DNA from: Dioscorea cayenensis subsp. rotundata
Taxonomy: Eukaryota; Streptophyta; Magnoliopsida; Dioscoreales; Dioscoreaceae
Assembly (NCBI RefSeq): GCF_009730915.1
Contig: NC_052477.1
Span: 27,236,578 to 27,300,577, forward strand
DNA: 64,000 nt
Reading direction: 5' to 3'
The notes below the pieces were generated by a model that was not told where the DNA came from, did no database searches, and saw only the letters and a list, made by a program, of their open reading frames with translations. Numbering within the stretch: position 1 is the stretch's first letter; every line of letters begins with the position of its first letter. The position numbers were made by a program, and so were the translations under genes. Positions 1-64,000 of this stretch are shown here, piece after piece.

Positions 1-1107
1 TGTCATATGGTACTGTTATTTAATTTAACTTAAGTTTATCATGTTTATTTATATTTGCCTCTACATATGTTGCTTCACCTTTGATGCTGTTATTACTGTA
101 CGTTTTTAAATCATTTATGAGGCCTTTGTCAAGCAAAGAATCTTAAATTGCTAGACAAAAATAACTTAAGTTCGAATTTAACTAAGAATTGTTGTTTTTA
201 ACATTTTACAATTTCTTTTTTAAAAAAGGGATGAGACTAGATTGGAAGATTATAGGTTGGTCTCACTTAATTCCTTTGTATTTTAAGTTAAACTTAATCA
301 ATAAAAATATTCAAAAATAAAAAATAAAAAATTAGACATTTGTGCTAAGCGAAAGGTATTAAACTAATAGATTCGATTTAGTCAACAATGAGTAGCTTTT
401 ATAATTATTTTTATCTTATTTTATGTTTTTAGTTTTTTGACCCACTGATTTTTTTGTTTATAGTGAAATACTAAGAGTCTTATAAAAAGTAAATTTTTTG
501 TAACAAGTGATTTTTGCATGCAAAAAAATTTAAACTTAAGATCATATACTTAAGTGGCCTAAATTTCTATGACTTGGACCGGCACCTATTTATATTTTTA
601 ATAATTTTTAAATGTAAAAATTTAAATATGTTATTATTTTATTTTTGAAGATATATATATATATATATATATTGACTTAAACGGGACGACTTTTGTTAAC
701 TATGGCTCTTTCAACCGATGTGGGCTTACAATAACATACCATGTGTTACATACATACTAAAAAGTAAAAACATATGTAAACATATATATATATATAGATA
801 TATATATATATATGTATATTCAAGCCTTTTTTAGAAATGATTTTTGAGTGTTGATTACTAATTTCAAGTTTGCGGAAATTTTCAAATATCATGGCTAATA
901 ACCTTTGTAGTTTCTTTTTCAATTTGTTTTATCGGGGATGTTGAATGGGGACAGGCTAAACTAAACTGATGCACGTCAGAATGAGACATTGAACCTCTCA
1001 TGCATGCAAATGCAGATAATGATAATGAGAGAGAGCAACAGATAGCTATGTCGCACATATATATATATATATAACAAGACCGATAAGATTAATCAAAGCT
1101 CAAAACT

Positions 1108-1320
1108 ATGGTGTCATGCATTCCCTGATCAGTCCACCGACCAAGGGTGGCCCTGTGATTGAGCCAAGTGCACTCACTTCATGTGGGTCTACAGTGCATC
1201 CTCTGCTGAATATCAGTGCAAGTGAATCAATCCTTACTTTTGTGGTGCCCATACATGCACACTTACTTGCATTCCCTTGGCTTCTACCTTCTCTTTCTGC
1301 CACCTTGGGAACCATTCAAC
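1108..1320. other. C-rich structured block, possible non-coding RNA or conserved regulatory element
   Basis: This roughly 200-base stretch is clearly richer in G and C than its flanks. It holds imperfect inverted repeats: a strand at about 1157-1174 can pair with one at about 1215-1232 (14 of 18 positions), and CCAAGGGTGGC near 1141 can pair with GCCACCTTGGG near 1300. A 131-codon frame crosses it but resembles no known protein. It may be part of a non-coding transcript or a distal element of the WOX gene. That is inference only. Confidence 0.25.
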
Positions 1321-3415
1321 CATCCATCCTTCTCTCTCTCTCTCTTTATATATTCCTTTCTCCATTTTCACCTTCTTTTGATCCCAGAATCCCAGACATG
1401 TCCTTTGGAAAGGGTGGCAGATTTTGCCACCCCTTACATATGTGTGTGTGTATATATATATATAAAGTTATAGAGTTAATAGTTAGAGAGGAGATGATGA
1501 TCTCTAGATGATCACGTTAATGTGTTTTGTTTGTAGGTGAGACACCGACCAACTCTTAGTTTGGCTTTTAGGGCACATGCACAGTGAGTTCTTTGAGGAG
1601 ATGAGAGTTTTGTTTTATTTTTAAGGGTTAAAACACATGTTAGTTTTATCCTTTTTGAGTGAGCTAGGTCAAAAGTTGCAGAAAGTTTTGAGTTTTTGAG
1701 AGCATGCATGCATAGCATATGCATGAAGTTCTAGAGAACTTAATTTGAAGGAAGGTTTCAGGGAACATGCTTCTTTGCTTTTCCATAATTTCCAAAGTCT
1801 ACCTTCTAATTATTTCATGTTTCTTAAAGCACATCAATGCATTGGAAATTAAGCATGCACTTTCGAATTGACTATAAATACATATATTATATCATCGGTT
1901 TTGATCATCTTGGATCGAAATGTACTACTAACTTGTTTCTATATATGATTGTTATGATGTTGTTTGTTCTTTAATGTTTCGGCTAATCCTCATCGGTTGC
2001 GAGTTTCAGTAATGTACTATTAATAATTTATTATCATGTATTTACACACATGTAAGAGACAAGAGACAATGCATGAACATCATATAGATGTAGACACATT
2101 AAAAGCAAAGTGTTTCAAATTCTAAAGTAGCAGCATTGTTTAATTAGTTTTCAATCCATAAACAAATGCTCCTTTAAACATGAAAACAAGGTAGTGCACA
2201 TGGAGAAGACAAAAGAATATATATAATTTTATAAGGAATCTTTCTGCCTATATATTAAAGTTAGTTTTATTGTTAATTTGATCACCAAACAAAATAACAT
2301 TTATAACTTAATTTGTATTAATTCACCTTTTATATATATATAAATATATGATATAATATAAATATATGTATGTATGTATGGAATGGAACAAGCTTGACTT
2401 TGTAGAAAATTAAAATATGTGACTCTAAAGAATCATTAGCTAGCTAGCTTCCTCTACTGCCCTAGTTTCTAGGGATGTTGTTAATTAGTGACTTAATTAA
2501 TGGAACATATCCATGCAAACTAATGAGTGTTTGTGCTTTGCTTTAGTACTAATCATGAGGTTAGGCAGCTTGCCATTGAAAAAAATTTGTAAAGCATGGA
2601 GCACAAATGAAGGAAGGATAGGATTCCGCCGGGCAGTTTGTCGTCTCGCTAAATAATATTTAAATCATCGGAAAACATCTGAAGTCCTTTTTTTAATATA
2701 AAGATCACACTTGATATACAGATTGAGAACTAATTCTTAATTAGTCTTTGCTAATCACTCTCATTACACTGTTTTCATTTTTTTAAAATACATGGTAAGA
2801 TGGTAAAATTAATTATCTCATGCTAATTAATTAAGTTGAAAGTTGAGAAAGAGATACATGACCTCACTGTCAAAGCAAATATAATTCTAAAACATCCAAA
2901 ATGATGGTCAAATAACTCAAAAGAAGACACAAACTGTCTTTAAGACGGCAAGGCAACAAACCAAGTTTTGTGGCAAATACTCAGCATAATATATCAAAAC
3001 CATCGCCACCTTTTTGTTAATACATGATTAGTGATACATTAATGAGGGTGATCTTTTGCTTTAAATATATGTAACTTGTCTCCACAATGAATGTAGACAG
3101 ACATACAAGTTAGGATATCAAGTGTGTGTTCTGTTAAGATACAAATACTAGTCAAAATGTACTTTTGAGTATTCAATTAAAAGCTTTGGCATTTCATTGA
3201 TGGCAGAGCTTGATGGAATAAATATATATAATTTGGAACATTGTCAAGTATTTTTGTAACAAAAGATGAGCCAAATGGATTCAGATATTGAACATCACTG
3301 ACAAGTGTGACCCACTTTCAATTCAGCTTGCAAAGATTCACCAACATGCACCCAATTAAAGCTCATTCTATATTTCCTAGCTAGTAATAATCTTCATGTC
3401 TAGCTATCTACCTTC

Positions 3416-3447
<32 letters not shown>

Positions 3448-3899
3448 ATATTAAAACTTGGTCATTCTCATTGGCCTTACAATGCCATTGAATGATAAAC
3501 AAGCAAAATCTTGAGTTAAAGAAGATACATGCAAATTAAGACATGCATGCATGCAAAGTAGACGTAAAGAAGATGTATTGTTATTATTACATGGTACTGT
3601 CGAATGTACGTAGTTTACTTAATGATGAAGAAAAGGAAGAACAGAATGGCCTTAAAATGGACAAGATCAGCTGACTGATAAGTAAAAAACCAAGGATGCT
3701 TCTGTCCTCTTGTGTGCAAAAAGTAACCTAATTTTAGGCCAACCCTCTTCCTTCTAACCCTAGAAAAAAGTTATAAAAAAATAATAATAATAAAAAATTA
3801 AAAAACCCTCTCTCCATTATAAAGAATACATATATATATTCTATATTCTATATGTTCACTCTCACACACACAATGAGAAAGAAACATGTCCAGAAAACG

Positions 3900-4135
3900 T
3901 CAGCCATGATAAAGAATGCGGTTTCTTGACTAGTTGTTGGATTGTTCTTCTTCTCTGCTTTTAGAAAACAAGAGGGGTCCAGCTCCCCATGCAACCCCCC
4001 TACAAACTCACATGCCCTGAAGAAGCCAAGCCCCTCCCACGCTTTCACATGTACTCTTCTTCACCCTTGGTCAGACTTGCAAGCCCTTGACCCCACCTGT
4101 CTCCTTGTTGCCATGAAAGGATGACACTGGTTTTA
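3900..4135. other. C-rich block in the WOX upstream region
   Basis: A pyrimidine-rich, relatively GC-rich stretch about 0.4-0.65 kb before the WOX start codon. It stands out against AT-rich flanks and has no credible protein. It could be a proximal promoter or conserved non-coding element. Confidence 0.25.
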
Positions 4136-4368
4136 CTCCTTAACCTCTCTTATGTTATGTGTGCTATCATCCTTCTTCATCCTATATATGTACCATTTGA
4201 CCATCATCTATCTATACTCTATAGTTCTTCATGTTAAAAACCCTCCTTTGTTTCTTTTCCTCATTAATATGCCAAACACTAACCCATTATATAACTTATA
4301 TGTTTTTACCACCTTTGTCTGTACATGTCTTGCTTTTATAGCTAGTCTTTAGGGTTTAATTTTCACCA

Positions 4369-4394
4369 CTCTCTCTCTCTCTCTCTCTCTCTCT
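4369..4394 (+). repeat. (CT)n microsatellite in the WOX promoter
   Basis: About 13 CT units lie just upstream of the TATA box of the WOX gene. Pyrimidine tracts are common near plant transcription starts and can bind GAGA-binding (BPC) proteins. A role here is inference. Confidence 0.8.
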
Positions 4395-4435
4395 TCATTC
4401 ATTCATTCCATTTCACAATTTTCACAATATATCCC

Positions 4436-4445
4436 TATATAAATA
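4436..4445 (+). promoter_or_regulatory. TATA box of the WOX gene
   Basis: TATATAAATA lies about 105 bases before the WOX start codon. It would place the transcription start near 4470 with a short leader. Position and sequence fit a classical plant TATA box. Confidence 0.6.
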
Positions 4446-4547
4446 CCCAAGCTTATGCCATTCCTTCTTCACTAGTTCCTTGTGCTATTCCCTTTATCCC
4501 TTTTCTTTTGACTTTTAAGTCTTGTTATTAATTCTTGTTAGCCAGCC

Positions 4548-5502
4548 ATGGATAGTCACTCCCAAGAACACAGCAGCAACTCAAGCAGCCATGGTTCCAA
4601 TCAGCAAGACAGGATCCCAACTGAACCAGTGCGCTCTAGATGGACTCCCAAACCTGAACAAATCCTCATCCTTGAGTCCATCTTCAACAGTGGCATGGTT
4701 AATCCTCCAAAAGATGAGACTGTTAGGATCCGTAAGCTTCTTGAGAAGTTCGGTGCTGTCGGTGATGCCAATGTCTTCTATTGGTTCCAGAACCGTCGTT
4801 CAAGGTCTCGCCGTCGCCAACGCCAGATCCAAGCTGGTCTTGCTGCTGCTGCTGCTGCTGACCCAAGAACAGCAGGCCTTCCAAGAGCCACATCTACTGG
4901 CTCACCCATGTATCATGAATCAGCTTCATCTAGTCGCTCTAGTACTTCTTCTTCAAGCTCATCTGGTGGAGCTTTCTTGCCTTGCTCTTCAACCACCACT
5001 ACTTCTTCTTCTAGCCTTATCGGCGATGACGGTGCCGATGATCTTTTCTCTATCTCTCGTCAGATGGGCTTCATGGATGGCAACCAGAATCCCATGTTCT
5101 ACCCTTCTGATGTCTCCCAATTGCACTATCAATCTGGTAATTACTAGCATGTCTTTAATTAATTACTTTGTTGTTCAAACATACAATATAAATATATTTG
5201 TATATATATATATATATGAAGCATGGTTGTTGAGATCATACCCAAATCTATGCTTCACAGTGATATGCTGCAGTATAGGATGTTATCACATGCTTAATTC
5301 TCAACTAATTTTCATGAATATGCAGGTCCAATAACTGTTTTCATCAATGGAATGCCTTCAGAGGTGCCAAGAGGACCAATTGATTTGAGAGCCATGTTTG
5401 GCCAAGATGTCATGCTTGTGCACTCCTCAGGGGAGTTAGTTCCTGTCAATGATTATGGAGTTGTCTACCAAGGTTTACAGATGGGTGAAAGCTACTATCT
5501 GG

Positions 5503-5539
<37 letters not shown>

Positions 5540-5644
5540 TATCTCACCATATCATTTAGTTCATTAATTAAACATGTGGAACTTATAATTTGTATGAATT
5601 TTTGGTGCTTGTTCAATTGGTTTCAGGTTTCAAGGACTACTTAG
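4548..5644 (+). CDS. WOX11/12-like: WUSCHEL-related homeobox protein, WOX11/WOX12 type
   Basis: Nuclear homeodomain transcription factor. Known WOX11/12 proteins drive adventitious (crown) root founder-cell identity downstream of auxin. Exons as read: 4548-5136, 5326-5501 and 5627-5644, all GT-AG and in phase, giving 260 residues. The homeodomain spans about residues 28-92, opening with [15 protein letters not shown] and holding [10 protein letters not shown] in helix 3. It is followed by an Arg-rich tail, a run of Ala from a GCT repeat, and Ser-rich segments. The C-terminal block ([11 protein letters not shown], then [14 protein letters not shown] and [13 protein letters not shown]) is typical of the WOX11/12 intermediate clade. 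The last exon encodes only five residues. Intron 2 holds a (TA)n run. Two longer frames overlapping exon 1 are shadows. Confidence 0.93.
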
Positions 5645-7579
5645 CATCATAAGTTCCAAGTTTCAATTGAAGGAAAGCATAAGATAATCTTCAGAGCACC
5701 AGCATAAGATTATACAACTTTAGTTATATTCTGCCAGTAAAAATATATATGTTGTACTCTCCTCTGCTTGATCATAAGCCTCAAGGAGCTTATTCTCTGG
5801 ATTTTTAAGTTTATTTTATATATATATATAATATGGGAATTCCAATGTTTCAATTGTCTTGCATTTAGCTCTATTATTTGGGCTTGAAATAAGAATTTTA
5901 GCCTTGAAGTCAATCATCTCTATTATAACATCACTTCTTATTTATTTATTTGTTTATTCATTTACTTTCCTTTCTATCTTTTGTGCTTTTGGAAAGTTTA
6001 TATATGCTTTTGATTGGTGTTTCATATGATTGATTTATAGATCAAAAGGTCTATGAATGAAGTGAGTGTTTTGAGTTTGAAGTTAAGGGGAAGTGTTTTC
6101 AAGGGGGCAGTGAACAAACAGGGCATGGATTCAGGTTAGACAAACTTAAAGTGTGGGCCTGGCCTGCTCTCAAATCAATGTCCAAGTTTGGTTTAAAAAT
6201 AATCATAATTAATTCAGTTGATCCTAAAAGAATTATTTTAATATAATTAAAAAAAAGTTCCTTTGATTTTTTTTTTTATAAATATTTTTTAAGTAAAAAG
6301 ATAATATCTAATGGTAACCAATTATCAGTGCTGCAATGCATGCAATGTGACACTTATTTGTTCATATCAATTGTCACATTCCTTTTCAAGATCATTTCAT
6401 CACCAAACAAATGGTGTGACTTAATGCTTTCTTTTTTCCCTTTTTAGTTTCTTTTTAGAAAATTCAGTAGTTTTTTATATTCATTTTTTATAATTGATTT
6501 ATATTAAGAAATCGGCGAAATTTGTTTTCTAGTTTAAGTTGTTGTGAAAGCGATTTGGAATAGATGTGATGTGAATATGTCCTGGATTCATATTATATGA
6601 TCTTTAGACTGAATTGGCATCCAAATTTAATTTTTGAAGTTTGCGTTAATATTTTGTAAAGTGAGCTTAATTAACACAATACCATAGCACTAAACGCGGT
6701 TGAATCTATTGATACTAACTTCATTAAAATAATATATTGTATAAAGACTTTTTATCGTCCAAAATTCAAAACATTAAATAAAATAGGATTAAAAAAATTT
6801 AATTGTAAAAGCGAGTTTATAATTCGATTCCCAACACATCTCACACAAATCAGACAATCAATTTATGATGACATCGCACCTGACTGATATATGTTTATTT
6901 TATAATATATATATATATATATATGATTTTTTTTTAGAGAAAAATCTCTTAATTTCTTAAAAACCCATCATGACATCTCTGGGTTTGACCTTAAACTTTT
7001 TGACTTTTATTTAAAATGAGCAAATTAATCCATATGCTTATTCTTGTTAACACCTCCTAATATATATGTATAGAATCTATAGATATGTATATCCTAGTAG
7101 ATAATCATGTAAAATGACTACTGATAAGTTTATTTTCCATTAAATAAAATTGTAATTACAATAAGAAAGTGATATTTAATTATCCTCTCAAATCAGGGTC
7201 GAGAGTTCTAATCACTCTTAACTCATTGGTCAAGGATTTTGATTTGTCTATATTTACCAAAAAAAAAAATTCTAAAGTTAACTTGTGAAACTCAACAAAA
7301 TATCTTTTTCTAAATAATATAACAAGCAAAATATCACTTGTAACATTTAAATCTCAACTCTATTTTGATTATTTATTTATTTATTTGTAAAATTAATTTA
7401 TTAAATTTTTTTGAGATATCTAATTACTCATATAATTTCCTAATTTTCTAATATATACACATATTTACAATATTAGAATCTTTGAGGTTTTTTTTACAAT
7501 TTTTTTATTTTATATCATGACAAATATGTGACCATTAACCAAATAAATAATAAAAGACATTACTGTAAAAGAATATACA
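5645..7579. other. Gene-free AT-rich interval
   Basis: 3' flank of the WOX gene followed by AT-rich DNA with poly-A/T and TA runs. No coding signal seen on either strand. Confidence 0.5.
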
Positions 7580-7826
7580 CTGTGACTTCACTAAAAAAAG
7601 ACAAAAAAAAAATTGTAATAAATTTAACTCAACTAATATCATATTGGAGTTTCTTTATGTTTTTTGTTTTGTCATCTCATTGCTTATATTTTTATTTGTA
7701 TGTTATATATTATGAATATTTTAATAAATCAGTGTTTTATTTATTTTATTAAAAAATCATGATTAGTAAAAATAATTAACTTGTGGATCACCACATAATT
7801 AACAAAAAATAGGATAATATTTATAG

Positions 7827-7874
<48 letters not shown>

Positions 7875-8232
7875 ATAAATAAACAAACTTTGAGTTAACA
7901 TATATATATATATATACACACCGTGACTTCACTAAAAAAAGACGGAAAAAAAATCGTAATAAATTTAGCTCAACTAACATTATATTGGAGTCTCTTTATG
8001 TTTTTTGTTTTGTTGGTTGTTTTGTCATCTCATTGCTTATATTTTTATTTGTATTTATATATTATAAATATTTTAATAAATCAGTGTTTTATTTATTTTA
8101 TTAAAAAATCATGATTAGTAAAAATAATTAACTTGAGGATCACTACATAATTAACAAAACATAGGATAATATTTATATTCCTACATATATATTTTTTTAA
8201 AAAAAAGAGGATAAATAAACAAACTTTGAATT

Positions 8233-8264
<32 letters not shown>
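7580..8264. repeat. Tandem duplication, two copies of about 340 bp
   Basis: The segment starting TGTGACTTCACTAAAAAAAG near 7581 recurs at 7922, and the copies run in parallel to about 7919 and 8264. They share the same order of landmarks (a TCATCTCATTGCTTATATTT block, a TCATGATTAGTAAAAATAATT block, and AAATAAACAAACTTTGA), differing by point changes, a small insertion and TA-repeat length. The copies contain no gene. High similarity suggests a fairly recent duplication. Confidence 0.9.
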
Positions 8265-8268
<4 letters not shown>

Positions 8269-8839
8269 GCTTTAGTTTCTGTGAGCTTAACTTTTTAGGT
8301 GAATAGAATGATACATATATACATACATGAAAAAGAAATGTGTTGATTTTAATTGTGAAGGTAATATATTTAGCATAACCAAGCTTTTCTTTCAACATTT
8401 CAACAATACTTTCTTGGCGAATTAATCAACAATTAGAAGTGTTTTAATACTATTTTCAAATCCAATTAATCTATAATAACTCAGCAACACCAAATTAACT
8501 TGTCAAAAACATTGATTAAGAAACACATTTTAATTATAATATTATTCACCAACGACTTATCTATTTATCTAGATCATCTACATACATACTCCTATTTTTT
8601 TTCTTTTATTTTTTATAAAATTGAAAATGTAAAAGGTAAAAAATGAAAGAAATCACTCAATAAAAGAGAAAATCAACACCAAATAACCCAAGTTTTATGA
8701 ATTAACATAGTTTGTATTTCCCGAACACCCGATCGATCATTTAATTCATTTCTAAGTTTAAATAGGTACCAAGCTCTAATTTGGGTTGGGCTATGATGAG
8801 TTGATCATGGGCCAAGCTTTTTCCAACACATAGATCCAC

Positions 8840-8870
<31 letters not shown>

Positions 8871-9369
8871 AGTGTGTATGTAGGTATGTATGTATAAATT
8901 GTCTTCATTGGATATTAAAATACAAGAGCATAGTTTTCACCTTCTTTCCATGAGCTTTCTTCTCATCTTCCAAACCATGCAACTACTCCTTCATTTCCCA
9001 TTTAAACTTTAATATATTAACCATATCATTGACTCCTTGCTCTTCATGACAAAGCTTGTTTCATTAGAAAAATATCCTCAACTTCTCCACAATGAAGCAA
9101 CATGCTGTTCAAAGCTCACAACACATGCCATTATTCATGGATTCTCATGGTAACTTCTTAGAAAACCCTCTCTTTGTTCTAATTTATGCAAAATAATCAA
9201 CAAAGTTTCTTATGAAAAGTAATTCCTCATGACTTTTATCCTTTTCAACTTCTTAGAACCTTCCATGCACCCAACTCTTCTCATTTTTAAAAACTCCAAA
9301 GACATAATCCGTTAACGTCTCACATGAACTTATAATTCTTCTTCCAAGTTTGGTTACAATATCCTTTTA
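8265..9369. other. Upstream region of the calmodulin-like gene
   Basis: AT-rich, with (TA)n runs near 8236-8264 and 8845-8871. From about 8930 the sequence becomes pyrimidine-rich and probably contains the promoter and leader of the downstream EF-hand gene. No other gene seen. Confidence 0.4.
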
Positions 9370-9840
9370 ATGAAGTTCTTACACAACATAGTGCATAAAT
9401 TCATGGACTTATTCCACTTCAGTTTGATCATGAAGGAAGGATCAATTGGACCTCAAGTGTCCAAGAGAAAGAGCACTATTTGCTATGAAGGATTTGTGAG
9501 CAATGAGGATGCAAAGGTGGTGATTGGCAAGCTTGGTTTGTGGAGTTGTTCTTCTTCTTCAAAGAGAAGTAAGGATAATCAGCTTCTAGAAGAAGGAGTT
9601 TATAGATTGTTAGAAGAGAAGGAAGCAAGCTTGACAGAATTGGAAGAGGCTTTCACTGTGTTTGATGAGGATGGAGATGGATTCATGAATCAAAGGGACT
9701 TGTTTAGAGTTATGAACAAGTTGGGGTTTGAAGGAGTTAAAGTAGAGGAGTGCAAGAAGATGATTAAGGTATATGATTTGGATGGTGATGGTTGTATTAG
9801 TTTCAAAGAGTTTAGGTTCATGTTAGAATGTGCAACATAG
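9370..9840 (+). CDS. Calmodulin-like EF-hand calcium-binding protein (CML45/46 group)
   Basis: Single-exon gene of 156 residues. A hydrophobic N-terminal stretch (residues 1-20) and a divergent middle lead into a paired EF-hand at the C-terminus. Loop 1 is residues 99-110 (DEDGDGFMNQRD) and loop 2 is 136-147 (DLDGDGCISFKE). Loop 2 has the canonical Glu at position 12; loop 1 has Asp there, which often lowers calcium affinity or allows magnesium binding. The overall plan matches plant CML45/46-type proteins, putative calcium sensors without a catalytic domain. Met1 is taken as the start; Met12 and Met21 are alternatives in the same frame. The exact subgroup is inferred from architecture. Confidence 0.85.
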   Translation: MKFLHNIVHKFMDLFHFSLIMKEGSIGPQVSKRKSTICYEGFVSNEDAKVVIGKLGLWSCSSSSKRSKDNQLLEEGVYRLLEEKEASLTELEEAFTVFDEDGDGFMNQRDLFRVMNKLGFEGVKVEECKKMIKVYDLDGDGCISFKEFRFMLECAT

Positions 9841-9988
9841 TAAGTTATATATATAACTCTATGAATTAGAACTTCTTCTAGTTCTTCTCTCTGTATTTCC
9901 TTCTATGTTTTTATTCTACATCTTAATTAATTTGCTTATTAAATTTTTGTTGAGTGTTTTACTTGTAGTTTTGGTGCATGAGACAACC

Positions 9989-10019
<31 letters not shown>

Positions 10020-10556
10020 TTGTTTCCCTCACAAGTTCAAAACACTCAAGAAATTAATTAGCTGTTAGTTTATAAACTGTTAGGTTTATGTTAGTTTATT
10101 AATAATTTTTAAACATATTAGAAGGTCAAATTTTTGTATCACTTGGTATTTTATTCCCCTCCTTATTCAGCAATTGAGGGTTTAATTCTTAGTTATGTAC
10201 ACTTGTTTCTAGTTAATTCTTAAGAAAAAAAATATATATTGCTTATCACTTCTTGGCGTCTCACTGTATTAATTGATATGGAGAATAATTATTATTTTTC
10301 ATCTATTGTTATATTCATTTGAAAAGTTATTCAAAATTGTTAGAAATAATCTTTTAACACTCCAACTGCCAATTAGAGATCTCTGGTTAATACATATCTT
10401 TTAAAAGAAAAACTTTTATAAAACTTAATGAAATTTGCATAGAATCATAATATAAATCACATTCAGAAGGATTACTCTGTCAGCCCTATGAGAATCCCAC
10501 CGTAAATTTAAGATCAATTTATATTTATAATTTTTTCAAAATTATATAAAATAAGT

Positions 10557-10865
10557 TGATATATATATATATATTTAAAATTCACTGATTTTTGTATAGT
10601 ACATAGTATATGTAACTATATAGTTTGTCCATTTTTTTTAATATACATTTATATGTAAATATATTTAGTAGACTCAAAAATAAAAATAAAAAAATTACAA
10701 GCCACCCCCCTCTCCCCCCCTGATATATATATATTAAAATTCACTGATTTTTGTATAGTACATAGTATATGTAACTATATAGTTTGTCCATTTTTTTTAA
10801 TATACATTTATATGTAAATATATTTAGTAGACTCAAAAATAAAAAAATAAAATAAAAATTACAAA
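10557..10865. repeat. Tandem duplication, two copies of about 159 bp
   Basis: A unit containing TTCACTGATTTTTGTATAGT, then a TAACTATATAGTTTGTCCA block and AGTAGACTCAAAAATAAAA, occurs at about 10577-10697 and again at about 10736-10865. The offset is 159 bases, with near identity. A C-run joins the copies near 10703-10720. No coding potential. Confidence 0.9.
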
Positions 10866-11677
10866 CCCCCACAAAATCAGGGTGAATTATAAAAAGCCAG
10901 TATTTGATTAAATGTATAAAAAATATGCAATTATTTTCATATTCTTATAATGTAATGTTTAAAAAAATATGTAATTATTCTTATAAAAATATATCGTTTA
11001 ATTATATATAATCGGACATCATTGTTTTTTTAGTCAACCGAAAAATTATACAAAAGAAAATAATTGTACATGTATAAAAAAATAAAAAAATAAAAAGTGC
11101 GTGTGGAAAATTTAATTATTTAAAATATATGAACAATTGCCTGTTTTTATTGATTGAACCATACAAAAATATTAATTATATTTTTATCAAATGAAGATCC
11201 AATATAAAACACTAATTTAATACTATGTTAGAGGTCTATTAATTAATATTTTTTTCCTAAGAGAGAAGGCTTAGGTGTCCCATGGATGGGAAAATTTCAA
11301 AAGTTTATATTTCCATTTTTTTTTTTATATCTTTTATTTTAGAAATCATTAAATTTAGACAATTCAATGGGTAAGGTCGAACCATTGTACCTGATCATGG
11401 AACCGTGTCCGTGTGATCATCTAAATATTTTTTGAATTTTTTAAATCATTCCCTATGAATTTTTTAAATTTTTTATCAACGGATTTCAAAAAAACTACGG
11501 AAATTTAAACCAAATGATGAGAATCCTATAAAAAGCTCTCATTAGATTTGACAATTTTTATTTTTATATAAAGAAAAATTGAACTGAAAACCATTTATTT
11601 AAACGATCACTTGCCTGACCTCACCATTCTTATCAATTCTTGCCGACATATATATGATGCATCCCATAGCTCTTGTA

Positions 11678-11678
<1 letters not shown>

Positions 11679-11715
<37 letters not shown>

Positions 11716-11729
11716 TGATGATGATGATA
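11679..11729. repeat. Compound (TAA)n-(TGA)n microsatellite
   Basis: About a dozen AAT/TAA units run directly into several GAT/TGA units, a simple compound trinucleotide repeat in gene-free DNA. Confidence 0.85.
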
Positions 11730-12659
11730 AAACTATATTACTCTTTTGAAAGTGAAAGTGATATATTTGGGCCCAAATTAAACTAATGTTTGGTTTGACT
11801 AAGAAGTTCGATGCATGTTATGTTTGGCCAACAAACACTTTCAACATTTCAGTAGAAAGTTGGACATAATTAATCAACTCTCATGTGATATTTAATTAAT
11901 TAGTCCATGTTTTATTATAGTACATAGATGTGGGGTTAAACTAATTGTTTTGGAGAAAAAGCTTTTAAATAAAGTTGACCAAAGTTTTATTTTTGGATTA
12001 AAAAACAATATTGATGGAAAATCTTGATTGTATGGTCTAATGGTGTGGATTATACCCTAACTATTTTTAAGAAAAAAATTGTTTTGTTCTCAAATTTTGA
12101 GTATTGAAAATAAACAGTTTGGTAATTTGGAGGATATTCTGGATGGAAGATTGTGGCGTCATGAGGGTTATTTTTCCTAATCAAATTTTCCAGAGAAAAT
12201 CTTTTTATTGTTTTCTCAAAAATTGAGTAATCAAAGAAAGTAAGAAACGTTTTGTTTTTTTAAAAGTTTTTTAAAAATAAATAAGAAAATCCAAAATTTG
12301 ATAAAAATGTGTAATTATTGATATATCTTAATACATATCACATCTGCTTATGTGCTCAGAAACATATTTGCAGTTGTTTGTAATATATATTTATGGATGA
12401 AAATTATCTTATAAATTTTATGACAAAAGATAGATTTATCATAATTTTTTGTTAATTTTTCAAGATAAATGTCGATAATGAGATATAGTATAATTTACTA
12501 TATTATAAGTTTTTTAAATTGATTTAAAAAAGATATAATTAAATTAAAATAATTTATAGATATGGTTAATTCAAATAGCAGAACCTGCATTATCTAATTA
12601 AATGATATCAAATTTAAAATCTGTGTGTATATATACATACATACATAATGTGCGCATAA

Positions 12660-13060
12660 AGACATTAATTGACTAGGCTTCATCTTGAGGAGCCCCTCCC
12701 TATGATCCGATGTAGTATTGTTTTTGCGGGCACTAGGATCTCCGATCCCCTTGAACAGTCAGCTCCTGCTAGGTAGGCAGATGAGTCCCCTTCGATAGAG
12801 CTTCCTTTATGTAGAGCTCCACTAGTCTCATATCTCGTTCATCCAGTTTTTGGATGTTCTTTTGTTCTTTTCTATATGTTGTTTGCTGCGTTTAGTTATA
12901 TTCCGTGTTTTTTCCAAGCTTTACCTTTGGTGATCCGGTTGTGGGTTTTTTTTTTCCTACCCATGTCTTTTGTATTCTTTTTTTTTTAATTCATATGTGA
13001 TTTATTTATTTTTTAAAAATTATAATAATAATAATTTATAATAATATATTATTAATATTT
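12660..13060 (+). mobile_element. Possible 3' end of a LINE-type retrotransposon
   Basis: A stretch of unusually GC-rich, non-coding sequence (about 12665-12850) passes into T-rich text with short runs of T and ends in an A-rich TAA/AAT repeat near 13015-13045. Plant L1-like elements often have T-rich 3' untranslated regions ending in poly(A) or (TAA)n. No reverse transcriptase is present, so only a truncated tail could be claimed. Weak call from base composition alone. Confidence 0.25.
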
Positions 13061-15279
13061 CTACATGACCAAAAAAAAAAAATCCCCATTTTTGCAAGAG
13101 GCAAGCAAGCAAAAGCATTCCAAAACAACCATCAATATATTATATATATGAAAGGATGATTGAGCCATTATAATATATATACAATAACATAAACTTAATC
13201 CTCTAACGAAAGAATACTTGAAATAGCAATCCACATGTCTAATTCTCTTGGTAAGAGTGCTAGCCATGATCCTTGGGATCTTGTGGCAAACCATGCTTGT
13301 GACTTCATAGTTCCTACTTCCTAGATTTCAAAGGTTGGTGAGAATTTTGTCCATTTTGGAAGCCTAGTTTCAAAGCTAGCTTTTGAAACAAACAAACCTC
13401 TTGTACTATTGACAAGGACTATGGCTTCCTGATTGAGTGACCATCAATATCAATACCTTTTATTTAGCTCTTATTTTCTCTACATATTTCACTTTCCACA
13501 TGATTTATGATTTTATCGTGTATAGAGTGATCAAATAATGGACCATATCTAATGCCATGCAATATCAATGTATGCATTTAATCTATTTAATCAGTTAAAG
13601 AGCCTCCACCTAATTAAGATTGGATTTAGTCTTTACAATACAAATTAGCTATATTTTATATCCAAGACGAGCCACTCCCTCGCCTCTAACACTAATTTAA
13701 TATGGTTAATGATAGATGGGCAACCTTTAATACCAAATTAAGTATATTAAAATTGAATAATTTTTGTGTATATACCATTTAATTTTGGTTGTTTGTTAAA
13801 GTAATTAACAATTGTTTTTTTCTCTTTTATGTTCTTTTCTTTTTGTACTGTGCCAGTATTGTATCAGATTATTTTTAATAGATCTCCACTCTTGGTGGAT
13901 TCATAGTTTATGCTTTTTTCTCTATATTTTATAATTAGTGCACTTCTTATTTTGTTTTAAATGCATGTGATTTATCTTTTTTAAATTTACACATATGTAG
14001 CACAATTTTTGGGACTATTGTGTAGATTTTAAATCTACGCACATCACACAAGGTTTTGTACCTTTTTCTCCTTTAATTTTAATAATTTTGATTCTCTCTC
14101 AAGTCACTTTTTCTCTGGGTTTCCTTATCTTCTACATTTTTTTGTTTTCTATATGGGCGTCTATAGAAGCCCGCAAATAATATTTTTTAATATATATAAA
14201 CAATATTATTAAAAATCCAAGATATTTTCTAAAATCTTAATAAAATAAAGTATTTTTTCTTTTAACAGAGTATAAACAATTAGTTGGCCGTAGCTTTAGT
14301 AGGAGGATTTTTTTGTTTATAAAGATGTTTTGGTTATTTTAATTAAAACAATAAAAGCATTTTGATGATTTTCCTATAATACAAATAATTTAGCCATTTT
14401 AGTATATATATATATATAGAGATCGTTATGTAGTGCAGTGTGCATATAATTTATAAAAATAGTTCCAAATAGTGGCATGTAATATTACCACATGTTTAGA
14501 TATTTGTTGAGAATTCGCTAAAAACATCTGTGGACTATAACATGTGGCAATGCTACTTGTCTAGGACGAATCAAATTCCACAATCAAACAAAATATACAT
14601 GTGAGTCTTTAAAAAAAATCATTTTTAAAAATAATTATATATAATATTTAAAAAATAAAATTCAAAAAATCATTTCAAAAATAGATGTCTATATATAAAT
14701 TCAAAACTTCAAAAACATTTACTCAAACTCAAATGACCCAAATATTATAATATTTTTTATAAATTATTTTTTTAAAATATGAAATTAATATCTGAACATA
14801 CATATATTCTCATTTTCACATAAACTAAAATTAGAAATTTATTTTTTTGACAAGCACATGAATACCTTGTAAGCTAAAATAGGAGTGGTAATGACGGAGA
14901 TTCAACCCGACAGAAGAGGGGCCAATCTATCCACATTTTCTAAACGGGGATGAGAACAAAAAATATCTTTTTCACCCAATAAAAAGTCTAACCCAATAAA
15001 AAAATTTTATATATAATTTTTCTTAACATTAAAAAAATCCAAAGCCCGTCCTCGTTCCGTTACCAGCCCTAAGCTGGAGACCCATGCCTAAGGATCAAGA
15101 GTTTGTTGGATGCATATGAATTTTTAAATAAATGTTCAATGTAAAAATTTATTAAATAAAGAACACGGAAACAAAGTACACGTAGAGAGCATGCATGCAT
15201 CTTCCACCCCTCGCAATTCACGCGAGAAAGAGTAAAAAATGAAAAAGAAATAGAAAAAGAAAAAGAAAAAGAAAAAGAA

Positions 15280-15665
15280 AAGAATCCATTTCACACCTGC
15301 CACAAAGACGCGACAACGGGGCACTGACTCAGCGAAACCCCGGCCATTTCTTATCGATTCTAGTGCATGCACACGTACCACCAACAACCTTCTCTCTCCC
15401 TCACACACGTGTGAACTACCCAACTCTTTTCATTTTGTCATCTTCTTCTTCTTCTTCTTCTTCTTTTCTCTTGAAACAAGATTTACTTTTAATTTGATGA
15501 ATGACTGGACTCAGTGACTCAGATAGTCTCAGTCTGTCTTCTCTGATGACCATCTTGTATTTTTTTCATGCATGCATGCATGCCATGAATGCAGTCTGCG
15601 TCCATGCAGTACTGCATCCATGGCTAACCATTCATCATCCTCAGTGATAATTATATCTGGTTGGA
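15280..15665. other. Composite block: (CTT)n, RY repeats and a palindrome
   Basis: Less AT-rich than its surroundings. It contains a (CTT)n run (about 15442-15464), a CATGCATG repeat (about 15568-15583) and the perfect 14-base palindrome ATGCAGTACTGCAT at about 15604-15617. RY motifs (CATGCA) are bound by B3-domain factors. No protein is encoded. It may be a distal regulatory element or a non-coding transcript start. Confidence 0.25.
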
Positions 15666-16121
15666 TGCCTTCAAAGTTTCAAACCAGTGGGTCTATATTT
15701 ATATATACTATATATATAGTACATGAGTTTTTATCTTTTATCTCTTGATAAGGATATATATTAAATTGGCTCATTGTACGAATGTTATACAGGAGTTAAG
15801 ACCCCTCTGCTTCGCCTGAAACGAAGTGCTTTGTTTTTACTAGTGAAAACATTCTGCTCTTTTTGCATTCACATGAGGTACTATATATATATATATATAT
15901 GTGATATGATATTTTGGTTCAAAATGTAAGAGATTGTTTTTCCAACAAGATTAAGATGCATGGTGGTATATGAAAAGTAGTTTGTATATATATATATAGA
16001 TAAAAACCCATCTAAGAAAACTTTTTCTTTATGTAGAGATGATTTATTAATCACTTCACAATGTTAAGTATGCTTGAGATAGCTCAGATATTTTAAAATT
16101 ATAGATTAACTTGACTGAATT

Positions 16122-16123
<2 letters not shown>

Positions 16124-16184
<61 letters not shown>
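16124..16184. repeat. Long (TA)n microsatellite
   Basis: About 30 uninterrupted TA/AT units, the longest pure dinucleotide run in the window. Confidence 0.95.
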
Positions 16185-16187
<3 letters not shown>

Positions 16188-19100
16188 GGTCTCTATATAT
16201 AATCCAAATAAATATTTTTACGTGAGTTAACCATTTTCATCTGCCATCATACTTAATTTGACTGATGGATCTCTTATATAGTATGAATCATGTAGAGTTC
16301 ATTTATAGAAAGATCCATATAATATTCATAACATAGAGTTTAGGATGACAAATAAATGCTTTAAATTAATGATAAATAAACAAATATATATTTTAAACTA
16401 ATAAATAGTAAAAAAAAATGTACTAGAGGAAAGATAATCTTTTTGTAACTACTAATAATAGTTACTTTAAGAAAGTGAAATGATTAAAATGATAGCACAA
16501 ACAAGTGTTGTTAGACATGTTATCCATGTTATTATTTTGATTTAGTAAAGGGTATTCCTAACCCTATTAATTATCCACACATACATGTTTCAAGCTAAAC
16601 ACTAATGAGTTTAAGCTTTGAAAAAGCAATATTGTTCATTGTTTGGCTCCCAATATTGTCTAGTTCATTGAATGTAGAATGTAGATTAATGTAGGTGTAA
16701 TTAAAATGTGACATAAAAAGAAGAAGTACTATGCCGCTTATCTTGATATGAAAAATATGAGATCCCATAGACCAAATCTCACTTCTATTGTGGTTCAAGG
16801 ACATTGAGATATAGACTAATAATAACTAGGAATGTCAACATGGTCCACATATCTAGACCTATTCATGGAGAAACATGTTTTGTTTGCTTCTCACCATTTG
16901 TCATGTCCATCAAAAGCAAGGAGTATATGTCTATATTATACATTGAATAGGAACATTTAATCCATGGTATTCATTGGAGAGTGTGACTTTCAACTACCCC
17001 CATGTTGCTCTATAATCCTATAGACTTTTCATTGTGCTTCTTTGCATCACTGTAACCTTTTATCTAACTTATTCCCTAGCTCAAAGTAGCTATGGAGTAC
17101 TAGGGGTTTGAAGCTATAAGTAACATGAAGGAAACAGGATGGAGCACTTGTACTTCATCATTCATGATGAACATTAACATTGACATGTATTTCTTTTGGT
17201 CTATAAAGCAAACACATCCAAGTCTAAGAGAATATGTTCTTAGTCTCATTACTAACAAAAAAAGGTGTATGAAAGGAATACTAGGAACACAATTGAAGTT
17301 GTTACCATAAAAGAGCATGCATGCATGCAACTATTTCTTGTTGTTTACCCAATATACAAAAGACATACTTTAATTTCCACATATATATATATATATATTG
17401 TTTATATAGCTAGTGACGATTCTATAAGCATTGGAATGAAGAGAAACGTGGCTCATTGTATCTTTGAAGATGATTAGATGAACAAGAATAAGTTACAACG
17501 AAGTCAAAAAAGGAGGCTACTTTGATTTGAGTTCATGCATGCGCAACTCAGCTATTTGTTCTTATTTTTCAACTTCAACACACATGGGTCGGTTTGTCTT
17601 ACACTTCATTGCATCTAACCATATATCTCCCAACCAATCCAAACAACATTATCAATTTGATGGAAATAATAAATTATTCTTTGCCAATTTAATGAAATAA
17701 ACACATTTTTTTTTCTTTGTCCCTTATTTTTCAAATTAATCATCATCATCTTTAATTATTGTTCTCTTATTTGCACCGACAACATGTTATCTTAATTTGA
17801 TTTATCATTTAATTTGTTTTCTAACGTCTTTGCCATTTTTGTCTCATGTGAGAATCATTTTAAACTATGAATAATTCATTACATCGATTCAGATAATCAC
17901 ATCAACTTCTAAAATGAAATCAATGACACACAAAGTAAATTATTAAAGTGATGATTTAGATGTGATTAAGAATAAAGGTGTGATAACTTAGATGCCTCGT
18001 GATAAACATTGGGTGTAATTTATCATAAAGCAATACATGATCAGCTCTTTTTGCAATGTCATTAATTGATATTTATGGTGTGAAAGTTGAATTGAAATAT
18101 GAACTACATATAGTTAGTTAGCTGCTTAATTAAGTTAAGTATAATCTTTAGTATAACGGTGCATAATGAAGAAGGCTTGTCAAGGGGAATGTAAAGTCAA
18201 AAGACAAGGTTTGTGATGATCTCATTAGTCAAAATTGGCACACAAAAGGTAATGGTGATGGAAGTTCAATTATAATTTATTTATTTATTTATTTCATTAA
18301 TATATTAAAATCAATATATTAATTAATTATCATGTGTAAAATATAATTGTTATTTGATATAAAATTAACAGTAGAACTTGAAGTTAATTTTCCTTTTTAT
18401 TTGTGTGTGAGAGAAGACTATAACTTATCGATTAAATTAAATAGTTTTTTAATCATAATATACAAAGCATTTATTTGTTTCTAGAAGTATAATATTTGGT
18501 AAAATAGATTAATAGTCAATAGAATATTAGGTATTATAAAAAGCACAAAATAAACAAATAGAAATGAGCATGAGTGAAGTAGGCCATTACTTTGAGAAAT
18601 CTATTAACATAACATTTAGAGTCAAAAAGCAAATAGGTTTGAGTCACTTAAAGCAAGGAAAAGATGATTGAAAAAGTTGAGTTTGAAGTTATATTCCATT
18701 GAGTTCCAATTGTTGAAAGATTAAAATATTAAAGTAAAAACAAAGTAAAGCAACAACATGCTTTAGTTATCACTAAAATACAATAACTTAATTCCCACAA
18801 ACTCTTTAATTAATTATTTCTAACAAAAAAAATAAAAATTTAAAAGTCGAAAACAGTCTTGTTAAATTCAAACAAGGAGGCTTCAAAGAAATAATGATTA
18901 TTTCTCATTTTTTTTGTATTAATATCTTGATTAATATCAGCCATTTATTTCTAAATCTATCCGAGCAAAACAAATATTAAGAGAATATCATCACTTTCAC
19001 TAAAAAAAATAGACGAATTTAATTATGGTCTTAATCAGATATCAAATCAAAAAATTATTCATCATGTATGACTTTTAATTTTCATTTCCACATGTATAAA

Positions 19101-19747
19101 TATAATTACTTTTGCTAATGTGATTGCCAAATTCACACCCACTTTAATAAAAACAAAAAGAACAACTTTGACAACAGAGAAACAAGCAAGAATTTGGATT
19201 ATATATTTAAAACAAAAAAAAAGCATTCCAACTGAGCTCCCTAATCAAGTTCATTGTCTTAATCCTATAATCCATGCACTAATCCATAATTAACATCTAA
19301 TCAGTTGCTCTTCTACACTTCCAAAGAGGCGAAACAATCAAAGAAACAAAACAAACATATAAATCTTATTAATCTTAATTAACAACAATATCAACATTAA
19401 TAATAACATGCATGATTAATAACTCTATGATTTCAAGCACAAAAACAAGGAGGACAAAGAGTAGAGGTGTACATATACAAAGAGAACAAGTGGCAAGGGA
19501 ACACCGAACAGCCCTGTGGAATTAAAAAAGCAATTTTTTTTTCTTGTTATTTTTTGAATCCTTTTGAATTGATTTATATGTTTTTTTAGTTGAAAAGCAA
19601 GGGTGGTGGGGTGGTGTCTGGTGTGTGAGCATAGAGACAAAGTAACTGCTGGTCTTTTTGCTATTGGGTTGAAAGACATGAGTCTTGGACAAGCATATGC
19701 AAACACTCTCACAAGTATAAAGAAAGATAGAGAGATATAGAGAGAAA

Positions 19748-19754
<7 letters not shown>

Positions 19755-19780
<26 letters not shown>
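19755..19780 (+). repeat. (GA)n microsatellite upstream of the MYB gene
   Basis: About 13 GA units lie about 245 bases before the MYB start codon, probably in the promoter or leader. GA tracts can bind BPC/GAGA-binding factors; this is inference. Confidence 0.8.
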
Positions 19781-19781
<1 letters not shown>

Positions 19782-20022
19782 AGGTGGAGAAGATGAAGGA
19801 GAGCATTGGGGAGAAGTCCCAGAGCACACGAGGGGGTTCTTAATGAGGGATGATGTGCATGAAAAACATAGACAAAAAAAAGAGAGCAGTGTTTATCTTT
19901 CTGTCTTTCTTTTCTTTCTGATCTTGCTTGCTTGGTTTGTGTTCTTGGCAGCAGTTGTTAGTGTTGTTTGTGTTTGTTTTTTGTTCAACATCTTGTTGTA
20001 AAGAAAAAGAAGAAGAGTGTTC

Positions 20023-20939
20023 ATGGCTTGTCCACCACCTTCAGCTCCATTTTATGGAGAACAGAGGCACTGTGCCAGAGGACATTGGAGACCAGCTGAA
20101 GATGCAAAGCTTAAAGAGCTTGTTTCAAAGTTGGGCCCTCAGAACTGGAACCTCATTGCTGAGAAACTTGAAGGAAGATCAGGTATATATATATATATAT
20201 ATATATATTAAAGTCTAAACAGAGTTTGAGAATATGTGGTTTGTTTTCTGAATAGAGATTTTGGTGTAGGGAAGAGTTGCAGGTTGAGGTGGTTTAACCA
20301 GTTGGATCCAAGGATTAACAGGAGAGCATTCAGTGAAGAAGAAGAAGAGAAGCTTTTGGCTGCTCATAGAGTCTATGGAAACAAATGGGCACTGATTGCC
20401 AGGCTTTTTCCAGGAAGGACTGACAATGCTGTGAAGAATCACTGGCATGTTATCATGGCCAGGAAACAAAGAGAGCAGCAACAACAACAGTCTAGTACTA
20501 GTAAGAGAAGAAGACACTCAAATATCACAACAACGGCAACATCAACAACAACTTGTAGTGTTTCTCATTCTCAAATTATTAGGATGGATGTTAATGCTTG
20601 TAGTGCTGAAAGCACCATTACAAGCACCAGAGATGAGTCTTCATCCTTCATGGATGGCACTGGTATGTGTTTTATTTCTGTTTGTTTCTGATAATGGAAC
20701 TCTTCTGATTAAAGAAAGCTGAGTTCTTTTTCACATCAATGGTTTTTTTTTTCCTCTTTGCAGGGACTTTGAGAAATGGTGTCCTAATGATGTTTAATGT
20801 TCAGTCTGACTCTACTTCTGAGGCTTCAGCCAGTGATTCAGTAGCCAATCAGTGCACACATGGTGAACCAAAAGATGAAGAGAAGAACCACAAATTCAGC
20901 TTCCCATTCATAGACTTTCTTGGTGTTGGAGCCATGTGA
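20023..20939 (+). CDS. R2R3-MYB transcription factor, subgroup 21 (MYB52/54/105/117-like)
   Basis: Nuclear DNA-binding protein. Subgroup 21 members regulate secondary-wall formation, organ boundaries and lateral organ separation. Exons as read: 20023-20182, 20270-20662 and 20764-20939; 242 residues. Introns are about 90-100 bases, GT-AG. Repeat R2 (about residues 18-68) has Trp22, Trp42 and Trp61. Repeat R3 (about 69-119) has Phe74 in place of the first Trp, then Trp93 and Trp112. Diagnostic text includes [36 protein letters not shown] and [12 protein letters not shown] Gln/Ser-rich linker follows, and the protein ends in [12 protein letters not shown], the conserved tail of the group. The first intron interrupts R2 at the usual [11 protein letters not shown] position. 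Intron 1 carries (TA)n. Confidence 0.95.
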
Positions 20940-23900
20940 GAACAAGAACAAGAACAAGAAGAAGATGTACTGAGTTTTGTTGTTGCAGTTGTTGATGTAG
21001 TAGTTGTTGTAGCTTCAAGACTTAAGAATGAATGAAATGAATGGTTCAAGAGATTAAAAAAAAAAATGATGTCTTTTTTTGGAGTATAAAGAGTGAATTG
21101 ACATAGCACTTGAAAAGAATGCAAAGGTTCCTAAAGGGGAGACATGATCTCAAAATCTCATCCTTTTTCTTTCAAGCTATAAACTAAGTTTTTTTAAAAA
21201 AAAATTTAAGAAAAAAACAAAGAAAAATAACTCAAAACACAACAAGAATATTGAGCAAAGAGTGGTTGATTGAAATGAATGAGGGGGGATAATCAACAGT
21301 GAACAGTAACAGAGTGCATGCTAGTACTCATGCATTAAAGAAAGTGCTGTATGTGTTGCTTAAAATATGATATTTTAATGAATATATATATTCTTACATA
21401 TTTTGTTTATTAATTTTGGCAAAGAAAATAACAAAAGTGATGAAATGGTGGCCTGGTTTTGGGTTGGGAGTTTGGGGAGCAAGAGGAGGATTGGAGGAAG
21501 AAGGAGAAGGAAGAAGATCAGGAGGAAAACAAAGAGTGTAACAATAATATTCTTTTGTTTGTGGGTGGGGGTGGAGTTGTTTGCATGGGACAAAGATACA
21601 TGCTTAGAAACGCTTGCCAACAACCTTCCCATGCTTTTCACCCTCTCTTTCTCTCTCCATTCAAACTTATTTATTTATTTACTGTTCAATATATATATAT
21701 ATGTATGAATATAAATTTCTATACACAGAAATATATAATTATTTATATAGTACATCTGTAGTCATATTTATTGTGTCTTTTTCATCTCTCTTCGGTTTTT
21801 TTTTTCGCCTTTATTTTCTTTGTCTGTTCTTCTTGTGTGTTGTTGTCTTGCTGATCTGTTTTTTCTTGTGTTTTGTTTCTTCTTTTGTATTTGTTCTTAT
21901 GTTTTTTTATAATGAATTTGTAATTTATTTAATTTTATTTTTTTAGAAAAATATTAACTATGCATTTGAATGCCAATATTTACTTATACTTGTTTTGTTA
22001 TCTTATGTGTTGCAAAATTGTTAACTTAACTGACCAGAATTTGGATGGTTTTAAAGTTTGTAGCTTTTAGAAAAATCAATGAGTTAAAAAATAGGGGAAA
22101 AAGGACTAATTGCTTTAGAACTAACTTATGACTTCCAAAAAAAACCAGTGGGTTTCTAAGTTGAAAAAAGAATTAACTAACTGCTTTAAAAGAGAACCAG
22201 TATGTTAAAGACAAAAAAAATACCAAATCTCTTTTATAGCCTTAAGAGAATAGTTTTTATGTAAAAATATATAATGATTTTTTTTGGTTGGAAAGTAGAA
22301 AGGAAAATTTACATCAAAAATATTATTTTAAAAATATATTATGTAGCCAAAAATGCTTTTGTTCCAATTACAGTGGCCTCACTATATAAAGTTTGGTCAC
22401 TATGTAAAGTTTTGGTTTCTTAACTCGTCAAGATTTCAAAACACGCTTAATACAACGACGCCAAAAGATTTCGATATAAGCATCCAGTAATTCAATTACC
22501 ATATCGCTGTGAGAAGCCGAATCGGCCAGATAATCAATTTCTCACTGAGCACATGTCCCATGATTATATATGCGCTTGTTGTATTTATATAAAAAAATTA
22601 TGTAAATTCAATTTTATTTAAAAAATATTATTTTACAAAGAAAAAAAAACATGGCCCAACCTATGGAAATATTATTATAAAATAGTTTATTATATATACC
22701 ATATAAATAATATTCTGAAATTTGTGACAAGTAAGATTCAGAAAGTACAAAAAAATTTAATATTACACAGTAAATCTCATTTTTTAAAAATTTAATATAT
22801 ATATATCCCTATTATATAAAAAGATAATTTCAAAGGAGAAAGAATTTTTTTAAACAATTTTTTTTACTGTTACACAAGCATTTATGTACATAAAGATAAT
22901 TTTTATGATGGCATATGCACACAAAACACAAACTTCTCTTAATTATTTGATGCCAATATATATATATATATATATATAATCGAGGACCCTAGCATGTATT
23001 TATTAGTCTTTCCTAGCAAACAAAGAGTTCAGAAAGGAACTTGGTCCCACAGTTACAAAGGCTTTAACATTATGATGAAAAGATAAAAAGAAGCAAAGAA
23101 AAAGAAAGGAAAAAACAAATAGAAGAAGAAGAAGAAACCATGAAAGAGAGGGAAATCTCATGGCAGTAAAAGAAACTTTTTTTAGCTTCAAAAGAAGTGC
23201 AGTGATCATTCAGATGCTCTCTTTCTGCAATTTGTGTGTCAGTCTGTGTATATACAAATAATATTTATAATTGACAGAGCTTTATCATGCAATAGTAGTT
23301 TAAATTATCATATCCAAAACAATTCTCATTAAAATTCATCATATATTTTTTATTTATGGTTATTTACCGTTTTAAACTCAATAAATAAATAAATAAATAA
23401 ACTAGAGATCTCTGTATTTATCATACCATCAAATGAAGTTTTGACTTCATCAACTCTTCCTTTGATCTAAGGACAATTGAAAATTTACTCACGTATTAAA
23501 TTTTGAAAATGTGGATAAACCAATTCAATTAAAAAAAAGTCAATGATATTTTGTATTAATTTTTTTTATTTTTTAATCATTTTTTGAATCACGTCTAGGG
23601 GTTAGTTAGTTTACTATTCTGTGATCATCGTTAAAGTTTTCATGGTAATATATTGATGATTTATTTATTTTTAAAATAAAAAAGAAAAAAGAAAAGAAAA
23701 GATACAGTGATAAAAGACACTTTGTGATATTCTTTTTATTAAAGTTATTTGTGTGCACAAAAGTCATAAAATATAGAATTGAATGGGAAAACTTGTAAAA
23801 AAAATAATTAAAAATAAATAAATAAATACAATTGAAAGGGAAGTCTCATCTTTATAAACTCACATCAACGTTTCTACTGTGCTTTCGGCATTACTTATAT

Positions 23901-25269
23901 ACATAACTCCAAACTTGTATTTCATAAGCATTACCTAACAAAATATTCAAAGAATATGTTTGCTTTTCTAGTCATGCATGTACTTAAAAAAAACTTAATT
24001 AAAGTTAATAGATTCGTTTCTAGCATCATCTTATTAATTAAACATTGATCACTACAATCCAAACACAACACTCTTGTTCTTCTTTTGTTAACATTGTTCC
24101 TAGAATTCATTGTCTTTTTAATCTTCATGCATGTTCTCTCTCTCTTGTCTCCTACTTTACATATCCTCCACTTCAACCACTACATCCATTTGCAAGTCCA
24201 TGCAATCAAATGTACTCTAAATCTATTAATTAAACCTTAACAACAGAGACTAATCACTAACTTTGTCTCTTAATCAACTATTAAATTGCAGCCATTGTTG
24301 ACTAGCAAAGTTGTTATTTTGCACTAATGTAAGAATAAACCTTGGTTAGTTCTCCATTAATTGTTGTTTTTCTGCAGTGATATTATTTCTGCTTTGTTGA
24401 TTGAAAGGATTACTGTAACAATAATTTAATCATAATTAGTTAGGTACATGTCTACCATATCTTGTTGGTAGTGTTTCATTCTTGTATGTTTCTAATACAT
24501 TGTCCCCTTAACATTGTTTGAAGTTAAATCAGAAAAATTTTGTTGTTTGTATTTGATACGCGGCGTGTATTAATTGAAACAAACAAATAGACGTTGATGA
24601 CAATGCAGAGTCAGTATCAAAGAAAGGTGTAACCCATGAGTCTAGCTCATACTTGATATTGTTTTATATACTAATTAAGTTGTCAACATAGTGTGTGTCA
24701 GCAGAGCAAATGACTAATCAGTGATTGATGACTATCAATCATTTGATCTATCTGTCAAAGTTAGGGAGTTTCTCATGCTAATCCAATTCAAGCAGAAAAA
24801 AGTTGACATGATTGAGACTAACTAATTCCCATCTGTTTTCACATTTTGGTGTGCAATGTTATGTTTTGAACTCATACTATTTCTGAACATTGTTTTACTG
24901 TACATTCTCAGATAATTTATAAATTCAGAATAAGAAGTGACATATAACTAATCAATATATATATATATATATATATGATAATGTTTCAACATCAAAGCTG
25001 TTACAATAATGACTCATAACTCTCTTTCTCAAACACAGAAAACAAGTGTATTGAAAGAGAGAACAGCATTAATTGGCGGGTGACAAACAACCCCTGTTTC
25101 ACCACAGCCTAAGTTAATTAGACACCATCTTCACATCAGAAGAACACAATCGAAAACAAAATCACAAACACTAGTTATAACTCCAGACACAAACATTAAA
25201 CAAAGGATCAAGCATGCATTGCAAAAGGCCATACCAAAAAAAGCCTCACAATGATAGCAAACTTGGGCT
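20940..25269. other. Gene-free interval between MYB and expansin genes
   Basis: 3' flank of the MYB gene, then AT-rich DNA. At 21770-21945 a T-rich stretch resembles LINE 3' untranslated text but carries no diagnostic motif. At about 22370-22560 there is a short less AT-rich patch of unknown origin. (TA)n runs lie at about 22957-22979 and 24957-24976. Convergent transcription from MYB (+) and expansin (-) ends in this interval. Confidence 0.45.
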
Positions 25270-26190
25270 TCAAAACTGACCACCTGTGTATGTCTGCCCA
25301 AATGCCCAGTTAGAAGGTGCAACATTCACTGAAGTTATACATGCACCATCACTAGTGCACACTTTGAATGACAGAGCTTGGCCATTCAAGTAACTATTGC
25401 TCTGCCAATTCTGTCCCCAGTTCCGGCTCATCGGTTGATAATCAGTGTTACTACTGCCTTTAATCGACACCGATACAACATCCCCGGCACCGCCTACATT
25501 AGTAATCAACACAAGGTTGAAGTAAGAGTGACCATTGATAGTGAATCTAATACCTCCTTTCTTCTCACAAGCAACCCTGATCAAACCAAACTGTTAATTA
25601 AATACAAAAGAGCAAAAACATGTTAGACACTTATTTTGACAATTACTGAATTTTACCTGCGGTATTGAACCGGAACAATGCCGGCTTTATACTTAGCAAT
25701 GAGCTGAAAAACAGGCTGAGAAAGATCAAAGTGTTGCAGTGGTGCATTACACCAGCCTCCTGCATTGTTAGGCAAAGCATTGTTAGGTGGACAGTAGTTT
25801 GTTCCAGTGACAACAATGGAGCCAGGAAGACACCATTGGTCATCATTCACACATTTTATCTCAAAACATGCACCACAACTCTGTCCATTGTTGAACAAAG
25901 CTGTGCTCAATGCTGCTGTGTTTGTCCCATATCCTTGACTGTATAAATTACCATAACCACAAGCTCCTCCTGCAGTAAAAGCAAAACTACATCAATACAT
26001 TGATCATTATAAGAATTATATGATTACAAGAATATTTGACATCATGCATGCACTCACCCATTGTGCCAGAAGCATCACCACCTCCATAGAAAGTTGCATG
26101 ACCACTAGACCAACCACTGTCTCCATGAACTTGGCTAACCCTGCTTAAATGAAACACAATGACAAGAAGAATAAGAAGAGGAAGCTCCAT
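25270..26190 (-). CDS. Alpha-expansin (EXPA), cell-wall loosening protein
   Basis: Secreted protein that loosens cellulose-xyloglucan contacts in acidifying walls without hydrolysis. Exons in transcript order: 26190-26058, 25969-25657 and 25576-25270; 250 residues, GT-AG introns in phase. A signal peptide ([16 protein letters not shown]) comes first. The six-stranded barrel domain (GH45-like) has [20 protein letters not shown], paired cysteines, the expansin box [14 protein letters not shown] with the HFD catalytic-type motif, then the CBM63 domain beginning near [16 protein letters not shown]. The last residues (TYTGGQF) match EXPA tails. Length and intron positions fit the family. A TATA box sits 50-60 bases upstream, giving a very short leader. 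Confidence 0.96.
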
Positions 26191-26240
26191 GGATGTAATG
26201 AATTGGAAAGAGAGGTGAGGAACAAGAGAGGAAGAAGAGG

Positions 26241-26250
26241 TATATTTATA
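26241..26250 (-). promoter_or_regulatory. TATA box of the expansin gene
   Basis: On the minus strand this reads TATAAATATA, 51-60 bases before the expansin start codon. It predicts a leader of only about 20-30 nucleotides. Confidence 0.6.
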
Positions 26251-29200
26251 ACATGAAAAACTCAGTGTTGGGGACTGTGAATGAGTTTGTCTTCATGCAT
26301 GAAAAAAAAGAGAGTAAATGCTGCTGTTTCTGAGATTTCTATTAACAAAATTCAATGTTCTTCTTATCATCTGCAGAAAAAAGTTAAAAGCATTGGCACA
26401 CAGTCTAACATATGAGAATCAATCTCTGCAAATTTCACATGCAAAAGTGATTAAAAAAATCAGAGAAATTAATCAAGCTTGAATTTAGGATCTTAAAAAA
26501 AAAACACTGGCATTGAAGTGCATTGCATGTGGCAAACCATCCAGCGTAAAAAGGGAAGAGAAATGAGGATCTTCATCACTTTCCAATGGAGTGGAGTGTC
26601 TCCTCTTTTCTGCAGACTTAGCTGTGATTAGAGTTCAAGTCTTTACAGCTTAAACAAGCATTAAGATGTTAATTAATTGTTAGGCTTGGACTTTGCTTAA
26701 CTTCCATTAACTTCTAATTAATAAATAATTAGGCACTTAGTTCTAAATTCAGTACTTCATTGGACTTGGTGTGATTCTTCTTGGATTAAGAAAATTAGTA
26801 GTAACTAACTCATTATATTAATTTAAGACTAATAGTATCACTAAAAGTCTTGGTCAAAAGAATTATTTTATGTGGGAATTAACACTGTCTTTTTATTCTT
26901 TTTTTTTTAAGCTAATTCAAAAGTTTGATTAAGAGAATCAAATGTTTATTTTATGAAATTTTTACTCTAAAAATTATTTTTTAAGGCTAATGGAATAAAT
27001 TATTTGGGCATGTAAAATTGGAAATTTTTATAATTATATATATATATATATATATAATTTGCTCAGGACATTAGCAACTTGTCCAAGAAAATTCTTTTAT
27101 TCTTTCGATGACAAAATAAAAATTATTTCAATAAAAAGAATAAATAATATTTGAGAACATGGGTTCATCACATGGCCACTTGGGAAAGTTGAGAAATATA
27201 TTTACTTTATAAAGGTTATTTATATACATTCTATTTGATGATAAACAAGGCCTTTTTTTTTTCTCTCATGCATTTATGTCTCTTCACATTAATTAGTCAA
27301 ACCTTTATATAAATATAACATTAATAATAGAATTTGTTAAATATTTATGAATCAATTATTTTGGTCCTAGGAAAGTATATTAAAAATTTTTTAAAAAAAT
27401 ATTAGTTTATATTAAATTAGAATTATAATAAATTTAATAATTAATTACATGTAAAGCATGAGAACATCATTTTACAACTCACAGGAAACAGTGGGCATTT
27501 GATCCATTGGATAAGAAAAAGATGTGGTCCTCTTTAATCTTTTGGATATATAGCTTATGTCAATCTTGGAATAAAGGCACTTATTCTTTTTTTCTTTTTT
27601 ATTCATGAATAGTGTTTGTTTAAAGAGGAGGAATAAGTTACCAAAAAATAATTAATTTAGTGATTTTTATGTGAATTTTTATTATTATGCATCAAAGTTC
27701 TTGGTTTCAATTTAATGTCTCTTATATATTAAAAAGAAAAATATATGATCTTTTATTTAATAGATTCATTAAATTTCTATTTATAGATATAGTATTTAAT
27801 TTGTAGGACTTCATAGAAAAGAGCAATTCACAAGTCCCAAAATGTTACTGAAACGTAGAAGATGGTGGTGGACCTGGTGGTTTTGTTTTCTAGTGATAAA
27901 TTAATTTTTACTTACCCCAATATTATTATTATTATTATTACTATTACTATTATTATTATTATTATTATTTTATCACCCCACTAATATTTACCAAAAAAAA
28001 TCATGTATATATAATGGTATACTAATTACAGTGACTTAATGACTCTTTTAAAGATTTATCATTTGAGACAGACTAATATGCGGAACAATGATAATTTCTC
28101 ATGTGAGTCCAAAATGGTATATCAAAAGTCACAATTATAGCATTGTAAATTCTCTTGTGTTTATAACCATGGAGGGGAGAAGAATATTGTTCTTCCCAGG
28201 AAAATTGAGGGTTCGACTCACTCCCAATGTATAGATGAGGCCTAATAATAAAAACAATGTTTTGAGATGGCTTATCCACGTTTGTATATATATATATATA
28301 TATATATACAGGCTGCACCATCTATCAATTTTTGTAGATTCAATATCTACGAAACGATCTTCGTCAACTGTTGGATATCAATCCAATGGTCTTCATCATA
28401 GGCTCTACAGTAACAAAGAAATTCTCATACATAGAAACTATAAAACCCGGAGATATAACCTATATATATAGGCCGCGTCATCTACAAAGGTTCATAGATT
28501 CAATATCCACGAATGTTCGTCATCAGCCATTGGATTTCAATTCATCGGTCTTCATCATAGCCTCTACAATAACAGAAAAATTCTCATACAGAGAAACTAT
28601 AAAATCCGAAGAGATTATTGATTATCAACTTGTGTTTGTGTTGGATTTCGTTGTAATTCACCTATATTTTTCAACTTCCATGTCTAATTCTGAAAATTTC
28701 CATAATTTATAACAAATGATAAAATTTTTTATTCAAAATATTATGTGAAACATTTACTCTAATTTATTTTTGTTAAGGACAAAAAAAAAAAAAAATCAAG
28801 AACCATACTAAACATATTTATAACATTCAAGGACCAAATGATTTTTTTTGGGATTTAAAAATCAAAGTAAATATTTGTGTATAATTAAAAAATTAATTAC
28901 GAACTTTCACTAAAAATACCATGAAAAATATTCAAATACCATTTGCTCCTTCTATTATTGACTTGGTAAAACCTTAGCCAACATTTTAATGTTTTTTTTT
29001 TTTAAAATAGACCATTTAAAAAAAGCCAACATTTACATGCGTTTCAAACTTGGGTTTTCTTCTTTAAATTTGATGACATAAAATAATTTTTTTTCTTTTC
29101 AAAAATAAAAATATTTTTTTCTCTATTTAAAAAATAAATAAATAATTTTTTTCAAGTAAAGCCTTTGAAGTTCATTCCCTCATAAGTGACATTCATTAAC

Positions 29201-29369
29201 ACACTTAATACACATCAATCATTAATTAGCATCAACATAAGACCACAACATACCACAAACATCTCAACTTATATTATTATACACCCATAATAATAATAAT
29301 AATAATAATAAATTAATTAATTAATTAATTAATTAATTATTCAAATCAAATAACTCACTAGTAAAACTA
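26251..29369. other. Gene-free interval upstream of the expansin gene
   Basis: AT-rich sequence with simple repeats: (TA)n near 27039-27056, an (ATT)n run with interruptions at about 27923-27968, (AAT)n at about 29287-29311 and (TAAT)n at about 29312-29338. A tandem duplication at 28311-28630 is listed separately. No coding gene recognised. Confidence 0.45.
28311..28630. repeat. Diverged tandem duplication, two units of about 160 bp
   Basis: Unit 1 (about 28311-28465) and unit 2 (about 28471-28625) share AGATTCAATATCYACGAA, GGTCTTCATCATAG, CTCTACARTAACA and AATTCTCATACA in the same order. Similarity looks like roughly 80 percent, so this is older than the other tandem duplications in the window. 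The 5' side near 28205 carries GGTTCGACTCA, which resembles a tRNA B box, but no A box or tRNA fold is convincing. Confidence 0.75.
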
Positions 29370-30107
29370 CTACCTTCTTGCATGCCTAAAATTCCAGTTC
29401 AGAGGACCATTCATTGGCTCAACATTGATAGGCTTCATCACACAATACCTACCTGTCTTATAATTACTACTACCTTTGCACCCATTCATGTTCATAAGCA
29501 ACCTCTCTTTCTCCAGTTCATGCCTTCCCATTCTTCTCAAGTTTTCTTTCCTACTATTAAATGCACCAGCCTTCACTCTACTCCTCCCGGGCCTCGCCGG
29601 CACCGGCACCGGCACTGGCACCGCGTCGAGCCCCATTAACTTCGCAACCACCCCCGGCTTGCACCAAACTACACTCTCGCCTGCTACGGTTGGCGGATAC
29701 GCAATATTTCCGTCAAAATTCACCTCGTAACAGTTGTTCAGATACCCGCCTCCGGTACTACTAGAGCAGCAAACTGATCTCCTCCCTGGTTTCACACAAC
29801 CGTAATTACGAAAAGAAGATCTGTACATCGCGTCCCTTCCATCGAGAGAAAACCTCGGGTACTGATTCATAGCTGCATTCCTTGCAGACCTTAGAATGTC
29901 GGAGTTGTTCACACATGACATCCTCCTGTTAAGCTCGCTGTAGTCGTCAATTTTTGCTCGCCTCGCTGCCTCTTCTTCGAGATCAAGCTGTAGGATCATC
30001 TCCTCTAGAGTTAGCGGGTTGTCGTCAACGTAGGAGTCATTGGCGATGCATGAGACATCACAGTCGTTCTTCTTTTGGTCTAGTGTCGATGTGGACCCGG
30101 ACACCAT
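29370..30107 (-). CDS. TRM-motif protein, DUF3741-like (function unknown)
   Basis: Open frame of 245 residues with long stretches resembling an uncharacterised plant family. It has NPLTLEEMILQLDLEEEAAR, then RMSCVNNSDILRSARNA, NQYPRFSLDGRDAMYRSS, and ESVVWCKPGVVAKLMGLDAV, the last holding the VxxLMGLD motif of TON1-recruiting-motif (LONGIFOLIA/TRM) proteins. It ends in a basic region and a CVMKPI block. TRM proteins link microtubules with the TON1/PP2A complex; that role here is inference. The in-frame ATG at 30107 gives MVSGSTSTLD. Just upstream, in another frame, an ATG at 30135 gives MKRGIRSFCNGV, which I judge to be the family's usual N-terminus. The two frames would join if one base near 30101 were absent, so the start is uncertain. 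Confidence 0.75.
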   Translation of the reverse strand: MVSGSTSTLDQKKNDCDVSCIANDSYVDDNPLTLEEMILQLDLEEEAARRAKIDDYSELNRRMSCVNNSDILRSARNAAMNQYPRFSLDGRDAMYRSSFRNYGCVKPGRRSVCCSSSTGGGYLNNCYEVNFDGNIAYPPTVAGESVVWCKPGVVAKLMGLDAVPVPVPVPARPGRSRVKAGAFNSRKENLRRMGRHELEKERLLMNMNGCKGSSNYKTGRYCVMKPINVEPMNGPLNWNFRHARR

Positions 30108-30135
30108 TGCAGAAACTTCGAATGCCCCTCTTCAT

Positions 30136-30574
30136 CTTGGATGCAAGGGAGTTCTTGAGAAGAAAAAGGGAGAGGTCCTTCATGGTTTGAATTGTGGGCA
30201 GAGATGTGAAGAGATATGGTTGGTTGTATAGTGAAGTTAAAAAGGGACCAGAACGTGAATGAAGTGAATGGAGAGGTGGACATTATAACGGTCACATGAG
30301 AAAACGGGTGATGAGTTCACAGGTTTCTCAGTATGGAGTTCAAAAGTTTCTAGTTCATCATTCATTGCCGAATTTTCAAATATAATGCGTATAATGAGAA
30401 GCATCTGATAAAAATAAAAACAGCATTGCAACTACATTGTATAGCTAAAGAAAAACCGAAACAACTTCAACATGACAACGTTGATTGGTCTGCTAGCTTC
30501 AGCTATAGAGTTTGGATATATCACATTGGTTGAAAACATAAAGAAAATGAACTGACCTGGGGCTAAGTCCTGCA
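30136..30574. other. Short spacer between TRM-like and RING genes
   Basis: Contains the leader and promoter of the TRM-like gene on the minus strand and the 3' flank of the RING gene. Nothing else seen. Confidence 0.4.
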
Positions 30575-33500
30575 TCATGTTCTGAACCGACCAAATTGGT
30601 TGCGGTTATCATGAGATGGTGCGGTTCTTCCGAATACCTTTGCGCCGAAGATATCCTTGCCTATCTTCCCTTTGAATGAAAACCGCTTCTTAAAATGATC
30701 CTTTATTGAGGAACTTCCTTGCCGTGGCACAGGGAGAGACTGGTACCGATTCAGAGCAGGACCACTGCTACTTCCCGCATGATTTGAAGTGGTGAAGTTG
30801 AATCCATGACTCCGTTGAATAGATTTACGAGTCAGTTGAGGTTCAAAGAATGATGTAGATCCTTCATCATTATCACCTTTCGAAACACACAGCGCATGGA
30901 GGCTCATGAACTTGGGCTTTCGGTGTGGTTTCCTCCAGGCATTCTGCATGGAAAACATGGCCACAAGGAAGTACACCAGTGATAGGTAGATCACCATTTT
31001 TGACAATCCTAGAAGAACTCCATGGTGATTTCTGCCACAAGAATCTCTCGCATAACCCGCATTTCTGATATCTGGCTGAATCATAAGGAGATCTTGAAGG
31101 TTTTTCACTGATATGTTCCATGACGTCGATGGCATCTCCCTCAAATCCAAAATCATAGTAACTGCTGGCATTACTCCACCTAAATCCATCTCTCCTTGAA
31201 CTTGCACCTGGTTCTGGAGAAGCCTCCATCTTCTGAAGTTCAGTTAGGATCTTGTGAAACTTGAGATCTGGGCTTAAAGAACTATTAGTCGATGTACTGT
31301 TACTGTTAAGGTGCCCTGTTTTGCCACCAATACTTCCATCAAGTGGCTCTGTTGCTTCACCATCAGAAACAGGATTACGGAAAGCAAGTGGATAAACCGG
31401 CTTTGACATGAATGAACGCCTCCCGGACAAGTTGCGAGATGGATAAATGATTGGCTGTTTACTAGTGGACACCCAGTGACCATATTCTGAAAATGGGGAA
31501 GCTGAACCAAAACTGTTGGACTTGGAGGAGACTCCCGCCAGGAAAACGCCCCTGAAACAAGGTAGAAAAAGAAGCCCATGATAATCAATAAATAACTAGT
31601 TGAATTTTAGAAATAATTGAACAAATAAGGCTGTCAACATTACTTCATTATAGTGGAGAGGCATGGAAGTTTCAACCCTTGTCCCTGATCATGTGAATTA
31701 AAATTTGATGATTAGTTAAAAGAAAATAATTGCTTGAATAAAACCACTTCAATACATAAACTGGAGATTTAATGAACTTCTCAGATAGTTAATTCTCATA
31801 ACCATTTATCAGAAAATCATAACCATTACGGACCTCACCGAACAAGAAGCCTATTTTTTTGGGTAATAACCAACAACCATAAGTTACTGTGAAGAAATGA
31901 TCAAACAAGATAATTCAATCCTTGACAAACTAGGAAACCTTTTTCCCATTAAACAGCATTCAATTTCTGATAGCGTCCCATGTCAGGCATAACAATTATC
32001 GTCATTGAGATATGTAAAGAATCAGGCTTAAAATGCAGCTGATTTTAGGTCATGTAAGTATAAAGACTATTGTCCCATATTACAAACAACTACCTTGGCA
32101 GTTAAGAAAATACTACCATTTACAAAATAAGAAGACTATAAATTAATCCTGATTTATAAATAAAGTCAAATCCCTGAGTATTTTGCATATAAAATCTTCT
32201 TTACTTCCATGCATCTTCCCTTGTACGGAAACTCTTTGGTAAATTTATCTTCAGATAATTAATTTTACTGCTGCTTTGATATTGTTAAAATGCCATATTT
32301 GCAGAGTTCTCTATAAAACTTTAGGGCTCTGTCCAGCTTGAAATACTATCAAATAAAAGTTGGGGCATACCACAAAACCCACTTCTCCAGGGATCAAAGT
32401 AATTAAATACTCATAATTTCATGAATAATCCCATTGAGCCGCAGGCAAACAGGACTATTATAATTTTAACATGTCAGAGACTAGGATGAGGATCGGTGTG
32501 CATCAAATGACCAAATTCATATGAACACATTTCAACCATTAGAGGAAGATTATTGAGGAACCCCCAAAGGTGTATTGCAAATATGATCACATTTGAGAGG
32601 CACAAGAAAAAAAGAAGTCATTTAATAAATGTGAATTCAAATAACTGCAGAACCATGTGAGTGAAAACCTTGTTCTTGTTCATGACAGTACAAGTAACGT
32701 AAAAAGCCTTGGGTGTCTAATGAGAAAATCAATAAATTAAAATAGTCTAAAATTTCAACAGGTTGGTGAAAAAAATTTAGGAGGGTCAAGCATCATAGAA
32801 ATCAAGAGAAAGCACATGGACACACCACAGAATATCTGAACAAGCTTGCAGTATGGCGCCCAACCATGATATGAATTCAATCAACAGAACGACAATGGGA
32901 GAAAGCTATATCTCTTATTACTAAACAAATACTCTTTTCTTGGATTTAAGATGCAATGGATCACCTTAATTGTTTCCAGCCATTTTTTTTTTAAAATCAT
33001 CTGATTAATTAGGAGGAGACCAACGCATTCCAAATTTAGAATGCGCAACTCATGCACACCAAGCAGATGTGGTTTCTCTAACTATACAATGCACGCTGCG
33101 TGAGTTTCAATTCCACTCATGATAAAAATTGGACACAGCATACAGTTCTAGATGATCCAATGGTGCAATGATTCGATAATAAGTGGATTTGTTTGATAAA
33201 GAGAAAGGTCAGTTTCCTGTTGGATGGTAGAAAAGGTTCTCTATTTTCATAGTATAATGTCATTTCAAATCTTCTCACTTTCTTGGTAGTTTCTGACCAA
33301 TTGGCACAGAACACCCAATAAGCAATCCAGTAAATCATCTATTTTCACCCCCTTAACAGAAAATAGTTGGATAATTAGTTCAAAACAATGCAAGTTAATC
33401 AGAAGGTGTAAAGTAACCATTGTGAGCATACCATTTAATTGTTATTGAAACAGTAAGTTTTCTTGTTCTGAAATATCTCAATCCTATCAAGGTCTATCAT

Positions 33501-34174
33501 TTAACCATTCATCCATATATAATAGATAAAATCCTCATGCATTCTACTCGGGCAAAACATGGGCAGCAACACTAAAGAAATTAGATATGAAATTTTTTAA
33601 CGGCAGTAGCTTCAAGAGGAGTTTCTGCAAGGCATTAGCTTCAAATCAATAAAATAAAGATAAATGATCTTAGATTACCTCCAGCTGGTGTGGAGAATTC
33701 ACGCTGGTCATATCTTTGTGCAGGAGAAGTCCAGCGTGGTGGAGGGTAACTATCAGATGGACTCCCATTATAGGAAAGAGCCCCATCAGACATTGAATGA
33801 TGATGATTTTGATAATGCCTAGGGTTCGTATTTCTTCTGCTTCCTTTACCATGTGAGGACAGTGATGATCCAACAAAGGGAGCTCGACGAATCCCATGTG
33901 ATAAACCATCTGAATGAAGACTGCAATCCCATCTTCTAGAAAATGGAGGTGAGAAACTTGAATTTGTTCTCCAGTGAGGTTCTCCATGATCCATGGAATA
34001 TCCCCTACTCACTGAATTAGATTTCTCTCCTTGTGGCCCAGAGGCCACACAGCAAAGAGCACCCGTTTTAGCTATCTTTATCAAGTAAATGAAATAGTTG
34101 CGAAAGCAATTTTGGTCCCAATCCACCTTATGGTTTCATCCCTATGCGCAACACTCGTCACTATAGAGGTGAAT
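30575..34174 (-). CDS. RING-type zinc-finger protein, probable E3 ubiquitin ligase
   Basis: Coding segments as read on the minus strand: 34174-33679, a short exon 31684-31644 and 31551-30575. The large last exon encodes GVFLAGVSSKSNSFGSASPF, a FHKILTELQKMEASPEPG segment, FRWSNASSYYDFGFEGDAID, then a RING-like cluster (CGLCERFLWQKSPW, VLPCGHVFHAECLEETTPKA, PPCAVC) ending at a stop at 30873. A basic, Ser-rich tail (KDHFKKRFSFKGKIGKDIFG) continues in another frame to 30575. The first large exon begins LCCVASGPQGEKSNSVSRGY and lacks an ATG upstream of this; the codon at 34066-34064 is ACG, and the first in-frame ATG is 33994. Phases imply one more exon in the 2 kb intron, which I did not find. 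RING proteins transfer ubiquitin from E2 to substrate; the substrate is unknown. Confidence 0.75.
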
Positions 34175-34886
34175 CTGCAATATGTAAATTAATCACCAGA
34201 AAATTATTAAGAGCAGAAAAAGTCAAGACTTAACAGACTGAAGCTAAAATGTACACATCATCTACCCTATGTATTTGAATCTCATATTTAACAGCTATAA
34301 TTTTAATATTTGGGTGTTGGGCAATGAGAAGAGGAAGCTAAAAAGTATCATTAAAAGTTAAACCTCATATCTGCTGTTCGCTCAATACTCCTAACACCAG
34401 CTTACATCTCCTGGACAGGTAGGCCTCCCCAAGATTGTATATATGAATTCAGCCTTCCCTCAAAATAAATATCTGCCCAGTAATGTTAAATGATGTGAGC
34501 CACACAAAATTCAGACATTCAAGTAGTGCCACACAGACAAGGATATGAATAAGCCTTAACATCAGTAATAGTTTAGATATGCCAATATTGTACAAAAAGC
34601 ATAAAATTTCATTTTGCATCAACCATATTAAGTTTTAACAAACTTAAGCTCAATGAGTGGCTAACTTGAGCACAGCTCCTCAAAATCCACAGTTGTTTCC
34701 TCAAACAAATATATCACTGTTGTTCTAATTGATGAAAAGGGATGGTTCATGAGAAAATCTATGTAAAACCATCGAGAAAATTATAATTAAAAACCTCCCA
34801 TTATTTTGTGGCAACTCTTCACTTTCACGCCAAAACATAAAAATTCAAACATTTCATGCTAACTATTCAAACCATTTAAATTAAAG

Positions 34887-35094
34887 TAACAATTTGTGGC
34901 ATAAAAATAACAAAGAGGTGGGTATCAACATGAATTTGGTATCTGAAGAAAATTAAACTTAATCTGGCTGCACTATTATCCTCTTACAAATAAAAACTTC
35001 TAATAATTATAACCAACAAACTAATCTAGCAAACCTAACAATTAGTGGCACAAAAATAACAAAGAGATGGGTATCAACATGTATTTGGTATCTG
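34887..35094 (-). repeat. Duplicated 59-base segment in the first intron of the RING gene
   Basis: A block from TAACAATTTGTGGCATAAAA to TTTGGTATCTG at 34887-34945 recurs at 35036-35094 with few differences, an offset of about 149 bases. The flanking text is weakly similar, suggesting a small tandem duplication in intronic DNA. Confidence 0.8.
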
Positions 35095-35445
35095 CTAGCA
35101 ATTCTCAAATGGTTGAAGGTAATAAAAATTCAATCCGCACGCCCTCCTGATAGAGAGTCCTTATATTTGTACATCAAACATTGAAAGCACTCACTCAAGA
35201 ATGAACCCAATCACTACAGGATGGAAACAAACAACCACAGCTCCACAAATTGCAATACTACAACTCAAAAATCAAAACACACAGGCATCCAATTCCACCC
35301 AAAATGAAACTTAAAAACAAAAAGGTTGGATCTTTATCAACGCAAGAACTCCAAAACAATAAAGATCAAATCTTTGCAAGAGAAACACAAAAATACAACC
35401 TCCAAGAACCAAAATCAACCCAGAGCACAAGATTTCCGGCGAAAA

Positions 35446-35694
35446 TTACAGGGAAAACGGGATAAAACAAGAAAAAGGTGGAAACTTTGAAGGTGATAGG
35501 GAAGAAAAAAGGACCTTTTTTTCAAAGGAATAGGGCCAAAGGAGTGGCAGGAGAGGAGCGGAAGAGGCCGTGCGGTGATGATAAGAGTCAAGACTAACAA
35601 GAGAAAAGACGGGGAGAATAACAAGAATAGCAAACAGCATTAACAAGTGGCACGCCCAGCTCCCCCTTTTCCTCTCTGCCTTCTTGCTTGCCAT
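35446..35694 (-). other. Long leader ORF (82 codons) in the RING gene 5' exon
   Basis: From the ATG at 35694 the frame reads MASKKAERKRGSWACHLLML and continues through a hydrophobic stretch (LFAILVILPVFSLVSL) to a stop at 35446. It lies where the 5' untranslated exon of the RING gene is expected, about 1.3 kb upstream of the next exon. It could be a regulatory upstream ORF, a small membrane protein, or chance. No family is recognised. Confidence 0.3.
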
Positions 35695-35700
35695 TCTTGG

Positions 35701-35985
35701 CCATTTAGCGGAGGCCAAACCTCACGTGCTCTCCGCGTGACATCAATTTCTTTTCCCTTTTTCCTCAATTTAAACCAAAATTTATAAATAATCAAAATAT
35801 CAATCTAATTGCGTTTTTTAAAACCCTAAACCTAAAACCAGCTGGAGATCAGTTCCGCCAGGTCTGAAATCCATAATTTCCTGAACGATTTCTCGTTTAT
35901 TTCCAAATTTTGCGGTGGTTTTGTGAAGTTTTGATTGAAAAGTTGGGATTTTTACTTACCTTATCTGAATGATTTGCAGAAAGAG
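35701..35985. promoter_or_regulatory. Divergent promoter between RING (-) and VOA1-like (+) genes
   Basis: Fewer than 300 bases separate the RING leader from the VOA1-like start codon. The interval holds a G-box CACGTG (35723-35728) and a telo-box-like AAACCCTAAACC (about 35821-35832). Telo boxes mark promoters of growth-linked plant genes. No TATA box is obvious, as is common for housekeeping pairs. Confidence 0.5.
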
Positions 35986-38332
35986 ATGGGGGTGAATATG
36001 GTGTTCGTCTTGGTGGTTGTGTTTGTTGCAGCACAAGTATCGTCTGTGTTTCCAGCTTCCATTACAGCACCTGCGTTTCTATGGGGTTCTGATGATTATG
36101 GGTACTAGTTTTTTGTTCCCACTGTTTATAGCTTGTGGTTTTTTGTGTTCTGTCTGTTTTCTAGCATAGAGAGAATTAGTGTTTGGATTATATATATCCA
36201 ATCTTTCTTAACTGTAATAGATTATGAATGTAGAAGAGACATTGAATCTTGCATTACAGGCACTAGTTTTTTATTTCACTATTTATAGCTTGTGATTTGT
36301 TTATTCATTTATTTTGTTTTCTAGCAGGGAGTTTTAACCTTTGGACTATAAAAACTATAATGAATTATGAAATAGGAAAAGACAGTGGATTTGCAGAGTA
36401 ATTATGATGTTTTTTACAATCAATTCAGTCAGAAAACTTATGGTTGCTATGTTAAAATTTTCATGGGTTTACTTGATGAACTTTGGTGCCTGTTTGTTTC
36501 AAATCTAGACAAGTTCATTTGGTTCTGTGAGTTTTTGTTGTTTTCATTTAACAGCTACTCACTACAAGATTAATTTTTGTGCTGTTCTGTTCAGTTTATC
36601 ATTGCACGGTGTAAAAGAAGGTATCACTTACCAAACACTCTCTCCCCATTATTTAGCTAAATCTGTGCTCTTTGAAGGCGGTTGGTCAAACATAGTGGTA
36701 TGTTTTTTCACCTGAGGTTTCTTTGGGTTTTTGCCACTGAACTATTTTGTTTTGGTTCAGAAAAGGATGGTAAAAAACTTGATCTGGTTTTCTATTATGT
36801 TTTTCAGTGCTCTATGGAGAATCATCATCCAAAAGTGGATATTGCACTTGTATTTGTTGGGAGAAAGGCAAGTAACTTTAATTTGCTTCAACGTCTTCTT
36901 TATGGACTGCTAGCCGGTTCACTTGCTGTATAAGAATTTGTATAGTATTTCCATATATGTAGATATACTTGATCTCTTAACTTTACCATATATATTTCCA
37001 TATATATATATATGTTGAGCGGTACAATTATTCTGATTCAGTGAACTATTAAACTATTTCTGAAGCTTTTTTGCTGGGAAAAAAGTACAAACAATTAAAA
37101 GCTAGCTAAGCTCTGATTTGATTGTGAATTTTGGGAAGTATTATGCTCAGTTTGCACTGACTAATATGTTGCTATCTTACATCCTGTAGTTGCAATCATC
37201 AGACCTATCAAAGACCAAGTACAAAGACCAAGCTTTGTTGGATGTGTTGAAGGTATAAATTATTTAGTTGTAAACCATTGATTTGACATAATGGCCTAAT
37301 ATGATAAATCATCTTGTTTCTAACATGTATATTTTACTTTGTGTCACTGAACAGCTTTCATTAAGCCACTCCAACTTCTCCATGGCATTCCCATATGTTG
37401 CCTTTTTGGAAGAGAAGGGCAAATTGGACAACTCTTTGTTTTCAGAATTTATTGAAAATTGTGGGCATAAATTAGAAATGAACCATGTTGCATATCTTGA
37501 ATCTTGCTCTATTGATGGCGAGAACTTTAAGAAACTTCAAGATCTACAATCCTTTCAAGTAATCAAACTTTAAACATTTGCTTTCTGAACAACGTTTTTG
37601 CACACTTGGTGGATTAATAACTAAAATTGCAACGGAAATGCAGGATTTTGTTGGTACAAGAATGGAAAATGGGGGAAATGAGAAGAAGACTGATCTTGTG
37701 TTTTTCTGCAATGTTGACTCTGGACAACTAGACCACGTTAAGTCAGAAGGTATGTTGGCTTCCAGAATGAGTAATGTCTGTCTTTCAATCTTGATTTTCT
37801 ATTCTTAGAGGCTTGCTTCAATTTTCAGGAGAAATTTTGCGTGAGCTTGTGAATTTTCTGGATCAATCTGGTGCATCATATTATATGCTTTATGTTTCCG
37901 ACCCATACACGTCACTTCAGTGCCTGCCTAATTTGTCAAGAAGGAGGATTCTTGCAGACAACACTAGCGAAAATTCAACTACATGTGATGGAGTTTGCCA
38001 AATCAAATCATCTCTTTTGGAAGGATTTTTTGTAGTAAGTTATTCTTTTCTTGTCACTGCATTGCAAGATGTGCTGAACCTGTTTATATTAGATAGCTTT
38101 TGTTTAAGCTTATTATTATATCATGCGTACTAACTTGTTTGTGGTTGATGAGAAAAATTCGGTTCTGACATCAAATGATGTTTTTTTGCTGGTTCTTCAT
38201 TTGAAAGTTCATAACTTTGTCCATGCTTATCTGTTTTAGGGGATCGTGCTTCTGATAATATTGATATCAGGCTTGTGTTGTATGATGGGAATCGACACTC
38301 CTACAAAATTTGAGACTCCTCAAGAATTATAA
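35986..38332 (+). CDS. V-type ATPase accessory subunit S1/VOA1 (Ac45)-like membrane protein
   Basis: Eight exons: 35986-36101, 36595-36697, 36808-36867, 37190-37252, 37355-37558, 37644-37749, 37829-38034 and 38240-38332; 316 residues. A signal peptide (MGVNMVFVLVVVFVAAQVSS) is followed by a lumenal region (VKEGITYQTLSPHYLAKSVL, NFSMAFPYVAFLEEKGK, LYVSDPYTSLQCLP). One C-terminal membrane helix (about 287-304, GIVLLIILISGLCCMMGI) precedes a short tail, DTPTKFETPQEL. This type I layout and tail resemble the Ac45/VOA1 assembly factor of the V-ATPase Vo sector, which works in the ER and vacuolar system. Intron 3 has a GC donor (AAAG/GCAAGT at 36868) instead of GT; only this choice keeps the frame. 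It shares a divergent promoter with the RING gene. Confidence 0.87.
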
Positions 38333-39764
38333 TATTTGGTCGAAGAGGTTCCTTGCTGAAACAGTGGAATCTTCAGACGAATGGGATACGATGAGGTTCG
38401 TAAGGCCATACAGATTAATAACTTAGCTGAGATGTATATAGCCTATTATAACTGATGCCTTTAGTCCTAAATCCAGTTGCATGCCTCTTGTACTAGTTTC
38501 CTATTCTGGCAAAATAGGAATAGTTTCTGTTGTATTATCTATATGCTGAAATCTTCATCTTCTGTTTGATGTGGTATGAAGGACTTTCATTATACCAGAA
38601 AATGAAGGTTTCCTTTTGTAATTACAGCAAGATTTTCCTTGTGATTTGCTTGTTGGTGATTTAAAAATTTGAAACTTCAAAATACTAGCGGCACACCAAC
38701 CTTTCCTCAAAATGCTCTAAATGGAAAAAAAGAAAGGTTTCTCCCTTCAATCATGTTATTCTTTATTATATGCCCACTTGCATGGCTTGCTGTCATAAGA
38801 AGAGGAGAAAGAACAAAATCTCCTTAATGAAATCTTGATCAAGTATATAATATCATTTTGGTCCCCCCTTAATTGGGTCAATGAAGAACCAAGATAAAAA
38901 TATTTTTATGGAATAAAATTTATTTATATACATATATGATTTTCTCATCCTTATCAATGTAGAAAGATACATTGAATGATACTTATCTACTTCCCTTAGT
39001 TGAGTTTCTTGTTATTGGTCAATGAATTCATCCATTATTTTATTAAAAGAAAAGAGAAAGAAATTAATGTTATCAGCTTTATCTTATTGTCCCTTTCTCA
39101 GCAACTTGCAAAGCTCTTTGCCCTTTTTATCTCAGATCTAAATCTATGGAAGAAAGATTTCATACAGGGTCCTGCTCCAGTATCAGATCATCAGCCCATC
39201 ATTCATAGATAAGGTGCACATAAGGGTCCTACCTTAACTTACTAATCAGTGCATGATATTGTAATTTCTGTATTATTTGATAGTAAAAATTTTGCTTGGT
39301 AAATTCCTGTTGTACTTTTCTTAAACCAGTAAAAAGTACATATATTCTATGTTCTATTGTCTTCTCTTGCTCTGCATAAGCATTGCCCTTTGGTTTGTCT
39401 CTAGGGATGGATCCTTCACAAAGGTCCTCAGAATTATATATCTGCAATTTTATATTGAACTAACAACATCTGAAGACATGTAAAAGTTAAGTAATTAACA
39501 AATAAACTAATGAAAACTTTTCAACTTCAATCTGACTCACAGATCTGGATCTTGTTCCTTATCTGATTCATTTCACTGCTTACTCATCACTGTTTAGATC
39601 AAGCAAACTGTACAACTTTTCACGCTGGAAAAATTTTCAGACTGAATATTATTCTAGAAGCTCTTCTCGCTACCATTAATGAAGATTATTCAGTAAAATT
39701 GCAGTTATTTTTTCCTCAAAACATGCCTGCAATGTGGTTGATCATCACTACTCCCAGACAACTC
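38333..39764. other. 3' flank of the VOA1-like gene and upstream DNA of MIR169
   Basis: No gene recognised. Likely polyadenylation region of the V-ATPase accessory gene near 38333-38640, then unremarkable sequence leading to the MIR169 promoter. Confidence 0.4.
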
Positions 39765-39772
39765 TATATAAA
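39765..39772 (+). promoter_or_regulatory. TATA box of the MIR169 transcript
   Basis: TATATAAA lies about 112 bases before the foldback. Plant MIR genes are transcribed by Pol II, commonly from a TATA promoter; the predicted start is near 39797. Confidence 0.6.
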
Positions 39773-39876
39773 CACCATTGGCCTCCTTCCTATACACAGT
39801 ACACTTATCTTCTCCTTAGCTTCTCCTTTGAAATTTCAGCAATACTCATATCCATCCATGGTTTTGCATGGAGGCC

Positions 39877-40003
39877 CAGGAAATATGGTGCAGCCAAGGA
39901 TGACTTGCCGATTCTTCGGTCGGAGTAATCAGTCTTGTTCCTCAAATGGAATTATAGAGATGAGGAAGTCGGCAAGTTGTCTTTGGCTACATGTTGTTTC
40001 CTG
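39877..40003 (+). ncRNA. MIR169: MIR169 precursor hairpin
   Basis: The 21 bases at 39891-39911 (starting CAGCCAAGGATG, ending CTTGCCGA) equal the classical miR169a mature sequence. The opposite strand of the stem, 39971-39991 (starting GGCAAGTTGTCT), is the usual star sequence with G-U pairs and small mismatches. The base of the stem is closed by CAGGAAA (39877-39883) pairing with TTTCCTG (39997-40003). The loop side is about 45-60 bases. miR169 guides cleavage of NF-YA mRNAs, affecting drought, nitrogen response and flowering. Small frames crossing the hairpin are not thought to be proteins. Confidence 0.95.
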
Positions 40004-42179
40004 CTACTCATGCAAAGCCTTTGATGACCATATTATCATGCATTCACTTGGCTTCTTCAGATAATCATCATTTTTAACTTGCGTTCCTTCAAATTGTTTT
40101 TCTCTTGCTTTGTCTTACATAACATAGTATTTGATGCGATATAGACTGAAGTCCAAAGCAATTGTATTGTTTTTTTTTTTTAAAGGATGCAATGTGTTTA
40201 GAAGAATGCTCACAAAGAAGAACAACAAAGTAAAACTTGACTGAATCATGGAACTATAAGGAGACGGAAATTTGAAGGGAAGTTCATGGAAGATGATGAT
40301 GATAAAGGTTTGCTTTTTTTTTTGTCTTTTATTTTTTCTGAATTCATGGGGCATTTCTCAATCATATGATGCAAATTTGGAAAGATAAGATTCTTCTCTT
40401 CCCATGCACTAGAAGTTAACAACCTTTTTCAGAATGACACTAATGGCTGTTGCTACTTTGGAAAGGCCTGAACAGACATGCGTGGGAAGGTATGGCCCTT
40501 GTTCAAACAAGACAATGGATGATATCATTCAATCTATGTAGTTGGAAACAATGCAGGACCATTTCCTTTTGGGGCTTTTTACCTGTTACTGACACTTGGC
40601 ACAATTTTTAATGCAAGTATCTGGTTTGAAGTTATGGTTTCTACATTTTTCCTAGCTGACATCTTTTGATTATGACTCCAATTAGCATACTTGCTATATT
40701 AATGGATTTGATATCCATTTAGATATTGATTTCTTTTTTTAATATGCTTGGTCATACTCCTTACATGTGGCATGAATTGTACAATTTTAATTAATGTTTA
40801 TTTTTTTAAAAAAAAATTGAATGTAAATACATGGAAGTAACAGAGTGCAGCACAACTTATTGTCAGTAATTAATTAATCAATACTAATAAACAGAAACAC
40901 ATGGGAGTGGCATAAATAGAAGTTACAAGATGTGACAGGAATATCACTACTTTTCAGGGAATGACATCAAACGCAGCAATGATCAGCTCAAATTAAATAA
41001 GAACAGTATGCTTGATTAAATCTACAAACTTCTGTATTTCACGGAAAGAATTGGCAATTCACATTTTTTGGCTTAAAGTGTGATTACATGAATTCTAGAC
41101 AAACAAATAATAGTGATGCCTCTGCATGATTATTTAATTGTTACAATCTGCCTAAGCAATGCATTGAGACAGACAATGAACTGATTCATCATTAGATGTT
41201 AATAAGCAGCTTGATTAACATTTCACTGATAAAATGCAGTAATAACCTTTAAAGATACCTGGAACATTTGATTGAGTGACAATATTTTCGTTTTGATGTG
41301 AATAAACAATGAAAGCTCCACAACAATCAAGAAAGTTCTGCAAGAAAAAAGACAAGTAAAAGACCTTTGTCATTAAACAAGAGTGGGCCATTGAAAACTT
41401 TATTATGGGACAGTGATCACGGGTAGGGTTCAATTAGATGACCCCACTTTCCTCTGTACTCATATTAATGTAAATGTAAACAATGGCATTAGAATGATAA
41501 CTATTGAGGTACTCTTTCTGTGGTTATAGAGAAAAACTTAACATACTCCGGATTTTGTCTCCATCCATAAGCTGTTTCTTAGCCTTTCTTGACTGGAAGT
41601 TGGGAAGAACTTTTTAGGAAAATTAAATAACCTCACATTGAATATCCACAGGTAATGTCACATGAAAGGCTTGTGCAACTTAATCAGCGGCTCTGAAAAC
41701 TGTATGAACTATTAATGACTTTCCAGTTTAGACACCCCAAACTCTTTCACATGACTTCATTACTCATCTTGCCAGCTGCTATGAAATTGCCAGTATATTC
41801 CAATCCATTTTGAGACTTTCAAATCAGTTTATGATGTACAACGTGATATATCGTTTGGACAATGGTTTGAGGGGTGGCAAGTCAAATTCCTGTACCTTCA
41901 CATCACTTTCTGATTGCAATGGGAATCAGATAACTTTGCTTCAATCTCAAACTGCTTCTAGAGTCTCCTCTTTGATTTCATTAAGCTTTCTTCAACTTCA
42001 AGTGTTCCTTTCATCTGGCTTAATAATTTTAATAAGAGAAATAAGTGAAACAAGGCAAAATTGATGGCTGGGATCTTTTGAAACATGGCTTGCAGTGAAT
42101 GCAGACTCTTGAGTGAAACTCAGGCAATAGTATCAGCTCTCAATGCAAGTATTCTCATTCATCCTACTTTCGTGTCAAG
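40004..42179. other. Interval between MIR169 and the PPR gene
   Basis: Includes the likely remainder of the MIR169 primary transcript, AT-rich DNA, and the 3' flank of the PPR gene on the minus strand (about 41480-42179). No further gene recognised. Confidence 0.4.
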
Positions 42180-43805
42180 CTACTCTCCATACAACATTGG
42201 TGGAAACCCGCGTATCCTCAAGTGTCCATCTATTGAGTATAAAACCTCGTATATCATCTTAAAACAAGGATGAGACCCATCTCTAGAAGTGAATTCATGG
42301 ACTGTGCCATCCACCTCAATAGAACTCCCTCCTGGCACCTTCTTCACACTTTCAACCTTCATCATTTTCCTCAGCTTCCCAACACCCTCCCACTTCCCAT
42401 GTGCCGCATAAATGTTAGACAGGAGTGTATAGTTCCCACTATTATGAGGCTCTACCTCAATAAGCTTCCTTAATGCATACTCTCCGAGCTCAACATCGCC
42501 ACAGGTTCTCGCTGCCGCTAAAAGAGCTCCCCAAATGGCTGCATTCGCCTTAAAGGGCATATCCTTGATAAGATCTCTTGCCTCTTTAAGACAACCAGCG
42601 CGGCCAAGAAGATCAACCATGCATCCATAGTGTTCAATCTTAGGCTCAACATTGTAGCAACTGCTCATATTATCGAAATACAAGCGGCCTAAATCAGTTT
42701 GTCCAGCATGACTACAAGCAGATAGGATGGCTATAAAAGTAACATCATTTGGTCGAACATTTTGCATCTCCATCCTCTTGAACATATTAAGAGCTTCATT
42801 GCCAAGCCCATGCAGTGCAAACCCTGCAATCATTATAGTCCAAGTAATAACACTCCTGCTCTGCATGCTCTCAAAGACATTCAATGCTTCCTCTATGTTG
42901 CCACATTTTGCATACATGTCTATCAATGCGTTCATCAAGGGAACAATCTTATAAAACCCACGCTTTTTTGTATACCTGTGAATCCACTCCCCTAAATCCA
43001 AAGCACCCAATTGAGCACAAGCAGATAATGCCGCCAACAATGCAATCTCATCAGGATCAACACCACCCTCAAGCTGCATTCTTCTGAAGATTTCAATAGC
43101 CTCAGCAGCACGATTCATCTGCGCATAACCAGCAATCACCGCCGTCCAGGAGATCACATTCCGTTCTGGCATTTGCTCAAAAAGAACCCGTGCACTCTCC
43201 AACTCCCCATGCCGAACATATCCAGCAACCATAGCATTCCACACAACCACATCCCTTTGAGGAATTCCATCAAACAGCTTGCGTGCATGATCAATACCTC
43301 CACAAAAAGAGTACATATGAATTAAACCAGTCATCACATGAACATCCAAACCAAACCCCAGCCTCACAATCTGCCCATGAAGCTCTTGCCCGAGTTCAAG
43401 AACCGACAAATGCGCAGCAGCTTTCAATGCAAAAGGGAAAGAATAAGTATCAGGCCGGAGACCCGTCGCTTGTATTCCATTAAACAGAAAGATTGCATCT
43501 TTAGCAAAGCCAGCACGAGAGAGACTTCTAATCATGGTGTTATAGGCGTACACATCATGGCACTCTCGGTGTTTGAAGATCGAATAAGCGAGGTCTGTGA
43601 AGCCAAGGAGGGAGCATGCAAGGATGAGCTTGCTCAGCAGGACGGCGTCCATGTCGAGACCTCGGTGAAGCATGAAGGCGTGGGCTTGCGAGATGTGCTT
43701 CAAGGTTGAGCATTTGTTCAGTAGAGAAGAGATCAAGGAGAGATGGGAGAGAGATGAAGACGATGACGAGAAGCATCGGAGATGACCCCAGCTCGGAAGA
43801 AGCAT
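42180..43805 (-). CDS. Pentatricopeptide repeat protein, PLS class with E domain (At5g56310-like)
   Basis: Intronless, 541 residues from the ATG at 43805; an in-frame GTG five codons earlier is less likely. The N-terminus is Ser-rich and basic, fitting an organelle transit peptide. Tandem PPR motifs run from about residue 50 to 440, for example YAYNTMIRSLSRAGFAKDAI, VVWNAMVAGYVRHGELESAR, VISWTAVIAGYAQMNRAAEA and VITWTIMIAGFALHGLGNEA. The C-terminal E/E+ region includes GNYTLLSNIYAAHGKWEGV and GGSSIEVDGTVHEF; there is no DYW domain. Such proteins bind organellar RNA and usually specify C-to-U editing sites by recruiting a DYW partner. The target site is unknown; codes at positions 5 and last of each repeat could predict it. 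Confidence 0.93.
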   Translation of the reverse strand: MLLPSWGHLRCFSSSSSSLSHLSLISSLLNKCSTLKHISQAHAFMLHRGLDMDAVLLSKLILACSLLGFTDLAYSIFKHRECHDVYAYNTMIRSLSRAGFAKDAIFLFNGIQATGLRPDTYSFPFALKAAAHLSVLELGQELHGQIVRLGFGLDVHVMTGLIHMYSFCGGIDHARKLFDGIPQRDVVVWNAMVAGYVRHGELESARVLFEQMPERNVISWTAVIAGYAQMNRAAEAIEIFRRMQLEGGVDPDEIALLAALSACAQLGALDLGEWIHRYTKKRGFYKIVPLMNALIDMYAKCGNIEEALNVFESMQSRSVITWTIMIAGFALHGLGNEALNMFKRMEMQNVRPNDVTFIAILSACSHAGQTDLGRLYFDNMSSCYNVEPKIEHYGCMVDLLGRAGCLKEARDLIKDMPFKANAAIWGALLAAARTCGDVELGEYALRKLIEVEPHNSGNYTLLSNIYAAHGKWEGVGKLRKMMKVESVKKVPGGSSIEVDGTVHEFTSRDGSHPCFKMIYEVLYSIDGHLRIRGFPPMLYGE

Positions 43806-43992
43806 TGCCGTCGTCTTCACGGTGATCTTTCCGGTGAACTAATTTTGCATTAAAACCCCCATAAAAAGAAGTAATTACGTAAACGACTTCACGAAGTTTT
43901 TGCGCGTATACCCTTCCGAAAAACAATATTTAATTAATTGTATACTCTGTAAAACTTTTAGTTGATATTTATGAAATATTTAATATAAAATA

Positions 43993-44232
43993 CTGTTTAT
44001 TTTTATTTGTCATAGTTAACCGAATCTCACTCACCAATAAACTTAAGTTATATCACAAAATATTATAAAAAATTAGTTATCTTTTTAAAATTATCTTTAA
44101 ATTATATCTTCACATTTCTCTTACAAAATATTGAATAGAGTATTAAGAATAATTTTGAAAAAAATAATAAATGTTTTTGATATTAAAAAATAAAAAAATT
44201 GAATTTGTGACAGATAAAAAAAATGGAGGGAG
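43993..44232. mobile_element. Stowaway-like MITE (Tc1/mariner)
   Basis: About 240 bases flanked by TA dinucleotides (43991-43992 and 44233-44234). The right end reads, inward, CTCCCTCCATTTTTTTTATC, the hallmark Stowaway terminus. The left end (CTGTTTATTTTTATTTGTCA) is a degraded mate, sharing the TTTTTAT(T/C)TGTCA core. AT-rich interior without coding capacity. Confidence 0.7.
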
Positions 44233-45610
44233 TATCATTAGAAACATTAGAGTCTTTTTTTTTTTGGAATGATGGTTTTTATTATTATTTCTTTCGTTTC
44301 TTTTATTTATTCAAAAAAAAAAATTGTATGCTAGGATACGGTGATTCCTGGATGTGGGTATATGTATAATTTTTCTTTAAAAAAATTAAAAAAATGGATA
44401 AAAAATATGTATAAACATGAAGTCATCTCAAGAAAAAATTGAAGAATGCCAATATATTCTTACATCATAGATATGTGCTATCCCAAACAGACCACTATTA
44501 ATTATTTTTTAAACCAATATATATATATATATAGTGTGTAAAATCATGAATGTACCCTTATTATGCACAATTTTTATGACACAAACTAAACATTTGTCTG
44601 AGTACAACATCCAAACTCAAAATTATTTATACTAGTTCAGTTGACATATATATATATATATATATATATAACTGAGATTGAGAAAATATATAAATTGAAA
44701 AATAGTAATAAATTTTACTTAAGATAAGTAATGTTTTAAGTGCTTTTTTTTGTCTTGCAGTTTGCTTGCATATTCATTTTTGTACTCATATACTTTTAAA
44801 ATATTCAAGATTGTTGAACTTTGATTTTTTATGCATTTTAATCTCTGAATATAAAAAATATTTAGCGCGGTGATTACTTGATATAGTACGAGAAATATAT
44901 CATTATTTTATTTTATTTAGATTTAAAAATAATTTTTAAAGTTATAAAATAATTTATTAAGTAATAATGTAGCTCAATTTAATAAACTTGAATATTATCA
45001 CTATCCACAATGGTCTTATATTACCATTCCTCCAATAATAAAGCAATGATTTTTCATCTATCTCCCAACTTAATAGTCAAAAATTCAAGTTCTATGAGTG
45101 CTCTCCCCTTTTTTTAAAATAAAAAATAAAAATATTTGTTTTAAATTTCAAATTGCATGAAAAACCAGATAAAATAAATTATATAAACCTGTGCCCATTG
45201 TTTTGAATATTTTAAAGCCAACATTTGATTAGTACAACAGTAAAAAAAGTACTCTCCAATCTCCATGAGCAACCATGATCATACTATAGCAATACCATTC
45301 GTGAAATGTTCTGTACACTTCTAGATTGTAAAGCACCATGATTATAATATCTTTATATATTATCTTAAGCGCATAACATATTTTCATTAATATGAGCATT
45401 AGTCCATCTTATATAATAGGTCTCTTCAGAAATCACTAAGCCACCATAAATAGTGCATCTCATATATTATTTTTAGGGGCACGTAACAAACTTTCATTAT
45501 CTTGTGTATTAGTTTTTTCCCCACATAATAAATTCTTACGAGGTTATTAAGCCATTATAACTAGTACATCTCTATACATGACAGTCATTACAAACATAGG
45601 TCACAACAAA

Positions 45611-45933
45611 GGTTCATTTCACTTATTTGCCACAAATGTTTATATTTTATAACAGTGTGGTCACAAAACTTTTTTTATAACACAAAAGTCCACTTAACTT
45701 TATTCCGGTTATATCTATGACTACAGTGACCTATTTTAAGACTATTTCTGACGCCATATCAACACCACATTAGCGCCACATCAGCAAATTCACTGGAAAC
45801 AACTTTAAAACATGTCATCGTGGACATAAGTACAATCGGAACAAAGTTAAACAATTTTTATATTATCAAAAAAAAAATTTATGATCACAGCGTTATTAAA
45901 TGCAAAAATTAGTGGTTACGAATGAAATGAACC
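45611..45933. mobile_element. MITE with long terminal inverted repeats (Mutator-like)
   Basis: The left end (GGTTCATTTCACTTATTTGC) matches the reverse complement of the right end (GGGTTCATTTCATTCGTAAC), and imperfect inverted similarity continues inward for over 60 bases (GTGGTCACAAAACTT versus GTGATCATAAATTTT). No coding capacity. Long TIRs suggest a Mutator-type MITE. Flanking duplications are not clear. Confidence 0.6.
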
Positions 45934-46106
45934 CGTTACAAATTACAACAAACATTAAAATTTTACTCAGATTTAACTAATTAATAAATTAAATTAAAAA
46001 TAAATAAATAAATAAAATAATAATTACCAAGAGGTGGAAACGCGGGGGAAGAGTGAAGAAGAAGAAGATGGAGCGGTAGTAAAAACTCTTTGGCGAGAAG
46101 ATCGGG

Positions 46107-46316
46107 ATGAAACCGTTAAAAACTTTGGTATGCTATGTTATGCTCAACCCCACAAGTCAAAGCCAATGGCGCCATCATCCTCCCCACCCACCAAACCCTA
46201 ACCCTAACCCTAACCCTAACCCTAACCCGCAACAATCCTTATCCCCCCAACTCGCTTCCTCTTTCCTTCTCTTCGTTCCGTTAGACTTCCATGGACGGAG
46301 GACCCGGGGGCGGTGA
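46107..46316 (+). other. Upstream ORF overlapping the Pur-alpha start
   Basis: If transcription starts upstream of 46107, the ATG there opens a 69-codon frame that runs past the Pur-alpha ATG at 46291 in a different frame. The telomere-type repeat is read in it as alternating Asn-Pro. Such an overlapping uORF would lower main-frame translation. It is not thought to make a useful protein. Confidence 0.4.
46196..46228 (+). repeat. Interstitial telomere-type array (CCCTAA)5.5 in the Pur-alpha leader
   Basis: Five and a half perfect CCCTAA units, preceded by AAA so that the first box reads AAACCCTAACCC. The array ends 62 bases before the Pur-alpha start codon. The unit is the six-base type rather than the seven-base CCCTAAA common in plants. 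Telo boxes in plant promoters and leaders act with TCP or site II elements in cycling cells. Confidence 0.9.
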
Positions 46317-49291
46317 CGTTGAGCTCCTCTCATGGACTTTGCAGTTCGAGCACAAACTCTTCTACTTCGATCTCAAGGAGAATCCTCGGGGACAGTACCT
46401 TAAGATCTCTGAGAAGACTTCTGCTACTCGATGTACAATCATCGTGCCTCTTGATGGTGTTGCTTGGTTTCTTAAGTTGTTTGATTATTATGCTAGTGTT
46501 GATGAGCAGGAGGTTGTTAATAAGCAGTTGAAGCTTGAGACAAAGGTCTAATCTCTGTTCTATTGTTTTCTTTTTCTTTTTCTTTTTTAATATTTTTAAT
46601 ATAAAAATTGTTTTTTTTTAATTAATGTTTAGTGTTTGATGGTGTTTTTTTTTTCTCTCTTTATTTTAGGTGTTCTACTTTGATATTGGTGAGAATAAGA
46701 GGGGTCGGTTTTTGAAGGTATGACTCTGTTAGTGTTTTTATTTTCTTTACTTTTAATTGAATTTTGAAGTTTAAGTTATACAAACGTTTTTCACTTCTTT
46801 GTTTTGGTTGGTATGTTGTAATGATGAGATGAATTTGAAGGGGAAAGTGTATTAAGCTGAAATTTAGTTAATTTCTGTTTGATGTAATTCTGTCTGTTGT
46901 GTTTTGTTTTGTTTTGTTTGTGTACCTGATCATTGGATAAAATCTCAAGTATGCATGCTGCTTGGAACAGATGAATTGGGATATCATATTAGTGTTGTAT
47001 TAGCGGAGGAATGAAATAGGGAAGTGTTAAAAGTTTATTAAAGCAATGTTTTTTTAAAAAAAGAAAGAAAATAAAAAAATAAGGAAAAGAAGAAAATTGT
47101 AGCCAATGATAGTTAGGAACCTTGGTTCTGATTAAGCTATTGAGGTATCATGGAAATGCTTGGATGACGGAAAGATGCCACAATGTATGTCTTAAGTTTT
47201 GGTCACTTTTATAGATGAAGTTGGAGACTGTTGGACATATAGTTTCTATATCTTTTCAGTCAAAACAAATAATAAAAGGATGATTTGAAAATTTTCTGAA
47301 TATGATGATTGTTCAAATTTAGAACTGTCAGTTTTGGTAAAGGTGATGGTTTTATTTTTATTAATAGAATGATGATAGAGTATCATTTAGCAAGAATGAA
47401 GACTTAAGGTTTTTCTTAGAGTATAAATTCCTTTAAAAAAAAAAAATACCCTTGCAATTTAACATGAGAGGAGCTGATTGATTTGCTAGAGAAGATACAT
47501 ACAGCCATGTGTGACAACTACTGGACATGTTTGTCTTGTAGTATTTATTATATCACCACTATTTATATGAATAGAATCCAGGGTTGATCATGGAATGTAG
47601 ACCTAAAATTCCCTATTGGGGTGCAATCTTCATAACTGGATTCCTAAGTTAACCTTTCGAAGTTCACCTTGTTGACTACTAGTTTTGAATGAAAAAATAT
47701 TAATTGTTATTGGTCATTGAGTAACCTATCCTACTTTTTGTGGTGAACCAATCACAAGTTCGTGCTTAAAATCTTTTTCTCATTGTCGTTAATTTCAAAT
47801 CTTTCCCAAAAGATGGAACAATTCATTGCAGTTGTTTGTTTCGGGAATTTAGCATGTGGAAAAGGTAGATTGTTTTTAAACTGCCTTTTATTCTTGACAT
47901 GTACTGACATGCACAATCAATATGTGAGCTTCATTTAATGTTACCCTTTGCCTGAGCTGCACTTCTTCAAATGCCAACTATTTCACATTAGCATAGCTAG
48001 ATAAGGTGCCAATTTGATTCTAACCATATCTATAACTAAAAATAACTGAAGTAGCAGGAAATTGCTCTTGTGGACACTATGTCAGATCATCTTTCTTGAT
48101 TGAATTTAATTAGAATGAGTGGTGCTTCTATTGTCCTGTCTCTTAGTTGCTAAATGATGTGATCTCTACTGTGTCCCTTTTTCTTATGGAAGGCTAGTGA
48201 AAGATGGTGGTTTCATTAATTTTCTTGTCTGAGAAAGCTTGTATCAAGAAAAGAACTTAGATAACATTGTGCAAGGATTTAGTTTCAAAGGCTTTTGAAA
48301 TATACTTTATTTATCAATGTGGATATTATTAGTCGAGGACTGATCAACAGAACATATGCCCATCATTTTTGGAATCACTTGCATAAATGTAAAATTATTT
48401 CAGATTGTATGCACATGTTTTTACTGCTATGCCAGTATTTAGGCCATCACCAATCTTACATACTCGTTATGTCAGTACCATTTACACAATTATGTATACT
48501 GAGTAGCGCTCTGAACTTGACGTAAGTCTTAGTGCAGCTGTAGGTCAGTTAAGTAAAATTGCTGTTTATGTAGATCTCAGAAGCGTCTATTAGCAGAAAT
48601 CGCAGCACAATAATTGTTCCAGCTGGAAGCTCTAGTGGAGAAGGATGGGTAGCGTTTAGGAATATTTTGTTAGAGATAAATGAGAAAGCCTCGCAGCTTT
48701 TCATGGCACCTGACCAGGTATGTTCTGATAGAGCATTTACTTATGAATGAATTACCTGATTATTGTCTGGAAGTGCCATATGCTAAACTGTGTCTACCTT
48801 CTTGTCATCAAACAGCAACGAATGGAACCTTCAGAACATCTTCCTGGTCTCTCAGATGATGTCGGGGCTGGATTCATAGCTGGGCATAGTACACAACTGG
48901 CCACTGGATCAGACCTCAATGTTGATCGGTTACTTGAACTGCCCTCTCAGGATGAAGTTGGAGGTTTGGGAACATCAAAAGTTATGAGGGCAGATCAGAA
49001 GAGGTTTTTCTTTGATTTAGGTAGTAATAGTAGGGGTGATTTCTTGAGGATATCTGAGGTATTGTGAAATCAATTAATCTATTGTTATGCGTACTTGGAA
49101 TGATAACAATAGCATGAACTCCATTCTTTGATTGTAACATGCAGGTCATAGGAGCCGATCGTTCATCTATCATCCTTCCATTGTCTGGGCTGAGGCAGTT
49201 CCATGAAACAATTGGCCATTTTGTGGAGATATCCCAAGACCGACTAGAACCATTGACCAGCATGAATGTGCGGAATGTGGAGCAGAGATGA
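46291..49291 (+). CDS. PURA1: Pur-alpha, purine-rich single-strand DNA/RNA-binding protein
   Basis: Five exons: 46291-46545, 46670-46717, 48574-48717, 48816-49058 and 49145-49291, all phase 0 and GT-AG; 278 residues. Three PUR repeats are seen: FEHKLFYFDLKENPRGQYLK (near residue 19), VFYFDIGENKRGRFLKISE (from about 86), and KRFFFDLGSNSRGDFLRISE (about 210-230). Each is followed by a beta-rich I(I/L)VP or ILPLSG segment. A Gly-rich N-terminus (MDGGPGGGDVE) is typical. Pur-alpha unwinds purine-rich repeats; the Arabidopsis protein has been reported to bind telo-box DNA in promoters of translation genes. Intron 2 is long (about 1.86 kb). The leader carries a telomere-type array, so self-binding is possible. 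Confidence 0.95.
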
Positions 49292-50642
49292 TTGTGTTGT
49301 TTACCTTCATTTGCCCGAAATACCTTCTCTCCATTCTTTGTGTGTCTATGAATAATCTCTCATGTTCGTGTGGCATAGGTTGAGATATAATGGTTGTTGG
49401 TTTGGGTTGAGATATAATGGTTGTTGGTTTGTTAGTTATATCGAAAAATACTAGAAATACCTCTTCTAATGCGACAGAGGTGTTTCTGTTTGTGTACAAT
49501 TTCCTGCTATTCTTTGTTTTTAAAGATTTGTTTGCTCAGTAAAGATGTCTAGTGATTGTTCTGCAAATATGATTTGTTAGTACTGGTGAATATTTTCTCT
49601 CAAGTTTGTTTCTCATTCATTAGTTTCTTGCTTACAGACTTACAGAACCTATCAAGAGTTACTGGCTACAATGATCTTCATCCTATGCTATACAGGCAAC
49701 AATCATGCCGAAAATTATTCAATTTGAAATATTGATATAAACTATAAGCTATTATTCTTGATGGATGAAAGTGGTCCTCATGAGAATAATGATCATAAAT
49801 ATCATGGAGCTCATCTTGTTTGCTGCCTGTTGTAAAAGATCCAACACTACCACATCTGTCTCTCTCTCTCTCTCTCTCTCTCATTGACAAATCATCAGCA
49901 GAAAACAAATTCAGGAGACAAACAAAAACAGAAACAAGTGAAGAATCCAGAAAGCACAGCACATTTGCAAGACTGATACTGAAGCCACGTTGCCTATATT
50001 CACTACCTCAAGTTTTGAAGAACAGCAGGGGATACATAAGTTTCAGCAGAGCAAGTGAGAACGAGACCTGCGCATACGTTTGGACCACCCTGCACACAAT
50101 CACGAACACTCTGAAATATATCCGCACTCATAATTCAAACTCTCATAATTTGTGAAAAATTCTAACAAAGATCTAAATACTAGTAGACCACTAGAGTCGT
50201 TGGCCTTATCAACCTTTCATTCACACTACCAAACAAGAAATCAAGGGCCAAGTGTCTTCTTCACAAAGAATTATACCACCCATCATTGAAGAAAGAGCCA
50301 TTATCCACATATCTCACCTTGCTGGTTTATCTGCTAACTGCTTGCTTGAAGCAACACTAATCAACCATAACTTTTACTGTGGTCTGTATTCAGTTCCAGT
50401 TCATTCACAATGAAAAACAACCATACACATGGAAAAGAGAGCTAATTTGGCACAAAAAGGAAGATATATTTCTGATAACATTGATTTCTCAGTGATACAA
50501 AGTTCATCCATTGGTATTAGAAATGAAGAACACAACATTTTCTTCATAAGAGCCATCTGACAAGCTTTACAGGTAACAAACTGTACAATAGGGAGAGCAA
50601 AATGACAATGTGGGATGACAGTGAGCCATCTCCTCTATTTTA
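49292..50642. other. Convergent 3' flanks of Pur-alpha and the thioredoxin gene
   Basis: No gene recognised. A (CT)n microsatellite lies at about 49857-49882. The last 100-150 bases before 50643 are probably the 3' untranslated region of the minus-strand thioredoxin gene. Confidence 0.4.
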
Positions 50643-51832
50643 TCAAAGTTTGCTAAGAACCTTGTCCTCAGAACCTTTAAGGACTCTTGTTGGAGAGAAC
50701 ATTGGGCAGATGGGAGTTGCTTCTGCAACATCATCTGGTGCAGGAACAAGCATTTGTTTCTTGTTGTAATTAAATGAGAGATCTTTATTTCCAGCAAGAG
50801 CCAAGAGCTCTGATTCCTCGAGGCCCTTTGCCGGCCCGAGGCTGCTTCTCTCTGTGTTGTGCTTGCCCAATGCATCCTTAAACTTCTTAATCTGCAACAT
50901 GTTAATTGTATCCATAATTCAGAAAAAAAAAAGGTAATATGATTTGTAAAAGACCAAAAACTCAGTTGGGAGGTAGATAAGTGCTCTTACAGTTGCATTG
51001 GTGCAGCTGAAGCTACAAAGCCGGCCATGAGCTCCCCTGTAGAACCTAAAGAAAGGGAGAACATGGACATTCAAACTATAACACATTGACTTATGCTCTT
51101 CATAGTTCACTTGGAGGAACAGAACATCTGGATTCAACTCTGCAAACTGGCAAATCTGCAAACAAGAAGAATATATCATTCCAAACATAATTCAGCAAAC
51201 AAAAAGATCATTTTTTTTTTTTTTTAAATTCAAATGTAATGGAACTACCTTGGGATGGAGAGCTTTGCAGCCTCCACAACCAGGGGAATAAAAATCAACA
51301 ATGACAAGCTTGTTATCAGCGTTCAACAAAGAATCAACAAGGTCTTGTGCTGATTGGACCTCCTTCATGTTAGGTTGCAGTCCCTTTTCCCACCATCTCA
51401 CAGACTTCCCAATGCGAAGGCTCATCTGCAAATCAACATTTTTTTTTCATCAAATTAGGTTTTTCTTTTTTTTTTTTAAAAAAAAAAGCAAATCCAAAAT
51501 TCTTATTAATGAAATCAAAGAAACATTAAGGAACTTCACAATAAAGGAAATTTCTGAAAAAAGATGGGGATTTGGAAACCTCTACATACCTTCGCATGGA
51601 CACCATCAATGGCGTTCCTCTCCACAGGTCGCCTTCGACTCCAATCTCCTAAAACCAAACCACCATTACCGACGGAGGAGGAAAAAGACGAAGAAAACCT
51701 CAAAGACACAAAACTCGGAGATGGAGCCAGATGAAGCGCAGCAAGAGAAGGACTCCTCCTCGTCCGCGAAAGAGAAACAGACCGTCCTTCACTTGGACAA
51801 AGGAGCTTGCTCTGGCTCAACACCTCCGCCAT
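50643..51832 (-). CDS. Atypical Cys-His-rich thioredoxin (ACHT / thioredoxin-like 1), chloroplast
   Basis: Four exons in transcript order: 51832-51590, 51425-51249, 51155-50991 and 50891-50643; 277 residues, all phase 0 and GT-AG. Exon 1 is a Ser/Arg-rich transit peptide. The thioredoxin fold follows: LVIVDFYSPGCGGCKALHPK with the redox pair Cys131-Cys134 (CGGC, the ACHT1/2 form), then ICQFAELNPDVLFLQVNYEE, HVLPFFRFYRG with the cis-Pro, and SFSCTNAT. A C-terminal extension (LVPAPDDVAEATPI) is typical of thioredoxin-like 1 proteins. ACHT proteins oxidise chloroplast targets through 2-Cys peroxiredoxin, turning off carbon metabolism as light falls. The promoter holds light-type elements. Confidence 0.94.
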
Positions 51833-52040
51833 GGTTCCCAAAGATCGAAGCTTTTCCCAAAATCACAGCGAGAGAGACCCGGAGAACAGAAAGGGAAAAA
51901 GAACAACAAGAGGTTCAGAACAAGAGATAGATACAAATAAGGCGTTAAAAAGTTTCCCTAGTATTATCCTTTTATCTTTAATCCTGACCGTCCATTAGTG
52001 GGACAAGACAAATCTGACCGTTAAATAAGCGATGATTTAG

Positions 52041-52055
52041 GATAACGCCACGTGG
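52041..52055 (-). promoter_or_regulatory. I-box plus G-box cluster in the thioredoxin promoter
   Basis: GATAACG (52041-52047) abuts CCACGTGG (52048-52055), about 215 bases before the start codon. I-box and G-box pairs are classic light-response modules of nuclear genes for chloroplast proteins, bound by MYB-like and bZIP/PIF factors. Confidence 0.5.
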
Positions 52056-53388
52056 ATGGTTCATTTGTTGGCACGTTCAAGAACGGGAGTTGGTCTTTAT
52101 CCTGTTTGCAAACTGTTTAGATGTGGATAAAAAAATAATAATAAGAAGGCCACGTCAGCGTGGCAGTGGATTGAGTAAAAAAAAAATTTGGTTTTATCTA
52201 CTGTAACAAAATCATATTAATTTATATTAAGGGTGATAAAATAAGTGATTTTATATATCAGAATTTTTTATTAAATATTTTTTTTATAGACTAATTAATT
52301 CTGAGAAAATCAATACAGATTTCGGGTCTGATGAGCTGTGGGTTTGACTTGGCTTACTAAACTTCCGGTGTTGGGAATTGTTAAATTTATTTTATTAATC
52401 TAAATTATATAATAATAATACCACTCAATCGCTTTCTCCTGAGTCCTGACTCTAATATAGTACTAATATATTCCAACCTTCATGTTAATTCTCATTTACA
52501 CAGCTGCTTATATTTATTACTTACATAGAATTATCAAAATTATCTTTATGAGACATTTTAATTAAGTAACTAAAATTAGACTAAATTAGCATGAAAAAAA
52601 AATTCCTCTCCTCCAAAAGTTACATGACAAAAATTATTAACTCTATTTTAATTTTTAAAATATCTTGTTAGCCTATTGGCTAGAAATTCATAAATGATCT
52701 CAGTTTGATTCTTAAAATATCTTATAGGCATACTCATAATAGACGCTTTTCGCCTTTATACAAAATATATATAAAACATTAACCTAACAACAAACATATG
52801 GTCTGAAAAATATAAAGCCAAACATACAAGATCAGCATAGCAAAATCAAAACATTGAAAAAAAAAATGTTTCTAAATATATACACAATGGAATGAATCTG
52901 AAAATATCTCCGCCAGGCTGCCAGTAGCCATATAAAAAATTGAAACTCTCTGGCGTTTTCCTCCAACATCAAGCAACCACAAGACAATGATAAATATCTT
53001 AATAAATGCAGCTTGATCATGAAGATGACTTGAAATGCCAGGCAGTATCCATAATCACCATAAAGAGTTCCTGAAAAAGTTCTGTAAGATATTAATCTGA
53101 AGTACTGATGAAAATATCCAAATTCATTTGAACTCAGATAAACATAAGTTGTAACTTACCTATGAGTTATTCGTCAGCAACCAGAATGAGCAAACCCGAT
53201 TGCGGTCATTTAGGCCGAGTTCGTGATGTCTGTCCTTCCAGCTTGTAATGAAGTAGTCTTTAGTGAACTGATTCGAATCATTAACTTGATGCTAAGAACC
53301 ATTGGCAATTGGAGAGCTTGAAGAACTATTACTAACCAGTGGATCATTGCAATAAGTTCTATGTTTACATTTAAGTCCAGAATCCAGC
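52056..53388. other. Distal thioredoxin promoter and 3' flank of the 65K gene
   Basis: Includes CCACGTCAGCGTGGC near 52149 (an ACGT-core element, TGACGTGG on the minus strand), then AT-rich DNA. The part from about 53000 is likely the 3' untranslated region of the U11/U12-65K gene. Confidence 0.4.
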
Positions 53389-56300
53389 TTAACCGGTTTT
53401 ACCAGAAGAAGGATTCCGGCCAAATTGAATGATCATTGGTTTTCCTTTAAAGACATAACCATTTGCTAAATTCTGCAAAAGCACAGCATTTGAAAATTTT
53501 AGATTTTCTACCATTGTGTACATCTCCCCAAATCAAGCCAAAACAAAAAAAGAAAAGCCTACATGAATAGGTAAAATTACACTTGCTTAGGAATTAAGTC
53601 TTCAAAGACTGAAATGGGATTTGATGCAGCAAATAAAAGCCTATGCCTAGAGCTAAATGATTTGCACATGTAAAAAGTTGATTATCAACAATCAATTCAA
53701 TGGAAATGATAATGACCCGTACCAGAGCATTATGAGCAAGATCTACTGATGGAAATGTCACAAAAGCTTGGCCTCTCATGCGCCCCTCCTGAAATAAAAG
53801 CAAGAAAAGGTCAGGCATCTTTTTTTTTTAATTTCAAAGCATCATCTTTTCTTATCAACCATGCAATTTGCTTCCTGATTAAAAGAAAGGCTTTAAACCA
53901 TGGGTGAAAGATAAACATCAACATTGCTGAAAAATAGGCAATGGCAAGCATATTGCACTAAATAGGACAAACAAAACAAACCCGCAGAGTCAAATACTGA
54001 AAAGCAACTGTCATAATGTATTTTTCTGATACTAATCAGTCCTGTGTGAGAACAAGCAAGATGTTCTCCGTCTAAAACGCCAGCCCCAAATTGAAAACAT
54101 ATTTAAAGTTAGTAGCAAAACATTAATGCCACTAGAGGACTAAAATATATGCACGACCTCCAAAGAAGAGCTTCAGTAAAAGCATCTCACCTGCATTAAC
54201 TTAACACTCAAACTGGATCTTGCACCCTCAGCACTTTTAAAAAGTGACCCTGCAAAATGACAAGAGGCTTTAAGTTGAAGAGAACAGTCTAAAATAAGTA
54301 TTGCATGCAAAGAATCAATAAAATGGCCACACACAATTAGAAATTAGCTCACACAATAATTAAGATAAGTCAACAACTAGGAAGCATGTAATTAGCAGAA
54401 ACATTCTTGCTTCAGTGATGTTTGAAAGTTTACCAAATATGAAGTGGAAATCATCAACAACCACATCCTTTGCCAAGTTCTTGATGTACAACACATTAGC
54501 AGGGTTACCAGCAGCATAATTCTGCAAAAAGAAACTATTTCTTAAATTATTTACAAGATATAGCATGCCTCTATCCAAAAATGACAGGGACGTTATGTTA
54601 TTGGACTATATATATAGATCACAAATGAAAAACATCCAAGGTGCTATTGCAATCAAGATCAGATATGTAGATTAATAATTATTTTCTACAAAAACCAAGA
54701 TGCAGCATTGGTGGCCAAGTTCAAACATGAAAGTGATAATTATTTCTAAATGTACCCTGATGCATGAATCCACATTCCACTCTGCATGTTAACGCAATAA
54801 ACCAAAACCAGGGAAGACACATTTCACGCAAATCTTCATAGTAACCCAATTACAGGATTGAGACAAAACAGAAACAACTTAAAAAAAAAAAAATACAATC
54901 ACGATGAGCTTGTGACAAAAAATAACACAAAATATAGGTATACCTTCAAGGACTTGGCATATGAAATCATAAACTAAGTATTAAGATATCCAAGTTGCAT
55001 GTACCTTAAACATGGGCAAGGACAGAATCTCCTCTGGAGGCAATTTCTTACTCTTTATTTCTTGTTGTGTTGCATAAGGTTTCTGATCCGCATTCTCTTC
55101 CTTGGGCTCCAACAGTTCTTTTGCACTACTATCAATATCTTTACTTTCCTTTTGATTTGTCTTGGAGGAAATTTTTATCTGTAACAAATTAATCAATCAT
55201 GAGTATAGAAATTTATACATTTTTCAGCAGAGGGAAAATATATATCCTATACACAAATGTGGCATAAGATAAAGGCCAACCTGAAGCACAGGGTTTTTCT
55301 TTTTAATCAATGGAACCTCTTTTGGTACCAAGGTGGCAGGTTTCAAGCCAACAGCTTCATGCGACACATCTTTATCAACTGCAGGGCCTACAATGGATTC
55401 TCGTTTTGCACGCTTTCGACAGTGACCATCAGCATCATCCTACAAACACAATGTAATTATAAATTTAGAGTTTAAAAAAATAATGCCACAGCATTGCATT
55501 GCATGGTATCCTAAACTAATATAAATAAATTTACGTACTTCTGATGACTCCAACTCGGATTCATCGCTGGATAGATCAGCCGTATGAGGCTTTGCTGTTA
55601 TGGGAGGTGGTGGGGGAGGTGAAGGAGCAGGCACTGAGGGCGGCAGTGGTGGAGTAGGCAATGCCATGCGAAATGGAGCAGGAATGTTCATTTTATTCAT
55701 TAAATGCAAAACCTGCCACAAAAATCAATATTTACGTGATAGAAAGTAGAGGATCTAAAATATATGTAATGCACAAAAACTGACTATCTGAAACCTGGGT
55801 ATAAAATTGTGGAACAGCGATGAGGGCATTGACAATGTTGGTCAGGATATTTCCATCAGGTGGGGGATACACATACCTGAATAACAACTGTGCTTTTTAG
55901 GATCTTATAAACCGAAGATTATCCAATTCCAAGATAGAAAGAAAGAGCCATATATTCAGTAAATGACAAATTCCTGCTCATCTAGGGAGCAAGAATGAAA
56001 ATAAAGTACATCAGTTTTATTCCAACAAACTCAAAAGCAATGTGGGTCAATGTCCTACGTGTATTGTTGGCAAAGAGGTATCTTTTGGAGATTTATCTTT
56101 TCTGGAGTATAAGTTGTTTTCTAATTCCTTTCTCTCTCATATCCCTCATGAAATGAAAACCATAATGAGAGATATTTAAGGACATTGAATTTACGAGTAA
56201 TGACTATCCACAATCATCCAGAAGATAATTATAGAAAAGCTGAATTCAAATTCTCTAGTATGATAAAAATAAAAATTTGTGGCAAAGTATCTTACTCAAG

Positions 56301-57721
56301 ATGTGGAGGAAATGGATAGTCCACACCAAGTCTTGCAGAAATAGGCTCCAAACGGGATGATATGTTGTTCACAGAGTCTTTCGACAATGAGTCAGGTGGA
56401 CCATACAAATCCTTTGCATGCTTCACTTCATTTTCTTGAAGAGTGCTCCTCAAATTTATTTTACCAGCTGGCTCTACTGTCAAGACATTTCCAAGAAATC
56501 TCAACCTGAAACATAATTCCCAACTTTAAAATCTTGAACGCATAAAACAAAATATTGAGAATGAGCAAAAAGCACACATACTAACACAATAATTTTAGAT
56601 AATAGTTTTCCCATGGATAAGAGTAAATGATACTTGCACTAATAGAAGCTAATTGAGAAAATGAATTGAATGTCCAAAGCACTTAGGGTCTAATAGTATT
56701 GCAAATTCATTCAATCAAGCGTAAAGCTAAAAAAACAATATAAAACATCCAAATAAGCACCTGTTCAATTGAGATTGAGCTTGACTGGCCAAACCTTCAT
56801 CCTTAAAATCCACAAACGCGCAATTACGCAACCTGCCAACAAAAAGAACATAAGATAAATTTCCATGAACAAAAAATAGAAACAACAAGCACATTTAGTT
56901 ACATCAAAATCAGGCCAGTGCTTCAAGCCTAAACACCACACAAACAACAATAATAGTAATTCTTGGTATATTAGACGTAAACCTGGCTAGTTCCGCCATC
57001 AAAAGTAAAAAACCACTTTAAAAAAAATAATTTGTTAACTGAAAATCCTATAGTAAACCCTAAAATAGATTGATCAATTCATCATACAAATTAATTCACA
57101 TAAACCCAGCGCAAACATCACAAGAAATTTCTGAACTGACATCTACCACTAGCATAAAGAAAGGAAATGCAGGAGCAAAATCTTTCCCATTCACCAAGCA
57201 ACCTAAAAACCATGCAACGATTTTAACAAGCTCTAAGACATGTCACAGTAAATCAAAACAGAAGCATGCCTACCAAATATTTGGTTCAATGCGCATCGAG
57301 AGAGTTGGAGTTCTACCATCTCAAGCACCTCCTACCGTAACAATGAGAAACCAAATCTCTAACCCAATTCATGTCCCAACAATCCATTGAAATTATTGGG
57401 AAAAAAAAAAACAACGAAAGATCTCAAATTTCTACGCCAATAAAATAGCAATCATGCCGAAGAGAAAGATGGTTACCTGCCACCAGCGCAGGGGCGAACA
57501 GAGGAAGCCCCATAATGGGAGAAGAGTCGAGAGAGCATCTCATGGGTTATCGCCTCTGGGAGATGCCGCACCAGCAGCGTCGCCACCGTCCCCTCCGCCG
57601 GGCCAGCGGCTTGCTCCTCCACACTGGTTATCGACGTTGGCATCTGCGGTGGCGGCGCTGGCGGCGGCGGATGAGGAGGAGGAGGAGCCACCGGCAGGCG
57701 GTAGGGCGGGAACATCGACAT
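53389..57721 (-). CDS. RNPC3/SNRNP65-like: U11/U12 small nuclear ribonucleoprotein 65 kDa protein (minor spliceosome)
   Basis: Eleven exons in transcript order: 57721-57477, 56832-56761, 56505-56296, 55876-55795, 55712-55539, 55439-55281, 55178-55005, 54521-54434, 54249-54191, 53788-53723 and 53472-53389; 470 residues, all in phase. The N-terminus is Pro-rich (PPYRLPVAPPPPHPPPPAPP). RRM1 is at about 47-120 (ATLLVRHLP, NCAFVDFKDE). The middle holds YVYPPPDGNILTNIVNALIA and a Pro-rich, acidic linker. RRM2 is at about 381-463 (NVLYIKNLAKDVVVDDFHFI, GQAFVTFPSVDLAHNAL), ending NPSSGKTG. RRM2 binds the 3' stem-loop of U12 snRNA, and the N-terminal part contacts U11-59K, bridging U11 and U12. Loss in Arabidopsis disturbs U12-intron splicing and development. 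Its own introns all look U2-type. Confidence 0.95.
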
Positions 57722-58038
57722 TGAGAGCTCTGAGAATTTCTAGGGTTTTCGCGGTAATGAGTTCCTATTATTCTGAGGGAAAGTCTCTTCTTCTAATTTT
57801 AAGTAATTGCTCGGATTTTTAAATATGTTTAGCAGTTTGGTTTACGGTAATGTTTTCATACGGATATTTTTTAATAATAAAAATTTATTATTATTAGTGA
57901 CGATGGTAATATTAATAATACTATTACTGGCTATATTGAATTACTAGAGTAAATAGGTGGTAATTTGAGAATTTTTTTCTAAATAAATATACCTTATGTT
58001 TATAAATTTTAAATTTTTCTTAAAAATTTATATACAAG

Positions 58039-58672
58039 TAGACTTGTCCATGGGATGGGCCGGGTCATATTCAGGCCGGGTCATATTCAATAATTAGTAA
58101 ATTTTAAGCTTGTCCAAGCTCAGCCCCGCCCAAAAATCTGGGTCTTTAACTCTTACCAAAACCCTCCCAAATTTCATAATCTCTACCCAAGTCCCCACCC
58201 CAAATAGGTTTTTCATCAAATAATATATAAGTTATAAAAAAAATTAACAATAATATTAATATGTGAATATGACCAAACATTATTCTACAAAATACTTAAA
58301 AATTAAAATACCAAATGCAAAATATTTATTAAATTACAAACAACTGAAATTCAAACCATTATAAATTTATAATCAATGGTAATCAACATAAATATATATT
58401 GTATAAGTATATAGAAAACTAATTAATAAATAATCAATGGCAATTCAAACCATTATATATATACATACAAAATTAATTAATAAATATATTTTATAATTCG
58501 GGCCGGGAGGGGATGGGTTTTTAATAATGAAAACCAAACCCGACCCGTTTTCAAAATGGGCTTCTTTTTTGTTCAAGGCCCGGACATCGGGTCTTATATA
58601 TTTGTCCAAGCCCTCCCATTTTTCGGGCTGGTCTTTGGGCTTGGGCGGATAAACAGCCCTTGGACAGGTCTA
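58039..58672. mobile_element. hAT-like non-autonomous element with GC-rich ends
   Basis: The ends are inverted repeats: TAGACTTGTCCATGGG on the left, and TAGACCTGTCCAAGGG read inward from the right. Both subterminal zones are rich in GGGCCGGG/CCCGACCC words, while the centre (about 58220-58500) is AT-rich. Flanks TATACAAG and TATATAAA could be a diverged 8-base target duplication, as for hAT elements. No coding capacity. Confidence 0.6.
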
Positions 58673-58869
58673 TATATAAAGTTATTTTGAAAAACATATA
58701 TAAAAATTTAATTTTTAGTATTATAATTTAATTATTTTGATTGTAAATTTTATTTTACTTTAAATTTTAATTTGCTTAAAATTGTAAATGCAAAAGTGTT
58801 TTGAGAAATTTAGAACATTGTTAAGTTGATTACTATAGCCAGCTAAATGTGGTAACAAGTAACATGTGT

Positions 58870-59242
58870 GGGGGTAAATTTTTTACTATGTCACTAAACT
58901 TTTATCCATTTTCACTTTGACCACCAAACTTCAATTTGTATAACTTGGTCACTCAACTTTAATTTGATTTAATCAGGCAATAAATCAAGAATTTCAACCC
59001 CTAATTGATTATATAGCTATCTAAAAATCCTAGTCAATCCTCCCCATGACACATTATTAAATCTATTGGAGGTGTCCATGTCATCGAAAAAGAGCCACAT
59101 CATTCATTTTGGGTAGAAATCCCTTTGATTTACTACCGAGTGAAATCAAATTAAAGTTAAATGACCAAATTGATACAAATTGAAGTTTGATGATCAAAGT
59201 GAAAATGAACTAAAGTTTAGTGACCTACTAAAAAATTTACCC
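58870..59242. mobile_element. Mutator-like MITE with intact target duplication
   Basis: 373 bases bounded by identical TAACATGTGT copies (58860-58869 and 59243-59252). TIRs of about 70-100 bases: left GGGTAAATTTTTTACTATGT, right (inward) GGGTAAATTTTTTAGTAGGT, followed by shared CACTAAACTTT, CATTTTCACTTTGA and CAAACTTCAATTTGTAT. The 9-10-base duplication and long TIRs fit Mutator. No coding capacity. The preserved duplication suggests a relatively recent insertion. Confidence 0.85.
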
Positions 59243-59368
59243 TAACATGTGTTCTCAACCAAACATGATTATTATAAATTAACCCAACATTCCATGGCAT
59301 ATAACATTCTCGACTTTATTACCATGGTACTCTTTGCCCGTGTTTTAAATTACATTGTAAGTCAAATT

Positions 59369-60821
59369 ACATGTAATTGAAATTACTGTATTTTCACTTA
59401 CATTATGGTTGTTTGGTTGCATGTAAATGAAAAATACTGTATTTACTTTTCTAGTATTTGGTACGTTGTAAATTGTGTATTAAAATCACCATGTGAAGTA
59501 AGTGGTGAGATTACCCCTTTTTTTCAAAAGTTTTTATATTTTATAATTTTCTTCAATATTTCATTTAAAATCTATTTTATTTATTTAAAAGCCATAGCTT
59601 CAAGCCTGCAACTGATAAATAGACAGCAAGGGAAAGAAACCTCAACCATGCCATTCTTGAGTTCGTTACTCTGTTCATGTCCTGCATTTGCTCCTCCGTG
59701 AAATACATAATAAGGAATTAAAAAAATCAGTTTGAAATGTAGCATCATCAAGTTTATGAAACTCATCAAACTATATGTTTCATAGTTAAGTCTTCATTCA
59801 TAAATTGTCCTCCAGCATAAATTCTACCCCTAATACATAAAAGCAGAACTTACATGATATACTAGTCCAATATTCAATTCTAGAGTTCTTACATGATAGT
59901 AAAGAAACCACCACAATACTCTTTTGCTTACCATTAATGTAGTCTCACGATTTTGCAATGCTTTCTTTCAACACTTGTTCTAATAGCATAATAATAACAG
60001 TGATGTTAACTGGAAGCGTATGATCAGGAAAAAAAAATCGAGGTAATCCCTAGTCTCCATCGAAGTGGATGTTATTCCCGTACAGCTAGGTCACCTGAAA
60101 ACAAGCAACGACCACCAAATCAACAGATCTGAGGGCTTTCGACACCAAATATCACTAATTCTCCAATTGATTCCGCAGAGAAGAAGAAGATGAAGCATGA
60201 ACCCTAACCATAACAGTGACTCCATAAGCTTTAGGAAGGGGATCGGAATCAGAGGGATTGATAACGAAGTACTTGCCGACGGCCATGACGTCAATCTTAA
60301 TGTCCTTCTAGATGTGCACTTGGTGCTCGCTAACTGAGGGTCGAAGCGAAGGGATCTTCCAGGAACCACCGACGCCAGCAACACCAACGCCATCATCATC
60401 GTCGGGAGCTTCGTAGCCATCTTGATCTCTCGATCGCAAAACTGCAAGAAAGAAATCACAGCTCTGGGACGAAGTTCTCGTCTCTGGCGACGCCATTGAC
60501 TTCGTCGACGAGGAGTAATGGCTTGTCGGAGCTCGGTGGAGAGGTGAGGAGATGATGGCTTGTTGGAGCTCGGTGGAGGGATTAGGAATTGAAGGTATTG
60601 CATACATGGAAAAGAGAGTAAGGGTAAGGAATAAGTTTTTCAGGATTTCAACTTACACCCAATTATTTTACTTGTAAGTTGAAATCCTGTAAAATGGGGT
60701 CTTCATGTGAATTATTTTATTTGTAAGTGATGGTTTTGCAGCAAACCAAACATAAAAAATGAACTTTTACATGTAAAACATTTTACATCACACCTACTTA
60801 CATCAAACCAAACAGCCCCGC
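59369..60821. mobile_element. Gene-fragment-carrying DNA transposon A (Pack-type)
   Basis: AT-rich arms enclose a GC-richer core. The left arm has GGTTGTTTGGTTGCATGTAA near 59407, and the right end read inward has GGCTGTTTGGTTTGATGTAA (from 60817), an imperfect TIR pair. The right arm holds a perfect 17-base inverted repeat (60641-60657 with 60673-60689). About 215 bases of the left arm recur in element B. The core (about 60091-60600) looks like host coding DNA on the minus strand. No transposase is present. The superfamily is uncertain; PIF/Harbinger or Mutator are possible. Confidence 0.55.
60091..60420 (-). pseudogene. Captured host gene fragment with a signal-peptide-like start
   Basis: From the ATG at 60420 the frame reads MATKLPTMMMALVLLASVVP, a good signal peptide, and stays open to 60091. 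Another frame over the same DNA reads SLRPSVSEHQVHI, a stop, then KDIKIDVMAVGKYFVINPSD and PKAYGVTVMVRVHASSSSL, which looks more protein-like. The coding signal is thus split between frames, with an in-frame stop, as expected of a decayed captured piece. I do not recognise the donor family. Confidence 0.35.
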
Positions 60822-60826
60822 ATGTA

Positions 60827-61738
60827 ATTGAAATGACTGTATTTTAATTAACATCATGGTTCTTTGGTTTCCTATAAAAGAAAATACTGCATTTACTTTT
60901 GAAGTATTTGGTTTGATGTAAATTGTGAGTTAAAATAACCATGTAAAGTAAGTGGTGAGATTGGCTTCTTTTTTTCAAAAAATTTTATATTTTATAAATT
61001 TTTTAATATTTCATTTTAAATCTATTTTATTTATTTAAATTTAACATATTTTATTTATTTAAATGGATTTAAGTTAATGGATAAAGTCACTAGTCACCAA
61101 TCCATGATTACAATAACAATCTTACAATAATAAATCTCAATAATAAAGCGACGCCAATAACCATTCACCAACAAACAGTTTACCAACACGACACCAACTA
61201 CAATAATAAATCTCGATAATTTCACAGTATTAAACCATTCAAACAAAAGAACTGATAAAAAAAAATATTATTAATCAAATGAATGCAAGGATCTAGGGCT
61301 CACACTCCACCAACGACACCACCAGTGATGAGCGACCTGAGAACGCTCCCTATCACGTACTGAGCAGCCTTAACATTCTCTCTAGAAAGCTTCGCCTCCT
61401 TAGCAAGGTTTACGATCGTGTTCACCGCCGACTCCCCCATGCTCTTCCCCACGACGTCCTTAGACACCATAGAAACCCTAGAAACAAAAAAACCCCGAAT
61501 TCGCAATCCTAGATGACAGAACCCAATCAATCGCAGGAACACCGAGAGGCGATCAGGCCAAGGAGGCCATTTCGATCTCCTCATCTAGCTTGTCGATAGC
61601 GAGTGTAGACGGAGGTGGGAAGTAGAGGATGAAGAAGAGAAAGATGAGCTCTGGACCGGGTAACTTTAATCAAATTGTAATGCTGCATTTTGACTTACAG
61701 CCAAATTGACCGTAAGTCCAAATGCAGCAAAACACCCT
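60827..61738. mobile_element. Gene-fragment-carrying DNA transposon B, relative of A
   Basis: Immediately follows element A. Its left arm (60827-61040) aligns with 59369-59590 of A, including ACTTTTGAAGTATTTGGTTTG against ACTTTTCTAGTATTTGGTAC and the block GTAAGTGGTGAGATT. The right end carries an inverted repeat (61681-61698 with 61712-61729, 17 of 18 matching) and ends near GCAGCAAAACACCC. The core (about 61290-61640) is GC-richer and host-like. No transposase. Confidence 0.5.
61300..61470 (-). CDS. Small ORF in captured host-like DNA (56 residues)
   Basis: Begins MVSKDVVGKSMGESAVNTIV and continues with an Ala/Val-rich helical stretch to a Gly/Val tail (SLITGGVVGGV). The DNA just upstream on the minus strand (TTTCTAGGGTTTCT) looks like a normal plant leader, so the piece may be a copied leader plus first exon. 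The family is not recognised. Whether it is expressed is unknown. Confidence 0.3.
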   Translation of the reverse strand: MVSKDVVGKSMGESAVNTIVNLAKEAKLSRENVKAAQYVIGSVLRSLITGGVVGGV

Positions 61739-61891
61739 AAATATGTAATTTCATTCATCGGATATATCCTTTCTGACTTTAATAGTAATCTATAAGAACC
61801 TTTTGTTTTTTCATGAAGATCAAGTTGGTAAAGCACACAAAAGAGAGAGCTCTGTTTGCCACATGAACAAAGTAAGCATCCATTATTTGCC

Positions 61892-62486
61892 ATGTTTTGA
61901 AACATGGGTTTGACACAGTCGGTTCAGTCCGGTTAAACCGAACCTGGCCAAGAAACCCGATCGGGTCAGGATACAATGTTGACCCGGTTGAGCCTGCTAG
62001 TACCCGATAAACCGGTCAACCTAGCTTGGTCGAGCTGGGTCAACCCAATTATATTATTATGCGTTTAAAATTAAAACTTTAAATAATAAATATGTAAGTA
62101 TATGAGTGTTATGTATAAAATTTGTTTCAAAATCAAAACTCAATGCCTTATTCCTAAGTTTTATTTATTAGATTGTATTGTGAAACTTAAAAAGCTTGTA
62201 TTGCGTTACTTTTTATTTAGTATTATATTGTATTTTGTTTGAATTTTTATTTAGGGTATTGAAATTAATATTTATAAATTATAAGAAGAACTATTTATTT
62301 GTTGAACTTTCTATTGTTGTTTTTTAAAATTTTTAATAATTTATAATATATTATTTTTTATATTTATATATAATTATATTTATAAAAAAATTTATATTAT
62401 ATTTATGACCACGTCAATCTAGTTCGACCATTAACCCATAATCTGAAGTCTTCTAGGGTCATACCCCGGGTCGGATTTCAAAACAT
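61892..62486. mobile_element. Non-autonomous DNA element with ATGTTTTGAAA ends
   Basis: Left end ATGTTTTGAAA is the exact inverse of the right end TTTCAAAACAT. The next bases are GC-rich on both sides (CGGTTCAGTCCGGTTAAACC on the left, ACCCCGGGTCGGA on the right), and the centre is very AT-rich. Target duplication not clear. No coding capacity. Resembles widespread plant MITEs with CCGGTT-rich subterminal zones. Confidence 0.5.
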
Positions 62487-63127
62487 TAATTATTCATGTG
62501 TTTGTGTGTCCTTTATTGTAAGGGCTGTAATAACCATCCATATTATTTACCCTTCTAATTATTTATTATTTATTATTTAGATGTCTATCTATCTTGCAAA
62601 TATCTCTATATTGACATTCAATGCCTAGCTAAGTTTTTTGGTCAGTTGTTTACCAAGTCATATTCATTACACTATTATTAATTTGTCACATTCAAGGCAT
62701 TAATTATAGAAGCTCAAGGATCATTTAATATTCTGACATGTCAATATGTCCCACAAGCTTCTTGTGTTGTCATACAAAATATATGTGAAAGAGAAAGGAT
62801 GTCATGAATGATATATCCTTAGTGTTAATGTAGCAAGCTAAGACTTGCTATTGCAATTAGCCAAAGAGGTATTAAAGATGTACAATGGCATAGTAGTTAA
62901 AATTGAGAGTAAAGACGGTTGTTTCAAACAAGCACTCTACTTATTCACAGCCTCTTTGCACAATTTCAAGCACGGTTACAAGCCTATGTTGGTTGTAGAT
63001 AGCACACATCTGCATTTATTTATTTATTTATTTATTACTTCTAATTTTGTAGCAAGATAATGCTTGCTATTTGACATGAAATAGGACCAAATGTGCACGT
63101 GCCAACAAATGTGAAAATACATGGTTG

Positions 63128-63163
<36 letters not shown>

Positions 63164-64000
63164 GAACAAATAGTCCATATAAACTTTGGTTATTCACACT
63201 TATGAATTTGAGTATTCATAGAAAATCTCTTTTTTCTGGTATCGTACTTTTCTATCTTTTTATCATAAAAGTAACTGACGTTGATGAAAATACTTCTCAG
63301 TTTTTTAAACGGAAAAACATAATATTAAATAAAAATTTCAGATATTAAACGCAATAGTCAAATATTAAATAAAAAGGTATTGTATGTTAAGTGAAAACTT
63401 ATGTAGTTACACGAAAACACATAATGTTAAACGAAAACTATACATTTTAAGTGAGAAGTATATGTCGTAAAATTAAATAAACGGACAAAATGTGCTGCAT
63501 AGACTGAAAAATAAGCTATTAGAAAAAAGACGAACTATCTGGAAAATTCAAATATCAAAGGGTATGTCTGAGATATTTTAAAATTTTCATAAACTTATAA
63601 TTAATTTTTTCATATATATATAAAACTGAAAATAATATAGTTAAGGAAGCTCATGCATTTAAAAAAGAAAAATTAGGAGGTCAAGAAATGCATGCATTTT
63701 CTAACTTGAGTCTATTTATATTAGAAGCTGGATCAAAATTCATGTTTGTTAATTCTGAAATAAATGGTAGAAATTGTAATATTGATATTAATAGTAAAAT
63801 GATTTACTTAAGATCTATTAGATAATATAAAACAATCAATGTCTACTCCTATTTGAAATTATGAAAAAATTGCATAAAAAGATCATTGAGCAACTCGAGG
63901 GAGCTCCAAATTACACATGTAAAATGAAAATTTTAACTAAATGATTATTAATTTAATGGATATTCTTAGACATGACAAGAAAAGGTGATTTTTTTATTTA
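62487..64000. other. Gene-free right edge of the window
   Basis: No gene recognised. Contains (TTTA)n near 63015-63037, a (TA)n run at about 63133-63161, and a degenerate AT-rich repeat at 63300-63480. Confidence 0.45.

Follow-up and report, generated by a model that had tools for sequence, protein, structure and literature searches.

In Dioscorea cayenensis subsp. rotundata, a perfect array of the telomere-like unit CCCTAA lies just ahead of the start codon of a Pur-alpha gene, and a second, long-diverged Pur-alpha gene of the same genome carries a like array at the corresponding position of its leader. This array is a known kind of element, the telo box, in an unusual form. We give about an even chance to the reading that it is a tandem telo-box element of the Pur-alpha leader or core promoter that predates the duplication behind the two genes and has been preserved by selection ever since. 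The sequence analysed here (the window) is the whole 64,000 nt stretch containing the first of these genes, and the genome searches covered an assembly of 584,211,761 bases.

The array occupies positions 46193..46228 of the forward strand of the window and reads AAACCCTAACCCTAACCCTAACCCTAACCCTAACCC, i.e., AAA followed by five CCCTAA units and a final CCC, with the C-rich strand as the sense strand. Tandem Repeats Finder reported 46194-46228 of the window as period 6 with 5.8 copies and 100% matches; the other rows of period 5-7 with 100% matches were both shorter (TTTTCT, 3.7 copies at 46566-46587, and ATTATTT, 3.1 copies at 62558-62579), which makes this the longest perfect array of period 5-7 in the window. 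Direct reading of the sequence and the repeat search thus agree with the first-pass annotation, which had placed five and a half CCCTAA units just before the Pur-alpha start codon. Allowing up to one mismatch, CCCTAACCCTAA occurs six times in the window (four of them inside the array) where shuffles average 0.12, an excess that rules out chance letters as the origin of the array. A much longer unit, of 352 bases, is also tandemly duplicated in the window (7573-8264, 84% matches).

The array opens with the canonical plant telo box AAACCCTA (46193..46200, forward strand; definition from PMC3022908), which starts 98 nt before the ATG and hence falls in the 5' flank or 5' UTR, where telo boxes by definition lie, mostly close to the transcript start. 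It is also a microsatellite in the sense of perfect repeats of 1-6 nt units with at least four copies for hexamers (PMC7181556). Sixty-two nucleotides separate its end from the Pur-alpha ATG at 46291, and it likely lies in the mRNA leader; TATAWA is absent from the 430 nt upstream of this ATG, so the array could also be part of the core promoter. In both genes a stop codon in frame, three codons ahead of the main ATG, rules out that the array belongs to an N-terminal extension. On the G-rich template strand of the array (46193..46228, minus strand), five overlapping G3 quadruplex motifs are predicted, and the sense strand is predicted to be unfolded.

The gene that follows has five exons with GT/AG borders, all on the forward strand (46291..46545, 46670..46717, 48574..48717, 48816..49058 and, including the stop codon, 49145..49291), and encodes a protein of 278 residues. 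This protein matches Pfam PurA at 5.2e-35 over two stretches and so has the PUR repeats of the family. All seven distinct PDB sequences matched at E <=0.001 were Pur-alpha chains (named CG1507, purine-rich binding protein-alpha or Pur-alpha, and presumably of fly and human), aligning to residues 72-138 and 198-258. The window also holds a MIR169_2 microRNA precursor on the forward strand (39880-40002; 74 bits, gathering score 50).

Searching the genome with PF04845 (five candidates scored) returned four exon matches at E <=0.001, two per Pur-alpha locus, and at this threshold no further locus beyond the window gene and a gene on contig C12 (PurA E 2.8e-9 for its exon 1); no Pur-alpha relatives were found on viral contigs. 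The leader of the C12 gene, at ~18.15 Mb of that contig, contains the second array (locus L054), and the 36 nt of array shared by the two genes are identical. The two proteins are 87% identical, with a dN of 0.07 over 261 aligned codons from exons 1, 3, 4 and 5. Exon 2 was excluded from the codon alignment because the C12 copy has one extra base there, which would shift the frame; this base may be an assembly error or the mark of a damaged copy, and in the latter case it counts against a selective explanation of what the two genes share. At synonymous sites the pair is far more diverged (dS 1.05 by NG86 or 0.93 by YN00, with 53 of 94 four-fold sites differing), and the resulting low dN/dS, as estimated from these codons, speaks for long constraint. 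A dS of ~1 also rules out recent duplication as the cause of the shared array.

At this divergence, unconstrained DNA is expected to be ~43% identical under the Jukes-Cantor model. Intron 1 of the pair aligns no better than shuffled sequence (209 of 300 shuffles reach its score), and the 62 nt between the array and the start codon (46229..46290, forward strand) are weakly similar, with 45 of 300 shuffles scoring as high. The block upstream of the array (46093..46188, forward strand), by comparison, is alignable with the second gene at 66 identical columns out of 86, a score reached by none of 300 shuffles, and it contains a palindrome, ATGGCGCCAT, found in both upstream regions (at -125 and -132). 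What the data show is thus the sequence of the array, its position, its rarity at full length and its occurrence, together with ~96 nt of upstream flank, in both genes. With the array and this flank alignable across a dS of ~1 that has left intron 1 unalignable, the array is probably a maintained element.

The main competitor to this conclusion is an ordinary hexanucleotide microsatellite, i.e., a leader telo box expanded by slippage whose extra units have no function, which we consider possible but less likely than maintenance by selection. Its appeal lies in the frequency of such repeats. Three CCCTAA units give 633 overlapping matches genome-wide, against 39 for the reversed control, which we estimate to represent roughly 380 arrays, and grouping the 100 matches listed yielded 60 arrays, of which 40 were fetched with 2.5 kb on each side and oriented with the C-rich strand as sense. 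Around these 40 arrays, GC content rises from 0.29-0.32 in more distant upstream DNA to 0.39 over the adjoining 200 nt, is 0.43 and then 0.39 across the first 400 nt on the downstream side, and drops to 0.32-0.36 beyond. Nineteen of the 40 open with AAACCC. Downstream, 107 open reading frames matched 19 Pfam families of varied kinds (MATE, subtilase, mTERF, DEAD helicase, kinase and others), compared with five families in 85 upstream frames, although removing 11 array-spanning frames from the upstream set alone favours this contrast. A short CCCTAA array near a gene start is thus a common feature of this genome, and AACCCT is likewise listed as one of the leading hexanucleotide repeats in ESTs of banana (PMC4488140) and in Calamus (PMC7181556). 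By itself this would mark the array as an ordinary telo-box microsatellite, and on that account the array shared by the two Pur-alpha genes would be either a conserved single telo box expanded twice or an old array decaying slowly.

Arrays of full length are a narrower class. The exact 33-base pattern of 5.5 perfect units has 12 occurrences genome-wide, so that the array is no more unique at this length than at three units, and two of the 12 places lie in the Pur-alpha leaders, one in each gene. Six others overlap open reading frames with Pfam domains (an LRR at L030, ARM at L045, phosphoesterase at L050, the U11-48K zinc finger at L052, permease at L053 and amino acid kinase at L056), where it is translated into runs of Pro-Asn or Thr-Leu. 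The six-base unit is frame-neutral, and the presence of such long arrays inside reading frames is as expected of repeats of this kind. By eye, the array at L030 possibly lies within a signal peptide. The two reading frames at L049 and the one at L051 had no Pfam match, and no convincing reading frame was seen at L055 or L057.

The presence of both Pur-alpha genes among these 12 places counts against slippage. Were the places random, the chance of including both genes would be 1.5e-7 (assuming 30,000 genes and ignoring shared descent), and given one Pur-alpha match, a second random match has a chance of ~0.0003-0.0004. The 33-base threshold was itself taken from the array of the window, which weakens the argument, and since seven of the 40 arrays sampled are 32 nt long or more, arrays nearly as long must be several times commoner than 12; with a threshold of 32 nt, a second match is still estimated at a few per thousand. 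Slippage of the array by itself would, moreover, leave the conservation of the upstream flank to be accounted for. A control gene family gives some weight to the other side: for an array-bearing DUF7054 gene, one of the five relatives listed in the genome, a distant one (40% identity), carries a leader array of 2.8 units, so that arrays may recur within gene families, and the other four lack a telo box in the DNA fetched. Together with the choice of threshold, this recurrence counts against maintenance by selection, and a conserved telo box may have regrown its array by slippage in both genes with no selection for several units. The published AACCCT microsatellites (PMC4488140, PMC7181556, PMC10029318) resemble the array in unit, length class and perfection of the repeats, but differ from it in that here both copies of one gene pair hold the repeat across a dS of ~1. 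Hexanucleotide repeats of maize are reported to be densest in coding sequence and not in UTRs.

To place the array among other telo boxes, we consider the window as a whole. It contains six AAACCCTA boxes against a shuffle mean of 2.78, an excess that is not clear, as 7 of 100 shuffles reach six. With 12 start codons chosen by eye from open reading frames, five of the six sites (three sense, two antisense) fall in the 200 nt ahead of one of them, and the array itself provides one of the five; the count is four of six when a tentative gene at 61470, which has no Pfam match, is left out. For comparison, 280 octamers of the same composition, pooled, placed 52 of 965 sites in this zone (49 of 965 without the gene at 61470), and the published control AAACCTCA placed none of its six. 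One sense box, at 57741, stands 20 nt before the ATG of a minus-strand gene starting at 57721, which we take to encode the U11/U12 65K protein and whose first exon gives a weak RRM match (E 0.0021, 18.3 bits, under the cut-off of 20.7). An antisense box stands 198 nt ahead of the start codon of a Pfam-supported homeodomain gene (4350 and 4548), presumably of the WOX type.

Telo boxes are described as clustering in 5' UTRs and as present in 9-10% of Arabidopsis genes, and those of this plant seem to behave as reported for Arabidopsis and rice (PMC3022908). The array shares with them its motif, its sense orientation and its location less than 100 nt from the start codon, and differs from the plant telo box, as far as that account describes it, in being a perfect tandem with a six-base period, in standing before a gene that does not encode a ribosomal protein, and in its partners. 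Neither site II (TGGGCY) nor TEF1 (ARGGRYNNNNNGYA) occurs within 1000 nt ahead of the Pur-alpha gene of the window, which is a further point against the selective reading; the 309 nt upstream of the second gene contain no TGGGCY and one TEF1-like match at -304. These partner motifs have been described for ribosome-biogenesis genes and not for every telo box (Gaspin et al., PMC3022908).

The unit of the array differs from the telomere repeat of this species. The seven-base CCCTAAACCCTAAACCCTAA gives 2219 matches (one for the reversed control), and, among the 100 matches listed, a TTTAGGG cluster on contig C3 reaches position 19,059,591 of 19,059,608, which leaves 17 bases to the contig end, and is oriented as a chromosome end would be. 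At this one contig end, among the matches listed, the terminal unit is therefore seven bases long and the six-base array is not the telomere sequence of the species, which upholds the earlier remark that its unit differs from the usual seven-base one of plants. A further seven-base cluster among the matches listed, at C4:22085157-22086900, lies ~0.2 Mb from a contig end in the opposite orientation and is either an interstitial array or a misjoin.

This bears directly on whether telomeric DNA or telomerase gave rise to the array, through insertion or capping, an origin that the likeness of the motif invites and for which a telomerase model of the telo box has been proposed (PMC3022908). The terminal repeat at the end of contig C3 is, however, TTTAGGG and not TTAGGG, which argues against telomere insertion, and the array stands at a homologous place with a shared flank in the second Pur-alpha gene; taking these together we regard any such origin as exceedingly improbable. 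The capped insertion of telomeric repeats put forward in the first-pass annotation is not supported on either count. Long interstitial telomeric repeats left by chromosome rearrangement are likewise telomere-like repeats inside a chromosome, but the array is only 36 nt long and its unit differs from the terminal repeat of the genome.

Could the array act at the level of the mRNA? On such an account its C-rich, unfolded stretch and the upstream ATGs would set the translation of Pur-alpha, which we think highly unlikely. Upstream ATGs stand at similar places in the two genes (-184/-185 and -125/-132), the first opening an upstream reading frame that overlaps the main start in each, and the predicted lack of folding of the sense strand fits as well. 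The second opens a candidate short upstream reading frame of 11 codons plus stop in the window gene (46166..46201, forward strand), which has its ATG in both leaders and terminates at the first TAA that the array provides. Yet the corresponding peptide of the second gene runs to 23 codons and includes Pro-Asn repeats, so that the two are unlike in both length and sequence, and the upstream ATGs may not be transcribed at all. Feedback of Pur-alpha on its own mRNA through the array is a weak proposal. GGN motifs are the targets described for animal PURA in vitro (PMC7990775), and because the mRNA carries the C-rich strand, direct binding of Pur-alpha would be expected rather on the G-rich template DNA.

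Feedback on the DNA is a better candidate, although still an unlikely one in our estimate. Here Pur-alpha would bind the G-rich strand or the duplex of the array in its two promoters and tune their transcription by negative feedback. It is tempting to picture the protein, with or against TRB proteins, regulating its own two genes through a platform of several telo-box sites that predates their duplication, and to this fuller version we attach the same low probability. Secondary accounts credit Pur-alpha of Arabidopsis with telo-box binding and with TCP20 as a partner (PMC3229498, PMC3212954, PMC3880305, PMC9175010), and it is reported to associate with TERT (PMC6356271). In mammalian cells, according to a review, ectopic PURA makes its own promoter less active (PMC11755881). 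The two systems are alike, by analogy, in the idea of Pur-alpha controlling its own gene; the mammalian promoter differs in being that of an animal, with GC/GA-rich motifs and, in the passage concerned, no telomere motif. The occurrence of the array in both Pur-alpha genes also favours autoregulation, an idea that was open to failure on this very point and that came through the comparison at dS ~1 as plausible, judged from sequence. On the other hand, about 10% of Arabidopsis genes are reported to have a telo box, so that the motif by itself is not specific to Pur-alpha (PMC3022908), and most studies of PURA binding to promoters are described as old and unconfirmed since (PMC7990775). None of the titles and abstract openings listed, from a body of literature lacking most subscription journals, dealt with such an array at a Pur-alpha gene of a plant. 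If autoregulation holds, the loop would read a telomere motif and tie the supply of Pur-alpha to a large telo-box regulon.

Returning to the reading we prefer, a telo-box element maintained since before the duplication, the six-base period would probably stem from slippage of one AAACCCTA box, and the array would now serve as a multi-site platform. The array would act on the DNA as five AACCCTA sites in a row for proteins that bind the telomere motif, most likely TRB Myb proteins and possibly Pur-alpha itself. It may raise expression in growing cells, as has been reported for telo boxes in translation genes; a telo-box element would be expected to do so in cycling cells and in concert with partner elements. 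That several boxes in a row may matter to such proteins is consistent with the report that a four-repeat telo-box probe, with seven-base units, was bound by TRB1 and TRB3, and a single box by TRB3 only (PMC13132431), although the length of those units counts against applying the result to a six-base array.

Should the extra units prove to result from slippage only, the two leaders would show telo boxes growing into short telomere-like arrays whose unit is unlike the terminal repeat of the species. If the array is functional, it would offer a small and concrete target for asking whether plant Pur-alpha acts through telo boxes and whether a telo-box-binding factor sits within its own regulon. 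The two Pur-alpha copies, long diverged, form a natural pair for finding which parts of the leader matter.
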